Assembly: GCA_028278345.1 (NCBI GenBank) | Contig: JANQEL010000290.1 | Location: 37,098 to 101,097 of the forward strand | Reading direction: 5' to 3' | DNA length: 64,000 bases | From: Myxococcota bacterium | Lineage (GTDB): Bacteria; Myxococcota_A; UBA9160; UBA4427 | In this document: piece after piece, positions 1 to 64,000 of the stretch | Numbering within the stretch: the stretch's first letter is position 1 | Layout: every line of letters begins with the position of its first letter | Program-made: the position numbers and the translations under genes | Notes under the pieces: model-generated | Database searches by the model: none | What the model was told of the DNA's origin: nothing | Seen by the model: only the letters and a program-made list of their open reading frames with translations

Positions 1-642
1 CTCGTCGGGAGGGGTGTTGTGCTGGAAGATCGCCCGCGCATTTCCGTCCGGCCCGATCAGGTAGGTATTGGAGGAGTGATGGATCTCGCGCGACGGCTTG
101 GCGGTTTCGCCCGAGTCGTTCTGGAGGTCGCTCCCGTCGAAGTCGTAGAAGACCCCGTAGGCGCGGGTGGCGGCTGCGATTTGCTCCTCGCTTCCCGTGA
201 ACCCCATCAGATCCGGATGGAAGTGCCCGACGTACTCGGCGAGTCGTTCCGGGGTATCGCGCGCAGGGTCGAAGCTCACGAAGAGGGGTTGAACTGCGTC
301 CGCGTCTTCGCCGAGTTCTTCGAGGGCGCGGGTCATCGCCGCCAGGTTTCCCGGGCAGACGTCGGGGCAGTGCGTGTAGCCGAAGAACACGAGGGCGAAG
401 CGACCGCGCCAATCGCGATCCGATGCGGCTTCTCCTCGGTGATTCACCAGATGCAACTCGGGCTGCTCGTTGCGACGGGCCAGCATCGACCCCGGCACCG
501 CACCAGTCGCGCGGGCCGAGCCGATCACACCACTGGTCCCCGAGATCTCGCCTTCCTCTCCACTCCTCAGGTCCCAGAAGGCGGCCAGCAGGCCGATCAG
601 GATGACTCCGGTGGCGACGTGGACGAGATAGATCGCTTTCAC
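1..642 (-). CDS. SCO1/SenC family cytochrome oxidase assembly (copper chaperone) protein, 3' end truncated by window edge
   Basis: Reverse-strand translation from GTG at 642: VKAIYLVHVATGVILIGLLAAFW...RFALVFFGYTHCPDVCPGNLAAMTRAL...; CPDVC copper motif. Absent from the ORF track because it runs off the window edge. Confidence 0.85.
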   Translation of the reverse strand, partial: MKAIYLVHVATGVILIGLLAAFWDLRSGEEGEISGTSGVIGSARATGAVPGSMLARRNEQPELHLVNHRGEAASDRDWRGRFALVFFGYTHCPDVCPGNLAAMTRALEELGEDADAVQPLFVSFDPARDTPERLAEYVGHFHPDLMGFTGSEEQIAAATRAYGVFYDFDGSDLQNDSGETAKPSREIHHSSNTYLIGPDGNARAIFQHNTPPDE

Positions 643-974
643 GCGAACACTCCATTGCGATCAGGTGACGGAAGGCGCGCGAGCATATCGCACGCGAGTG
701 TCGAATTTCGGACACGCGTAGCGCGTCGGAACGCGAGACGGAGAGGAGGGACGACATGCAATCTGCACCCGGAGATGAACCCCGCGGGGCGAGAGACGGT
801 AACCAGCCGAGGGTAAACCGAAGCGAACGCACTAAACTGCGCGCGCCTTCCCCGAGAGCGAATCCCGCGCGGATCCCCGACGCCGCGGATTCGCGACGCG
901 CAGTCCATCGCCGCGCTCCGAGCTGCCATTCCCATCATCCCTTCGCCCTTCGCGGGCTCCGAGGTCTACTCGCT

Positions 975-1679
975 GTGCCTATCTCCGTTCCCATTCCATT
1001 CGCGCGCCTGGCGTCCCTCGTCACGACCGCGGTCGCATTGAGCTTCGCGATCGCGCCGACGATCCACGCCGAAACGGCGGCCGCTCCCGACCCCGGCAGC
1101 GCGAGCGCCGTCGTCGACGGTCTTCACGCCACCCTGACCGAGGCCATGAAGCAGGCCGAAACCCTCGGCTACGACGGTCGCTTCAAGCTGATCGAGCCCG
1201 CGGCGGCGAACGCCATCGATCGCGCCTTCATGGCGCAGAAGTCGATCGGACGGCACTGGCGCAAGCTCGGCGAAGAGGAGCGCGAACGCTGGCTCAAGAC
1301 TTTCGGCGACTACACCGTCGCGAACTACGCGGGTCGCTTCAAAGGGTATTCGGGCGAGCACTTCACCCTCGACGGCGAACAGGATGCGCCCCACGACACG
1401 AAGCTGGTGAAGACGACCCTCGTCCTCCCCAACGACGACGATGTCGCCCTCAACTATCGCCTGCACCAGACCGACGCCGGCTGGCGGATCATCGACATCT
1501 ACATGAACGGGACGGTGAGCGAACTCTCGCTGCGCCGCTCGGAGTATTCGTCGACGGTCAAGCGCGACGGGATCGAGAAGCTGATCTCCGCTGTCGAAGA
1601 GAAGGTCGCGGATCTGGCTGCGGGCAACGTCGAAGACACTGGCGCCGCAGTGGCGTCCAGCGCCGCGAAGGCGCAGTAG
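975..1679 (+). CDS. MlaC/Ttg2D-like ABC transporter auxiliary periplasmic protein
   Basis: Signal peptide from GTG 975 (VPISVPIPFARLASLVTTAVALSFAIAPTIHA), then MlaC-type GRFKLIEPAA...VANYAGRFKGYSGEHF...GWRIIDIYMNGTVSELSLRRSEYSS. Confidence 0.75.
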   Translation: MPISVPIPFARLASLVTTAVALSFAIAPTIHAETAAAPDPGSASAVVDGLHATLTEAMKQAETLGYDGRFKLIEPAAANAIDRAFMAQKSIGRHWRKLGEEERERWLKTFGDYTVANYAGRFKGYSGEHFTLDGEQDAPHDTKLVKTTLVLPNDDDVALNYRLHQTDAGWRIIDIYMNGTVSELSLRRSEYSSTVKRDGIEKLISAVEEKVADLAAGNVEDTGAAVASSAAKAQ

Positions 1680-1685
1680 CCCTCG

Positions 1686-2741
1686 GTGTCCCTCGCTCGG
1701 GCGCTTCGCGTCTTCGAGGAGAAAGGCGCTCTCGCGGGGCCGGTCGAAACGAATCCGATCGCGACGGGTCTGATCAACGAGACCCATTTCGTGTGCGATG
1801 CACGCGGCGAAGGGTTCATTGCCCAGCGCCTGAACCCGGTGTTCGACCCCGCGGTGAACGACAACATCGTACGGGTCACCCGGCACCTGGCCGCTCGCGA
1901 CGTACCCACCTATCGAGTCGTCCTGATCGAGGGCGATTCCGCGATCGATCTGGGGGACGACGGGATCTGGCGCCTCGTCACCCAGATCCCCGGCGATTCC
2001 TTCAATCGCCCCCCGGATCGCGAGCACGTGGTCGTGGCCGGGCGCGCGTTCGGAGATCTCCACCGGGCCCTCTTCGCCTTCAGCGAGAGCCTGCATCCCC
2101 TCGGCTTCCCCTTCCACGAAACCCAGACGCACCTGATGGATCTCGCGGCAGCGCTGCGCGAATGCGCGGATCACGACTTCTACGCCGAATTGAAACCGCT
2201 GGCCGAGGAAGTGCTCGAAGCGGGCCGAGAGCTGCCGCGCTTCGAAGGCGTTCCCGCGCGGGTGGTTCACGGCGATCCGAAGTTCAACAATCTGCTCTTC
2301 GAACCGGATGCGGAAGGCGGGCCGAAGGTCTGCGGCATCATCGACCTCGACACCGTGAGCCGTATGCCCCTCGCCTACGATTGGGGCGACGCCATGCGCT
2401 CCTGGTGCAACCGCGCGGGTGAGAACGCAGCGGAAGCCGAACTCGATCTCGACTTCGTCGCGGCGACCGCGGAGGGGTTGGCGAGCGCCTTCGAAGGCGA
2501 GGACGCACCGGAGCTCGGTGAAGCCGAGCGTCGCAGTCTCTCCCAGGGCCTCGAAGTCATCTCCCTCGAGTTGTGTTCGCGTTTCGCCGCCGACGTGTTG
2601 CGCGAGTCGTATTGGGGGTGGGATGACACCCGCTTCGAACGCGCCGCCGAACACAATCTCTTTCGAGCGCGGGGCCAGCTGTCGCTCTACCACCAGGCGG
2701 TGGAGTCGCGCGCTGAGCGCGAACGCGCCATCCCGCTGTAG
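1686..2741 (+). CDS. APH-fold phosphotransferase, NahK-like (N-acetylhexosamine kinase-like)
   Basis: GLINETHFV, IAQRLNPVFDPAVNDNIVRVTRHL, VVHGDPKFNNLLF, IIDLDTV. Confidence 0.7.
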   Translation: MSLARALRVFEEKGALAGPVETNPIATGLINETHFVCDARGEGFIAQRLNPVFDPAVNDNIVRVTRHLAARDVPTYRVVLIEGDSAIDLGDDGIWRLVTQIPGDSFNRPPDREHVVVAGRAFGDLHRALFAFSESLHPLGFPFHETQTHLMDLAAALRECADHDFYAELKPLAEEVLEAGRELPRFEGVPARVVHGDPKFNNLLFEPDAEGGPKVCGIIDLDTVSRMPLAYDWGDAMRSWCNRAGENAAEAELDLDFVAATAEGLASAFEGEDAPELGEAERRSLSQGLEVISLELCSRFAADVLRESYWGWDDTRFERAAEHNLFRARGQLSLYHQAVESRAERERAIPL

Positions 2742-2822
2742 CGACGTTGTTCGCAACACCGAGTTCGGCGAAACTCCGGGCAACGAGCAGACCGTCGACG
2801 GTCGAGAGGTAGAGAGGGCTTC

Positions 2823-3866
2823 GTGGTCGACGCCAACGCGCGCGAGCAACGCATCCAGACGATCTGCCTCCTCGTGCTGACGACCGTCACCGTCGCGGCC
2901 GCCCTCCTCTGGCTGCGACCCATCTTGATTCCCTTCGTGCTCGCGCTCTTCTTCTCCCTCGCGCTGACGCCGGTCGTCGAAGCCCAGATGCGCCTGGCGC
3001 GCATGCCGGGTGCGCTCGCCGTGGCCTCCACCCTCGTGCTGCTGACCCTCGGGCTCGTGCTGGTGGGTTCACTGGTCTCGTCCTCCCTCACCGAAATGAC
3101 CAACAACGCGGAGGCGTATCAGCGGCAGATCGTCATCACGGTCGAACGCGCGCGCGACGCGCTTCCCCTCGAGCGCTTCGGTCTCGAGGAAGCCGGGGAA
3201 GCCTTCGATCCATTTTCGGTCGTACAGCCCGACCGCATCGGCGACATGCTGATGAGCACCACGAACACCATCCTCGAGCTCTCGTCGCGCGGGCTCATCG
3301 TGCTGGTCTTCACTTTCTTCCTGCTGGCGGGGCGCGCGGCCTCGAGCGGGCGTAGGTCGGATGGCGTCGCACGGGAGATCGAAGACCGCGTGAAGCGCTA
3401 CATCGTGAACCAGACCCTGATCTCCGCCGCGACGGGTACGTTGGTCTGGATGATCCTTGCCACGATCGGCGTCGACCTCGCCCTCGTGTTCGGTCTGTTC
3501 ACCTTCCTATTGAACTTCATCCCGAGCATCGGCTCGATCGTCGCGGTGCTGCTTCCCCTGCCCGTCGTGCTCGTGAGCCCCGACATCTCGACCCTCGGCG
3601 CCGTGCTCGCAATGGCACTCCCAGCGCTCGTGCAGTTCCTGATCGGCAACTTGCTCGCGCCGAAGATCCTCGGAGATGCGCTCCAGTTGCATCCGGTGAC
3701 GATCCTGCTCTCGTTGATGTTCTGGGGCGCGCTCTGGGGCGTCGCGGGCATGCTCCTCGCCGTGCCGATCACTGCGATCCTGCGCATCCTGATGGAGCGC
3801 TTCGACGTGACCGAACCGGTCGCGCGGCTGCTGTCGACGGGTTCGCTCAGCGCGCAGCGTGCCTGA
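2823..3866 (+). CDS. AI-2E/PerM family transporter
   Basis: Multi-TM protein with PFVLALFFSLALTPVVE and LNFIPSIGSIVAVLLPLPVVL / ILGDALQLHPVTILLSLMFWGALWG. Confidence 0.85.
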   Translation: MVDANAREQRIQTICLLVLTTVTVAAALLWLRPILIPFVLALFFSLALTPVVEAQMRLARMPGALAVASTLVLLTLGLVLVGSLVSSSLTEMTNNAEAYQRQIVITVERARDALPLERFGLEEAGEAFDPFSVVQPDRIGDMLMSTTNTILELSSRGLIVLVFTFFLLAGRAASSGRRSDGVAREIEDRVKRYIVNQTLISAATGTLVWMILATIGVDLALVFGLFTFLLNFIPSIGSIVAVLLPLPVVLVSPDISTLGAVLAMALPALVQFLIGNLLAPKILGDALQLHPVTILLSLMFWGALWGVAGMLLAVPITAILRILMERFDVTEPVARLLSTGSLSAQRA

Positions 3867-3961
3867 AGGCGATCGTTCGGTCGTCTCGTCGATCGCCGGG
3901 AGAGTGATATCCTCGGCGCGGCTTGACTCCACCGACACACGCCGCCCACGAGAGAGAAGAA

Positions 3962-5215
3962 ATGGAAACCCTGCGTTTTCTGGACGAGAGTCGTGTACGC
4001 GAACTCCAGCGCGAGTTCGGCACGCCCTTCTACGTCTACGACGAGGACACGTTGCTCACCCGCGCGCGCGAGGTGCTGAGCTTCCCCAACCCCTACGGCC
4101 TCGTCGGCCGCTACGCGATGAAGGCGCTCCCGACGGCGGAGATCCTGCGCATCGCGCACGGCGCCGGGCTCCACATCGATGCCAGCAGTGGCTTCGAAGC
4201 CGAGCGCGCCCTGCGAGCGGGTGTGCCGGCCGAGAAGATCCAGATCACCGCCCAGGAGCTGCCAAAGAATCTCGAGGAGCTCGTGCAGCAGGGCGTGTGG
4301 TTCAACGCGTGTTCGGTGCGACAGCTCGAGTACTACGGCGAGCGCTTCCCGGGTAGCGAGGTTTCGGTGCGCGTGAACCCCGGGCTGGGTTCGGGGCACA
4401 ACAATCGCACCAACGTCGGCGGGCCGTCCGCGAGCTTCGGCATCTGGCACGAACAGCTCGACGAGGTCGAACGGGTCGCGGCCCGGCATGATCTCACGAT
4501 CGGCCGCATGCACACCCACATCGGTTCGGGTTCGGATCCCGACAAGTGGGTCGTATGCGCGAAGATGTCCCTCGCCATCGCCGCGCGACTCCCGAACGTC
4601 CACACCCTGAGTCTCGGTGGCGGCTTCAAGGTCGGGCGCATGGCCAACGAGGATTCGGCGGATCTCGTCGCGATCGGCCAGAAGATCGTGCCCGAGATCG
4701 AAGCCTTCGCGCGTGAACACGGACGCGAGCTCGCCCTCGAGATCGAGCCGGGGACCTACATCGCCGCGAACTGCGGCGCGCTGATCTGCACCATCACCGA
4801 CGTCGTCTCCACCAGCGAGAGCGAGGGCTACGAATTCATCAAGATCGACGCGGGCATGTCGGAGATCATCCGCCCGAGCATGTACGGTGGACAGCACCCG
4901 ATCGTCGTCGTTCCCGGCGATGACAGCGAACGAGGCACGGGCGAGTACCTGGTGGCCGGCCACTGTTGTGAGAGCGGCGACGTGCTCACGCCCGCCCCCG
5001 GCGACCCTGAAGCGCTCGCGACGCGAGCCCTCGTCGAGCCGCGCGTGGGCGATGCCCTCGTGATCGAAGGCGCGGGGGCCTACTGCTCCGGCATGGCGGC
5101 GAAGAACTACAACGCTTTCCCCGAATGCGCCGAGGTGCTGCTGCGCAGCGATGGCAGCGCGAAGTTGATCCGAAGGCGCCAGACGCTGGACCAGATCATC
5201 CAGAACGAGGTCTAG
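3962..5215 (+). CDS. lysA: Diaminopimelate decarboxylase-like PLP enzyme (fold type III)
   Basis: GTPFYVYDEDTLL, YAMKALPTAEIL, VNPGLGSGHN, GGGFKVGRMA, EPGTYIAANCG, GAYCSGMAAKNYN. Start placed at ATG 3962. Confidence 0.75.
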   Translation: METLRFLDESRVRELQREFGTPFYVYDEDTLLTRAREVLSFPNPYGLVGRYAMKALPTAEILRIAHGAGLHIDASSGFEAERALRAGVPAEKIQITAQELPKNLEELVQQGVWFNACSVRQLEYYGERFPGSEVSVRVNPGLGSGHNNRTNVGGPSASFGIWHEQLDEVERVAARHDLTIGRMHTHIGSGSDPDKWVVCAKMSLAIAARLPNVHTLSLGGGFKVGRMANEDSADLVAIGQKIVPEIEAFAREHGRELALEIEPGTYIAANCGALICTITDVVSTSESEGYEFIKIDAGMSEIIRPSMYGGQHPIVVVPGDDSERGTGEYLVAGHCCESGDVLTPAPGDPEALATRALVEPRVGDALVIEGAGAYCSGMAAKNYNAFPECAEVLLRSDGSAKLIRRRQTLDQIIQNEV

Positions 5216-5235
5216 GTAGCTTGGCGGCGCAACGG

Positions 5236-6024
5236 ATGGCGATCGGCGCGCGCGCGTTGGCGATCGGCTTGTTCGCCGTGCTTGGCGCCGCGATCTCGAA
5301 CCCGGCAGTCGCAGCCAAGGCCGGGTCGAGCCTCGAGGGCACCTGGTTCGTCCTCGTGCACTATCGCGATTCGCAGACCGCGAATCCCGATAGCGATCGT
5401 TGGCTCGACAAGGTCTGGACTTTCGAGATGCGCGGTTCGCGGCTCCATTGGGTCGAGTATCCGATCGTCTTCTTCGAAAGCTCTGCAGGTCGCTTCGAGG
5501 CCTACAAAGGGAACCCCCGAAGCCGCGTCCTCGCGAAGTGGGAACCCAACGCGTCTCAACAAGAGGAGCTCGACGGAGGACCGCGAGTGAACACGCGGGG
5601 TTCGGAATCGAAATCCCTGCGCGGCAGCGACGCCCGCGGCTGGAAGACCTTCGGCCGAAGCCGAGTCGCTGGCGCGAACATCGTGGGGTATCACGAAGAC
5701 TGGAGCATCGAACCGGCCGACGCGGGTTTCGTCTTCAGCATTCGCGAAGTGATGGGCAACGCCGCCACAGGCACCGACGACGGGCTCACCGTCTACGAGG
5801 TCGAGAGCAGCAACCCGGATGGCAGTGAGCTTCGCGGCCGCTTCGATCGCGATGGAACGCGAGTGGGCACCTTCCGAATGACCCGCACCCCACCCATCCG
5901 CACCCTCAAGAGCAGCGAAGAAGAAGACTCCGTCAACAAACGACACCAGGGCAAGAACTACAACCGCTTCATGCGAATCACAGACGACGACAAGAAGAAG
6001 CGAAAGAAGGAACGAGACCAATGA
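5236..6024 (+). CDS. Hypothetical secreted protein with highly charged C-terminus
   Basis: Signal-like N-terminus MAIGARALAIGLFAVLGAAISNPAVAAKA; C-terminus DDDKKKRKKERDQ; ATGA overlap with next gene. Confidence 0.7.
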   Translation: MAIGARALAIGLFAVLGAAISNPAVAAKAGSSLEGTWFVLVHYRDSQTANPDSDRWLDKVWTFEMRGSRLHWVEYPIVFFESSAGRFEAYKGNPRSRVLAKWEPNASQQEELDGGPRVNTRGSESKSLRGSDARGWKTFGRSRVAGANIVGYHEDWSIEPADAGFVFSIREVMGNAATGTDDGLTVYEVESSNPDGSELRGRFDRDGTRVGTFRMTRTPPIRTLKSSEEEDSVNKRHQGKNYNRFMRITDDDKKKRKKERDQ

Positions 6025-6947
6025 CCCCGCCTACCGCCGCCCCCCTCTCCGGTGAGAAGATCCTGATCACGGGCCCGACGAGCCAGGTCGCGCTGCCCAT
6101 CGCGCGTACCCTCGCCCGGGAGAACGACGTCTACGGCCTGGCGCGCTTCAGCAAGGAAGAAGACCGGCAGCGCGTCGAAAAACTCGGATGCAAGACCCTC
6201 GCGATCGATCTCGCCAGCTCGCCCCTCGACGAGGTTCCGCGAGACTTCAGCATCGTGCTCCACTTCGCCGTCGTGAAGAGCGGCGACTTCGACTACGACC
6301 TGGCCGCCAACGCCGAAGGCGTCGGACGTCTGATGGATCACACGCGCCCAAGCAGGGCTTTCCTGCACTGCTCGACCACGGGCGTCTACGAAGACGCGGG
6401 GCATCAGGCCCTGAAGGAGACCGACCCTCTCGGCGACAACCACCGCGCCATGATGCCCACCTACAGTATCTGCAAGATCGCCGCGGAGAGCATGGTTCGC
6501 TTCGGCTCGCGCCAGTGGAACGTCCCCACCACCGTGGTGCGCCTCGGGGTCCCCTACGGAGACAACGGCGGCTGGCCCTGGTTCCACCTGATGATGATGC
6601 AGGGTGGCGTTCCGATTCCCGTCGGGAAGAACCCTCCCAACGTCTACAACCTGCTGCACGAAGACGACTACATCGCGATGCTTCCGCGCCTCGTCGAAAT
6701 CGCCGACGTTCCGCCCGTCACCGTGAACTGGGCCGGCAGCGAAGCCACCAGTATCGAGGAGTGGTGCGCCTACCTCGGCGAACTCACCGGTCTCGAACCG
6801 AAGTTCAACCCCACGGACGCGACGATCGGCAGCGTCACCGTCGACCCGACGAAGATGCACGAGCTCGTGGGACGCACACAGGTGGACTGGCGCGATGGCA
6901 TCGCGCGCATGGTGAAGGCGCGAAACCCCGAACTCCTGAAGGACTGA
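6021..6947 (+). CDS. NAD-dependent epimerase/dehydratase (extended SDR)
   Basis: Degenerate Rossmann start (ILITGPTSQVALPIARTLA), STTGVYED, YSICKIAAE, VVRLGVPYGD. Confidence 0.85.
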   Translation: MTPPTAAPLSGEKILITGPTSQVALPIARTLARENDVYGLARFSKEEDRQRVEKLGCKTLAIDLASSPLDEVPRDFSIVLHFAVVKSGDFDYDLAANAEGVGRLMDHTRPSRAFLHCSTTGVYEDAGHQALKETDPLGDNHRAMMPTYSICKIAAESMVRFGSRQWNVPTTVVRLGVPYGDNGGWPWFHLMMMQGGVPIPVGKNPPNVYNLLHEDDYIAMLPRLVEIADVPPVTVNWAGSEATSIEEWCAYLGELTGLEPKFNPTDATIGSVTVDPTKMHELVGRTQVDWRDGIARMVKARNPELLKD

Positions 6948-6966
6948 CGGCGGGCGCCGCCGGGGT

Positions 6967-8508
6967 TCAGGAGATCCAGCGCCCGAGGGCCGTCCCGAAC
7001 AGGAACTTCGCGGCCTTCAACAGGCCGTCCTCCTTCTTCTTCCCATAGGGGTAGAAGGAGCGCGAGTTCTTGCCCTTGAAGCGGTCGACGATCACGGGCA
7101 GGGGATGGCAGTAGCCCCGCACGCCGTTCTCGCCGTTCACCTGCCCCACCCCGCTCGACTTGCGCCCACCGAAGGGCGCTTCGAGGCAACCGTAGGTGAC
7201 GGTCATGTCGTTGACGCAGACGCTGCCCGATTCGATGCGTTGCGCCAGGCGCGTCGCCTTGAAGTCGTCATTCGTCCAAATGGTCGCGCCGAGGCCGTAG
7301 TGGGTGTCGTTTGCGAGGGCGATCGCTTCCTCTTCGTCCTTCACGCGCATGATGGGAAGGATGGGGCCGAAGGTTTCGTCCCGCATGATCTGCATCTCGT
7401 GATCGACTTCCGTCAGCACGGTCGGTTCGAAGAAGAGGCCATCGAGGTTCGGGTTGCGACGTCCGCCCACGTGCACCTTCGCACCACGCGAAACGGCGTC
7501 GGCCATGTGGCCCTCGATGATCTCCATCTGCCGGGGCCAGAAGATCGCGCCGACGTCGCTCTCGCCCTCGTCTCCCTGGCGCAGCTCGGCCGCGCGCTTC
7601 ACCACCTCTTTTTCGAACGCATCGGCCACCGAATCCACCACGTATACACGCTCGGTCCCGCAGCAGTACTGCCCCGTGTTCATGTACGCACCCGCCAGCG
7701 CACCCGCCGCGGCACTCTCGATATCGGCGTCGGCGCAGACGATCATCGGATCCTTGCCACCGAGTTCGAGGGTGCAGGGAATGAGCTTGCGACCGCAGGC
7801 CTCGGCGACCTTGCGACCGGTCGCCACCGAGCCCGTGAAGCTGATCTTGTCGACCGCGGCCTCGCAGAGCGCCGCGCCGGTTTGGCCATCGCCCATCAAC
7901 ACCTGCAGCACGCCTTCGGGGAGCCCGGCCTGCTCGAAGATCTCCGCCAGTAGTTGTCCCGAGAAAGGCGTGACTTCCGAGGGCTTCAAGATCACCGTGT
8001 TGCCGGCCACCAGGGCCTGGGCCACGGGATTGATCGCGAGGATGAAGGGCCCGTTCCAGGGCGTGATGATGCCCACGACGCCGAGGGGCACGTGGTGGAT
8101 CGTGAGCTTCTTCATGAAGCGCATCACACCGTGGAGCGACTTCTTCTCGGGCGCGAGCAGCTTCGGCGCGCGCTTGGCGTGATACGAAACCGCATCGCAG
8201 GCCGAGAAGATCTCCATCGAAATCGCTTCGGTGCGCGTCTTGCCCGTTTCGCGGATCACCGTCTCGATGATGTTCTCGTGGCGCTCCAAGACGATCTTCA
8301 CCACGCGTCGCAGATAGCTCGCGCGTCGGTCGACCGAGAGCGCCGCCCACTCGGGTTGCGCCTTGCGCGCGCGCTCGACGGCGGCGTTCACGGCGTCGGC
8401 CGCCTGCACCTCGATCTCGCCGATCGGCTCGTTGTTGAGGGTGTTGCGCAGGAGCAGCCGGCGCGGCTCGTCGGCACTCGTTTGCGGGATGGGTTCGACG
8501 ATCGCCAT
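6967..8508 (-). CDS. Aldehyde dehydrogenase family protein
   Basis: GVVGIITPWNGPFILAINPVAQALVAGNTVILKPSE, ELGGKDPMIVCADAD, GQYCCGTERVYV. Confidence 0.95.
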   Translation of the reverse strand: MAIVEPIPQTSADEPRRLLLRNTLNNEPIGEIEVQAADAVNAAVERARKAQPEWAALSVDRRASYLRRVVKIVLERHENIIETVIRETGKTRTEAISMEIFSACDAVSYHAKRAPKLLAPEKKSLHGVMRFMKKLTIHHVPLGVVGIITPWNGPFILAINPVAQALVAGNTVILKPSEVTPFSGQLLAEIFEQAGLPEGVLQVLMGDGQTGAALCEAAVDKISFTGSVATGRKVAEACGRKLIPCTLELGGKDPMIVCADADIESAAAGALAGAYMNTGQYCCGTERVYVVDSVADAFEKEVVKRAAELRQGDEGESDVGAIFWPRQMEIIEGHMADAVSRGAKVHVGGRRNPNLDGLFFEPTVLTEVDHEMQIMRDETFGPILPIMRVKDEEEAIALANDTHYGLGATIWTNDDFKATRLAQRIESGSVCVNDMTVTYGCLEAPFGGRKSSGVGQVNGENGVRGYCHPLPVIVDRFKGKNSRSFYPYGKKKEDGLLKAAKFLFGTALGRWIS

Positions 8509-8651
8509 GGGGACCTCGCGCGCTGGGTGGTGGGATGACGGTCGCGGGAGTCTACCACCGCACTTCCCGGCTTCCCGGCGCTGGGGCTCGCATCTCGGCG
8601 TGCACCCCGGGACGGGGCGGCGCGATGGGCACCGCCCTACACTCGGACGCG

Positions 8652-9227
8652 ATGTCCCGCAGAGAAGAAGACGAAATCACCCTGCTGCTCAACCGCGCCG
8701 AGCAGTCCGACAGGCCCGCCGACCACCTGTGGGAACTCGTCTATCCCGAACTGCGCCGTCGTGCGCGCAACCTGTTCAAGAACGAGCGCAGCGACCACAC
8801 CCTCTCGGCCACCGCGGTGATCAACGAGGTCTTCGTTCGCCTCACCACGGCCTCCGCACGCGAGTGGCAGGATCGCCGCCACTTCTATGCGGCCGCCTCG
8901 GGCATCATGCGGCACGTGCTGATCGACCACGCGCGCGCCAGGACGGCGGAGAAGCGCGGCGGGGACAGCGTGCGCGAGACCCTCGACGAAGCGGTCTTCC
9001 CCGACGTCTCCGATTCCGAGAGTGGCTACGCCGAAGCGCGCGATGCCCTCGACCAGCTCGCCCTCGAGAACGACCGCGCCGCCACCGTCGTCGCCCTGCG
9101 CGTCTTCGGTGGTCTCACCGTCGATGAGATCGCCGACGAACTCTCCGTTTCTCCACGCACGGTCAAGAGCGATTGGGTGACGGCGCGGGTGCGCCTCAAG
9201 GACATCCTCGAATCCCAGGAGAGCTGA
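8652..9227 (+). CDS. ECF-type RNA polymerase sigma factor (myxobacterial/planctomycete Sig70-ECF subfamily)
   Basis: LWELVYPELRRRARNLFKNERSDHTLSATAVINEVFVRL...RHFYAAASGIMRHVLIDHARARTAEKRGG...GLTVDEIADELSVSPRTVKSDW. Confidence 0.85.
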   Translation: MSRREEDEITLLLNRAEQSDRPADHLWELVYPELRRRARNLFKNERSDHTLSATAVINEVFVRLTTASAREWQDRRHFYAAASGIMRHVLIDHARARTAEKRGGDSVRETLDEAVFPDVSDSESGYAEARDALDQLALENDRAATVVALRVFGGLTVDEIADELSVSPRTVKSDWVTARVRLKDILESQES

Positions 9228-9258
9228 TCGCGGGCGCCTTTGAGCGACGCGCAAAGAA

Positions 9259-9291
9259 AAACGCCCGGTGCACTCGCTGTACCGGGCGTTT
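9259..9291. terminator. Bidirectional intrinsic terminator between convergent ECF sigma genes
   Basis: Perfect 11-bp stem AAACGCCCGGT (9259-9269)/ACCGGGCGTTT (9281-9291), 11-nt loop, A-rich left flank and T at right. Confidence 0.85.
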
Positions 9292-9332
9292 CCCTTGGCG
9301 TCGTGTGACGCCCCTCGCGGGAAGGAACTGTG

Positions 9333-9914
9333 TCAGGCCGAGAGTACGCTCGGCAGCTTGCGATTGTGCTCGGCGAGCGTGCGCCGCGTGCGGAACAGGC
9401 TGATCTTGATGGCCTGCGGCGACTTGCCCATGTTGCGCGCGATGTCGCGCGTCGAGCGGTTTTCGATGTAGCGCTGCTCGAAGGCTTCGCGCTGCTGTTC
9501 CGGGACCTTTTCGTCGAGCACGCGGCTGCAGTTGCGCAGGATGCGGACGAAGTCGGTCTTCTGGTCGGCGGGGGTTTCGTCGGAGGCGAGTCGGTCGACC
9601 TCTTCGCTGTCGATCGAAATCGAGATCGGTCGCTTGCGGCGATAGCGTCGGCAGATCTGGTTGTGCGCGATGCCGAACATCCAGGTGAGCAGCGTCGAGC
9701 GGCCCTCGAACTTGGCGAGGCCACGGTGGACCTGGAGGAAGACCTCCTGGGTCACGTCCTCGGCGTCCTCGGGATCGCTCATGCGCTTGAGGGCGAAGTA
9801 GTAGATGCGGCGTTCGTATCGCTCGTAGAGTTCGGCGAAGGCTTCGTCACGGCCGGCGAGGATCTCGCGAACGAGTCGGGCGTCGTCTTCGGCGGTGGTC
9901 GGTAGATTCTTCAT
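9333..9914 (-). CDS. ECF RNA polymerase sigma factor, RpoE/SigW-like
   Basis: LVREILAGRDEAFAELYERYERRIYYFALKRMSDPEDAEDVTQEVFLQVHRGLAKFEGRSTLLTWMFGIAHN...STRDIARNMGKSPQAIKISLFRTRRTL. Start placed at internal ATG 9914. Confidence 0.85.
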   Translation of the reverse strand: MKNLPTTAEDDARLVREILAGRDEAFAELYERYERRIYYFALKRMSDPEDAEDVTQEVFLQVHRGLAKFEGRSTLLTWMFGIAHNQICRRYRRKRPISISIDSEEVDRLASDETPADQKTDFVRILRNCSRVLDEKVPEQQREAFEQRYIENRSTRDIARNMGKSPQAIKISLFRTRRTLAEHNRKLPSVLSA

Positions 9915-9997
9915 GGGGTGCTCCTTGCTTTCCGCTTTGCGCTGGCGGCTGGTTCCGGGGTTTTTCTTGCCGCTCACCTAGAAAGGCGAGATCCGGG

Positions 9998-10050
9998 CGG
10001 AAAACGGGCAATCGCCGAGGAAGTTTTTTCAACTCCCCGGAAAACGGGCA
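9998..10050. repeat. 13-bp direct repeat CGGAAAACGGGCA, two copies 40 bp apart
   Basis: CGGAAAACGGGCA at 9998-10010 and 10038-10050, with a shorter related GAAACGGGCG at 10051-10060. Confidence 0.7.
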
Positions 10051-10176
10051 GAAACGGGCGCACCCCTCGGGGAAGGCGCTCAAGTCCCCACCGGGGATCG
10101 GTCGATAGACCCCGAGAAACCTGCAAGCCGGTTCGACGCCCCGCCCCCTGCGACGCGCACCGGCAGGGGAGCCCCC

Positions 10177-10716
10177 ATGAAGCAACCGCGAACCATCGGC
10201 CTGGCGTTGATCCTGCTCGGCACCATTGTGCTGCTCGGCAACACGACCGAGGCCCTGCCCCCCGAAGCCTTCTTCGCTGGCCTCGTCATGTATCCCATAG
10301 GCGGCTTTCTCTTTTTCAAGGGAAGCCGCGAAGCGATCAACAAGGCCGAGAGCCGCGCGGCCCGCATTCGAGCGCCCAAGCTCAACAACGCGACCGCCGA
10401 GGCCTATGCCGATCGACAGCGACGCAATATCGAGGAACACGGTTCCGTCGACAGCCAGGTGCGCGCCCTCAATGAACAGCCCGCGGCCCAGCTCGCGAGT
10501 CCGCAAGCAGCGCGTGTACAGGACGCCTGCCTCGATCTCGACGCAGAACTCGGCGAAGAAGAAGACCTCGTCGTCACCACCGACGTGTCCTTCCCCATCG
10601 AAGTGCAGGAGCAGGATTCTCTCGCCGAGCAGCTGATGAAGCTCCAGAAGCTTCGCGACGACGGCATCATTTCCGACGAGGAAATGGCCATCGCCAAGGC
10701 GAAACTGCTGGGCTGA
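10177..10716 (+). CDS. Membrane protein with C-terminal SHOCT-like domain
   Basis: Two N-terminal TM segments; C-terminal LAEQLMKLQKLRDDGIISDEEMAIAKAKLLG. Confidence 0.75.
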   Translation: MKQPRTIGLALILLGTIVLLGNTTEALPPEAFFAGLVMYPIGGFLFFKGSREAINKAESRAARIRAPKLNNATAEAYADRQRRNIEEHGSVDSQVRALNEQPAAQLASPQAARVQDACLDLDAELGEEEDLVVTTDVSFPIEVQEQDSLAEQLMKLQKLRDDGIISDEEMAIAKAKLLG

Positions 10717-10884
10717 GATTGTCAGTAGTGCTCCGAGAGCACTCAGCGATCGCCAGATGCGCGTGCTAGGGTCGTCCGCTCTTCGAGCGCCCGACCGGAG
10801 TACGCCATCCCTCCCCGCGAGAGCTTCCCCGAGCCACATTCCTCATCGCGACTGCGGCTGATCGAACCGCGAGCGCAGGTCGCG

Positions 10885-11823
10885 ATGCCCTCCTTCGAAG
10901 AAGAGGTGCGCGACGGCCTGGCCAGCGAACCGCGCAGTCTCCCCTGTCGCTTCTTCTACGATGAGATCGGCTCGAAGATCTTCGAAGAGATCTGCGAACT
11001 CGAGGAGTACTACCTCACTCGCGTCGAGCGCAGCATCCTGCGCGATCGAGCGGACGAGATCGCGAGCGCGGCCCCCGCGAACGCGACCCTGGTCGAACTC
11101 GGAAGCGGGAGTGCGGAGAAGACGCGGCTGTTGATCGAAGCCTTGATCCGCAAGCAGATCACCCTGCGCTTCGTACCGATCGACATCTCGCGCAGTGCGC
11201 TGATCGAAAGCAGCGAAGGCCTGCTGCTCGACCATCGCGCCCTCGAGATCGCCGCGATCTGCGCCGAGTATGACAGTGGCCTGCGCATCCTCGACAAGGC
11301 CGCCGGCTCACCGCGCATGATCCTCTGGCTCGGTTCATCCGTGGGCAACCTCCACAAGCCGCAAGCGGCGGACTTCCTGGCCCGCGTACGCGAAACCATG
11401 GAGCCCGACGATCGCTTCCTGATCGGGATCGACCTGCGCAAGGAACGCGACGTGCTCGAGAGCGCCTACGACGATTCGCTGGGCGTAACGGCGCGCTTCA
11501 ACCTGAACCTGCTGGCGCGCGTGAATCGCGAACTCGCGGGGAACTTCGATCTCGCGGGTTTCCGCTTTCGCGCGCACTACGACGAGGAATCGGGTGCCGT
11601 CGAGAGTTCCCTCGTGAGCCTGCGCGACCAGAAGGTCGAGATCGGAGCCCTCGGGTTGCAGGTGCCCTTCCGCGAGGGCGAGTCGATCCACACCGAGAAC
11701 TCGTACAAGTACTCCCTCGAAGAGATCGACACCCTGGCGGCCGAAGGCGGCATGGCGAGCGAAGCACGCTGGCTCGACGACGATGGTCGCTACAGCGTGA
11801 ACCTGCTCCGACCTGCGGATTGA
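10885..11823 (+). CDS. egtD: L-histidine N(alpha)-methyltransferase (ergothioneine biosynthesis)
   Basis: PCRFFYDEIGSKIFEEICELEEYYLTRVERSIL, LVELGSGSAEKTRLL, MILWLGSSVGNL, HTENSYKYS. Confidence 0.9.
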   Translation: MPSFEEEVRDGLASEPRSLPCRFFYDEIGSKIFEEICELEEYYLTRVERSILRDRADEIASAAPANATLVELGSGSAEKTRLLIEALIRKQITLRFVPIDISRSALIESSEGLLLDHRALEIAAICAEYDSGLRILDKAAGSPRMILWLGSSVGNLHKPQAADFLARVRETMEPDDRFLIGIDLRKERDVLESAYDDSLGVTARFNLNLLARVNRELAGNFDLAGFRFRAHYDEESGAVESSLVSLRDQKVEIGALGLQVPFREGESIHTENSYKYSLEEIDTLAAEGGMASEARWLDDDGRYSVNLLRPAD

Positions 11824-11842
11824 CTCCGACCGCTCCGCGCCC

Positions 11843-14671
11843 TCAGTGGGCGTCCCGCCAGTTCGCCCCGTAGCCGATGTCGACGACCAGCGGCACCTGG
11901 AGTTCGAACACACTCTCCATCTCGCCGCGCACGAGGTCGGAGAGTGCATCGATCTGCGCTTCGGGCACTTCGAAGACGAGTTCGTCGTGCACCTGCATGA
12001 TCATCACAGCGTCTAGGTCGGCGCTGGCGAGGGCACGGTCGACATCGACCATCGCCTTCTTGATCAGGTCGGCCGCGGTGCCCTGGATCACCGTGTTGAC
12101 CGCCATGCGCTCCGCCGCCTGACGAAGCACGCGGTTCTTCGAAGCGAGATCCGGGAGATATCGGCGGCGGTCGAGCAGCGTCTTCACGTAGCCGATCTTC
12201 TTCGCCCCCTCGATGGTGCCGTCGAGGAAGCGCCGCACGCCGGTGTAGCGCGCGAAGTAGGCGTCCACGATGTCCTGCGCCTCGCTCGTCGCGATGCCGA
12301 GGTTGTTCGCGAGCCCGAAGGCCGACGAGCCGTAGATGATCCCGAAGTTCACCGCCTTGGCGCGGGCGCGCTGATCGTCGTCGACCTCGTCGACGCCGAT
12401 CCCCGCCACCTCGGCGGCCGTGCGGCGGTGGATGTCCTCCCCCTTCGAGAAGGCGTCGAGCAGGCTTTCGTCCCCCGAGTAGTGGGCCAGCACGCGCAGC
12501 TCCACCTGGGAGTAGTCGGCCGCGAGCATCACGCGCCCTTCGGCGGGGATGAAAGTCTCGCGGATGCGCACACCTTCGGCCGTGCGGATCGGGATGTTCT
12601 GCACGTTCGGGTCGGAGGCCGAGAGCCGCCCCGTCGCCGCGCCGATCTGGTTGAAGTTGGGATGGATGCGTCCCGTGCGTTCGCTCACGAGCTTCGGCAG
12701 GGCGTCGATGTAGGTGCTCTTGAGCTTCGAAAGCTGCCGCCAGCGCAGGACGCGGCCCGGCAATTCGTGCTCCGAGGCGAGCTGTTCGAGCACGTCCTCC
12801 GCGGTCGAGTAGCCGGTCTTGGTGCGCTTGATCGGCGTGAGGCGGAGCTTCTCGAAGAGGATCACCTGTAACTGCTTGGGGGAACCCACCTTGAACTCTT
12901 CGCCCGCGAGTTCGTAGATCTCCTTCTCGAGGGTTGCGAGGGCGGATTCGTACTCGGTCGAGAGCGCGGCGAGCTTCGCCTCGTCGATCCGCACACCGTT
13001 GCGTTCGACTCGAGAGAGCACGCAGGTGAGTGGCAGCTCGACGTCGTTGAAGAGCGGCAGCAGCTCGTCGGCGTCGAGTCGTTCCTCGACCTTCTCGCGG
13101 AGTGATGCCGTCGCCGCGAGCTGGCCCTCCACCCACTTCGCCACGTCGTCCGCCGGGATCTCTTCGATCGGAGTCGCCTTGGCGCCCCGGCCCGCGAGAT
13201 CCTCGAAGCTTCGCACCTCGCGCCCGAGGTATTGCATCGCGAGAGGCGAGAGATCGTGCGACCCCGCCGGGTCGAGGAGGAAGGCCCCGATGCGAACGTC
13301 GAAGGTGGGCGTCGGAAGCACCAGGCCGTGTTCGCCGAAGAGGGACTGCACGCGCTTGGTATGCCAGCCGAACCACGGAACCGAATCGAAGACCGGGCCG
13401 AACACTTCGCACATGTCTTCGATCGAGAGCGTGGGCTCACCCGCGGCGTCGAGGGGAAGCGCTTCCTGGGCGCCGTGGGCCGCAGCCACGGGGATGTAGT
13501 GCGCGGCGCTTCCATCGCCGCGCGCCAAGGCTACACCCGCCACCACGGCATCGACCGCGCTGCCGCGGCCTTCGACTTCCATTGCGATCAGGCTCGGGGC
13601 GTCCGCGAGGGTCTTGGCCAGCGCTTCGAGTTCGGCGCGCTCGCGCACGATCTCGATCTCACTCGCGGCTTCTTCTTCGCCTCCGTTGGAAGCCCCATCG
13701 TCGAGTCCTTCGAGCAGACGCGTGAAGCCGAGGCGCTTGTAGATCTCCCGCAGCTTCTCGGTGTCCGCGCCCTTCGGCGCAAGCTCGTGCAACTCCACGC
13801 CGAGGTTCACGTCCTCACGCAGGGTGGAGAGTTCCTTCGAGAGCTTCGCGTCTTCGGGGTGTTCGAGCAGGGCCTCGCGCGCGCGTTTGGCCGTCACCTC
13901 TTCGGCGCGTTCGAGCAGCGCTTCGAGGGTGCCGAACTCGCCGATCAGCTTGGCGGCGCCCTTCACCCCGATGCCCTTCACACCGGGGATGTTGTCGCTC
14001 GGATCGCCCACCAGGGAGCGCAAGTCGAGCATCTGCTCCGGCGGAACGCCGAACTTCTCGACCACTTCGTCGGGGCCGATGCGCCTGTCCTTGATCCCAT
14101 CGACCAGCTCGACGCGATCGCTGCACAGCTGCATCAAGTCCTTGTCGGTCGAGATGATGGCGACGGAGGTGTCTTCGGGGGCGTTCGCGACGAGGGTCGC
14201 GATCACGTCGTCGGCTTCGAAGCCGGGAATTTCGATGATGGGAATGTTGTGCGCGGCCACGAGCTCGCGCACCAGGGGAAATTGCGCCGTCAGGTCCTCG
14301 GGCGTGGCGTCGCGATTGGCCTTGTACTCGGGATACACCTCGCGGCGAAACGAACCGCCCGAGGGATCGAACGCCACCGCGATGTAGTCGGGTTCCTCTT
14401 CGCGGATGATCTTGCCCAGGATGTTCGAGAAACCGAGCACCGCGTTCGTCGGCGTGCCGTCGGGTGCCCGCAGACCCGGGATACCGAAGAAGGCGCGGAA
14501 CACCGCGTTGGCGCCATCGATCACGACGAGTTTGCGCAAAGCGCCCGCTTTCGACTTCTTCGCCGCCGGCTTCTTCGAGGCGGCCTTCTTCGTCGAGGCC
14601 TTCTTCCGCGCAGCGCCCTTCTTCTTCGGCGCGGCGGCCTTCTTCCCCGTCGTCTTGCGCTTTGCGGCCAC
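11843..14671 (-). CDS. polA: DNA polymerase I with Lys/Ala-rich N-terminal extension
   Basis: 5' nuclease domain VVIDGANAVFRAFFGIPGLRAPDGTPTNAVLGF; polymerase motifs DYSQVELRVLAHYSGDESLLDAF, RRRYLPDL, MIMQVHDELVFEVPE. GTG start at 14671 gives VAAKRKTTGKKAAAPKKKGAARKKASTKKAASKKPAAKKSKAGALRKL. Confidence 0.95.
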   Translation of the reverse strand: MAAKRKTTGKKAAAPKKKGAARKKASTKKAASKKPAAKKSKAGALRKLVVIDGANAVFRAFFGIPGLRAPDGTPTNAVLGFSNILGKIIREEEPDYIAVAFDPSGGSFRREVYPEYKANRDATPEDLTAQFPLVRELVAAHNIPIIEIPGFEADDVIATLVANAPEDTSVAIISTDKDLMQLCSDRVELVDGIKDRRIGPDEVVEKFGVPPEQMLDLRSLVGDPSDNIPGVKGIGVKGAAKLIGEFGTLEALLERAEEVTAKRAREALLEHPEDAKLSKELSTLREDVNLGVELHELAPKGADTEKLREIYKRLGFTRLLEGLDDGASNGGEEEAASEIEIVRERAELEALAKTLADAPSLIAMEVEGRGSAVDAVVAGVALARGDGSAAHYIPVAAAHGAQEALPLDAAGEPTLSIEDMCEVFGPVFDSVPWFGWHTKRVQSLFGEHGLVLPTPTFDVRIGAFLLDPAGSHDLSPLAMQYLGREVRSFEDLAGRGAKATPIEEIPADDVAKWVEGQLAATASLREKVEERLDADELLPLFNDVELPLTCVLSRVERNGVRIDEAKLAALSTEYESALATLEKEIYELAGEEFKVGSPKQLQVILFEKLRLTPIKRTKTGYSTAEDVLEQLASEHELPGRVLRWRQLSKLKSTYIDALPKLVSERTGRIHPNFNQIGAATGRLSASDPNVQNIPIRTAEGVRIRETFIPAEGRVMLAADYSQVELRVLAHYSGDESLLDAFSKGEDIHRRTAAEVAGIGVDEVDDDQRARAKAVNFGIIYGSSAFGLANNLGIATSEAQDIVDAYFARYTGVRRFLDGTIEGAKKIGYVKTLLDRRRYLPDLASKNRVLRQAAERMAVNTVIQGTAADLIKKAMVDVDRALASADLDAVMIMQVHDELVFEVPEAQIDALSDLVRGEMESVFELQVPLVVDIGYGANWRDAH

Positions 14672-14731
14672 GTGATCCCTCGCGGAAGTTCGGCCGACGA
14701 AGCTAGCTCGAATCAGCGGGGGCAGGCAGCT

Positions 14732-14900
14732 GCTAGCAGCCCGTTGAGGAATCCTGACCGAGCCAGCCGTGGTCATTCGGCCCGAGATCAAGGCGCGTGA
14801 TCGCGGGCGTAGCCGTAGCTACGGCCGTGATCGCGCAACGCAGAGATCGGGTCGAAGGGCCGCGGATGGCGACCGAAGGGTTCCTCAACGGGCTGCTAGC
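14732..14900. mobile_element. MITE/REPIN-like imperfect palindrome with perfect 20-bp terminal inverted repeats
   Basis: GCTAGCAGCCCGTTGAGGAA (14732-14751) is the exact reverse complement of TTCCTCAACGGGCTGCTAGC (14881-14900). Arms remain partly complementary to the centre (GCCGTAGCTACGGC, 14812-14825). No transposase ORF inside. Confidence 0.75.
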
Positions 14901-14909
14901 CTCCACCGC

Positions 14910-15200
14910 GTGAGCACCCGCAGCCCCCTGGACACCCGACGAACGCCCAGCTTCCGCCCCGCCGCGGTGCTCTCGCTCTTCTACTTCGCGGGGTTCTTCA
15001 TGCTGTTCGGGATGCTGCTGGTCTTCCCCGAACTGATGCGGGTGCTGGAATCGACCCCACCGGGCCCCGAGCAACAGAAGGCCGCGGAAGAACTCGTCCA
15101 CGCCGTCTTCCGACCGCGACTGCCCTTCGCGGTGGCCCTCGCGATCGCGGCGACGGCCGCGGGGATCTGGTTCAAGGCGCTTCCCGGGCTCCGCTTCTGA
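14910..15200 (+). CDS. Small two-TM hypothetical membrane protein
   Basis: GTG 14910: VSTRSPLDTRRTPSFRPAAVLSLFYFAGFFMLFGMLLVFPELMRVLE...LPFAVALAIAATAAGIWFKALPGLRF. The longer tracked ORF would start inside the repeat. Confidence 0.6.
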   Translation: MSTRSPLDTRRTPSFRPAAVLSLFYFAGFFMLFGMLLVFPELMRVLESTPPGPEQQKAAEELVHAVFRPRLPFAVALAIAATAAGIWFKALPGLRF

Positions 15201-15230
15201 CCTGCGGACTCGAACCCCGGTGCCGGGCGC

Positions 15231-15473
15231 TCAGGCGGGAACACGCGCCGAGATGTACTGCTCGACATCTCCGATGGTGCGCATCGACTCCGCTTCTTCG
15301 TCGCTGATCTCGATGTCGAAGGCTTCTTCCATGGCCATCACGAGTTCGACGACATCGAGGGAGTCGGCACCGAGGTCTTCGAGGATGCTCGCCTCGCTCT
15401 GCATCTCCGTGGGATCGACGCCGAGTTGATCCGAAACCAGGCGTCGCACGCGTTCGATCAAACCTTCACCCAT
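15231..15473 (-). CDS. acpP: Acyl carrier protein
   Basis: LGVDPTEMQSEASILEDLGADSLDVVELVMAMEEAFDIEISDEEAESMRTIGDVEQYI; phosphopantetheine DSLD motif. Confidence 0.93.
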   Translation of the reverse strand: MGEGLIERVRRLVSDQLGVDPTEMQSEASILEDLGADSLDVVELVMAMEEAFDIEISDEEAESMRTIGDVEQYISARVPA

Positions 15474-15607
15474 CGTTTCCCCCTCCCTCCCGCCGAGTCC
15501 ACTGGATCGGCAGGTGGCTGCACGCGGTGATGGCCAATTCTAGACCAGTCAAGACCCGGGAACCGACGGGATTGTGACGCGAACGAGGAATCGGCTTCAA
15601 GAACCGG

Positions 15608-16276
15608 TCAATTCTCGTTGCGTGCGAGCCCTCTCACAACCGTGTCGATCGCGTCGCGGTAGACATCCTGCAGCGGGCGACGACGCAGCTCCTTGCGGGG
15701 CGCGATGAACTCGGATTGGATGAGTCCGTTCGCCATCGTCCAGAGGATGTAGGACACCTCCCAGGTATCGCACTCGGCGAGTTCACCATCGGCCACACCC
15801 CGGTCGAGCACGCCCTTCAGCACTTCGAGGCAACCCTCCCACAACTTCGACACGTCGCGCAGGGCGTCGTCCGGCAGACCACCGATCAACGATTGGTTGT
15901 CGATTGCCCAGAAGATCTGGAAGTACTCGCGGTGTTCGATCCAATGGGCAAGATAGAACTCGCCGATGCGATGAAGACGCTCGAGCACCGGGCCCGACGC
16001 CACGGCGGCCTCCTGCATCTTGCTTTCGAAGGCCATGCCGTTCTCGGCCAGCACCGCGACGTAGAGATCGGCCTTGCTCTCGAAGTAGCGATACAGGGTG
16101 CCCTTGGCGACGCCGGCCTTCATCGCCACCTCGTCGAGGTTGGCGAGCATGAAGCCATCGCGAAAGAACACATCACGCGCGGCATCGAGGATGCGCCTTC
16201 GCGAGCGCTGCTTCTTCTCTTCCCTGGAGATTCGTTCGCCGGACTCTTCCATCGACTCGCTTCCTCGGATGCCCAT
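15608..16276 (-). CDS. TetR/AcrR family transcriptional regulator
   Basis: RRRILDAARDVFFRDGFMLANLDEVAMKAGVAKGTLYRYFESKADLYVAVL. Confidence 0.93.
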   Translation of the reverse strand: MGIRGSESMEESGERISREEKKQRSRRRILDAARDVFFRDGFMLANLDEVAMKAGVAKGTLYRYFESKADLYVAVLAENGMAFESKMQEAAVASGPVLERLHRIGEFYLAHWIEHREYFQIFWAIDNQSLIGGLPDDALRDVSKLWEGCLEVLKGVLDRGVADGELAECDTWEVSYILWTMANGLIQSEFIAPRKELRRRPLQDVYRDAIDTVVRGLARNEN

Positions 16277-16302
16277 TCGAGCAACGACCTTCGCCCAAAC
16301 CC

Positions 16303-17259
16303 CTACGCGACGTCGTCACTCCCTTCATAGCGACAGGCTTCGAAGAGCGCCGTCTGGATGTAGCGCTCTCCGAAATCGCAGATCACGGTCACGATCGTCT
16401 TGCCTTCGTTGCCCGGTCGGTTCGCATACTCGATCGCCGCGGCCACGTTCGCGCCGGACGAGATGCCGCAGAGGATTCCCTCTTCGCGGGCGAGTCGGAG
16501 CGCCATCGCGATCGCCGTGTCGTTCGAGATGGTGATGACCCCGTCGAGCAGACCGGTTTCCATCACGTCGGGTATGAAGCCCGCACCGATACCCTGGATC
16601 TTGTGTGGCCCGGGTGCGCCTCCCGAGAGCACGGGGCTCGCCTCGGGTTCGACCGCAAGCGACTCGAAGGTCGACTTGCGCTTCTTGAGCACCTGCCCGA
16701 CCCCGGTGATCGTGCCTCCGGTACCGACCCCCGCGATCAGCGCGTCGACGGCTCCGTCGGTATCGCGCCAGATCTCTTCCGCCGTGGTGCGGCGATGGAC
16801 ATCGGGGTTGGCGGGGTTGCGAAACTGCTGGGGCATGAAGGAGTCGGCGACTTCGTCGGCGATCTGGGTCGCGCGCTCGACGGCCCCCGTCATGCCCTTG
16901 GCGCCTTCGGTGAGCACGAGCCGCGCCCCGAAGGCGCGCAGGGTGACTCGCCGCTCGGGTGAGAAGGTGTCGGGCATGACGAGAATGCACTCGTAGCCCT
17001 TCACCGCGGCAATCATCGCGAGCGCAATGCCCGTGTTGCCGCTGGTGGGTTCGATGATCGTCGTCTTGCCCGGGGTGATGAGCCCGTCGCGCTCGGCGGC
17101 TTCGATCATCGCGAGGCCGAGGCGATCCTTCACGCTATTGCCGGGGTTGGCGGATTCGAGCTTGCCGAAGATGGTGGCCGGGGCGCCATCCGTGACGCGG
17201 TTCAGCCGCACGAGCGGCGTGTTGCCCACGAGTTCGGTGATGTCGCCGTAGCTCGCCAT
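16303..17259 (-). CDS. cysK: Cysteine synthase A
   Basis: [68 protein letters not shown]. Confidence 0.95.
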
Positions 17260-17329
17260 TCATTCTCCTGTGGGTTCGACTGCTTCGACGATCGAGATGG
17301 ATGCCGACAGCGAAGAGTGGGCCACCGGA

Positions 17330-18358
17330 TCACCCATCGAGCATAACGTCTCGGTCCGGGGTTTCGCCCGAGCCCGATTCGATGGCGCCAAAGACCGTCT
17401 CCAACAAGACCGTCGCGAAAGTTCCCGGCGGAAGCGAAAAACGCAGCCGCAGGCCGTGCGGCTCGCGCTCCCGCTCGAGGTCTTCGGGACGCGCGCGCAG
17501 ACTCCGTCGGGTCCCGCGCAGCCGGATCCCGCGTGGTGGGGAGAGGGAGTCGGGTGCCGGGATACCGAAGCGGTCGAGCACCCGCGCTTCGCGCTCGAAG
17601 GGCGCCCCATGGGGTTCTTTCATTCTGGTTCCGAAGATCGGTCCCGTGGCGCTGATCTCGAATGCGCGTGCGCGCGCGCTCTCGGCCGGTGCGTCTTCGA
17701 CGTGGAACAATCCGGAGGAGTCGTGACGCATCGCCACGTCACCGACTTCGACTTCGTCGAGTGGCAGGGGCCGCTCTTCGAGCACTTCGTTGAACACCGC
17801 CGACTGCAACGCCGATACCAGGAAGCGCGCCTCGCGGCGATCGCGTGCGCGACGCTTCCCAAGCAGGATATCGCGCCCGCGCTCGGCGTTGTCACCTTCG
17901 CGACCGAAACGCTGCTCGCCGAAACGATTCGCGAAGCCCTCGCGCGCGATCACCGCGCAGCGTGCTTCGGCGGCTTCGATATCGTCGGGCGATACCCCCT
18001 CGACGAAGATGTCGAAACGATTGCCCGCCAGGTGACCGGTGCGGAGTTTGTGAGGGTGTCGCACGGCTTCGAGTACGCGCGCATCGCGCAACTCGAGGGC
18101 GAGGGCGCGGTCGAGCTCGCAGTCGGGTACGGAGAACCACTGGCGCGTGATCGCCACGCGATCCTTGCGACCCGCGTAGCCGATGTCGCGCCGCGTGAGG
18201 TCGAGGGCGCGCGCCAACTCGCCCACGACCTGCTCCGTCGAGCGCATGCGCTTCTCGATCCGCAGGAAGGTATGCCCTCCCTCCCCACTGGCAGAGTAGA
18301 CGGGGATCTCGTCGACGACGAAGTCCTCGGGGCGAACCTTGATGCGGGCGGGGCTCAT
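17330..18358 (-). CDS. truD: tRNA pseudouridine(13) synthase TruD
   Basis: IKVRPEDFVVDEIPVY, DIGYAGRKDRVAITRQWFSV, GNRFDIFVEGV, FANRFGEQRFGR. Confidence 0.9.
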   Translation of the reverse strand: MSPARIKVRPEDFVVDEIPVYSASGEGGHTFLRIEKRMRSTEQVVGELARALDLTRRDIGYAGRKDRVAITRQWFSVPDCELDRALALELRDARVLEAVRHPHKLRTGHLAGNRFDIFVEGVSPDDIEAAEARCAVIAREGFANRFGEQRFGREGDNAERGRDILLGKRRARDRREARFLVSALQSAVFNEVLEERPLPLDEVEVGDVAMRHDSSGLFHVEDAPAESARARAFEISATGPIFGTRMKEPHGAPFEREARVLDRFGIPAPDSLSPPRGIRLRGTRRSLRARPEDLEREREPHGLRLRFSLPPGTFATVLLETVFGAIESGSGETPDRDVMLDG

Positions 18359-19197
18359 GGAGTTCGAGAAGGGCTTCGAGAATGGCGCCGCGCCTGCTCG
18401 GCCACCGGCGCAAAGGATCGGCGATGCGCCTCACACGGTCCGAGACGCGTCAGGGCTTCGAGGTGATGCGCCGTGCCATAGCCCATGTGCCTCGCGAAGC
18501 CGTAGCCGGGATGGCGCCCGTCGAGTTCGCACATCAGCCCATCGCGATGGACCTTCGCGACGATCGAGGCCGCCGCGATCGAGCCGTCGACCGCATCGCC
18601 GTGCACGATCGCGCGCTGGGGCATCGCCACGCCGGGCACCGTGCGCGCATCGACCAGGCAGTAGTCGGGGGCGGGAACCAGGCCCGTCACCGCGAGTCGC
18701 ATGGCTTCGAGAGCCGCGTGGTAGATGTTGAGTTCGTCGATGCGCGGCGGCGGCACGCAGCCGATGCCGATCGCGAGCGCCTGCTCACGGATCGTCAAGG
18801 CGAGCTTCTCGCGTTGTTCGCGCTTCAACTTCTTCGAGTCGTCGAGCCCGGGGAGTTCGACTTCGTCGGGAAGGATCACCGCGGCCGCAACGACGGGGCC
18901 CGCGAGGGGACCCACGCCGACTTCGTCGACGCCCGCGACACGGCTGTAGCCCTCGAACAGGAGAGAGCGCCGAAACGCGAAGAGTTCGTCGATGCGTGCG
19001 CGTTCCGTTTCGATCGCTGCCACACGCTTTTCTGCACGTTCGACGAGCGCCCGGGCACCGCGCCGCGCATCGTCTCGGTGACGCTCGGCGAAGGCGCGAA
19101 GCGAAGTGACGTCTTCCGTCGCCACGACTTCGCGAAGGGTTGCGCGCAGATGTTCGAGGGGTTCGCGCGCGCTCGCTTTCGCAGCGTCTTCAGTCAT
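18355..19197 (-). CDS. rnhB: Ribonuclease HII
   Basis: VAGVDEVGVGPLAGPVVAAAVIL, LDDSKKLKREQREKL, SIAAASIVAKVHRD, YGFARHMGYGT. Confidence 0.93.
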   Translation of the reverse strand: MTEDAAKASAREPLEHLRATLREVVATEDVTSLRAFAERHRDDARRGARALVERAEKRVAAIETERARIDELFAFRRSLLFEGYSRVAGVDEVGVGPLAGPVVAAAVILPDEVELPGLDDSKKLKREQREKLALTIREQALAIGIGCVPPPRIDELNIYHAALEAMRLAVTGLVPAPDYCLVDARTVPGVAMPQRAIVHGDAVDGSIAAASIVAKVHRDGLMCELDGRHPGYGFARHMGYGTAHHLEALTRLGPCEAHRRSFAPVAEQARRHSRSPSRTP

Positions 19198-20296
19198 CCC
19201 CGGCTTCCCCTCCCTGCTTCGAATCCCGCCCCCGTAGCCCGAGCCTTCGCTCGATCGCTCGGACGCGCTTGAACAAACCGGGCAGGCGCTTCAACGCGGC
19301 CATCGCGCGATGCCAGCTGCGCTCTTCCATATGCGGCGAACCGTAGACGCGCGCGTGGTCGGCCACGTCGCGCATCACCCCCGCGCGCGCGCCCACGAAG
19401 GTGCGCCTTCCGATCTCGAGATGATCCGACACCCCGGTCTGGGCCATCAGGATCGCGCCCCTTCCCACCCGCGTGCTCCCACTGATGCCCGATTGCGCGG
19501 CGATCACGACATCTTCCTCGAGTTCGCTGTTGTGTCCGATCTGGATCAGGTTGTCGAGCTTCACGCGATCGCGCAGCAGGGTGCGCGAAAGGGTCGCGCG
19601 ATCGACGGTCGTGTTCGCCCCGATCTCGACGTCGTCGCCGATCACCACGCGACCCACCTGGGGCACGCGGTGGAGCGCACCGCTCTCGTCCATCACGTGA
19701 CCGAAACCATCGCCCCCGATCACCGCCCCGGGTTGCACGATCACGCGATCGCCGAGTTCGCACACTTCGCGAATCACCACCCCGGCGTGGATCGTGCAGT
19801 CGGCCCCGATCACGACGCCGGGGTAGAGGGTGACGTTGGGGTGCACCACGCTTCGAGCGCCAATGCGAACGCCGCGTCCGATCGAAACACCGGCGGCGAT
19901 GCACGCCGTGGGATGGATCTGACAATCGGCGTCGACGAGCGCGCGCGGGTCGATGCCCACCATGGGTCGAAGCGGTGGACACAAGAGCGCCACGGCGCGC
20001 GCAAAGTCGAGCGCGGGATTCGTCGAGAGGATCGCTGTGCGCGGGCCGGGCTCCGCATCGAGGGGCAGCACCACGGCCCCCGCCTTCGACGCTTCGAGGG
20101 CCTCGCCGTGGGAGGCATCGCGACAGAAGCTGAGATCGGTTGGGCCCGCATCCGACAGCGAAGCAACCCCGGTGATCTCGAGCGAGCCATCACCCGAGAG
20201 CTCGAGCCCCAACTCGCGCGCAAGCGCGTCGGCCCGCATCGTGCGCCGCGTCTCGGCGACTGCGTTCATGGGCTCGTGCTGTTCGCCATCGCCCAT
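19190..20296 (-). CDS. lpxD: UDP-3-O-(3-hydroxymyristoyl)glucosamine N-acyltransferase
   Basis: Left-handed beta-helix hexapeptide repeats; VIIGADCTIHAGVVI...VIGGDGFGHVMDESGALHRVPQVGRVVIGDDVEIGANTTVDRA. Confidence 0.93.
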   Translation of the reverse strand: MGDGEQHEPMNAVAETRRTMRADALARELGLELSGDGSLEITGVASLSDAGPTDLSFCRDASHGEALEASKAGAVVLPLDAEPGPRTAILSTNPALDFARAVALLCPPLRPMVGIDPRALVDADCQIHPTACIAAGVSIGRGVRIGARSVVHPNVTLYPGVVIGADCTIHAGVVIREVCELGDRVIVQPGAVIGGDGFGHVMDESGALHRVPQVGRVVIGDDVEIGANTTVDRATLSRTLLRDRVKLDNLIQIGHNSELEEDVVIAAQSGISGSTRVGRGAILMAQTGVSDHLEIGRRTFVGARAGVMRDVADHARVYGSPHMEERSWHRAMAALKRLPGLFKRVRAIERRLGLRGRDSKQGGEAGDD

Positions 20297-20305
20297 GCCG
20301 GCCGG

Positions 20306-21151
20306 CTATCGCGCGAGTAGGACGGGAACGGGAGAAGTGCGCACCACGGCGGCCGCATTGCTCCCGATGAAGAAGTCGGTGATGCGGTTCCGACCGTAGG
20401 CCCCCATTACGATCATGCCGGCGTGGGCATCGCGCGCCGCGTCGACGATCTTGACGTCGGGCCGACCTAGGGTCGAAGACGTCTCGCGAATCGGCGTACT
20501 CACGCCGCTCAGGAGTTTGCGCACGTCTTCGAAGCGCGTGATGGCGCGCCCCTTGTCCTTCGAATCGACGAAGACGTGCACGGTCTCGGCGAGACGATCG
20601 GCGAGGAAGACGGTGAGCTTGGCGGCGATCTTCGAACCCGGCGAACCGTCGAAGCCGAGCACGAGCGGCCCAGCCACCTGACCGTTCGGCGGCACCACGA
20701 GCACCGGGCGCGTGGTCTTGCGCGTCACCGCCTCGGCCGTGGCGCCGAAGAGGCCACCGCGATTGCTCTCCGAACGGCTGTCGCGACCAATCACCGTGAG
20801 GCTCGCGGCCAGCGAGCGCTCGGCAATGCGATCGTCGGCCGAGCCCTGGGCGACCTCGCAGCTCGCTTCGAGGCCGGCGGCGCGGGCGCGCTCGGCCACG
20901 CGACGCAGGATCGCGTCGGCGCGGGCGCGGTAGTAGGCGGCGAGTTCGGTTTCGGGGAAGGCCGGAAGGCTCAGCCCCTCGCTCGCGGGCGGGCGGATCA
21001 TGCGGTCTTCGATCACGGTGAGGGCCGTGAGGCTCGCGCCGAGCTTCGAGGCCAGGGCGACCGCGCAGCGTTCGGCCGCGATGGCGCACTCGGAACCGTC
21101 GGATGCGACCAGAATCGACTCGATCATTCTCTTTCCCGCCTCACCTTCCAC
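20306..21151 (-). CDS. Tandem-domain universal stress protein (UspA family)
   Basis: Two Usp domains: IESILVASDGSECAIAAERCAVALA and GPLVLGFDGSPGSKIAAKL; GAYGRNRITDFFIGSNAAAVVRTSPVPVLLA. Confidence 0.85.
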   Translation of the reverse strand: MEGEAGKRMIESILVASDGSECAIAAERCAVALASKLGASLTALTVIEDRMIRPPASEGLSLPAFPETELAAYYRARADAILRRVAERARAAGLEASCEVAQGSADDRIAERSLAASLTVIGRDSRSESNRGGLFGATAEAVTRKTTRPVLVVPPNGQVAGPLVLGFDGSPGSKIAAKLTVFLADRLAETVHVFVDSKDKGRAITRFEDVRKLLSGVSTPIRETSSTLGRPDVKIVDAARDAHAGMIVMGAYGRNRITDFFIGSNAAAVVRTSPVPVLLAR

Positions 21152-21318
21152 CTCCCCCTCAGGGACAACTCCCCATGCGGGTCCCCGGTGGGCAAGAAGA
21201 GAACTTAAGCCACCCCCGAGGGAGTCGCAATCGAATGGGGCTATGCTCAGGCGGCTTAGACGACCCGAGGGCGTGCGAGCTGCATACCCACGGGGCCGCC
21301 GATCACGGAGCCCGACCG

Positions 21319-22653
21319 ATGACCGCCGCCTCCTCCCGAATCCACACGCCGCTCGGCTGGCTGACGGTTCTCATCAACGTCGCCTACATCCTCTACGGCT
21401 ACTACGGTTTCGCCCCGCCGCCCGAGGGCATGCCCACCGACTGGTGGCACGGCCGCACCTTCATCCTCGATTGGGAATCGATGGGGGGCTACGTCGATGC
21501 CCCCGTCATGGGTGCGTTGATCTGGTCGCTCCCCTCCTTCGCCATCTGCCTCGCGACCTTCCTGACCACGCGCTCGGCCGTGGCGCGCTGCATCTCGCTC
21601 TACTGCGCGATCGCTTCCTTCCTCTACGGCGCGGCCGGCTTCGCGGCGGGGGCCGCCTGGATGCTGTTCAGCTGGCGCTTCACCGCAGTGCTCGACTCGA
21701 TCGCCTTCGCACTCGCGGCCACGCTGACCTCGGCGTTGCTGGTGGGGAGTTGGTTGCGGCTGTCGGCTTCGCTTCGCGCGGCGATCTACCTGCCGGTGTT
21801 CGTCCTCGTGATCGCGGTGGTGCGCGGCACGACGGGAACGAGTGAGGAGGGAAGCTTCGGCGTGAGCCCATGGCCGGTGTTCACGACCTTCGGCCTCGAC
21901 AACGCTGTCTTCGTACTCTGCGGCCTGCTCTTCGCCACGGCGATCGGCGTGCTTTCGTTCTCGCGGGATTCGTTCGACAGCGTTTCGCGCGTGGGTCTGG
22001 TGATCGCGATCGTCTTGCCGGGCTATCTCACCTCGCTTCGCTTTCCGGGCATGGAGCTCGAGGTGCTCCTCTCCCTTGCGCTGACGGCGGTGCTCATGAT
22101 CGGGCTCGCTTCCTTCTTCCGCGTGGAGAGCAGCGAAGGCGGACTCGGGGGTCGCGCGCTTCGCATCGCCCTGGGTGCGGGCCTCGTCTTCGTTCCGATC
22201 GTCGCGGGCAGCGCGATGGCGCGCGGCGACTTCGCCGTGAATCGCTACGTGCGCTCGCCCGAGGTGATCGACGCGCTCCAGGCCCACATCAAGGCCGAGG
22301 AGTACTACCCCGAGAAGCTCGAAGACCTCGTGAAAGCCGGTTACCTCGACGCCTCACCGCGCCCGCGCATCGGCTTCGGTGCCCTCGAAACCCTCGGCAT
22401 CGTCGAACCCGCCACCTACCGATACAACGAGTACGGCAGCTCCTTCGTGCTGGAATTCGACTCGAGCCTCTGGGTGCAGTGCCAGTACAGCGGGCACTAC
22501 TACTTCGACGAGGAAGAAGAGGATTACGAAGACGAAGAGGACGATTGGGAGCCCGAGGAGCCCGAATGGGCCTGCCTCGACAAGGCGCCCGCCCTGCTCG
22601 GTGAAGACGAGGAAGAAGGCGCTGACGAGTTCGAGGACGAGTGGGAGGAGTAG
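21319..22653 (+). CDS. Multi-TM membrane protein with very acidic C-terminal tail
   Basis: Several hydrophobic helices; tail DEEEEDYEDEEDDWEPEEPEW...EDEEEGADEFEDEWEE. Start placed at ATG 21319 (MTAASSRIHTPLGWLTVLINVAYILYGYYG). Confidence 0.75.
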   Translation: MTAASSRIHTPLGWLTVLINVAYILYGYYGFAPPPEGMPTDWWHGRTFILDWESMGGYVDAPVMGALIWSLPSFAICLATFLTTRSAVARCISLYCAIASFLYGAAGFAAGAAWMLFSWRFTAVLDSIAFALAATLTSALLVGSWLRLSASLRAAIYLPVFVLVIAVVRGTTGTSEEGSFGVSPWPVFTTFGLDNAVFVLCGLLFATAIGVLSFSRDSFDSVSRVGLVIAIVLPGYLTSLRFPGMELEVLLSLALTAVLMIGLASFFRVESSEGGLGGRALRIALGAGLVFVPIVAGSAMARGDFAVNRYVRSPEVIDALQAHIKAEEYYPEKLEDLVKAGYLDASPRPRIGFGALETLGIVEPATYRYNEYGSSFVLEFDSSLWVQCQYSGHYYFDEEEEDYEDEEDDWEPEEPEWACLDKAPALLGEDEEEGADEFEDEWEE

Positions 22654-22655
22654 AT

Positions 22656-23927
22656 CTAGTCGTCCCCTTCTGCTCTCGCCGCGGGCAGCTTGACGACGAA
22701 GCGTGCACCCCCACCCGGACGGTCTTCGCAACGAACCCCTCCCCCGTGGTGCTCCGCGATTCGCTTTACCAGGAACAAGCCGAGACCCGATCCTCCGTTG
22801 ATCGAAGTCTTGCCATTCTGCGATCGGTAGAAGGGTTCGAAGATTCGCTCCCGTTCCTCCTCCGGAATTCCGTCGCCCCCATCCTCGACGACGATGCATG
22901 CATCGCCGTCGCGTGAGAGATCGACGACCGCTTCGATCGGCTCGCCGCCCCCATACCTCTCCGCGTTCTCGAATAGATTTCGAACCAGACGACGAATCAG
23001 CGATCCATCGCCATCGACGATGACCTCCCGGCCCGTCGTCGTCGCCCCGAACTTGGCCCCTTCGATGGCCACGAGGGCCAGGATCTCGACGCACGCTTCA
23101 CCCTGCAGGTGGGGTCGCGTATCGAGTCGACTTGCGAGCAGCAGCTCGGATACGAGGTCGTCGAGTTCATCGATCTCCTCGACGAAAGTACTGCGAACCC
23201 ACTGCGGTGTGTCTCCGCCCAACGATTCCGTGGCCAGTCGCATCCGTGTGAGCGGTGTCCGGAGCTCGTGAGAGGTCAGGTGAAGGAGCGTCCGCTGCGC
23301 GTCGACCAAGCGCTCGATCCTTTCCGCGGCGAGATTGAATCCACGCCCCAGCGCGGCGATTTCGTCGCGCCCTTCGATTTCGACTCGGGAGGAGAGATCG
23401 CCCTCACTGAACGCCTCGACGCGCCGATGTAGACCTTCGATTCGGCGAGTGAAGCGTCGCACGAGCGGGTATGCGCCCAGCCCGATCGCCAGCGCGAGCA
23501 ACCCGATCGGTGCAAGGGGGCCGCCCACCAGAGGCTTGCGCATTCGGAGAACGATGAAGCGCCCGTCGGGGAGATGAAACCTGAACCCTCGCAATCCGCC
23601 GAACGCACCGAACCGCGTCTGCTCGGACAGGTGGACTGGTGCCACTTCCCGAATCGCATCGCTCGTGGATGCAACCACCTTTCCACGTTCGATGACCGCG
23701 ATCTCGAGCTGGAGTCGACTGGCGAGCTTTTCGACCGCCCGCTCGAGTTCTTCCTGGGGTCGATCCGTCGGCGGCAGCAGATCCTGAATTACCTCCGCGA
23801 TTCCTGAACCGCCGCGCGACTCCGCCCAGAAGTTGGCCTGCGTCGACCACATCGCGACATTCGCCAGGACGAAGAGAACGATCACGCCGATCGCGGTGAG
23901 GTAGATCTGAAGATACAGGGGACGCAC
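22656..23927 (-). CDS. Sensor histidine kinase (HAMP-HisKA-HATPase)
   Basis: LLHLTSHELRTPLTRMRLA (H-box), LVRNLFENAERYGGG (N-box), VEDGGDGIPEEERERIFEPFYR, GSGLGLFLVKRIAEHHGG. Confidence 0.93.
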   Translation of the reverse strand: MRPLYLQIYLTAIGVIVLFVLANVAMWSTQANFWAESRGGSGIAEVIQDLLPPTDRPQEELERAVEKLASRLQLEIAVIERGKVVASTSDAIREVAPVHLSEQTRFGAFGGLRGFRFHLPDGRFIVLRMRKPLVGGPLAPIGLLALAIGLGAYPLVRRFTRRIEGLHRRVEAFSEGDLSSRVEIEGRDEIAALGRGFNLAAERIERLVDAQRTLLHLTSHELRTPLTRMRLATESLGGDTPQWVRSTFVEEIDELDDLVSELLLASRLDTRPHLQGEACVEILALVAIEGAKFGATTTGREVIVDGDGSLIRRLVRNLFENAERYGGGEPIEAVVDLSRDGDACIVVEDGGDGIPEEERERIFEPFYRSQNGKTSINGGSGLGLFLVKRIAEHHGGGVRCEDRPGGGARFVVKLPAARAEGDD

Positions 23928-23932
23928 GGCGA

Positions 23933-24640
23933 TCAGCGACTTCGACCGTCTTGCGGCGCGAACACGTAGCCCACCCCGCGAACCGTCACGATTCGCTGCG
24001 GGCGCTTGGGATCATCTTCGATCGCGGCGCGCAGACGAGAGATCTGGACGTCGACGCGTCGATCGAGTGCACCCAGACACTCGCCACGCAACGAATCGTG
24101 GAGATGATCCCGCGACATCACTCGACCCGCGTTGCGCGCGAGCTCGTACAAGAGGTCGAACTGATATCCCGTGATCGACACGGGGCGGTCGTCGATTCGC
24201 ACCGATCGAGCGGGCGGATCGATCTCGAGTGTTCCGAAGCGCAACACGTCGCCGCCGGCCGTTCCTGCACCGTGACGACGAAGAACCGCTCGCAAGCGCG
24301 CAAGCAGCTCCCGCGGATTGAACGGTTTGGGGAGGTAGTCATCCGCTCCAATTTCGAGCCCGACGATCCGATCCGTATCCTCTCCGCGCGCCGTCAGCAT
24401 GATCACCGGCACGGAGGACTGGTGGGGGCCATGGCGAATCCGTCGGCACACTTCGAAACCGTCGAGGTCCGGCAGCATGATGTCCAGGATCACCGCCGAC
24501 AACGGCATCCGTTCCACACACTGCAGTCCCGCAGAAGCAGTCTCGCGAACCTCGGTCTGGTAGCCGCAGCCTTCCAGATAGTTCGCGAGCATGCGTGAGA
24601 TGCTCTCGTCGTCTTCGACGATGAGGACCGGATCCGTCAA
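23933..24640 (-). CDS. OmpR/PhoB-family response regulator
   Basis: PVLIVEDDESISRMLANYLEG, VILDIMLPDLDGFEVCRRIR, LPKPFNPRELLARLRAVLRR, C-terminal winged helix. Confidence 0.93.
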   Translation of the reverse strand: MTDPVLIVEDDESISRMLANYLEGCGYQTEVRETASAGLQCVERMPLSAVILDIMLPDLDGFEVCRRIRHGPHQSSVPVIMLTARGEDTDRIVGLEIGADDYLPKPFNPRELLARLRAVLRRHGAGTAGGDVLRFGTLEIDPPARSVRIDDRPVSITGYQFDLLYELARNAGRVMSRDHLHDSLRGECLGALDRRVDVQISRLRAAIEDDPKRPQRIVTVRGVGYVFAPQDGRSR

Positions 24641-24759
24641 AGGCTTGACTCCCGCACGTGTTCGAACGCCCAGATTGGAGTCGTCTCGCGACGCAGAATA
24701 GCAATCGCTCCGGCCCGGCCTGGCGCCGACCCACCTTCAGCAGCGGTTTTCTTCGTGCA

Positions 24760-24775
24760 GTTACAATTCGTTACA
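24760..24775. promoter_or_regulatory. Candidate OmpR-family response-regulator box GTTACA-N4-GTTACA
   Basis: Exact tandem GTTACA hexamers (24760-24765 and 24770-24775), 10-bp spacing, in the region between divergent response-regulator and DUF2306 genes. Confidence 0.55.
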
Positions 24776-24818
24776 TGCGCGAGATTCGCGAGCAACGTGA
24801 TGCTGCGAGTCTCGCCGC

Positions 24819-25571
24819 ATGGAAGCTTCACACCGTCATCCAATCGACCTCGTCCAGCACGAACCGAGCGGTCCAGCCGATCGAGAGGACACAGGCCCTC
24901 CACTTGCGCCAAAGCTGCTCATCGTCGGACTCCTCGCACTTGGCAGTCTTGCGGCGGGGAACGCGATTCTCCGACTCTGGCTGATCGCCTCGGCATCGAC
25001 CATGCAATCGCTGCCCGAAGCCCGCGAGATGGTCTGGCTGGCGAATCCGATCGCCGCCACGATGCACCTCTTGCCCGGAATTGGATTCGTGGTCTTGGGC
25101 CCCCTTCAGTTCAGTTCTGCCATCCACGAACGTTGGCCCCGCTGGCACCGGCGATCTGGCCGTGTCTACGTGGCCTCCGCCCTTGCCGTTGGCATCACTT
25201 CGATCTGGCTCGTCCGCTTGTTTCCCGCGAGAGGCATCCTCATGGATTCTTCCGCATGGGTCTTCGGGTGTCTTCTGATCTTCAGCGTGGTTCGAGCCGT
25301 CATCGCGATTCGCCGAGGCGATGTCGCACGACATCGTGCGTGGATGATTCGCGGATACTCGATCGGCCTTGCGGTCGCGACACAGCGGCTCGTGCTCGGC
25401 GCCTGGCAGCTATCGATGGGCGGGGTCGCGGAACTCGATATTGGAGCGATCGTCTGGAGTGTCTGGATTCTCCACGCAATCTGTGCCGAATTCATCGTGC
25501 GACGAAGTCGCACCACCGGGTTGAACAGCGGGCACTCATCGCTCGCGACCCACCAGGAGAGGATGTTTTGA
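24819..25571 (+). CDS. DUF2306-like multi-TM membrane protein
   Basis: HLLPGIGFVVLGPLQFSSAIHERWPRWHRRSGRVYV...DVARHRAWMIRGYSIGLAVATQRL. Confidence 0.75.
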   Translation: MEASHRHPIDLVQHEPSGPADREDTGPPLAPKLLIVGLLALGSLAAGNAILRLWLIASASTMQSLPEAREMVWLANPIAATMHLLPGIGFVVLGPLQFSSAIHERWPRWHRRSGRVYVASALAVGITSIWLVRLFPARGILMDSSAWVFGCLLIFSVVRAVIAIRRGDVARHRAWMIRGYSIGLAVATQRLVLGAWQLSMGGVAELDIGAIVWSVWILHAICAEFIVRRSRTTGLNSGHSSLATHQERMF

Positions 25572-26140
25572 CTGCATTTCGAATCGTATCGTTCGTTCTC
25601 CTCGCCGGACTCTTGAGTGGCTGCGCGCTCCTCGATGGTCCCGTAGGCCCCTTCCCCGGCGGCGCTCTACGGGACGGGGAACTCGTCGACGATGAAAACG
25701 TTGACTGGGAGGCCGCGACGGCAGAGCTCTCCCCCCTCTTCATCGAGTTGCAGTTGGTGGAACCGCCGAGGTCCCGCACGACGGGCGCTTTCGTCCTCGA
25801 TGGCGATCTCTATATTCCATGCGATCTCGGCTTCATCTGGCAACGAATCCCCGCACCGACGCGTTGGGTTCTCGCGACGATCTATCGGGTCAAGGATTGG
25901 CACGAAGATGCACTCGCCGATGGTCGCGTGGTCCTGCGCATCGGCGATCGACGCTACGAGCGCCAGGCCACGAGGATCACCGATCCCGTGCTCCTTTCGA
26001 GGTTGCGCGCACGGATCGAAGACGACGCCCAGAACATGTTGGACGAGCCACTGCTCGAAATGCCCGAAGAGGGACCTCGCGAGATCTGGTTCTTTCGAAT
26101 CGACCCCCGGGCACCGACGCGGCAGACCACCGCCGGATGA
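25568..26140 (+). CDS. Putative lipoprotein of unknown function
   Basis: TTG start overlapping upstream stop; MTAFRIVSFVLLAGLLSGCALLDG with lipobox LLSGC. Confidence 0.65.
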   Translation: MTAFRIVSFVLLAGLLSGCALLDGPVGPFPGGALRDGELVDDENVDWEAATAELSPLFIELQLVEPPRSRTTGAFVLDGDLYIPCDLGFIWQRIPAPTRWVLATIYRVKDWHEDALADGRVVLRIGDRRYERQATRITDPVLLSRLRARIEDDAQNMLDEPLLEMPEEGPREIWFFRIDPRAPTRQTTAG

Positions 26141-26283
26141 GGCACCCCCGCACCTCTCGACCTGGACTGAACCGCGGAAAAGGACCGCTGGTCTGGAGGG
26201 GCGGACTCCAGCGCGTACTTGCGTCGCTTCCGGTCGTGATCCGACTGTGTCCCGGGCCTGCGCGTCGGCTACGCCGAGCTCCC

Positions 26284-26478
26284 TCACGACTCGCTGACAT
26301 CACCCTCTTCCTTCTTCACGAAGGTGATGAAGGCCATCGCCGGGCGTTTCGAACTCTCGCGCATGGCGAACTGGATCGTGTCGAAGGTCCAGCCCTTGGC
26401 CGACCATTCGTTCAGCGCGTTCTCGATGTCTTCGCCGGTCACCATGCTGAGTTCCACGACTTTGTATTCGGGCGCCAC
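26284..26478 (-). CDS. DUF4177-like small protein
   Basis: VAPEYKVVELSMVTGEDIENALNEWSAKGWTFDTIQFAMRESSKRPAMAFITFVKKEEGDVSES; GTG start at 26478. Confidence 0.65.
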   Translation of the reverse strand: MAPEYKVVELSMVTGEDIENALNEWSAKGWTFDTIQFAMRESSKRPAMAFITFVKKEEGDVSES

Positions 26479-26498
26479 TTCGTTCTCCGCGGCTGGGT

Positions 26499-27473
26499 TC
26501 AGCCGTTCAAGTGCGCCGCCAGGTCGGCCGCGGCATAGGTCAGGATCCAATCGGCGCCCGCGCGCTTGATCGAGACGAGCGCCTCTTCCATCGCGCGATC
26601 GCCGTCGATCCAATCGCGTTCGGCCGCGGCCTTGATCATCGCGTACTCACCACTCACGTGATACGCGGCGAGGGGCACCTCGAACTCGCGCCGCGCATCC
26701 GCGAGGATGTCGAGATACGGGAGCGCGGGCTTCACCATCAAGGCGTCCGCACCCTCCTCGAGATCGAGGCGCATCTCGCGAAGCGCTTCGCGACGGTTCG
26801 GCGGATCCATCTGGTAGCTGCGACGGTCGCCGAACTGCGGCGTCGACTCCGCGGCATCGCGGAACGGGCCGTAGAAGGCGCTCGCGAACTTGGCCGCGTA
26901 GGAGAGGATCGGGATCTCCTCGAAGCCGTGGGCGTCGAGGCGGTTGCGGATCGCCGCGACCCGGCCGTCCATCATGTCCGAAGGCGCCACGATGTCGGCG
27001 CCGGCACGCGCATGGGAGAGTGCCGATTCCGAGAGCCGCACGAGGGAGGGGTCGTTCTGCACTTCCTCGCCGTCGATCAGTCCGCAGTGGCCGTGATCCG
27101 TGTACTCGCAGAGGCATACGTCGGTGATCAAGCAGAGATCGGGTACGGCCTGCTTCACCGCCGACACCGCCCGCTGCACGATGCCGTCCGCCGCGTCGGC
27201 GCCGGAACCCTGGGCGTCCTTGTTTTCGGGAATGCCGAAGAAGATGACAGCGGGTACACCGAGATCGAACACCCGCTTCGCTTCGTCGACCACCTGATCG
27301 ACCGAGAAGCGCAACACCCCCGGCATCGAGGCCACGGGCTCGCGCACTCCACTCCCCTCGACGACGAAGAGCGGGAGGATCAGGTCGTCGCGCGAGAGGC
27401 GGGTTTCGCGCGCCATGCGGCGCAGGGTCTCGGTGCGCCGAAGCCTTCGCATGCGATTGGTGGGAAAGCTCAT
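26499..27473 (-). CDS. hemB: Porphobilinogen synthase (delta-aminolevulinate dehydratase)
   Basis: [75 protein letters not shown]. The tracked 729-aa ORF has a spurious N-terminus. Confidence 0.95.
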
Positions 27474-29041
27474 GATTTCGCCTCCGCCGTGCGAGTTTGG
27501 GCCATGTGTCGCGCGAGCGCCGCAACGAGTTCGCGGCCGTCGGGCCGGTCGGGAACGACGTCGACCCGGGCGCCCAGGCCCTCGAGGGAGCGCGCAGTCG
27601 TGCGTCCGACGGCGGCGACGACCAGGCGGTCCGCCGCCTCGCGCGCCTCGCTGTCGAGCAGTGCGTAGAAGTTGTCTGCGGCAGACGGGCTGGCAAACGT
27701 GAGGACGTCCACCTCGCCGTTGCACAAGGCGTCGCAGAACGCCTCGCGATCCACGGCCGCGGGCACGTTTCGATACGCCTCGACGACATCGACCTCCGCA
27801 CCCGCCGCCCGCAGGCCATCGGGCACGACATCGCGACCGATGTCGCTGCGCGGCAGCAGGAAGCGCCGATCCTTCGGCGGCAGTACCTCGACGAGTTCGC
27901 GCAGGAACGATTCGGAATCGCCGCGACCCGAACCCGTGAGGTGCACCGGGAGCCCCGCTTCGAGTGCGGCGCGAGCCGATTGGGGACCCACACAAAGCAC
28001 CCGCGCGCGCAGTCCCGAGAAGTTTCGCGAAGCGTCGAGTTCGCGCGCGCGGTGCGCGAAGAAGCGCACCGCGTTGGCGCTGGTGAAGAGCAGCCCGTCG
28101 TAGCGGTCGAGTTCGCCGAGTGCGCGGTCGAGTCCGGCCGTCTCTTCGGCGGCAACGAGTTCGATCATCGGCATGAGCACAGGCTCGGCACCCGCGGTGC
28201 GCAGGGCGTTCGCCATCTCGGTCGCCTGCTCGCGCGTGCGCGTCACGAGCACGCGCTTGCCGAAGAGGGGTTTCTTCTCCCACCAGGAGAGGGTCTCGCG
28301 CAGGTTCACGACTTCGCCGATCACGATGACCGCCGGTGCGCCGAGGCCCTCGGCTTCGACGCGCGCGGGAAGGTCGGCCAGGGTCGCTTCGACGACGCGT
28401 TGGGTGGCGAGAGTCCCGTTCATCACTGCGGCGGCCGGCGTGTCGGGAGATCGCCCACCTTCGAGGATCCGCTCGATGAGCACCCCGATCTTCTGCATGC
28501 CCATCAGGATCACGAGGGTGTCGACGGCGCTTCCGAGTTCGCGCCAGCGCGTGGCCTCTGCGGGTTTCGAGGGATCCTTGTGTCCCGTCACCACGGCGAA
28601 CGACGCCGAGTGGCGTCGGTCGGTCAGCGGAATGCCCGCATAGGCGAGCGCGCCCACCGCGGAACTCACGCCCGGAACGACCTCGCACGGTATGCCGTGT
28701 TCGAAGCAGGTCGACGCCTCTTCGCCGCCGCGGCCGAAGACGAAGGGATCGCCGCCCTTGAGACGCACGACGACTTCACCGCGGCTGGCCCGCTCGACGA
28801 TCAACGCGTTGATGTCTTCCTGGCTTCGGGTGGGCGCATCGTGTCCGCGCTTGCCGACGTTGATCCGCTCCGCGCGTTCGGGTGCGTGATAGAGGATCTC
28901 GTCGCTCGCGAGCTCGTCGTAGAGGACCACGTCGGCCTGTCCCAGCGCCATCGCGCCGCGCAGGGTGAGGAGATCGGGATCGCCCGGGCCCGCACCCACG
29001 AGGATGACGCGACCCTGCGCGCTGTCGGGTGAGTCACTCAT
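27470..29041 (-). CDS. Fused uroporphyrinogen-III C-methyltransferase / uroporphyrinogen-III synthase
   Basis: [51 protein letters not shown] (SUMT) followed by a HemD-like domain [34 protein letters not shown]. Confidence 0.93.
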
Positions 29042-29057
29042 CGTTCGCACCCACGCA

Positions 29058-29984
29058 TCACGCAGACTCGGCGAGTTCGCGGAGGATCTCCGCGCCGCCG
29101 TCTTCGAGCACCTGTTGCGCGACCCGTTCGCCGAGGCTCGCCGCTTCACCCGGTGCCCCCACCGATTCCGCGCGAACCACCCGCTTGCCATCGAGACTCG
29201 CGACGAGACCGCGCAACCAGATCTCGTCTTCGCCGCGGCGCACGAGATGCACCGCCATCGGCACCGTGCAGTCGCCTTCGAGGGTGGTGAGGAAGCTCCG
29301 CTCCCCCCGCACCGAAAGCGCCGCCTCTTCGTCGTCGAGGGCGGAGACCAGCTCGGTCATTTCGTCGCCCTCGCGTGTTTCGAGGGCGAGGGTGCCCTGA
29401 CACACCGCGGGCAACATCACGTCTGCGGGAATGCGCTCGCGGATCTGATCCCGCAGGCCGAGTCGTTCGAGGCCCGCGCAGGCGAGGATCACCGCGTCGA
29501 GGTTCTCACTCTCGAGTTTGCCGATGCGGGTGGGAACGTTGCCGCGCAGGGGAACGATCTCGAGGTCGGGTCTCGCGGCGAGCAGCAGCGCCGTGCGACG
29601 CGTACTCCCGGTGCCGACCCTCGCGCCCTGCGGAAGGGTTGCGATGGTCGCATCGGCATCGCGCGAGACGAGGGCGTCGCGGGGATCGACGCGCTCGGGA
29701 AAGGCCGAGAGCACGAGCCCCGCTTCGACCTTCGCCGGTAGATCCTTTGCGCTGTGCACCGCCACGTCGGCGCGGCCGTCGAGGAGCACTTCTTCGATCT
29801 CCTTCACGAAGAGACCCTTGCCCCCGATCTTGGCCAGCGATTGGTTCTGGATCGCATCCCCCGTCGTCTTCACGATGACGAGTTCGGTCGATGCATTGCA
29901 TTCCTTCTCCAGGCGGCCCGCGATGTAGCGCGCCTGCGCGAGGGCGAGATCGCTTCCCCGCGTGGCGATGCGAACGAGGCTCAT
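29058..29984 (-). CDS. hemC: Hydroxymethylbilane synthase
   Basis: RIATRGSDLALAQARYIAG, GLFVKEIEEVLLDGRADVAVHSAKDLPA, GTGSTRRTALLLA, RGNVPTRIGKL. Confidence 0.96.
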   Translation of the reverse strand: MSLVRIATRGSDLALAQARYIAGRLEKECNASTELVIVKTTGDAIQNQSLAKIGGKGLFVKEIEEVLLDGRADVAVHSAKDLPAKVEAGLVLSAFPERVDPRDALVSRDADATIATLPQGARVGTGSTRRTALLLAARPDLEIVPLRGNVPTRIGKLESENLDAVILACAGLERLGLRDQIRERIPADVMLPAVCQGTLALETREGDEMTELVSALDDEEAALSVRGERSFLTTLEGDCTVPMAVHLVRRGEDEIWLRGLVASLDGKRVVRAESVGAPGEAASLGERVAQQVLEDGGAEILRELAESA

Positions 29985-31408
29985 CGTTCGACCTCGGAAT
30001 CCGCAGCGCCATCGCTCGCAGCGGCGCTTTCGTCCTCATCATCGCCCAGGGCGTCGTCGACCACGCGTTCGTCCCTCAAGCGGCTGCGTTCGATTTCGGA
30101 GCGAAGCGCGGCGTCGGCTTCGGCACCGGGGGCGCCTTCGTCGTCGAGGGCGAACAGGGCACGCGCAGCCTCGAGAGAAGCCGAATCCCCTCCCTCCTCG
30201 GATTCGTTCCGCAGATGGGAGAGCGGCGCGTGCAGGAGTTTGTTCACGATCGCTCGAGTGAGCTGGCCAACGCCGTCGCGCTGGTTTGCGTCGAGCCCGA
30301 GGCGCCCCGCCATGCGCTCGATCTCACTCTCGCGGATGTGTTCGGCACGGGCGCGCAGATGGCGAATCGTCGGCACCGCCCGCAGCCCGGTGAGCCAGGC
30401 GTCGAAGGCGCCCTGCTCCTCCATCACGATGCGTTCGCCGGCCTCCGATTCGAGCCGGCGCTTGCCCGCGTTGGCATCGGCCACGCTCTGCAGGTCGTCC
30501 ATGTCGTAGAGATAGGCATTGTCGATCTCGTCGACGCGCGCTTCGACGTTGCGTGGCACACCGAGGTCGATGAAGAAGGCCGGGCGCGAGCGCCGTTCGT
30601 CGAGGGCGTTCTTCACGAGCTCGTAGTGGAGGGGCGGTCGGTCGCCGCCGACGCACGAAAGCACGACGTCCGAATCGGCAAGCAACGGTCCGAGTTCGTC
30701 GAGGGGGTGCGGGGTCGCAGAGAAACGCACCGCGAGTTCTTCGGCATTGGCGAAGGTTCGATTCACCACGTGCACGTTCCGCAGACCCTCGCGCTGTAGC
30801 GCGAAGAGGGCGAGCTCGATCATCTCTCCGGCACCCAGGAGCAGGGCGCGCTTGTCTTCGAGGTCTTCGAAGATCTGTCCCGCGAGCTCTACCGCGACCC
30901 GCGCGACCGAGACCGGCCGTTGGGCGATCCGCGTTTCGTTCTTCACGCGCTTCGCCGTGGCGAATGCGCGCTGGAAGAGGCGCGACAGCACCGGCCCGCA
31001 GCTCTGGCTCTCGACGGCGAATCGGTAGGCATCCTTCATCTGCCCGAGGATCTGCGGCTCTCCCACCACCATCGAATCGAGAGAAGAAGCCACGCGGAAG
31101 ACGTGGCGCACGGCTTCGCGATCGCGGTGCTGATAGGTGATGTCGTCGATCGAAGGCTCGTCGACCGGGGCGTCGTCGCTGTGGAGATCGTGGCGGAAGA
31201 AGCGGTGCATGCGCAGGATCGCGTCGTCGACCTGCTGGGTGGCGACCACGAGTTCGACGCGATTGCAGGTCGAAACCAGCACCGCCTCGCTGATCTCGGC
31301 GCTCGTCGCGAGCTTGCGCAGCGCCGGGATCGGATCCTGGGCGGCGTAGCGCTCGCGGGTTTCCACGGGCGCCGTACGGTGATTCATGCCGATGAGCAGG
31401 ATCTTCAA
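29981..31408 (-). CDS. hemA: Glutamyl-tRNA reductase
   Basis: GMNHRTAPVETRERYA, AVLVSTCNRVELVV, SLDSMVVGEPQILGQMKDAY, GAGEMIELALFAL. Confidence 0.96.
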   Translation of the reverse strand: MKILLIGMNHRTAPVETRERYAAQDPIPALRKLATSAEISEAVLVSTCNRVELVVATQQVDDAILRMHRFFRHDLHSDDAPVDEPSIDDITYQHRDREAVRHVFRVASSLDSMVVGEPQILGQMKDAYRFAVESQSCGPVLSRLFQRAFATAKRVKNETRIAQRPVSVARVAVELAGQIFEDLEDKRALLLGAGEMIELALFALQREGLRNVHVVNRTFANAEELAVRFSATPHPLDELGPLLADSDVVLSCVGGDRPPLHYELVKNALDERRSRPAFFIDLGVPRNVEARVDEIDNAYLYDMDDLQSVADANAGKRRLESEAGERIVMEEQGAFDAWLTGLRAVPTIRHLRARAEHIRESEIERMAGRLGLDANQRDGVGQLTRAIVNKLLHAPLSHLRNESEEGGDSASLEAARALFALDDEGAPGAEADAALRSEIERSRLRDERVVDDALGDDEDESAAASDGAADSEVER

Positions 31409-32193
31409 CTCATCACCCCGACGCCCATCACTCCGAAGATCAAGAAGGCGAAGCCCGCCACGGCGCTGGCCGCCGCCTGGCGCGCACCCTGACGACCGAC
31501 ACTACGCGCGAGCACCAACCCGGCGTAGATGGCCCACGAGATCACCATCCACATCTCGTGGTTGGTGCCCGTCCAGATGCTTCCCTCCGAATCGCGCAAC
31601 CATGCCATGCCGGTGGCGATGCCGAGCGTGAGCAGTGCAAAGCCGACACTCGTCGACACGACATTCACCCGATCGAGGGCTTCGAGGCTCGGCACGGGAA
31701 TGCGCGCCGCCACCGGCGGCTTCGCCTTCAAGCGACGGTGCTCGAGCAGATAGGTGAGCCCCGCGAGCCCCGCCATACCCAGGAGCGAAATGCCAGCGCT
31801 CGAAAGCAGGACGTGGATGTGCGGCCAGGCACCGGTGACGCCTTGTGGCGCCGCACCCGAACGCTCCCAACCCAGAGTTGCAACGAAGACGGAGAGAAAG
31901 GAAAGCGGCCCCACCACCGCGGTGAGCCCCGGCAGTTTCACCCGCACCGTGAGCAACAACGCGAAGATCACCGCCATCCAGGCGCAGTAGGCCAACACCA
32001 CCGGGAGTGAGTTGATCGCCGGCCCCTCACTCCTGTGCAGCAATACGAAGGCCACCGCCTGCACCGCCGCACCGATGCCGAGCCCCCACGTCGCCCCGCG
32101 GATCATCCGCGGGGCCGGCAACACGACGCCGACGAGGGCGCCGATCCCTGCAGCCAGATAGATGGCTGCGGCCAGCTGGTGGAATTCGACCAT
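31405..32193 (-). CDS. CcsA/HemX-type cytochrome c biogenesis membrane protein
   Basis: Multi-TM; TGAWPHIHVLLSSAGISLLGMAGLAGLTYLLEHRRLKAK; immediately upstream of hemA. Confidence 0.8.
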   Translation of the reverse strand: MVEFHQLAAAIYLAAGIGALVGVVLPAPRMIRGATWGLGIGAAVQAVAFVLLHRSEGPAINSLPVVLAYCAWMAVIFALLLTVRVKLPGLTAVVGPLSFLSVFVATLGWERSGAAPQGVTGAWPHIHVLLSSAGISLLGMAGLAGLTYLLEHRRLKAKPPVAARIPVPSLEALDRVNVVSTSVGFALLTLGIATGMAWLRDSEGSIWTGTNHEMWMVISWAIYAGLVLARSVGRQGARQAAASAVAGFAFLIFGVMGVGVMS

Positions 32194-32353
32194 GGGCTCC
32201 GCCGAAACGTCGTTGTGGTTTCGGAAGGTTCGAACTGAAGGAACGAAAAGCGTCGTGCTCTCGGGCTCTTCGGTGATCCGGACGGCGGCGATTATAGGAG
32301 CATGCCGGCCACGCCGCCGCGACCGCGTGTGTGGAACCGCCCGCCCGGGTGCG

Positions 32354-32905
32354 TCAGTCGCGTTCTCGCAAGCGGGCCATGCGATCCATCTGGGCCTGCA
32401 CCTTGGCGGCGTCGTTCACCATCTCGAAGACCCGGTAGGCGGGTTCGCCGAAGAGAACGAAGCGGATCTCTTCGAGGCTGGTCTCCCCTTCGAGATGGGC
32501 GCGGGCCTCTTCGAGGGAAACCTCGGCGCAGCGCTGAAGGGGAAAGCCGCCGACCCCGGTGCCTATGGCGGGGATGCTGATCGTCGCGAGCCCGTTCTCG
32601 CGGGCGAGTTCGAGGGAGGCGCGCAGACTGCTGCGCACCGTCTCTTCGTTCGCGACACCGCCCGGCGCCATGCCAGCGGCGTGGATCACGAAGCGGGCGG
32701 GCAGATCGCCGGCGCCGGTGATCGCGGCTTCGCCGACTTCGATCGCACCGTGGGCGTCGCATTCCTGCTGGATGGTCGGGCCTCCCTTTTCGCGAATGGC
32801 CCCCGCCACACCGGCGCCGAGAACGAGCTGGTTGTTCGCCGCGTTCACGATCGCGTCGGTTTCCTGTTCGGTGAGATCCCCTTCCTGCAGTGTGACCCGG
32901 CCCAC
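32354..32905 (-). CDS. Macro domain protein (O-acetyl-ADP-ribose deacetylase-like)
   Basis: [39 protein letters not shown]. Confidence 0.92.
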
Positions 32906-32922
32906 TTTTTCGTCCTCGCGCG

Positions 32923-33909
32923 TTAGCGCTTTCTGCGGCTGTGTTTCTTGCGCGCCGTTCGGCGCTTCTTCCCGTCGTGTGCTTCGATGACGCCCGCAGA
33001 GAGCAACGGCAACAGGATCTCGTGTTGACCCACGTGCGAGATCCCCTCACCCCCGAGACGCGTCGGCCGCTCGACGACGTTCACCTGCGGGCGATAGTGG
33101 CGGATGAAGTCGAGGTTCACCGCGGTGATGCGGCGAACGGGGTTGCCGAGGTTGCGCGCGAGCGAAAGCGCCTTCAAGAAGACCTCGGGCAGGATCACCG
33201 CCGAACCGACGTTGAACACGACACCGCGATCGAGCCCCGCCACCACCGAAGCGAGGGTCTCGAAGTCGCGATAACTGGTGGCGCCGAGCGCCGCGCCATC
33301 GGCGCTCGGATGCATGTGGTGGATGTCGCTGCCGATCGCGACGTGCACGGTGGCGGGGATGCCATGCCTCGCGGCGGCGGCGAGCACCGAACGATCCTTG
33401 TGGGCGAAGCTTCCCTCGAGAATCGCGCGGCCGATGCCCTCCCCCATGCCGAGACCTTCCTCGGCTGCGGTCGCAATGGCGCCGTTCAAGCGTTCTGCGG
33501 TTTCGCGCGCCGTGCCGAAGGAGCCGTCGTCGAGGGCCTCGCCGACCTCTTCGCTGGTGCGCCCCATCATCGCGAGTTCGAGATCGTGGACGCAGCCGGC
33601 ACCGTTCATGAAGAGCGCCGAGATCGCGCCGCGCTCGATCAGATCGACGACGACCGGCGCGAGGCCCACCTTGATGAGGTGCGCACCGAAGCCGAACAGC
33701 ACGGTTCGCCCGCCCCCCCAGGCCTTCGCCCAGGCGTCGACGATGCGGCGAACGTCGCTTCCGCCGAGGATGTCGGGCAGGCCGTCGATGAACTGTGCGA
33801 ACGAGGCCCCGGCCTGATGGGGTGTGGCTTCGTCGCGAACGTTCACCTTGCTCGGGCGTCGGCGCGCCGGGATGGTCTTGAGCTTCGAGCGATCGATCTT
33901 GCGCTTCAC
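32923..33909 (-). CDS. Deoxyhypusine-synthase-like family protein, possibly non-canonical
   Basis: [73 protein letters not shown] start overlaps gmhA stop by 4 bp. Confidence 0.5.
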
Positions 33910-34508
33910 GCGTCGCCCGCTCCTTCGCGCTCGGGAAAGAGCGCCGCTTCGACGAGTTCGCAAAAGAGATGGCCGATGGCGATGTGACTTTCCTGGATGC
34001 GGGGGGTGTCGTCGCTCGGTACCACGATCGCGGTATCGACGGCGTTCGCGAGCTTGCCCCCGCCTCGGCCGAGCAACCCCACGGTTTCGAGGCCGGCTTC
34101 GCGCGCCTTCTCGACCGCCGCCAGCACGTTCGCGCTATTGCCCGAGGTCGAGAGCGCGATCGCGACGTCCCCCGGACACCCGTGCGCTTCGATGCCGCGC
34201 ACGAAGGTGTAGTCGAAACCGTAGTCGTTGCCGATCGCGGTGATCTCGGATGAGTTCGCGGTGAGCGCGATCGCGGGGAGGGCCGGACGATCGTCGACGT
34301 AGCGACCAACGAATTCGCTCGCGATGTGCTGGGCGTCGGAGGCCGAGCCGCCGTTGCCGAAGCAGAGCAGCTTGCCGCCCCGCTCGAAGCAGGCGACCAG
34401 CCGGTCGGCCGCCTGGGCGATCGCGTCGGTGCACTGGTCGGCCGTCGCCTGTTTGACGCGAATGCTCTCGGCCAATGCGGCGCGGATGCGATCCGCGGTC
34501 TGCGCCAT
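33906..34508 (-). CDS. gmhA: Phosphoheptose isomerase (SIS domain)
   Basis: LLCFGNGGSASDAQHIASEFVGRYVDDRPALPAIALT, ALSTSGNSANVLAAVEKAREAGLETVGLLG. Confidence 0.93.
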   Translation of the reverse strand: MAQTADRIRAALAESIRVKQATADQCTDAIAQAADRLVACFERGGKLLCFGNGGSASDAQHIASEFVGRYVDDRPALPAIALTANSSEITAIGNDYGFDYTFVRGIEAHGCPGDVAIALSTSGNSANVLAAVEKAREAGLETVGLLGRGGGKLANAVDTAIVVPSDDTPRIQESHIAIGHLFCELVEAALFPEREGAGDA

Positions 34509-34851
34509 GCCCCGCTCCCCCCAGGTTCGCGACGAGAAATGGTGATCTACGACACACGATCGGGCCGTGAACGGCTCGATCTTCAGGGATCACCCGTCGC
34601 GCACGGCCAGAACATACAGAGGGCCCCTCTCGGGTGCATTCCGGCGAACGAGCGTTTTCGCGGGGTTGCGGGCGGCGGCGGCGTGCCGAGAGATTGGTCG
34701 CTATACCGTTCCGACCCGCGAAACGACCCATCCCCGGATCGAACGGTCGCGCGCCCACCCACATAGAGCCGCAGAGCAGAAAGAGCGCCCGACCCCAACA
34801 ACCGCACCTTCGATTCGAACGAGTCGAGCCAGCAAAGCGAGGAGAAGCACC

Positions 34852-35175
34852 ATGGCCGAAATCACCGATGCCACCGACGCCACCTTCCAGAGTGAAGTTC
34901 TCGATTCCGATCTGCCCGTGATCGTCGACTTCTGGGCCGAGTGGTGCGGCCCCTGTAAGCAGATCGCCCCGGTCATGAAGGAGCTCGCCGATCAGTTCGA
35001 CGGCAAGGTGAAGATCGTGAAGGTCGACATCGACAGCTCGCCCCAGGCCCCGGGCCAGTACGGCGTGCGCGCCGTGCCCACCGTGCTCGCCTTCCAGGGT
35101 GGGCAGGTCGTGCAGCAGATCCAGGGCGCGCGTCCCAAGGCCGACTTCGTCGACATGGCGGAGAAGCTCATCTAG
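34852..35175 (+). CDS. trxA: Thioredoxin
   Basis: PVIVDFWAEWCGPCKQIAPVMKELA, YGVRAVPTVLAFQGG. Confidence 0.97.
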   Translation: MAEITDATDATFQSEVLDSDLPVIVDFWAEWCGPCKQIAPVMKELADQFDGKVKIVKVDIDSSPQAPGQYGVRAVPTVLAFQGGQVVQQIQGARPKADFVDMAEKLI

Positions 35176-35185
35176 TTCCATTTCC

Positions 35186-35228
35186 CTCGGCGCCGTCTCC
35201 CGATCGCTACGGGGGACGGCGCACCGAG
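35186..35228. terminator. Terminator-like hairpin downstream of trxA
   Basis: CTCGG-CGCCGTCTCCC / GGGGGACGGCG-CACCGAG arms with short loop and small bulge; no strong U tract. Confidence 0.5.
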
Positions 35229-35312
35229 AGTCGGGCGTCAGTCCCCGTTGGTTCGGGTCTCCGCGTTTCACGTGAGTGAGGCAGCGTCGAGCATCCACAA
35301 CGAGGTTCCACC

Positions 35313-36482
35313 GTGACTACGACGCCCGATACGCGACACCTGCTCGCTCCCGTCGATCGCCCCGATGCCGTGATGGTTCGCGGCGAGGGCAGCTATCTCT
35401 TCGACGCGGACGGGCGTCGTTACCTCGACTTCGTTCAGGGTTGGGCGGTGAACGTGCTCGGGCATTGTCCGCCCGAGATCGTCGGTGCGTTGAACACCCA
35501 GGCCAGGGCGTTGATCAACGCCAGCCCGGCGTATCACAACGGGCCCCACCTCGAATACGCCGCGAAGCTGTGTGATGCCGCTGGGCTCGACCGCGTCTTC
35601 TTCTGCAATAGCGGCGCTGAAGCGAACGAGGGTGCGATCAAGCTCGCGCGCAAGTGGGGCCAGGCCGAACGCGCTGGGGCCTTCGAGATCATCTCGTTCA
35701 CCGGGGCATTCCACGGGCGAACCCTCGCCACCATGGCGGCGACCGACAAGCCGGGCTGGAGCGAACTCTTCGGGCCGGCGTCGCCCGGTTTTCGCAAGGT
35801 GGCGTTCGGAGACATCGCCGCAGTCGAAAGCGCGATCGATGCCTCGACGGTCGCCGTGATGATCGAACCCGTCCAGGGAGAGAGCGGTGTCGTCGATCCA
35901 CCCAAGGGATTTCTCGGCGAACTGCGAGAGCTGACGAAACGCAAGGGCGTGCTCTTGATCTGCGACGAGATCCAGACCGGCATGGCGCGAACGGGGCCGC
36001 TGTTCGCACATCAGGCGGATGGCATCACGCCCGACATCATGACCCTCGGCAAGGGAATCGGCGGCGGCGTTCCGCTGGCCGCAGTGCTTTCGAGTGAAGA
36101 AGTCGCGCGCTTCGAACCCGGCGACCAGGGCGGCACCTTCAACGGCAATCCGCTCATGATGGCGGTGGGGCTCGCGGTGCTCGAGCGGGTGACCGCGCCC
36201 GACTTCGTCGAGCACGCGAAGGGCGTTGCGCAGCACCTGGAGCAACGGCTCGCCGCCCTGTGCGACGAGAACCCGGGCATGCAGCGCAGCGGAAGCGGAC
36301 ACCTCCGCGCGCTCGTGCTCACGCGGGAAGACGCGAAGGAGATCGCGGCGCGCTGTTACGAAGCCGGTCTGCTGATCAACGCACCCCGCCCCGACCGGCT
36401 CCGCTTCATGCCCGCCCTGACGACGAGCATCGATGAGGTCGACGACATGATCGCGATCCTGAAATCGTCGTTTGCCGGCTGA
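35313..36482 (+). CDS. argD: Class III aminotransferase (acetylornithine/succinyldiaminopimelate type)
   Basis: RYLDFVQGWAVNVLGHCPPEI, FFCNSGAEANEGAIKLARKWG, SFTGAFHGRTLATMAATDKP, LLICDEIQTGMARTG, GGTFNGNPL. Confidence 0.85.
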   Translation: MTTTPDTRHLLAPVDRPDAVMVRGEGSYLFDADGRRYLDFVQGWAVNVLGHCPPEIVGALNTQARALINASPAYHNGPHLEYAAKLCDAAGLDRVFFCNSGAEANEGAIKLARKWGQAERAGAFEIISFTGAFHGRTLATMAATDKPGWSELFGPASPGFRKVAFGDIAAVESAIDASTVAVMIEPVQGESGVVDPPKGFLGELRELTKRKGVLLICDEIQTGMARTGPLFAHQADGITPDIMTLGKGIGGGVPLAAVLSSEEVARFEPGDQGGTFNGNPLMMAVGLAVLERVTAPDFVEHAKGVAQHLEQRLAALCDENPGMQRSGSGHLRALVLTREDAKEIAARCYEAGLLINAPRPDRLRFMPALTTSIDEVDDMIAILKSSFAG

Positions 36483-36563
36483 GTTCGCACTCGAATCGCT
36501 CTGCTGCCAGATCGCTCGATCTGAGCGATCCTGCGCCCCGGAACGAAAACCGAGAGGGGTGGG

Positions 36564-37691
36564 ATGAGCGGCACAGTCATCACGGGAACGGGGCTTTTCA
36601 CCCCGAGCGACGGCATCACGAACGAGGAGCTCGTCGCCTCACTCACCAAGGCCACCGAGCGCTGGAACGCAGAGCATCGCGAAGAGATCGAGCGCGGCGA
36701 GCTCGTCGAACGCGATATCCCCTCCGAGCGCTTCATCGTGAAGGCCTCGGGCGTCGGCCATCGCTACGTGATGGACAAGACGGGTGTGCTCGATCCCGAC
36801 CGCCTCTGCCCGCGGCTTCCCCTGCGCGGTGAGGACGAGCTGTCGATCCAGGCCGAGATCTGTCTCGAAGCGGCGAACGAAGCCCTCGCCCAGGCGGGAC
36901 GCACCGGCGCCGATGTCGACGCGGTGATCGTCGGCTGCTCGAACCTGCAACGCCCCTACCCCGCCGTGGCCATCGAGGTACAGGAAGCCCTCGGCGCCAG
37001 TGGCTTCGCATACGACATGAACGTGGCCTGCTCGTCGGCGACCTTCGCGCTCCAGAACGCCGTCGATGCGGTGCGTTCGGGCAACGCGCGTTGCGCCCTC
37101 GTGCTCTGCCCCGAGATCACCTCCGGTCACAACAACTTCGAAATGCGCGAGTTCCACTTCATCTTCGGCGACGCCTGCACCGCCGTGCTCGTCGAACCCG
37201 AAGACGCTGCGAAGCCTGGTGAAACCTGGGAGATCGTCGGCACCCGCCTCGCCACGAAGTACTCGAACAACATCCGTAACGACTTCGGCTTCCTCAACCG
37301 CAGCGAGGATGGCGTCCGGCATCCCCACGAGCTGGTCTTTCGACAGAACGGTCGCAGGGTCTTCAAGGACGTCTGCCCCATGGTCGCAAAGCACATCGGC
37401 GCCCATCTCGAAGACCTGGGCATCCCGCTCGAGAGCGTGAAGCGCCTCTGGCTCCACCAGGCCAACCTCGGGATGAACAAGTTGATCGCAAAGACGCTGC
37501 TCGGCCGCGAGGTCGAGCCCGAAGAAGCGCCGGTGATCCTCGACGAGTACGCGAATACGAGCTCGGCGGGTTCGGTGATCGCCTTCCACAAACACCGCGA
37601 CGGCCTCGCGGCCGGAGACCACGCCGTGCTCTGCTCCTTCGGCGCGGGCTACTCGGTGGGAAGCGTCATCCTGCGCAAGCGCAGCGACTGA
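36564..37691 (+). CDS. Beta-ketoacyl-ACP synthase III family protein
   Basis: MSGTVITGTGLFTPSDGITNEEL, YDMNVACSSATFALQNAVDAV (active Cys), LWLHQANLGMNKLI, DEYANTSSAGSVI. Confidence 0.85.
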   Translation: MSGTVITGTGLFTPSDGITNEELVASLTKATERWNAEHREEIERGELVERDIPSERFIVKASGVGHRYVMDKTGVLDPDRLCPRLPLRGEDELSIQAEICLEAANEALAQAGRTGADVDAVIVGCSNLQRPYPAVAIEVQEALGASGFAYDMNVACSSATFALQNAVDAVRSGNARCALVLCPEITSGHNNFEMREFHFIFGDACTAVLVEPEDAAKPGETWEIVGTRLATKYSNNIRNDFGFLNRSEDGVRHPHELVFRQNGRRVFKDVCPMVAKHIGAHLEDLGIPLESVKRLWLHQANLGMNKLIAKTLLGREVEPEEAPVILDEYANTSSAGSVIAFHKHRDGLAAGDHAVLCSFGAGYSVGSVILRKRSD

Positions 37692-37706
37692 GCGGCGAAT
37701 CGCGAA

Positions 37707-38126
37707 CTACCCGCGCCCCTTCTTGTCGAGGTGGTACGTCAGCGCTGCCGCGATGCAGCTCTTCAGGCTGCGCTTCGGGATGCGATCGTTCGCCCCGAAG
37801 ACGATGGCGCGGTTGCCGTCGAACTCGAGCTCGCCCGAAAAGCGCTCGCGAAACTCCGACACGAGTGACGTCTGACAGTGGAAGTACATCGCGTACTGGT
37901 CGGGCGCCTTCTCCTTCCAGTCGATGCGGATCGTGCTGCCACTCTTCGTCTTCGAGGTGAGATAGGCGGGCTCGCCCCACTTGAGCGTTTCTTCGAGCTC
38001 CCCCACTCCTTCGGTCGCGGCGGCGGTCTCGAGGATCAGCTCGCGCAGGGCCAGGAGCTTGCGCCGGAACTTCGGCGGGTAGCGGTCGAATACCTCGGCG
38101 ACCTGCGGATTTCGGATCGGCTTCAC
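37707..38126 (-). CDS. DUF1801-like protein
   Basis: VFDRYPPKFRRKLLALRELILETAAATEGVGELEETLKWGEPAYLT...DQYAMYFHCQTSLVSEFRE; GTG start 38126. Confidence 0.7.
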   Translation of the reverse strand: MKPIRNPQVAEVFDRYPPKFRRKLLALRELILETAAATEGVGELEETLKWGEPAYLTSKTKSGSTIRIDWKEKAPDQYAMYFHCQTSLVSEFRERFSGELEFDGNRAIVFGANDRIPKRSLKSCIAAALTYHLDKKGRG

Positions 38127-38241
38127 GTTGCACCCCTGCTCACGAGGGCACGCTATCGCCGATCGAGCGGGTACCGCCAGCGAGAGAAGCGCCGCTACTG
38201 TCAGGCTACAGTCACCGTCCCGACCTTGAGGAGAGAACCGC

Positions 38242-39174
38242 ATGAGCCTCGAAACCCTGGCCCCCGACAGCAAGCCCGTCGACATCGTCGCGGCGCTCCA
38301 GCGCGATGGCGCGTGCATCGTACGCGAGGTGCTCGATGCCGAGACCCTCGAGCGCCTCAACGCGGATCTCGCGCCGTGGATCGAGCGATCGAAGCCCGGC
38401 AGTGACGACTTCACCGGTCGCCAAACGAAGCGAACGGGTGCCCTGGTCGCGCGCTGCCCCGAGTCACGCCCGATCGTGACGCACCCGCTGATCCTCGAAG
38501 CCGCGAATGCCTTCCTCGATCCGTGGTGTCATCGCATCCAGCTTCATCTCACCCAGACGATCCACATCATGCCCGGTCAGGGCTCGCAAGCGCTTCACCG
38601 CGATCGCCTCGCGTGGGGCGGCTTCATTCCCAAGCCGATCGAACCCCAGTTCAACACCATCTGGGCACTGACCGACTTCACGAAAGAGAACGGCGCGACG
38701 CACGTCATTCCCGGCAGCCAGGACTGGCCCCTCGATCGCAACCCCGAATCACCCGACGAGAGCATCCAGGCAGAGATGACCGCGGGGTCGGTGCTCTGTT
38801 ACAGCGGCACGGTGATACACGGCGGCGGTCAGAACAACACGGATGCTGCAAGGCTGGGTTTGAACATCACCTACTGCCTGAGCTGGTTGAGGCAGGAGGA
38901 GAACCAATACCTCTCTTGCCCGCCGCACATCGCGAAGGACCTCGACCCGACCCTCACGGACCTGCTCGGCTACACGATGGGCAATTACGCCCTCGGCTAC
39001 TACGCGAGCCCCGAGATGGTCGACGATCTGCCCGATACCCTGCCGCCGGAGATCGCGCTGGGCCGCAAGCCGGATGGGATCCCCGGCAACACGCTGATCT
39101 CGAACGGTCCCACCGACGCGAACGTAGACGACCTGGTCGCAAGGGCCGGAACGAATTCCAGCCAAGTCGAGTAG
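38242..39174 (+). CDS. Phytanoyl-CoA dioxygenase family protein (Fe(II)/2OG)
   Basis: VAALQRDGACIVREVLDAETLERLNADL, ALHRDRLAWG, FTKENGATHVIPGSQDWP, VIHGGGQNNTD. Confidence 0.85.
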   Translation: MSLETLAPDSKPVDIVAALQRDGACIVREVLDAETLERLNADLAPWIERSKPGSDDFTGRQTKRTGALVARCPESRPIVTHPLILEAANAFLDPWCHRIQLHLTQTIHIMPGQGSQALHRDRLAWGGFIPKPIEPQFNTIWALTDFTKENGATHVIPGSQDWPLDRNPESPDESIQAEMTAGSVLCYSGTVIHGGGQNNTDAARLGLNITYCLSWLRQEENQYLSCPPHIAKDLDPTLTDLLGYTMGNYALGYYASPEMVDDLPDTLPPEIALGRKPDGIPGNTLISNGPTDANVDDLVARAGTNSSQVE

Positions 39175-39180
39175 CGCCGT

Positions 39181-40923
39181 TCAGCGCATCCCGTTCGTCG
39201 CGCGGAAGACGGTCTCGCCGTCCTTCACCGTTTCGAGGACACGCACCTCGCGCAGCGTCGTCGGATCGATTTCGAGGGGGTTGCGATCGAGCACGATGAG
39301 ATCGGCTCGCTTGCCCACCGAAAGCGAACCCTTCCCATGGGCCTCGTGGAACTGCCGCGCGGCTTCGAGGGTGGAGGCCTGCAGGGCTTCGAGCACGGTG
39401 ATGCGTTGCTCGGGCCCGATCACGCGTCCACTGCGCGTGGTTCGATTGACCGCGGCCCAGACCAACATCCACGGATCGACGGGATGCACGGGCGAGTCGT
39501 GGTGGAGGCTGACCGAAAGCCCCCGGTCGATCGCCGAGCGCGCCGGATTCAAGCGTGCGCTGCGCTCCGGTCCATAGATCTGCGCGACGTGGAAGTCGCC
39601 GAAGTAGAAGTTGTGGGCGACCTGGAAGGTGATGTGCGCATCGAGCTCGGCGAGGGCGGCGAGCTGCTCTTCTTTCGCCTGCTGAACGTGGATGAGTTGG
39701 GGGCCGCGATCGGCGCCCGGCACGGCCTCGCGCGCCGCGCGTAGGGCCACGATCGCCTGTTCGACCGCGGCGTCGCCGAGGGCGTGAATGTAGACGGGAT
39801 TGCCCGCCTCGAAGTGGGAAGTGACCAGGGCGTCGACGTCCGCTTGCGATGCGAAGTGGGAATAGCCGCGGTAGTCGACCTCGCCCGGGAGTTGAACGTG
39901 ATAGGGCTCCTGGAGATAGGCGGAGCGCCCCGGCGAACCGCCATCGAGGATGATCTTCGCACCGCCCACCCGGAAGCGACGGTCGTAGGTCTCCGAGCGC
40001 AGGGCGCGCACCTCTTCGGGCCCGTACTCCTGCACGAGCGGTACGGCGATCACATCGACCGGAAGGCGGTCCTCCTCCGCGAGCGCGCGAAGCAGCCGAA
40101 TCGCGAGCAGCGTGCCCGCCATCTCGGTGAGGGTGGTGTAACCCTGCGCAACGTAGTGGCCCACCGCGCGCTCGGCGCGTTCGAGGACAGCATCGCCCAG
40201 AGGGCCTTCGACGGATCCTCCGGCTCCCCCGCCGAGCAACCCGTTCAGGATGGGGAACACCACTGGAAACATCGCTGTCTCCTGAAGGAGGCCATTGGGC
40301 TCGCTCCCACCGTCGACGCGAAGAATGCGTCCGCCCTTCGGGTCCGGGGTCGTTGCGCTGATGCCCACGAGCTCGAGACCCTTCCCGTTCACCACCACCT
40401 GATGTGAAGAGAAATGGATCAACACGATCGGCACTTCGCTGCTCACCGCATCGAGATCGAAGCGATCGGGATGCCGCGCCTCTTCGAGCATGGCGTGGTC
40501 GTAGCCCCAACCCACGAGCCACCCGATCTCGCCCACGCCCGCCGTTTCCAGTCGCTCGCGCAGGGCCTGCTGGATCGCCCGGATACTGTCGGCCGGACCC
40601 GCGGGAGGGGGATCGAGATTCACCACGGCGAGCTTTGCCGAGGTCATCGTCAGGTGGCTATGCCCGTCGAAGAAGCCGGGCATCAGCGTGCGGCCGGCGA
40701 GATCAATCGAACGTGTCGAGGGTCCGCTTGACTTCGACACGTCTTCCATCGAACCGACGGCGAGGATTCGTCCGCCTCCGACTGCCAGTGCTTCGACCTG
40801 CGGATCGTCGTCCTCCATCGTGAGGATCGGACCGCCGTGATAGATGACGTCGGCCATCGGCCCGGGCTGCGCGCAACCCAGCAGCGTCACGACGAGGAAT
40901 AATCGGAGAGGAGGAAACCTCAT
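39181..40923 (-). CDS. Amidohydrolase family lipoprotein (YtcJ-like)
   Basis: LFLVVTLLGCAQPG lipobox; GRTLMPGFFDGHSHLTM; VYIHALGDAAVEQAIVALR; SVSLHHDSPVHPVDPW. Confidence 0.88.
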   Translation of the reverse strand: MRFPPLRLFLVVTLLGCAQPGPMADVIYHGGPILTMEDDDPQVEALAVGGGRILAVGSMEDVSKSSGPSTRSIDLAGRTLMPGFFDGHSHLTMTSAKLAVVNLDPPPAGPADSIRAIQQALRERLETAGVGEIGWLVGWGYDHAMLEEARHPDRFDLDAVSSEVPIVLIHFSSHQVVVNGKGLELVGISATTPDPKGGRILRVDGGSEPNGLLQETAMFPVVFPILNGLLGGGAGGSVEGPLGDAVLERAERAVGHYVAQGYTTLTEMAGTLLAIRLLRALAEEDRLPVDVIAVPLVQEYGPEEVRALRSETYDRRFRVGGAKIILDGGSPGRSAYLQEPYHVQLPGEVDYRGYSHFASQADVDALVTSHFEAGNPVYIHALGDAAVEQAIVALRAAREAVPGADRGPQLIHVQQAKEEQLAALAELDAHITFQVAHNFYFGDFHVAQIYGPERSARLNPARSAIDRGLSVSLHHDSPVHPVDPWMLVWAAVNRTTRSGRVIGPEQRITVLEALQASTLEAARQFHEAHGKGSLSVGKRADLIVLDRNPLEIDPTTLREVRVLETVKDGETVFRATNGMR

Positions 40924-40929
40924 CGACGA

Positions 40930-41394
40930 TCAGCTCCCTTCTGGTGTCCCATGCATCCGCCGCAATCGATGGTGACGCCAGAAGAAGGTCGCGCGGAACA
41001 GCAAGCCTTGAATCGCATCCAACCACGCGATGCGGGGAACGAAGCGAATGCGATCGGTTACGCGGCATCCCGTGGCGGTGGGTTCGAAAATCCGTTCGTG
41101 CTCCCAGACCCGCTGGGAGAGCATCGAAGAGCGCTCGAGAAAGCGCCGACCGGGTTCGACTTCTTCGAAGACCACGTCGTCGTACTCCACCGGCAAGATG
41201 CTGAAGAGCAGGATCCAACTGCGAAACTGCTTCACCCCCGGTTGCCAGCGATCGACGAGATCCGTCGCGTTCGCAGGAAACGTCATGCGCAGAAACGGCA
41301 GGAACTCGCGATTCACACCGACCGGATCGATGGCCTGCGCCCAGGCCTCCTCGGCCGATACGCACAGCTCCGATGATCGTTCGAATTCGCCCAC
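40930..41394 (-). CDS. SRPBCC/START-like domain protein
   Basis: VGEFERSSELCVSAEEAWAQAID...EVEPGRRFLERSSMLSQRVWEHERIFEPTATGCRVTDRIRFVPR. Confidence 0.65.
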   Translation of the reverse strand: MGEFERSSELCVSAEEAWAQAIDPVGVNREFLPFLRMTFPANATDLVDRWQPGVKQFRSWILLFSILPVEYDDVVFEEVEPGRRFLERSSMLSQRVWEHERIFEPTATGCRVTDRIRFVPRIAWLDAIQGLLFRATFFWRHHRLRRMHGTPEGS

Positions 41395-41427
41395 GCGGGT
41401 GCCCTCGCCTTCTTTCGGTCGAGAGTT

Positions 41428-42105
41428 CTACCGCACCGAGCGGGGATCTTCGAATGAACGCACCTCCCAACCGCGCTCTCGCGCCTCGCGTTCGAGTTCG
41501 GCATCGGGGTTCGTCGCGATCGGGTTGCCCACGATTCCCAGCGCGGGCAGATCGCTGATGGAATCGGAGTAGAAGTAGCTGCGGTCGAGGTCGACCTCGT
41601 GCTCGGCGATGAAGGTCTCGAGGTAGTGGAGCTTGCCTTGTTCGAGACAGATCGGTCCCACGCAGCGGCCCGTCAACACCCCGTTGCGGGTTTCCATGCG
41701 CGTACAAATCACGTGCTCGATGCCGAGCCAATCGGCCAGGGGTTCGACGACGTAGGGGATCGAGCCAGAAACGATCGCCACCACGTGATCGTCCCCGAGG
41801 TGCTCTTGGATCAGCTGGATGATTTCCGGATAGACCTGCTTGGCCATGTAGCGATCGAAGAGTTCTCGCCCTTCGTCGATCATGGTCGCTTCGTCGAGAC
41901 CCTCGAGGCCGACGAGCATGTTCTGCGTCCAGGTCGACACATCGAGCCAGCCGAGTTGGAACTGCACGGTCGAAGTGAAACCGCGCAAGATGTCGAAGAC
42001 ACCGAAGCGACCCTTCTTCCAGGAGTCGCGCATGTAGACCTCCGCGGAGCTACCCGCGATGATCGTCTTGTCCATGTCGAAGAAGGCGCCGACTTTCTTC
42101 GACAT
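41428..42105 (-). CDS. HAD-superfamily IB hydrolase (SerB-like phosphatase)
   Basis: VGAFFDMDKTIIAGSSAEVYMRDSW, VAIVSGSIPYVVEPLADWLGIEHVICTRME, SYFYSDSISDLPAL. True start at 42105, not the tracked 43041. Confidence 0.88.
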   Translation of the reverse strand: MSKKVGAFFDMDKTIIAGSSAEVYMRDSWKKGRFGVFDILRGFTSTVQFQLGWLDVSTWTQNMLVGLEGLDEATMIDEGRELFDRYMAKQVYPEIIQLIQEHLGDDHVVAIVSGSIPYVVEPLADWLGIEHVICTRMETRNGVLTGRCVGPICLEQGKLHYLETFIAEHEVDLDRSYFYSDSISDLPALGIVGNPIATNPDAELEREARERGWEVRSFEDPRSVR

Positions 42106-43211
42106 CAGAACAGGTACCGGCGCATCGAAATATTGAGCAGCAACGCGAGCGAGATGAAGGCCGCGAGCATCGCGGAGCCGCCGTAGCTGAAGAGCGGGAG
42201 CGGCACGCCGATCACGGGGGCGAGCCCGAGCACCATGGCGATGTTGATCACCGCGGGCCAGAAGAGCGTGCCCACCAGGCCCACCGCCAGCATCGCGCCG
42301 AAGCCATCCTTCGAACTCGATGCGATCCAGAGCCCCCACAGCAGCATCGCGAGGAAGAGCGAGAGCACCACGATGCAGCCCACGAAGCCCCACTCCTCGG
42401 CGAGCACGGAGAAGATGAAGTCGGTGTGCTGTGTCGGCAGGAAGCGCAACTGGGTCTGCGTGCCTTCCATCCAACCGCGTCCGAAGAGGCCACCGGCGCC
42501 CACCGCGATGCGCGACTGCATCGCCTGGTAGCCCGACGAGAGCGGGTCGCGCTCGGGATCGATGAAATCGAGGATGCGCTGCTGCTGATACGGCCGCAGG
42601 CCGTAGGTCCACAGCGCCGTCGCGGCCCCGACCCCGGCCGCCGCCAACCCCGCCCAGGCCCGCGTGGAGATGCGGATGAAGGGAAGGAAGGTGAGCGCCA
42701 CGAGCAGCGTGAGCAGCGCCACACCCATGTCCTTCTGCGCGAGGATCAAGCCCACGGGCGGTGCCGCAATCAGGATCGGCTGCACGAGTTGGCGCATGCC
42801 GGCCGAGGGATCGGGGGGCGAGCGGTGGAAGTGCCGCGCCATCATCAAGACGAGGGCGATCTTTGCGAACTCCGAGGGCTGCACGCGCCCCTCGAAGAGC
42901 CAGGCCCGCGCACCACGTGTTTCGGGCGCGACCAGGAGCGTGGCTACCAGAAGTCCGAGACTGCCGAGATAGATCAGCGGCGCGAAGCGTTCGAAGTGTC
43001 GGTAGTCGATCATCAAGATGATCACGAGCACAACCGAGCACAGCCCGACCACCATCGCCTGACGCCGCACGATGTCGGAGACGCCGCCCTCGACGCCGGC
43101 GTTGGTGGCCGAGGTGAGGTTCACGAAGGCGAAGAACACCAGGACCGCGGCGATCCCGAGGAACACCCAGTCGAAGTACTGCAGCGAGCGACGGTCGATG
43201 CTCATGCTCAT
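42105..43211 (-). CDS. rodA: Rod shape-determining SEDS glycosyltransferase RodA
   Basis: ILMIDYRHFERFAPLIYLGSLGLLVATLL, GARAWLFEGRVQPSEFAKIALV, LPTQHTDFIFSVLAEEWGFVGC. Confidence 0.95.
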   Translation of the reverse strand: MSMSIDRRSLQYFDWVFLGIAAVLVFFAFVNLTSATNAGVEGGVSDIVRRQAMVVGLCSVVLVIILMIDYRHFERFAPLIYLGSLGLLVATLLVAPETRGARAWLFEGRVQPSEFAKIALVLMMARHFHRSPPDPSAGMRQLVQPILIAAPPVGLILAQKDMGVALLTLLVALTFLPFIRISTRAWAGLAAAGVGAATALWTYGLRPYQQQRILDFIDPERDPLSSGYQAMQSRIAVGAGGLFGRGWMEGTQTQLRFLPTQHTDFIFSVLAEEWGFVGCIVVLSLFLAMLLWGLWIASSSKDGFGAMLAVGLVGTLFWPAVINIAMVLGLAPVIGVPLPLFSYGGSAMLAAFISLALLLNISMRRYLF

Positions 43212-43243
43212 GGTTCTTGCTGCCTCGCCAGCGTCACCTCGGG

Positions 43244-45217
43244 TTAGGGCGCAGCGTTCGCCGTCACGGTCGGCGGAGGCGCGGGAGTCGGCGGCGCGGT
43301 TTCACCTTCTTCTTCGCCCTGCCCTTCGACGGGATCTTCGATCGGCGCCTCGAGCGCGCGCTGCTTCTCGAAGTAGCGCGCCATCACCTTCTGCACGATG
43401 GGCGCGGCCACGGTGCCACCGCCCTCGCCCGCGTGTTCGACCAGGGCCACCACGACGATCTCGGGCGCCTCGGCCGGAGCGAACGCCGCGAAGAGCGCGT
43501 GGTCGCGATAGCGGATCGGGATCTCCTCGGGCTCCATGTCCTTCACGAGATCGAGACTCACCACCTGGGTCGTCCCGCTCTTGCCAGCCACCTGGATACC
43601 CGCGACGCGCGCGCGCCCACCCGTGCCCTCTTCGCCGTGCACCACATCGACCAGGCCTTCGGTCACGACCTTCAGGATCTCGCGCGAAACCGGCACGCGC
43701 GCGAACTCCTCGGGCGACTCCACCGAAATGAGCTCGCGATCCCAGGTCTCGTAGCGCTTGATCAGCTTGGGGCGCATGACGCGCCCGCCGTTCGCAATCG
43801 CGGCATAGGAGACCGCCAACTGGATCGGCGTCACCAGGTTGTAGCCCTGCCCGATCGCGGCGGAGACGGTCTCGCCCTTGATCCACTCTTCGCCCTTGGC
43901 GCGGAGCTTCCATTCCATCGTCGGGATCAGACCCGACTTCTCGGCCGCGAGATCGATCTTCGTCTGCTGCCCGAAGCCGAAGCCGCGCGCGTACTTCGCG
44001 ATGCGATCGATGCCGAGCCGCACGCCGAGGTCGTAGAAGTAGACGTCGCACGAGCCCTTGAGCGCCGCGTCCATGTTCACGTCGCCGTGACCGCCGCGCT
44101 TCCAGCAGCGATAGACCCGACGCCCGAGGCGGTAATGGCCGGGACAGAAGATCTCCTCTTCGCGGGTGATCTCCTTTTCCGCGAGCCCCGCCGCCGCAAC
44201 GACGGCCTTGTACGTCGAGCCCGGCGAGTACTCCCCCGACACCGCGCGATTGCGCAGCGGCTTCCACGGGTCGGAGACCAGCGCGTCCCAGGTCGCCGAA
44301 TCGATCCCCCCCGCGAATGCATTCGGGTCATAGGCGGGTATCGAAGCCAGGGCGAGGACGTCGCCATTGTTCGGATCGAGGGCGACGACGGCACCCATGT
44401 GATCGGGCTTTTCGGGATCGGTCGAGCGGAAGGCCTCTTCGGCGGCGCGCTGGAGATCCTTGTCGAGGGTGAGCACCACCCGGCCGCCGGGCACCGGCTT
44501 CAGTTCGTCGAGGAGTTCGATCTCGCGCCCGGCGACGTCGACCACCATGTTGCGGCCCCCCGCCTTGCCGCGCAGATGGCTCTCGAGCTTCGCCTCCAGA
44601 CCGAACTGGCCGACGACCTCGCCCTGCTCGTACCCCGCGAACTGGGGCAGCGCGAGTTGCCGCGTACCGATCTCGCCGATCGTGCCGAGCAGATGGGCGG
44701 CCGTGGCCCCGTCGACGTAGTCGCGCCGCGGCCCGATGTGGGTCACCACGCCGGGCAGCGCGTAGCGGTGGCTCTCCACCTGGGCAAAGCGCTCGTAGCC
44801 GAGATCGCCGCGCAGCAGGACGGGCTGGAAGCGCTTGCGCCCCCGCGGCTTGCCCACCCGCGTCGAGAGTTCCTGGGGTGCCTCGTCGAGGATCTGCCCG
44901 AGCGCACGGAAGGTCGCGTCGCCGCCGTGCAGTTCGTTGGGGATCACCTGGACGCGATAGGCCGGGCGTGTCGTCGCGAGGATGCGCCCATCGCGATCGA
45001 CGATGTCGCCGCGGGGCGCTTCGAGGCGGATCGTGCGCACGAAGTTCTGTTCCGAGCGACTGCGCAGGTCGGCGCCCTCGACGATCTGCAACTGGAAGAG
45101 ACGCACGGCGAAGATCACGAACGCCAGCACGATGCCGAAGGCGATCAGCCCAATGCGCCCTTCGGCGGCGTGGGGCCCGCCGGGTGAGAGTCGGCCGTCG
45201 CCGAGACCGCCCATCAT
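43244..45217 (-). CDS. mrdA: Penicillin-binding protein 2
   Basis: RLFQLQIVEGADLRSRSEQNFVRTIRLEAPRGDIVDRDGRILATTRPAY, SGEYSPGSTYKAVVA (SxxK), AGKSGTTQV. Confidence 0.95.
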   Translation of the reverse strand: MMGGLGDGRLSPGGPHAAEGRIGLIAFGIVLAFVIFAVRLFQLQIVEGADLRSRSEQNFVRTIRLEAPRGDIVDRDGRILATTRPAYRVQVIPNELHGGDATFRALGQILDEAPQELSTRVGKPRGRKRFQPVLLRGDLGYERFAQVESHRYALPGVVTHIGPRRDYVDGATAAHLLGTIGEIGTRQLALPQFAGYEQGEVVGQFGLEAKLESHLRGKAGGRNMVVDVAGREIELLDELKPVPGGRVVLTLDKDLQRAAEEAFRSTDPEKPDHMGAVVALDPNNGDVLALASIPAYDPNAFAGGIDSATWDALVSDPWKPLRNRAVSGEYSPGSTYKAVVAAAGLAEKEITREEEIFCPGHYRLGRRVYRCWKRGGHGDVNMDAALKGSCDVYFYDLGVRLGIDRIAKYARGFGFGQQTKIDLAAEKSGLIPTMEWKLRAKGEEWIKGETVSAAIGQGYNLVTPIQLAVSYAAIANGGRVMRPKLIKRYETWDRELISVESPEEFARVPVSREILKVVTEGLVDVVHGEEGTGGRARVAGIQVAGKSGTTQVVSLDLVKDMEPEEIPIRYRDHALFAAFAPAEAPEIVVVALVEHAGEGGGTVAAPIVQKVMARYFEKQRALEAPIEDPVEGQGEEEGETAPPTPAPPPTVTANAAP

Positions 45218-45804
45218 GACGCCGGCCTCCGCTCATCGAGTTCGATGCCGGGCCGGCTCGCTTCGCCGTCCACCCGCTCACCCACCCAGACCACCAGGGC
45301 CGACACCAGCGGCGCCAGGACGGCGTTCACCAACGCGTGGGGCAGCACATCTGTGAGAGCGCTCCAGATCGAGAATCCCGCCGACGAGGCCGACGAAAAG
45401 AACCCGAGCAGGATCATCAGCCCGATGGCGTTCAGGATCGTCATGCCCGCGGCGAAGAGCGCGAAGGTCGCCCCGCCGCGAAGATCCATCTGGCTGCGCG
45501 CCAATGCCGTGAGGGAAAACGAAAGCAATCGCAAGAGCGCGTGCACACCGAGGATCGCACTCGAAAGCAGATCCGCTGCGAAGCCGAGTGCCGTCGCCAC
45601 GAACATGCCGGGCGTGACCTCGAGCCAGTGCAAGCCAATCGCAAGAACCACGAGCAAGCCGAGGTCGGGACACAGCGAGCGCGGCAACACCATGGCAAGG
45701 CCACCTTGCACGCCGAGGGCGAGCAGGCCGAGCACGAACACGGCGATGACGCGCTTCAACTCCGTCTCCGATCCGCGCGCATCACGAAGCCGGCTCTGCT
45801 TCAT
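45214..45804 (-). CDS. mreD: Rod shape-determining protein MreD
   Basis: Small hydrophobic protein between mreC and mrdA; GMFVATALGFAADLLSSAILGVHALLRLLSFSLTAL. Confidence 0.85.
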   Translation of the reverse strand: MKQSRLRDARGSETELKRVIAVFVLGLLALGVQGGLAMVLPRSLCPDLGLLVVLAIGLHWLEVTPGMFVATALGFAADLLSSAILGVHALLRLLSFSLTALARSQMDLRGGATFALFAAGMTILNAIGLMILLGFFSSASSAGFSIWSALTDVLPHALVNAVLAPLVSALVVWVGERVDGEASRPGIELDERRPAS

Positions 45805-46714
45805 CGCGTCCGGCAGCCACGCTTGCGTTCGGTGCGTCGTCCACCTCGCTGCCGTCCTGGCTTCCGTAGAGCAGCTCCATCGTCGGCCCCTGATGGAACA
45901 TCACGAACACCTGCTCGAGGCGTTCGAAGTCGACGGCCGGCGTGAGCACGGCGGTTTGGATCAGGTCGCCACCGCGTTCGCGAAGCTCGCGCACCTCGCC
46001 GATGCGAAGGCCCTTGGGATAGATCGCATCGAGCCCCGAGGTGATGATCACATCACCGCTCTGCACGTCACCGTCGCGCGCGACGAATTCGAACTCGAGG
46101 GAATCACTTCCCGTTCCGCGTACCACGCCGCGGGTTCGACTGCGCTGCACCACGCCGTCGACCGCGCTCTGTCGGTCGAGCAACAACATCGCCTTGGCGG
46201 CGTGCCCCGAAGCGGCGGTCACGAGCCCGGCCACCCCGTTGTTGGTGACGATCGGATTGCCGGCCACGATGCCGTGCTCTTCACCGCGGTCGACCACCAC
46301 CGAACGGAACCAGAGCGAAATGTCGAGACCGACGACGCGCGCGGGCAACATCGGCACTTCGAAGTCGTCGCGCATCGCCGCGATGCGATCGAGGTGCCCA
46401 CTCGCCACGAGCGCTTCGCGGTACTGCAGGTTGATCTCTTCGAGTTCGGCGATGCGCTCCTTCAACTTCACGTTCTCGTCGGCGACGTAGACGAGGTCGA
46501 CGTAGTTGTTGATCACGTCGCGCACCGAGGTCGCAGGCACTGAAACCACGCGCTGCACCGGCGCCACCACTTCGATCACGAGCGCCTGCCACCAGGGCAA
46601 CTTGTGGCGCTGGGCTTCGAAGTCGCGCGTATCCCCCACCATCGCGATCGCCGCGACGAGCAGCAGGAAGACGAACCCGATGGGGGCGCTGAAGCGCTTC
46701 AGGAAGTCGATCAC
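45782..46714 (-). CDS. mreC: Rod shape-determining protein MreC
   Basis: Single N-terminal TM; VIDFLKRFSAPIGFVFLL...ENVKLKERIAELEEINLQYREAL...GIVAGNPIVTNNGVAGLV. Confidence 0.93.
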   Translation of the reverse strand: MIDFLKRFSAPIGFVFLLLVAAIAMVGDTRDFEAQRHKLPWWQALVIEVVAPVQRVVSVPATSVRDVINNYVDLVYVADENVKLKERIAELEEINLQYREALVASGHLDRIAAMRDDFEVPMLPARVVGLDISLWFRSVVVDRGEEHGIVAGNPIVTNNGVAGLVTAASGHAAKAMLLLDRQSAVDGVVQRSRTRGVVRGTGSDSLEFEFVARDGDVQSGDVIITSGLDAIYPKGLRIGEVRELRERGGDLIQTAVLTPAVDFERLEQVFVMFHQGPTMELLYGSQDGSEVDDAPNASVAAGRDEAEPAS

Positions 46715-46832
46715 GGGTGGACTCCCCACCCGCCGCAGGCGCTTCCTCGCCGGACAGAGGGCGCAAAAATCCCGTAAATCCGGCTAGATGCAGCCTGCCC
46801 GACGCCGCCGGGGCCGGCCTCTCCGCGCGGGA

Positions 46833-48068
<1,236 letters not shown>

Positions 48069-48265
48069 CTAAGTGTTCGGATTCACGGCTGTTTGATTGT
48101 CCCCTCCTCGCAGGGGCACGATACCAGCGGGCCACAGTGAGAACAAGCGAACGCGGCCTCCCGTGCTTGCTCGGCCCCATCCTCACAACTAACTTCGCGC
48201 CCCTTCCGAGCCCGCTCGGCCCCAACCTCGACCCCTCGTCACGACGCATCACAGAGGAGTTCCTC

Positions 48266-49792
48266 GTGCTCGACCGCATCCGCAAGGGCCAGCGCTGGCT
48301 GACCGCGATTTTCGTCTTCTCCATCGGCCTGGTCTTCGTCTTCTTTCTCGGACTGGGGGGCTCGACGCCCGGTGGCGGCCAGCGCGCGGCCACCGGCGAA
48401 GAGGTGGTCATTCTCGACGATGCCCGCATCCGGATGAACGACTACCTGCGCGTACGGAGACAACAGGAAGACCGCCTCCGTCAGTCACTGGGTGACCAGT
48501 TCGACGCCGACGCGATGTCGTCTTTCCTCGACGCGCAAGCGCTGCAGTCGGTGATCAACCAGGTCGTGCTCTCGCAATCGGCGATGGAACTCGGGCTGGT
48601 GGCCGGCCCGGACGAGGTGAAGGACTTCCTGCGAAACGATCCGGGCCTGCGCGACGAAGACGGTCGATTTGCCCAGGACGAATTCGATGCCCAGGTCAAG
48701 TGGGAGTGGGGCAGCCAGGCCGCCTTCCTGGAGGCCATGCAACGAGACCTTTTGCAGCAGAAATTGTTCGAATTGCTGATCTCCCAGGTCGAAATCAGCG
48801 AGGCCGAGGCCTTCCGGGCCGCCCGCTTCCGCACCGAGGAGGCGCGCATCGCCTTCGTGGCCCTGGGCGAAGCCACGCTGCCCGATTCGAAGAAGCCGGG
48901 CGAAGCCGAGGTGCAGCAGTACCTCGACGCGAACCGCGACACCGTGCAGGCGCGCTACGACGAGGCAATCGGACGCTTCGCCACCGCGGAGACGCGCAGC
49001 GTCAGCCACATCCTGCTGAAGAACGAGGGCGGAACCGCAGAGGACGCGGCGAAGAACCGTGAGCGCGCCGAGGCGATTCGCGCGCGCATCGTCGAGGGGG
49101 GTGAGGATTTCGCAGCCGTGGCCAGCGAGGTCTCGGACGACACGGCAACGAAGGAAAGCGGTGGGAGCCTGGGTGAGATCAGCCGCGGCGATACCGCACC
49201 CAACCTGGAAGCGGCGGCCTTCGCACTCGAAGTCGGTGGCGTGAGTGAGATCATCGAAGGCATCGAAGGTCTTCACATCCTGAAGGTCGATGGGAAGACC
49301 GAAGCCGGTCGCAAGCCCTTCGACGAGGTTGCGCTCGAACTCGCCGCCGAAGGTGCGGCAGTCGAAGCCGCGCGGGAGGTTGCAGACGCGCTGTCGAAGG
49401 CGATCCAGAGCGGCCAATCGCTGGAAGACGCAGCGCGCGAAGCCGACCTCACCCTCGAACGCACGGGCTTCTTCACGCGACGCCGCGATGGCTTCATTCC
49501 AGGGCTGAGCCGGCCTTCCGTCGATGTGCTGGCGACGGCCTTCACACTGAGCACCGAAGCACCCTCTTCATCGAAGGTCTTCGAGGTCGGTGACGAGTTG
49601 GTCTTGGTTCAACTGATCGATCGCCAGGATCCCGACCCAGCCACGCTGGCCAGCGCCGTCGAGTCCGCACGCGAAAATCTCGAGCTGCAACAGCAGAACA
49701 CGCTGATCCAGGCGTGGATCGACAGCCGCAAGGAACTCTACGAGAGCGAGCAGCGGCTGCAGATCAACTCGGCGGTCATCGCGGGGAGCTGA
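48266..49792 (+). CDS. SurA/PpiD-like peptidylprolyl isomerase (parvulin domain)
   Basis: N-terminal TM anchor VLDRIRKGQRWLTAIFVFSIGLVFVFFLG; parvulin SHILLKNEGG...RAEAIRARIVEGGEDFAAVASEVSDDTATKESGGSLGEISRGD. Confidence 0.9.
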   Translation: MLDRIRKGQRWLTAIFVFSIGLVFVFFLGLGGSTPGGGQRAATGEEVVILDDARIRMNDYLRVRRQQEDRLRQSLGDQFDADAMSSFLDAQALQSVINQVVLSQSAMELGLVAGPDEVKDFLRNDPGLRDEDGRFAQDEFDAQVKWEWGSQAAFLEAMQRDLLQQKLFELLISQVEISEAEAFRAARFRTEEARIAFVALGEATLPDSKKPGEAEVQQYLDANRDTVQARYDEAIGRFATAETRSVSHILLKNEGGTAEDAAKNRERAEAIRARIVEGGEDFAAVASEVSDDTATKESGGSLGEISRGDTAPNLEAAAFALEVGGVSEIIEGIEGLHILKVDGKTEAGRKPFDEVALELAAEGAAVEAAREVADALSKAIQSGQSLEDAAREADLTLERTGFFTRRRDGFIPGLSRPSVDVLATAFTLSTEAPSSSKVFEVGDELVLVQLIDRQDPDPATLASAVESARENLELQQQNTLIQAWIDSRKELYESEQRLQINSAVIAGS

Positions 49793-49805
49793 ACCGCGCG
49801 GGTGA

Positions 49806-50288
49806 CTAACCCTCGCCGCCCTCGTGAATCATCTCGGCGAGGTAGGCGGCCTTGCCGACTTCTTCGACGAGGTGTAGTTGCGCCTCGTGCCAGTCGACCG
49901 ACTCCTCTTCCTCCTTGAGGATGTTCTCGAGGAGTTCGCGGGTGCCATTGTCCGCGGCTTCGCGGCAGAGCGCGATCGCCTTGTTGAGGCGCTTCACGGC
50001 TTCGAGTTCCAGATCGAGATCCAGCTTGTGCTGTTCGACGGGGTCTTCACCGACGAGCACGGGCGAGAGCCGCTGCATGTTCGGCGTGCCATCGAGGAAG
50101 AGGATGCGGTCGATCACATCGTCCGCGTGCTTCATCTCTTCGATCGACTCCTCGCGCTTCTTGTGAGAGAGCCGGTGATAACCCCAATTGGCGCACATGC
50201 GGTGGTGGATGAAGTACTGGTTGATCGCCGTAAGCTCCGACGTCAGGACTTCATTGAGCGCCTCGATGACCCGGTCATCACCCTTCAT
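49806..50288 (-). CDS. bfr: Bacterioferritin
   Basis: MKGDDRVIEALNEVLTSELTAINQYFIHHRMCANWGYHRLSHKKREESIEEMKHADDVIDRILFLDGTPNMQRL. Confidence 0.96.
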   Translation of the reverse strand: MKGDDRVIEALNEVLTSELTAINQYFIHHRMCANWGYHRLSHKKREESIEEMKHADDVIDRILFLDGTPNMQRLSPVLVGEDPVEQHKLDLDLELEAVKRLNKAIALCREAADNGTRELLENILKEEEESVDWHEAQLHLVEEVGKAAYLAEMIHEGGEG

Positions 50289-50293
50289 GGTCT

Positions 50294-50323
50294 TCTCCGC
50301 TGAATGGAAGGTTCGAGCGGAGA
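50294..50323 (-). promoter_or_regulatory. 5'-UTR hairpin sequestering the bfr Shine-Dalgarno sequence
   Basis: mRNA sense: UCUCCGCU-C-GAA-CCUUCCA-UUC-AGCGGAGA-AGACC-AUG. 8-bp perfect stem, single bulged C, 3-bp upper stem, 7-nt loop; SD-like GGAGA lies in the 3' arm. Confidence 0.5.
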
Positions 50324-50374
50324 GTAACCATGTCGAGCGCGAGAATCAGTGGCTGTCGCTCAGCGACGCGGGTA

Positions 50375-50593
50375 TCAGGAGTCGTTGGAACCCGATGTCA
50401 TATTCACTGCGTTGTTCGCAGCGTGTCGGCGAACGCTCTCGCCGTCGATCATGGACTCGATCGCCGGGCGGCATCCGCCACAGCGACCGCCTGCACCGCA
50501 GGCCTGTCGCACGTCGTCGGTCGTGGCGGCACCGTTGCGGATCGCGTTGCGAACCGCGCGGTCGGTGGCGCCTGTGCAGTGACACATCAACAC
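50375..50593 (-). CDS. bfd: Bacterioferritin-associated ferredoxin ([2Fe-2S] BFD-like)
   Basis: MLMCHCTGATDRAVRNAIRNGAATTDDVRQACGAGGRCGGCRPAIESMI. Confidence 0.92.
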   Translation of the reverse strand: MLMCHCTGATDRAVRNAIRNGAATTDDVRQACGAGGRCGGCRPAIESMIDGESVRRHAANNAVNMTSGSNDS

Positions 50594-50648
50594 GAAAATG
50601 ACCTCGTCTGGAGTCCTCGAGCAAGCCCTATTCTGGCATTCCTAAAAC

Positions 50649-50667
50649 GAAAATCAATGTCGATTTC
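50649..50667. promoter_or_regulatory. Fur-box-like sequence upstream of bfd-bfr
   Basis: GAAAATCAATGTCGATTTC; 11/19 matches to GATAATGATAATCATTATC by hand; closely similar to the site at 53962-53980. Confidence 0.45.
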
Positions 50668-50780
50668 ATCGGATTCGACGAAAGCGAGCTTGAGATCGGA
50701 GGTGCCTGGCCTTCTCGAAGCCTTTGAAATTAAAGGGTTTATCGGAATACCTGCCGCCCCGTGGGCCTGCAGGCCGCCAG

Positions 50781-50951
50781 CTACTTCGTGAGGATCAGCC
50801 GGTCGTTCTTGGTCAGCCGGAGCGTGTAGACCTCACCGTCCAGGACGAGTCGCGCCATGCGCTTGTCCCCGAGGAACTCGCGCGCGTCCAGCACGCGGAC
50901 GGCCTCCTCCAGTTCGTTCGGCGCCGGCGGAATCGAGTGCTCACACGCCAT
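50781..50951 (-). CDS. hemP: HemP-family hemin uptake small protein (56 aa)
   Basis: Translated by hand from the reverse strand: MACEHSIPPAPNELEEAVRVLDAREFLGDKRMARLVLDGEVYTLRLTKNDRLILTK. C-terminal YTLRLTKNDRLILTK matches the HemP signature. Below the ORF track length cutoff. Confidence 0.85.
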   Translation of the reverse strand: MACEHSIPPAPNELEEAVRVLDAREFLGDKRMARLVLDGEVYTLRLTKNDRLILTK

Positions 50952-51663
50952 CGATGCTCCTCCTCGGTCGGATTTCGAACAGCGCCAGGGATCCCAGCGC
51001 CAGCCCGAGCACGATGAGCCCGGCTGTCTGCAAACCGGGGACCTCGACGACCTCGACGGTTTCGATCACGAGGTTCGCCTTGAGCGATGCCGGTTCGGAA
51101 GCCTCGAAACTGTGCATCCCGATCACGCGCTCGGTCACGCTGGTGAGCACGAGACCGTTGTTCGGTGATGTGCCGGTCGTCCAGTCGGTCACGAGATCGG
51201 TGACGTCGTAGATCAGGGGGCCGAAGCCCGTGATGTTCGAAACGGTTCCGATCACCGGTCCGATGGTCGGACGATTCAGCCACGTGAGCGTCGTCTGATC
51301 CCAGCTCTGCGTCACCTGGTGCAGATCGACCGCTCCCGGGTCGGTGCTCGTGTCTCCGAACCCCGTGAAGTCGAATGCATAGGTGATGAAGAAGGTCGCG
51401 CTGTCGACGATGTGGCCCGAGGGAATCGTGCCGGGCGGCAGATCGAAGCGAATGTAGGTCTCGAATGCATGTTGGAGCATGTTCTCGTCTTCGGCGTCGA
51501 ACGCGTACAACGTCGGATTGTTGTATCGCGCAAGCGTCGGCACGAACGAGTACGGCGCCGTGTCTTCGCCGCTCTGGATCGTGATCGTGTCGGCCTGCGC
51601 GGTCGGTACCGCGAAAGCCGCGACAGCCAGCGTCGAGCAGAAGAACGATCGAAAGCGATTCAT
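50941..51663 (-). CDS. Secreted DNRLRE-like domain protein with PEP-CTERM-like sorting tail
   Basis: Signal peptide MNRFRSFFCSTLAVAAFAVPTAQA; DNRLRE-type ETYIRFDLPPGTIPSGHIVDSATFFI...SWDQTTLTWLNRPTIG...DVTDLVTDW; C-terminus VPGLQTAGLIVLGLALGSLALFEIRPRR. Confidence 0.7.
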   Translation of the reverse strand: MNRFRSFFCSTLAVAAFAVPTAQADTITIQSGEDTAPYSFVPTLARYNNPTLYAFDAEDENMLQHAFETYIRFDLPPGTIPSGHIVDSATFFITYAFDFTGFGDTSTDPGAVDLHQVTQSWDQTTLTWLNRPTIGPVIGTVSNITGFGPLIYDVTDLVTDWTTGTSPNNGLVLTSVTERVIGMHSFEASEPASLKANLVIETVEVVEVPGLQTAGLIVLGLALGSLALFEIRPRRSIDGV

Positions 51664-51700
51664 GAGATGGGACCCTCCAGAAGCATCCTGAACGACGGAG

Positions 51701-53863
51701 TCAGAAGAACTCACCGCGCGCACCGACGAAGAACGTTCGGCCGCGCACGATGTAGGAATCGACGAAGCGGTTGTTCGTGACGTTGTAGACGTCCGCGAAG
51801 AAGGCGAAGCGATCGAGGATCGGCTGCATGATCCGCAGATCGAGGTTGACCGACGGATCCGAGCGCTCCCCGGTCGAGAAGCTGACGAGGCCGGTCCCGC
51901 TGCCTTCCTTGAGCGCGGAACTGCGCCATTGCGTTCGTGCGGTGAAGACGGTTTCGGTGATGGGGGCCGTCAGGGTCAAGCGCGTATTCACCACATGGTC
52001 GGGCTCGTTGGGCAGCTCCTCGAACAGCACGTTCGAGTCGCGCACCTTCGTCTGCATGCGCGTATACGAGAGGTCGAAGTCGATGTTCTCGTGGAGACTG
52101 AGGCCGACGCGAGCCTCGATCCCGCGTGTTCGCACCTTGTCGAGGTTGTCCTTGCGCAGGACGTTGCTGGGGGTCCCGCTCAGCTGTTCGTCGCACCACT
52201 CGAGCTGACCGAGGTTGCAGAGGAAGTCGTTCGGCGGGATCGGCACGACGTCGATCAGCAGCGTTTCGCCCTGATACGCCGAGCGGATGTGCTCGTCGAT
52301 GTCGTTGTGGAAACCGACGACCGAGAGCGTCACGCCCGGGTAGGGATCGACCTCGATCCCGACCCGGAACGCATCCGTCGTTTCTCGCCGAAGATCCTCG
52401 TTGCCGGCGAGGAAGTAGCCGCCACCGTTCTGGGGGGTCTCGGGTTGGAAGAGATCGCGCAGGCTCGGATAGCGGTAGTTGCGCCCCCATGAGAAGCGGA
52501 GGCGAAGCTCTTCCTGGCCACCCCACTGAAGGGGCGTGGCGAGTAGCGCAACCTGGGGAATCAGCTTGGCCGAGTAGCGGCTGTGGAGTTGGGCCCGCAC
52601 ACCGTATTCGGCCTGGAACCGTTCGCCGAGCCAGGTCTCCCCGATGAAGTAGAAGCCACCGAGTTCGTCGTTCTCATCCACCTTGCGCGTGCCGACCTGA
52701 GCGGCGATCTCGGCCTCGAGTTCGGACTCGTCGAGTTCGAGGGTATGCCGGCGAAGATCGGCTCCGACGGTCAGTGTGTTGGTCGTGATACCGAGGTCGA
52801 CATCGTGTTCGCCGCGCAGTTCGAGCTTGATTTCGTCGTCGACCAGCTCGAACTCACGACCGACCGTCGACTCCGTGGAGGAGCGGTAGTAGTTGACCGC
52901 CAGCGTCGCGAAGGTGTCGGGAGAGAGCTGCCAATCGGTGCCGACGCCTCCGAACCACCGCTCATTCTTGCGAAGCAGGTTGTTCTCGTCGGAGCCGAAG
53001 TCTTCGTCGCGCTTGCGCCAACCGAAACGCGCATCGAGGGTCAGCGCGCCGAATGGGATCCACGACGAGCGTCCATAGAGATCGATCGACTCGCGCAGGG
53101 AGTCTTCGTCGGGAGGTACGAAGACGTAGCCTTCGCGATCGCTCGGAGCGTCATAGCCGCCGAGCTTGTCGTAATCGATGGCGAGCACCGCACCTCGACC
53201 GTCGGCTCCGCCGCCGAGAGCGCCCTTGGCTTGTTCTGCCTTGTCGGCTCCGCCACCGAACTCGACGTTCAACGTCGGTTCGTACAGGGGAACCGGCTTC
53301 GAAATCAGGTTGACGACGCCACCGGCGGCTTCGGGGCCGTAGCGGAGCCCCTGTGGGCCGCGGAGGATCTCGACACGGTCGACGTTCGCGAGCGGGAAGT
53401 CGCGCAGATCGTTCACGCCACCGATCTCGCCGGCATAGCGCTGGCCATCGACCAGGATCGCGGTGTAGGTCGGAGGCAGTCCTTCGATCGAGACCGCGGC
53501 GACCTCGCCCTGGATGCGGTTCTGGACGCGGATCCCCGGCAGGTTTCGAACCAACCCCGCGGCGTCCACGGCCGGAAGCGTGTCGATCTCTTCGCGGCTG
53601 ATGACTTCGGTCTCGACGGCGACGGGCTCAAGACCGGGGCTCGAAGTCCGCTCACCTTCGATGCGCATGACCTCGATCGAGGGGTCGGGCACGGGCGGCT
53701 CGGAGGTTTCGCTTGCATCGATCTCGGGGGATTCGTCTTCCGCCCAGGCAGCGGATGGAGATGACGCCACGGGTGCGAGCAGTGCCGCAGCGAGCGCGCC
53801 GCACGCGATCGAACGATGGAGAGATGTCTCGAATAGCTGCCGGAACAAGGCCTCGAACCCCAC
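51701..53863 (-). CDS. TonB-dependent outer-membrane receptor
   Basis: Plug VETEVISREEIDTLPAVDAAGLVRNLPGIRVQNRIQGEVAAVSIEGLPPTYTAILVDGQRYAG...VEILRGPQGLRYGPEAAGGVVNLISK; C-terminal beta-barrel ending in GARGEFF. Confidence 0.95.
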   Translation of the reverse strand: MGFEALFRQLFETSLHRSIACGALAAALLAPVASSPSAAWAEDESPEIDASETSEPPVPDPSIEVMRIEGERTSSPGLEPVAVETEVISREEIDTLPAVDAAGLVRNLPGIRVQNRIQGEVAAVSIEGLPPTYTAILVDGQRYAGEIGGVNDLRDFPLANVDRVEILRGPQGLRYGPEAAGGVVNLISKPVPLYEPTLNVEFGGGADKAEQAKGALGGGADGRGAVLAIDYDKLGGYDAPSDREGYVFVPPDEDSLRESIDLYGRSSWIPFGALTLDARFGWRKRDEDFGSDENNLLRKNERWFGGVGTDWQLSPDTFATLAVNYYRSSTESTVGREFELVDDEIKLELRGEHDVDLGITTNTLTVGADLRRHTLELDESELEAEIAAQVGTRKVDENDELGGFYFIGETWLGERFQAEYGVRAQLHSRYSAKLIPQVALLATPLQWGGQEELRLRFSWGRNYRYPSLRDLFQPETPQNGGGYFLAGNEDLRRETTDAFRVGIEVDPYPGVTLSVVGFHNDIDEHIRSAYQGETLLIDVVPIPPNDFLCNLGQLEWCDEQLSGTPSNVLRKDNLDKVRTRGIEARVGLSLHENIDFDLSYTRMQTKVRDSNVLFEELPNEPDHVVNTRLTLTAPITETVFTARTQWRSSALKEGSGTGLVSFSTGERSDPSVNLDLRIMQPILDRFAFFADVYNVTNNRFVDSYIVRGRTFFVGARGEFF

Positions 53864-53961
53864 CGACCTCCCACCCTGGGTGGGGGCCGACTTGAAATGC
53901 GCGGGGTCGATCCGGCTGGCTTCGGGCTTGCTCGATCTGATGCGCGCGGCCGCACCTTAAT

Positions 53962-53980
53962 GAAGTTGACATTCGTTTTC
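53962..53980. promoter_or_regulatory. Fur-box-like sequence in divergent TonB receptor / heme importer intergenic region
   Basis: GAAGTTGACATTCGTTTTC (reverse complement GAAAACGAATGTCAACTTC); 11/19 to Fur consensus by hand; closely similar to site 50649-50667. Confidence 0.45.
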
Positions 53981-53994
53981 AATATCTCTAGGAT
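53966..53994 (+). promoter_or_regulatory. Candidate sigma70 promoter for the heme importer operon
   Basis: TTGACA (53966-53971), 17-bp spacer, TAGGAT (53989-53994), overlapping the Fur-like box. Confidence 0.5.
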
Positions 53995-54211
53995 GATCTC
54001 CGCCAGCCAGCGAGCTCTCCGCTCTCGAGCCAGCGCCAAGCGAGGCCGCGATCCCCCGCCTGCTCCGAACTCCGGGGTCGGCATCGGACCCGGCCCTTGC
54101 TCGACGTGATCGCGAGAGCCATCGCCCGAGCTCGGCCCGGCCCGGCCCAGGGGCGCCCTCCTCGCAGTCCTCCCGTCCAGCGCGACGGCCCTTGCGAAGG
54201 AATCACGCCCC

Positions 54212-54631
54212 ATGAGCAACGAGACACCCACGGACCGCTGGAGTGCGGCGCGTCTGTTCAACGAACTGCGCGCCCTCGGCGACCTGCGCGTGATCTCGGT
54301 CTCCGGGCCGAGTGTGTTCGAAGCGATCTGCCAGGTCGGAGCCTTCGAGATCGCGTCGGGACACCTGAACATCATCACCGACGCCTACCACTGGCACCTC
54401 GGGCTCGAGGGCTTCGGGCATCTGCGAAGCCACGACGAGACGCACAAGCGCTCGGGCCGACGCGTCCTCTACTTCGAACTGAGCAAAGACGCCGAGGCCA
54501 CGCCCTTCCTGCGCATCTATCTATACCGGCCGCCGCAGGCGGAGTTCGATCCCGAAGCACTCGCGCTCTTCTCGAAGCTGCACGAAGCCCTGGGCCAGGG
54601 CGTGGATGTCGTCGCGGAGGAAGGCGAATGA
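54212..54631 (+). CDS. HutX/ChuX-like heme utilisation protein (putative)
   Basis: VFEAICQVGAFEIASGHLNIITDAYHWHLGLEGFGHLRSHDETHKRSGRRVLYFELSKDAEATPFLRIYLYR; first gene of the heme importer operon. Confidence 0.5.
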   Translation: MSNETPTDRWSAARLFNELRALGDLRVISVSGPSVFEAICQVGAFEIASGHLNIITDAYHWHLGLEGFGHLRSHDETHKRSGRRVLYFELSKDAEATPFLRIYLYRPPQAEFDPEALALFSKLHEALGQGVDVVAEEGE

Positions 54632-55545
54632 GGGGCTTCGCTTCGCGCGCACGCACGATCGTCGTCGCGTTTTCGCTCATGGTCGTTTCGACGACCGCTG
54701 CAGCAGAAGAGGCACGCCTTCGCGTCGCCACCCTGCTCCCGCTGGCTGAAGATGCCCTCGCCCACGCGGAGAACGTTCGCGTCGTCGCCACCATCCGTCG
54801 CGACCTGCACCGCCCTGTGGCCGAAGGGCTGGAAGACCTCGGTTCGCCTCACAGCCCCAACCTGGAAGCGCTGGCGCGTTCGCGCGCGCAACTCGTGATC
54901 GGCGATCCGCACATCCACGCCGTGTTCGCGCGGAAGATCGAAGCCCTCGGCGCGGAGATGTTCCTGCTCGATTCGAGTGGCGTGGAAGCCACCCTGCGTT
55001 CGCTCCTCGAGCTCGCCGAGCACGTCGATGCCAGTCAGGCCATCGCGGCGCGGATCGAAGAAGTCCGTTCGACGATCGACGCCTTGAAACTCGAAGCACC
55101 GGTAAAGGTGCTGTTGCTATTCGGTCGCCCGGGCGCGTTCTACGTCGTGAGCAACCGCGCCTGGCTCGGCGACCTCGCAAGCCAGCTCGGCTTCGTGAAC
55201 CTCGCACCCGAAACCGGGTCCGAGCGCATTTCCGGCTACATCGCTGTGAACGACGAAGCCCTGATGATGCTCGAACCCGATCTCGTCGCACTCGTCGCGC
55301 ATGGCGATCCGCGCAAGATCGAAGCCGAACTGCGCGACAAGACCCGCGCCGACGGGCCGTGGGCTTCTCTCGGACGCGCGCGTCTCGGCATCCACGCCCT
55401 CTCCCCCGCCCTCTTCAGCGTGAACCCGGGGCTGGGGCTCGACTCCTCGGCAGCCGCACTGATTTCGCTCGTGAAGCCCGATGCGACGCCGCAGGTCTCG
55501 GCCGGGCCCGCACCCCGGGGCGGGCATGCTGGCGCCGGAGAATGA
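54628..55545 (+). CDS. Periplasmic heme/siderophore-type substrate-binding protein
   Basis: Signal peptide MRGFASRARTIVVAFSLMVVSTTAAA; periplasmic-binding fold VVATIRRDLHRPVAEGLEDLGSPHSPNLEALARSRAQLVIGD; 4-bp overlap with upstream gene. Confidence 0.75.
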   Translation: MRGFASRARTIVVAFSLMVVSTTAAAEEARLRVATLLPLAEDALAHAENVRVVATIRRDLHRPVAEGLEDLGSPHSPNLEALARSRAQLVIGDPHIHAVFARKIEALGAEMFLLDSSGVEATLRSLLELAEHVDASQAIAARIEEVRSTIDALKLEAPVKVLLLFGRPGAFYVVSNRAWLGDLASQLGFVNLAPETGSERISGYIAVNDEALMMLEPDLVALVAHGDPRKIEAELRDKTRADGPWASLGRARLGIHALSPALFSVNPGLGLDSSAAALISLVKPDATPQVSAGPAPRGGHAGAGE

Positions 55546-56564
55546 GCTCGCTCTTGTGGCAGGTGCGCTCGCGTACCGAGATCGCCATGGCGAAACCGTG
55601 GGCGTGGAGCGCGGTGGCGAGCCTCGTTCTGCTTGCGGCTGCGTTGCTCGCGGCGACACAAGGTGTGGCCGGCCTGTCGCTCCCCGGCTTGTTCGCGGTG
55701 TTGGCGAACGCGGACGAGCCGATGCATCGCGTCTTGTGGGACGTGCGATTGCCTCGGCTGATCTGTTCGGCGGGGGTGGGCGCGTCGCTTGCGATCGCGG
55801 GCCTCTTGCTTCAGACGACCGTGCGCAACCCGCTTGCCGACCCGGGGATCCTGGGCGTCACGACGGGCGCCGGTGTCGGGGGGCTGGTGCTCCTGATCTT
55901 CTTTCCCGACCTCGCCGCAGCGCTTCCCTTCGCGGCCTTCGTCGGTGGAGTGGCCGCGGTGGCCACGGTGCTCGCGCTGGCGTGGACGAACAACAACAAC
56001 GTGGGCCCGCTCCGCATGGTGCTCTCGGGTGTGGCATTGCAGGCGATGTTGTTTGCGGTGATCGCACTGCTCACGTTCGCCTACGCCGATCGCGCGCCGG
56101 CGTTCGCGGGCTTCACGGTCGGTTCCCTGAACGGCACGGGCTGGTCGGATGCCCGCATCCTGGCCGTACCCACCCTCGCGGGTTTCGGATTGGCGTGCCT
56201 GATGATCCGCTCCCTCGACGTGCTCCTGCTCGACGACGCGTCGGCGGGAGGCCTCGGGCTCGCGGTACGTCACACGCGGATGATCGCGGCGTGCGTCGCT
56301 GCACTACTCGCGGCCGGGGCGGTGAGCGTCGCGGGGCTCGTGAGTTTCGTCGGCCTGGTGGTCCCCAACGGAATGCGCCTGCTCGTCGGGCCGACCCATG
56401 GAGCCCTGCTGCCGGCGTGCGCGATTGCGGGGGCGGCCTTGATGGTGCTCGCCGACACCGTCGCGCGAACCGTCTTGTCGCCACTCGAGCTTCCCGTGGG
56501 TGCCTTCATGGCCCTGATCGGCGGGCCCTACTTCCTCTATCTGCTGTGGAAGAAGCTGTCGTGA
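55542..56564 (+). CDS. FecCD-family ABC permease
   Basis: DVRLPRLICSAGVGASLAIAGLLLQTTVRNPLADPGILGVTTGAGVGGL...LVSFVGLVVPNGMRLLVGPTHGALLPACAIAGAALMVLADTVAR. Confidence 0.93.
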   Translation: MSSLLWQVRSRTEIAMAKPWAWSAVASLVLLAAALLAATQGVAGLSLPGLFAVLANADEPMHRVLWDVRLPRLICSAGVGASLAIAGLLLQTTVRNPLADPGILGVTTGAGVGGLVLLIFFPDLAAALPFAAFVGGVAAVATVLALAWTNNNNVGPLRMVLSGVALQAMLFAVIALLTFAYADRAPAFAGFTVGSLNGTGWSDARILAVPTLAGFGLACLMIRSLDVLLLDDASAGGLGLAVRHTRMIAACVAALLAAGAVSVAGLVSFVGLVVPNGMRLLVGPTHGALLPACAIAGAALMVLADTVARTVLSPLELPVGAFMALIGGPYFLYLLWKKLS

Positions 56565-57364
56565 CCCAACTCCTCTGCGCCGAGCACATCCACGCGCGTC
56601 ACCCCGGCAGCGACTTCGACGTCCTGCGCGATGTCACCCTCGAGGTGAAGCCCGGCGAGATTCTCGCCCTGGTGGGCCCCAACGGTTCGGGCAAGTCGAC
56701 GCTGCTGTCGGTACTCGGGGGTGAGCTTCCCGCGCGCGAGGGACGCGTCACCTTGAACGGCAAGGCGATCGATCGGATTTCGCGCCGGACCTTTGCACGC
56801 TGTGTCGGGCGATTGCCCCAATCCCCCGCAACACCCGAGGGCGTCACCGTCGAGCGGCTCGTGGCCTTCGGCCGCAACCCGCACCGCGGCTGGCTCGCGA
56901 ACCCCGATACGCGCGACCGCGACATCGTGCATTCGGCGATGGCCCGCGTTTCGCTCGCCGACTTCCGCACACGACCCCTCGAGCGGCTGTCGGGTGGCGA
57001 ACGCCGAAGGGCCTGGCTCGCAATGGTCCTCGCGCAGGAGCCCGAGATCATGCTCCTCGACGAGCCTACGGCGGCGCTCGATCTGCGACATCAGCTCGAG
57101 CTCCTCGATCTGCTGGTCGAACTCAACGCCGAACGCAAGACCACGATCGTGCTCTCACTGCACGATCTCGAGCAGGCCGCCCGCATCGCAGGGCGCATCA
57201 CCGTGCTGACGCGCGGGCGCGTGTACCAGAGCGGAGCGCCCGACGTCGTGATGAACGAGGAGACGTTGCTCGATGTGTTTCGCGTACACGCGGAGATCCA
57301 GCACGACGACGCGCAGACGAAAATCCACATCCGGGGTCCCGGCGATCCCATTCGAACGTTCTGA
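56561..57364 (+). CDS. Heme/iron-complex ABC transporter ATP-binding protein
   Basis: Walker A VGPNGSGKSTLL; signature LSGGERRRAWLAMVL; Walker B IMLLDEPTAALDL. Confidence 0.93.
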   Translation: MTQLLCAEHIHARHPGSDFDVLRDVTLEVKPGEILALVGPNGSGKSTLLSVLGGELPAREGRVTLNGKAIDRISRRTFARCVGRLPQSPATPEGVTVERLVAFGRNPHRGWLANPDTRDRDIVHSAMARVSLADFRTRPLERLSGGERRRAWLAMVLAQEPEIMLLDEPTAALDLRHQLELLDLLVELNAERKTTIVLSLHDLEQAARIAGRITVLTRGRVYQSGAPDVVMNEETLLDVFRVHAEIQHDDAQTKIHIRGPGDPIRTF

Positions 57365-57394
57365 GCGCGTTCGATTCTCGACGAAAGGAAGAAC

Positions 57395-58018
57395 ATGCCC
57401 ACCACGCCTCGCCCCCTGGCCAAGGAATTCCTCGATTGGCAGGTCGCCCTGCGCCTCCACACGATGCAGGAGCGAAAAGGGGCACCCCACATGGGTGTCG
57501 TGCCCACTGTCACCGTCAAGCGACCGGGAACCGAACTCGGCGTGACGTCGCACAACATCGTGTGCGGCCTGCTCCCGCGAGAAGATCTGCTCGAAGCCAA
57601 GACCGCCGAGTTCAAGGCCCTCTACGACGAGACCTCGGGCGAAGGTGCGAAGGCGCTGTACGACCGCGGCATCGAATACCTGCTCGACTACTACCAGCAG
57701 GCCGACATCTTCGACCCCGATTCGATCACCACGATGCTCGCGGAAGACACGGCACTCGTCACCGCTCTGCGCGCCGAGCCCGCCTGTGCGCTCGTGTTCA
57801 ACGTCTTCGACACCGCCGCACCCCAACAGCTCGGCGCACCGCGCTGCCACCACATCGACGCCGTCGCGGAAGTCCTCACCGAGGGCCCCGTCTTCGACAA
57901 CGTCTGGTGGCACAACACCCTCTTCCACGGCAAGGCCAGCGAGGCCGCCGTGATCCGCTTCCGCCACCTGCGTTCCTGGGACACCTGCTTCGGTGGCCTC
58001 GAACCCCTGGTCGGATGA
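57395..58018 (+). CDS. Unrecognised 207-aa protein downstream of heme ABC importer
   Basis: Uninterrupted ORF 31 bp after the ATPase, same strand; MPTTPRPLAKEFLDWQVALRLHTMQERKGAPHMGVVPTVTVKRPG...RCHHIDAVAEVLTEGPVFDNVWWHNTLFHGKASEAAVIRFRHLRSWDTCFGGLEPLVG. Confidence 0.75.
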   Translation: MPTTPRPLAKEFLDWQVALRLHTMQERKGAPHMGVVPTVTVKRPGTELGVTSHNIVCGLLPREDLLEAKTAEFKALYDETSGEGAKALYDRGIEYLLDYYQQADIFDPDSITTMLAEDTALVTALRAEPACALVFNVFDTAAPQQLGAPRCHHIDAVAEVLTEGPVFDNVWWHNTLFHGKASEAAVIRFRHLRSWDTCFGGLEPLVG

Positions 58019-58098
58019 ATTCCAACAACCTGCCCGCCAGCGCTAGCAAGCCAGCTGCAATCCGGGCCCCGAGGGCCCGCTCCCCGAAAGGAAACGAG

Positions 58099-58791
58099 AT
58101 GATGATGAAACGTCTGTTGAGAACCTTTTACGCTGCGCTGCTCCTGTGCTGGGGGATGTCTGCGTCTGCTGCGACGGTGCCGTATACCGAGCACTTCACG
58201 AGCAACAACGCGCTGTGGGAAGACACGAACAACAACCCGGCCACCTGGGTCGCGAGCGGCGGCCCCGACGACAGCGCGTACCTGAGCACCACGTTCAACT
58301 ATTTCGGCTTCACGTCCCCCTTTGGCGGCGGGCCGGTGACCCATCGTGCTACCGGTGCCGACGGGGCCAGCTTCGGTTCGTTCATCGGTGATTGGTTGAG
58401 CGAAGGCGTCGACGAACTCTCGCTCTGGGTGCGGCACGACGCACCCGAGGACCTCGCGTTCTTCATGCGTGTGGCAGGCCCCGCCAACTTTCCGGGCGCG
58501 GTGATCGCCAGCCCCGTGAGTGTCACCAGCAACACGTGGACGCAGCTCAGCTTCGACATCAACCCCGCCAACCCGCTCTGCACGCCCGAAGGCGGCACGT
58601 GCGCATCGGCGCTCGCGACCGTCTTCAACCTGCAGTTCGGCACGAGCGCGCCGGTGGGCCTGACGGATGACAACGTCGACTACAACATCGATATCGACAT
58701 GGTGTCGATCGAGCCGGTTCCGGAACCGGGTACGGCCACCCTCATGATGCTTGGCCTGATGGGCCTCGCGCGCGCGGGTCGCAAGCGTTAG
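58099..58791 (+). CDS. PEP-CTERM sorting-domain protein
   Basis: Signal peptide MMMKRLLRTFYAALLLCWGMSASAA; C-terminus VPEPGTATLMMLGLMGLARAGRKR. Confidence 0.88.
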   Translation: MMMKRLLRTFYAALLLCWGMSASAATVPYTEHFTSNNALWEDTNNNPATWVASGGPDDSAYLSTTFNYFGFTSPFGGGPVTHRATGADGASFGSFIGDWLSEGVDELSLWVRHDAPEDLAFFMRVAGPANFPGAVIASPVSVTSNTWTQLSFDINPANPLCTPEGGTCASALATVFNLQFGTSAPVGLTDDNVDYNIDIDMVSIEPVPEPGTATLMMLGLMGLARAGRKR

Positions 58792-58872
58792 TTGGCGCGT
58801 CGCGGGTGGGGATCACACACCCCGCCCGCGACAGCCTTTCCACTTCTATCCGACCGATCGACGAGGAACCTG

Positions 58873-59103
58873 ATGAGCGCATCGACCGAGATCAAGCAGT
58901 TCAACGCATGCCAGCACGAATCCCTCTCCGAAGGCCAGGGGTGCATGGTGACGCGATGCACCTGCGGTCACCTCCACCTTCGAATCGGCGTGCTCACGCT
59001 TCGTCTGACACCCAAGCAATTGGCAGACATGGCGTCTACGCTCGTCCGTGCCGCGGGCCGCGTCGAGTGCGAGACGGAGGCGCGTCCGCAGTATCTGTGC
59101 TGA
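58873..59103 (+). CDS. Small (76 aa) Cys/His-rich protein of unknown function
   Basis: MSASTEIKQFNACQHESLSEGQGCMVTRCTCGHLHLRIGVLTLRLTPKQLADMASTLVRAAGRVECETEARPQYLC. Confidence 0.6.
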   Translation: MSASTEIKQFNACQHESLSEGQGCMVTRCTCGHLHLRIGVLTLRLTPKQLADMASTLVRAAGRVECETEARPQYLC

Positions 59104-59153
59104 CGCCATCCGGAACCCTCTCGCGGTTCGGATGAAGATCCAGGGGGACTGAA

Positions 59154-60497
59154 ATGAAGAGTGTCTGCGTGGTGGGTGCAGGTCCCGCGGGGCTCGTCGC
59201 GACGAAGACACTCGCGCTGGCGGGTCTCGACGTCAGCTGCTTCGAACTGTCGAGTGAGATCGGGGGGCACTGGAAGCTCGACAATCCGAGTGGAAGATCC
59301 GCCGCGTACCACTCCCTCGAGACCAACACCACCAAGGCGATGAGTCGTCTCTCCGACTATGAAATGCCCGAGGAGTGGGAGGAGTTCTCTCCCTACGACC
59401 GGGTGCACGAGTGGTTCGAGAGTTACATCGATCACTTCGGCTTTCGCGATCGGATCCATCTCGGCGTCGAGGTGCTCGAGGCGACAGCCAGGGAGCCGTC
59501 CGGATGGAGCGTCGAGTTGCGCGACGCGAACGGCGAGACCACGACGCGCGAGTTCGACGCTCTGGTGGCCTGTAGCGGGAGCTACTGGTCGCCGAAGATC
59601 CCTGAGCTCGTCGGCGACGTCGAAGGAGAAGCCTTCCACGCGCAGCAGTACCGCGGCCCCGAAGAGCCGGTCTCCACGCGCGATCGGCGAGTCGTCGTCG
59701 TCGGCAACGGCAACACGGGTTGCGAGATCGCCTGCGAAATGGCCGCCGCGGGAGCCCAGAGCGTCGAGCTGTCGGCGCGCAGCGGCACCTGGATCATGCC
59801 CAAGCGAATCGACGGGCGTCCCGCCGCCGCTTCGGCTCCGATGATGAGCCCCTTCGACGAAGTGCCCGCGCTGCTTCGCTTCCTGCCCCGGCGTTGGCGC
59901 GAAGATCTCTTCGCCTGGCTCGGCACGAAGATGATGAAGCGGATGATGGGCGATCGCATGAAGCGTCTCGTCGAGCTGGGCATGCCGGAGCCCCCGGCCA
60001 ACCCGCTGGACAAGCGCGCCACCGTCTGTGACCCCCTGCTCGACTCCCTCGAGTCGGGCGCGGTCGTGGCTCGTCCCGGCATCGAACGGGTCGAGGGCAA
60101 GGAGATCATCTACACCGACGGTTCACGCTCGAACGCCGACGTCTTGATCTTCGCCACCGGGTACCACCTTCGGTACCCGTACCTGGACGAAGAGTGGGTC
60201 GACACCCGCGACGACGATCTATCGCTCTTCCTCGGGACGATGCACCCCGAGCGCCACGATCTGTTCATCGTTGGCGTCAGTCGTCCCACCGGTGCGTTCT
60301 GGCCGATCGCCGAAATGCACGCGCAGTTCGCAGCCGCGCTCTTGAGCGGTCGCTACGCGCTACCGGGTGCGCGCGAAATCGAGAAACACACCCAGCCCAT
60401 TCTCGGCCGCCGGGCATTCAATCCCGCGCTCTATGGCCTTGCGATGCGCGAGGAACTCGAGCGCGGCGCGCGCAGGGCGGACCGCGCGGCGCGTTGA
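59154..60497 (+). CDS. Flavin-containing monooxygenase family protein
   Basis: VCVVGAGPAGLVATKTLALAGLDVSCFE; VVVVGNGNTGCEIACEMAAAGA; DVLIFATGYHLRYPYL. Confidence 0.9.
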   Translation: MKSVCVVGAGPAGLVATKTLALAGLDVSCFELSSEIGGHWKLDNPSGRSAAYHSLETNTTKAMSRLSDYEMPEEWEEFSPYDRVHEWFESYIDHFGFRDRIHLGVEVLEATAREPSGWSVELRDANGETTTREFDALVACSGSYWSPKIPELVGDVEGEAFHAQQYRGPEEPVSTRDRRVVVVGNGNTGCEIACEMAAAGAQSVELSARSGTWIMPKRIDGRPAAASAPMMSPFDEVPALLRFLPRRWREDLFAWLGTKMMKRMMGDRMKRLVELGMPEPPANPLDKRATVCDPLLDSLESGAVVARPGIERVEGKEIIYTDGSRSNADVLIFATGYHLRYPYLDEEWVDTRDDDLSLFLGTMHPERHDLFIVGVSRPTGAFWPIAEMHAQFAAALLSGRYALPGAREIEKHTQPILGRRAFNPALYGLAMREELERGARRADRAAR

Positions 60498-60510
60498 GGC
60501 GCGCGAACAG

Positions 60511-60545
60511 GAGCGCCGCCGCAAGCGAGGCCTGCGACGGCGCTC
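60511..60545. terminator. Bidirectional terminator-like hairpin between convergent genes
   Basis: GAGCGCCGCCGCA (60511-60523) / TGCGACGGCGCTC (60533-60545), 13-bp stem with one mismatch, 9-nt loop. Confidence 0.6.
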
Positions 60546-60577
60546 GGTCCTAGCTTCCGTGACCTTTCCCGCGAGGG

Positions 60578-62164
60578 TTAGTCGCGCTTCTTGCTGTAGT
60601 TCTGCTGCTTGGCCATCTCGACCAGGCAGCCCTTCGTCGTATCCCAGTTGTCGATGATCTTGCGGATGCCCGCGCGGCGGAGCTGCCGCACGAAGCGCTT
60701 GTCGGCCACGCGCTTTACGTCGAACTTCCACAATGCGTCACCGAAGCCACCGGGTACCTCGTCGAGATCCGTGCTAGCGGGGTGCTGCACGTTGACCACG
60801 AACTGGGTGGGCTTGAGCGGGTTGAAGATCATGCCCGTCGCCTCCGAGCCCGCCACGCGGACGCTCATGAAGTGGTCGATCGACTCTGCCACGCCGTCGC
60901 CGTCGGTGTCGCGCGCGAACCAGATGTCGCCACCGGTCGACGAACCGTTGGGCGCATCTTCGATGATGTAGATGTTGCCCAGCGCGTCCTGCGCGAGGTT
61001 GTCGGGACTGTTCAGCACACCCGTGGTCGGCTCGAAGCCCTCGTTGGTGGGCGTCGTGGGGCCGGCGAAGAGACGCACATAGGCGTTCTCGTCGTCGAGC
61101 AGTTCGACCGAGTAGACCGAGGTCTCCGACGTGGCGGTGAAGTACATGACTTCGTTGCCGTTGGCGAGGCGACCGATCTCCATGTCCTCGGGGCGGCCGT
61201 ACGGCGCACCGTTGACTTCGTCCGCGGCCGGGCGGCCACCGCGCGTGTCGACGTTGCTGCGCGGGTCGTTGGTCGGGCCGTTGCGGAAGGGGTCGACCGA
61301 GGTCAGCGGCGTGCCATCGGCGTCCGTGATCGGAACCCAGGTCGCAGGGCCGGTGCGGGGCTGACCGACGTTGCTCGGATCCGAGAAGTAGTCGGCCGGG
61401 TTGCCCGCAAAGGCGTCCACGGTCAGCACAAAGGTCTGGCCTTTCGTGTAGTCACCCTTCTCGGGCATCACGAACTTGTAGATCGAACCCGATCGCCATT
61501 CGTCGACGAAGTAGAGGGTCTGGCCGTCGGCGCTGAAGCGCAGACCCTCGTGGGCGACGTTCGCGATGCTCTCGAGCTCGCGAACCTCGATGTCCTCGAC
61601 CGGCGCGTAGGGGTTCATCGTCTCCATCAGGCGGCCCTCGCCCGACCATTCCTCGCCGCTGAACACGGTGCAGTTGTCGGTAAAGGTTGCCGGGTCGAAG
61701 GCGGCCCAGTCGTTGCTCCAATCGCCGAGGGCGCCCTGTCCGTCACCGGCCCAGAGCAGCTCGTTCTTGTCCTTCCAGGTGTCGTAGCGGCTGACACCGG
61801 CCGACCAGGGCGATTCGTGCGGGTTGTAGATGTAGCGACTGGTCGGATCGAAGGCCGCCATGTCCCACATCGACTGCGCCGCACCGGCGGAGACATCCTG
61901 CTCGCCACTGCCCGGCACGGAGATGTCGGGGGCGCGGCCCACGCTCTGCGAGGGATCGGCCTCGATCTCCTTCATGCTGGTGAGGTTCTTCTGCGAGACC
62001 CCGGCGGGAATCACCCAGGGTGCGAAGATTTCTTCGTCGCTGTTCGGAGCCGTGACCGGCGCCGATTCCGTCAGCGGCGTAAAGAACGTGTCTGTGCCCG
62101 CGTGGGCGATCGAGGCACTTGCCGCGATCGCCGTGGCGAACAGCCAGGGAGAAACTCTCCTCAT
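60578..62164 (-). CDS. DUF839/PhoX-family secreted protein
   Basis: Signal peptide; HEGLRFSADGQTLYFVDEWRSGSIYKFV, YGRPEDMEIGRLANGNEVMYFTATSE, LNSPDNLAQDALGNIYIIEDAPNGSSTGGDIWFARD. Confidence 0.8.
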   Translation of the reverse strand: MRRVSPWLFATAIAASASIAHAGTDTFFTPLTESAPVTAPNSDEEIFAPWVIPAGVSQKNLTSMKEIEADPSQSVGRAPDISVPGSGEQDVSAGAAQSMWDMAAFDPTSRYIYNPHESPWSAGVSRYDTWKDKNELLWAGDGQGALGDWSNDWAAFDPATFTDNCTVFSGEEWSGEGRLMETMNPYAPVEDIEVRELESIANVAHEGLRFSADGQTLYFVDEWRSGSIYKFVMPEKGDYTKGQTFVLTVDAFAGNPADYFSDPSNVGQPRTGPATWVPITDADGTPLTSVDPFRNGPTNDPRSNVDTRGGRPAADEVNGAPYGRPEDMEIGRLANGNEVMYFTATSETSVYSVELLDDENAYVRLFAGPTTPTNEGFEPTTGVLNSPDNLAQDALGNIYIIEDAPNGSSTGGDIWFARDTDGDGVAESIDHFMSVRVAGSEATGMIFNPLKPTQFVVNVQHPASTDLDEVPGGFGDALWKFDVKRVADKRFVRQLRRAGIRKIIDNWDTTKGCLVEMAKQQNYSKKRD

Positions 62165-62194
62165 CTTCCTGCTCCTTGCTCGTGGGAATGACTG

Positions 62195-63997
62195 CTATTG
62201 GGACTTGCCTTGCAGCGCGCGCGAGCCTGTCTCACGCGCAACCACATTCGTGTTCCCGGACGGGACGCCGCTCCAATCGAGGCGGATGTCCCATTCGTAG
62301 GCGAGGTGTTCGGGAAGCGTCGGGGCCGTCTGGTTGTCGACGATGTCGTAGACGTTCTTCGGTGGCGTCGTCGTGGGATCGCGACCGAAGATGAAATCCT
62401 GGTCCTGCACGATGACGCGGTACGCCTTGTTCATCTCGAGGGCGCGTTCACGCGAAGGCGTGATCAGCTCGTAGACGTCCTTCGCAGCCGCCACCTTCGC
62501 GACATCGACGACACCCGGCGCCTTGAACCAGCGCACCTCCATCTCGGGGTTGCTGCGGAACTCGCCCCCGCCCCCAGCGCGCTCGAGGTAGGTGGCGATC
62601 TCGCCGCGCCTCTCGCCCATGTTCGGGGCATCGGGCATGCCGCGCAGATCGATGTAGCCCCAGCCCGCGGCGCCATCGACCTTGCGCGCAAAGCTGAAGG
62701 TGCTGTCGATGGTGGAACCGATCGACGAGTGGCAACCCATGCAGAAGAAGTTCTCTTCCCAGGTGTTGACGCGGAGCCGGCCCTTGCTGTTCTCGATGAA
62801 GCCGGTGATCACCCAGCCCATTTCGTTGTCGAAGCCGTAGTCGCCGCGATCGACGAAGCCCGGGAGCTGGCCGACGTACTTGGCGTGCGCTTCGTCTTCG
62901 TACGCTTCGAGGAGCTGCGGAACCGAGGTGGTCCAGCGCTTGCGCATGTAGCGCAGCTCCTTCATGCGGGGCGGGTTGTAGATGCCTCCCGCCTGGTCGA
63001 CGCCTATGTAGCGGACCGAATGCAGGAACTCGGTATCGATCGGATAGAGATAGGGAAGCTTCAGGGCGCGACGGGCAGCACCCACATACGAATCGGTCTG
63101 CGTGATCCGGTTCGCGCGACCGAGCTTCCCGTCGCCGTCCAGATCCTTTCCGACTGCGGCCTCGTCGACGTTCGCGACCGTGATCTCGTCGAGGCCCTTG
63201 AGGTTGGCCTCCACCAGGGCGAGGTTGGCCTTGTAGACGTCGCGCGAGTACCTGCCCTCTTCGGTCGTGCGGAAGGGTTCGCCGAGGCGGATCATCACGT
63301 CGTCGGTGGCGCCGTTGGTGGGCCAGAAGGTGCTCGGCAGCGGCTTGTAGCTGAAGGCGACCCAGTGACTGCCGTCGAGGGCGAAGCCCTCATCGTCGAA
63401 GGCTCCGGCGGCGAGGTGCAGGTTCTCGAGATCCGGCACATAGCCGCGGAATTCCGACTCGCGCAGCCGCAGTGCGAGCTCCGAGTAGTTGTCCTGGGCG
63501 ACCCAGGCGAGGATCTCTTCGTCGGAGATCGCCTTCACGCGCTTCGACCGATCCTCGAAGAGATTCTTCGAGCGATTCGTGAGCGCCGTGTCGCTGAAGC
63601 TGTAGACCCGCTGCAGCGTGCCGTCGTTCATCGCGTTCGGCCGGCCCGAAATCTGGTTCTGATGACAGACGTAGCAGGGGTTGTGCTGGCCTTCGGTGCG
63701 CGTGTAACACATCGGCGGCACGACGGCTTCGCGGTTGTACATCGTGTGGACGGGATGCACGGGCGGCATCTTCACGACCACGTCGTCGCTCGCCCGCATG
63801 ATCGCAAGAGCATCTTCATGGGAGTACTGCTCGTGTGCGGGCCTGGCGCTCGGCTCTACGGACTTGGTCGTGCCGACTTCAGCGCTCGCGCGGCCGTCCT
63901 CCCGCAACAGAATGAAGGCCGTAGACAGGACCAGAACCGAAACACCGATTGCACCAAGTCGGATCGCACTCCCCATTGCTCTCGCTTGCCCTCCCAT
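62195..63997 (-). CDS. Putative di-heme c-type cytochrome (hypothetical)
   Basis: Two CXXCH motifs (NPCYVCHQN, NFFCMGCHSS); N-terminal hydrophobic signal/anchor; 30 bp upstream of the PhoX-like gene. Start near the window edge. Confidence 0.7.
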   Translation of the reverse strand: MGGQARAMGSAIRLGAIGVSVLVLSTAFILLREDGRASAEVGTTKSVEPSARPAHEQYSHEDALAIMRASDDVVVKMPPVHPVHTMYNREAVVPPMCYTRTEGQHNPCYVCHQNQISGRPNAMNDGTLQRVYSFSDTALTNRSKNLFEDRSKRVKAISDEEILAWVAQDNYSELALRLRESEFRGYVPDLENLHLAAGAFDDEGFALDGSHWVAFSYKPLPSTFWPTNGATDDVMIRLGEPFRTTEEGRYSRDVYKANLALVEANLKGLDEITVANVDEAAVGKDLDGDGKLGRANRITQTDSYVGAARRALKLPYLYPIDTEFLHSVRYIGVDQAGGIYNPPRMKELRYMRKRWTTSVPQLLEAYEDEAHAKYVGQLPGFVDRGDYGFDNEMGWVITGFIENSKGRLRVNTWEENFFCMGCHSSIGSTIDSTFSFARKVDGAAGWGYIDLRGMPDAPNMGERRGEIATYLERAGGGGEFRSNPEMEVRWFKAPGVVDVAKVAAAKDVYELITPSRERALEMNKAYRVIVQDQDFIFGRDPTTTPPKNVYDIVDNQTAPTLPEHLAYEWDIRLDWSGVPSGNTNVVARETGSRALQGKSQ

Positions 63998-64000
63998 TCG

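Follow-up and report, generated by a model that had tools for sequence, protein, structure and literature searches.

In the 64,000-nt stretch of Myxococcota DNA analysed here (the window), the messenger of the bacterioferritin gene, bfr, was predicted to fold back on its own start site. This raised the question of whether a hairpin sets the amount of bacterioferritin that is translated, and how such a hairpin came to lie there. The sequence, the predicted fold, the rank of bfr among the gene starts of its genome, the absence of the hairpin from relatives and the iron-type operator were all computed. The genome is a MAG that was 97% complete, with an estimated contamination of 5.9%.

Predicted fold at the start of bfr

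The bfr gene (49806-50288, minus strand) encodes a protein of 160 aa with a Ferritin domain (PF00210, E 3.8e-38). The bfd gene for the [2Fe-2S] bacterioferritin-associated ferredoxin (50375-50593, minus strand; Fer2_BFD, PF04324, E 9.9e-16) lies on the same strand, with its stop codon 86 nt ahead of the bfr ATG. The start of bfr was firm, since the alignment of the relatives began at the same codons, M[KQR]G[DN]. Both genes follow an iron/haem uptake cluster on the minus strand (50781-53863), in which a TonB-dependent receptor, a CBM96-domain protein and hemP are encoded. In one genus mate (G003), the PpiD-like gene was adjoined by ABC-transporter-like permease genes and not by the iron cluster. 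The cluster was thus absent at that place.

Folding predictions indicated that the hairpin at the bfr start is real and bigger than first described. The preliminary description had reported a perfect 8-bp stem over GGAGA, and this was confirmed. The 5' arm of the core stem (UCUCCGCU, 50316-50323, minus strand; predicted pair probabilities of 0.95-1.0) paired with the 3' arm (AGCGGAGA, 50294-50301), which holds the bfr Shine-Dalgarno (SD) sequence GGAG(A) at 50294-50298. The apical part (50302-50315) also agreed with that description in sequence and in fold, with a bulged C at 50315, a 3-bp upper stem GAA/UUC and a 7-nt loop CCUUCCA at 50305-50311. Two further stems had been missed. A 7-bp outer stem was predicted between CAUGGUU (50326-50332; pair probabilities of 0.89-1.0) and GACCAUG (50286-50292), in which the ATG of a short leader ORF is paired to the bfr ATG (50286-50288, unpaired probability of about 0.001). 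A basal stem of 5 bp was predicted between 50335-50339 and 50279-50283. The SD and start codon of bfr were predicted to be about 99% paired, so the proposed burial of the ribosome-binding site (RBS) held as a prediction and was stronger than claimed.

The fold was also more stable than its composition would give. The 71-nt region reached -31.2 kcal/mol compared to -18.7 ± 3.0 kcal/mol for dinucleotide shuffles (z -4.2), and none of 200 shuffles was as stable. For the 47-nt hairpin by itself, the values were -22.2 and -7.5 ± 2.3 kcal/mol (z -6.4). Identical hairpin pairing was predicted in 71, 151, 261 and 633 nt of context. An RNA thermometer was rejected because the structure was too stable, with the SD predicted to be at least 97% paired up to 65 °C. 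An intrinsic terminator was rejected as well, as the hairpin stem is followed by AAGGGUGAUGACC and the U-run is absent.

The bfr start was then ranked against 592 gene starts with an SD, which were called in 1.04 Mb of sampled stretches of the same genome. The joint accessibility of SD and start codon was predicted to be lowest for bfr. A perfect stem of at least 8 bp over the SD was found at 4 of the 592 starts; one of these was bfr itself and one was an opposite-strand ORF call on the bfr palindrome. Smaller sets, of 272 to 290 starts, agreed with this result. The bfr hairpin exceeds the expectation from composition and is extreme for the genome. By our estimate, a window of about 60 genes would by luck contain a 1-in-600 start about one time in ten.

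Conservation of the hairpin and the iron-type operator

The preliminary description had named conservation of the stem in orthologues beforehand as the point on which its proposal could fall, and no orthologue shared it. The bfr gene was not found in the three genus mates. The stem was absent from all 69 other bfr leaders, taken from the class and from other genomes, whose proteins were 46 to 81% identical. In a DNA search of 379 phylum genomes with the leader and the gene start, 143 gave matches, none of which ran across the hairpin; nearly all were limited to the bfr gene and its SD side. Plasmid records gave only weak matches, inside the bfr coding region. A search of the genome for further copies, as expected of a regulon element, found none with up to 3 mismatches. 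Nevertheless, all orthologues were distant (81% protein identity at best), which leaves room for a recent lineage-specific element.

The bfr leaders of the relatives showed no excess burial of the SD. The mean unpaired value was 0.45 compared to 0.47 in shuffled leaders (Wilcoxon p 0.29), and burial was no greater than that for other genes of the window's genome. Strong burial was seen in single relatives, L067 and L041, and the group as a whole showed no difference from shuffles or other genes. In L067 (68% identity), an unrelated stem of 8 perfect base pairs, CTCCTTCG/CGAAGGAG, which encloses a GC-rich inner stem, buried the bfr SD. This stem was either convergent or due to chance, and it indicated that strong start hairpins turn up now and then.

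What was conserved was a palindrome in the DNA. A palindromic motif model with the consensus tGAAATCGAaatTCGATTTCa was learned from the bfr upstream regions of relatives, with the window excluded. Within the 64-kb window, its two top-scoring sites preceded bfd and the TonB-dependent receptor gene. The best match, at 50648-50668 before bfd, was the iron-type palindromic operator TGAAATCGACATTGATTTTCG, and the second copy (53961-53981) was located about 100 nt upstream of the receptor gene. Only three sites above 23 bits were found in 1.04 Mb of the genome, the third of which (L181, 6210-6230) precedes a gene for imelysin (Peptidase_M75), a family that is often linked with the uptake of iron. 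The genome encodes two Fur-family matches, and the form and company of the 21-bp palindrome point to Fur as its putative ligand. The palindrome looks like the mark of an iron regulon of this bacterial class, covering bfd, the TonB receptor, imelysin and, in many class relatives, bfr. Judged from these sites, the conserved iron control that was found would be at the DNA level, through the palindrome that precedes both bfd and the TonB receptor gene. The operator is the sturdier result on iron regulation for the class.

The placement of the operator was different in the window. In many relatives, the motif preceded the bfr start by about 60-125 nt, and where these had bfd, it lay downstream of that gene. 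However, in the window the strong site was upstream of bfd, and only a weak match of 18.4 bits was found before bfr (50386-50406), inside the 3' end of bfd and 97 nt before the bfr ATG. It is possibly a relic or a weak second operator. With this arrangement, bfr is probably served by read-through from bfd, so that the gene on which the hairpin would act comes second in the unit.

Origin of the inverted repeat and competing explanations

Both arms of the repeat read AGCGGAGA-N(3-4)-CCATG on opposite strands. The 5' arm on the opposite strand is AGCGGAGAGTAACCATG and the 3' arm is AGCGGAGAAGACCATG, each consisting of an SD, a spacer and an ATG, and the gene-calling script took the opposite strand of the 5' arm as a start with an SD. 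The spacers of the two arms were AG and GTA. As the two arms nearly repeat a single SD-ATG unit, inverted relative to each other, the sequence suggests that the likeliest origin was a local inverted copy of the bfr SD-ATG unit, a quasi-palindrome formed by a template switch. Template-switch mutation is described as making or perfecting quasi-palindromes, which are imperfect inverted repeats (PMC7202029). As CATG is its own reverse complement, any inverted copy made from the bfr start also has to contain an ATG.

The hairpin was absent from the relatives and is therefore either a recent private control element or the leftover of a local DNA copying error. We favoured, tentatively and a little short of even confidence, a lineage-specific hairpin that acts in cis to reduce the translation of bfr, within a bfd-bfr unit under the control of an iron box. 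A neutral accident was considered nearly as likely. In that account, a template switch left a neutral or mildly harmful quasi-palindrome with no regulatory role, which persists because it is recent and tolerated. It may well be correct, and we leaned against it only with hesitation. It was consistent with the near-identical inverted arms, which form a unit of 16-17 nt with SD, spacer and ATG, with a hairpin private to one genome, and with relatives that gave no sign of selection for SD burial; one start among 592 also has to be the extreme. However, tight burial of the RBS should cost expression and be lost unless tolerated, and the difference between the spacers meant that the event was not brand new or was imprecise.

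The other explanations give the repeat a partner or another level of action. The preliminary description had noted a 17-codon ORF running through the hairpin, and this ORF was recovered (MVTLRSNLPFSGEDHEG, 50278-50331, minus strand), with its stop just inside bfr and its frame open back to 50397. Ribosomes translating it might open the stem and so make the bfr site available, or start again at the bfr ATG. The geometry was suitable for such coupling, as the ORF spans both arms and ends a few nucleotides into bfr, and there is an intergenic precedent in Salmonella, where translation of mgtQ frees mgtB (PMC8092293). However, no SD precedes the ORF, its own ATG was predicted to be paired in the outer stem, and it was not conserved in relatives. 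The ATG on the 5' arm also follows automatically from pairing with the self-complementary CATG of bfr, and with the SD missing, the ORF was weak as independent evidence. We regard coupling as improbable. No slippery site was seen by eye for a frameshift from bfd into the leader frame, which is +1 relative to bfd. The repeat might also act as DNA, as an operator for a dimeric regulator and not as an RNA hairpin. It is an intergenic 8-bp inverted repeat with a 14-bp spacer, which would suit this role; yet the conserved operator motif was another palindrome, at other positions, the repeat does not recur in the genome within 3 mismatches, and overlap with an SD and a start codon would be an unusual place for an operator. 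This makes the DNA reading very unlikely. An element resembling the iron-responsive element (IRE), with aconitase or another RNA-binding iron sensor as its ligand, was scarcely credible. A bulged C does lie beneath the upper stem in a ferritin-family mRNA, and aconitases are reported on some bacterial mRNAs (PMC4150767, PMC7527780). However, the loop was wrong, the upper stem had 3 bp compared to 5 bp, Rfam gave no match and the element was in no relative.

Proposed action on bfr and likeness to known systems

In the favoured reading, the bfd-bfr intergenic hairpin would keep the SD and start codon of bfr closed. As both are paired, ribosome binding at equilibrium should be poor. Formation of the fold in the cell, a shared bfd-bfr transcript and lowered translation of bfr are all inferred. 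Compared with bfd, bfr would thus be poorly translated, unless something opens the stem or ribosomes load ahead of folding, as they may while the 3' arm is still unfolded. Candidate openers of the stem are ribosomes on the leader ORF, an RNA-binding protein and a ribonuclease. Iron control would be mainly transcriptional, via the Fur-type palindromic operator that precedes bfd, with the hairpin setting or modulating the yield of the second gene. A more specific version, in which a one-step inverted copy of the SD-ATG unit made a new translational lock on bfr that uncouples bacterioferritin from ferredoxin and opens in response to a signal that depends on iron or on ribosomes, seemed rather unlikely. 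If the hairpin is functional, a translational switch would have arisen from the gene's own start region in one mutational step, and the cell could set the ratio of bacterioferritin to the iron-releasing ferredoxin. If it is non-functional, it is a caution that a very strong start-site hairpin can occur without any trace of conservation.

The locus was compared with known systems. The mgtQ case resembles the bfr leader in that a short intergenic ORF overlaps a stem-loop covering the RBS of the next gene, in a metal-homeostasis operon (PMC8092293). However, mgtQ is conserved and experimentally tested, with alternative stem-loops and ribosome-destabilising codons (PMC8092293), whereas the bfr leader showed an ORF without an SD, a single predicted structure and no conservation.

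The likeness to the IRE of eukaryotic ferritin mRNA, suggested in the preliminary description, did not survive comparison. In both, the coding sequence of a ferritin-family protein is preceded by a stem that carries a bulged C. However, the IRE family has a 6-nt CAGUGN apical loop, whereas the bfr hairpin has the loop CCUUCCA and an upper stem of 3 bp instead of 5 bp, and it includes the SD and the ATG themselves. A search of the hairpin against Rfam gave no IRE or other relevant match even at E up to 5, and the chance matches were far under the cut-offs.

An sRNA or an RNA-binding protein had also been proposed as a partner. The sRNA was weakly placed, as Hfq was not found in the 97% complete genome. 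For a protein, one CsrA is encoded, but the sole GGA of the hairpin is in the stem and not in the loop. In E. coli, CsrA acts on the 5' UTRs of bfr, ftnB and dps (PMC6686035). The locus is like that system if bacterioferritin is controlled post-transcriptionally at its 5' UTR; however, control of bfr in E. coli works via CsrA binding (PMC6686035), and the hairpin here lacks a loop GGA.

Two observations were made on other bacterioferritin genes. The same genome carries a second, divergent bacterioferritin-like gene (L019, G000:C271:74168-74638), which was 49% identical and without the hairpin. The closest bfr (L048, contig C52 of G038; 81% identity) belonged to a genome from another order-level branch of the class. 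As this lies outside the window's own family, its placement suggests horizontal transfer or a misbinned contig.
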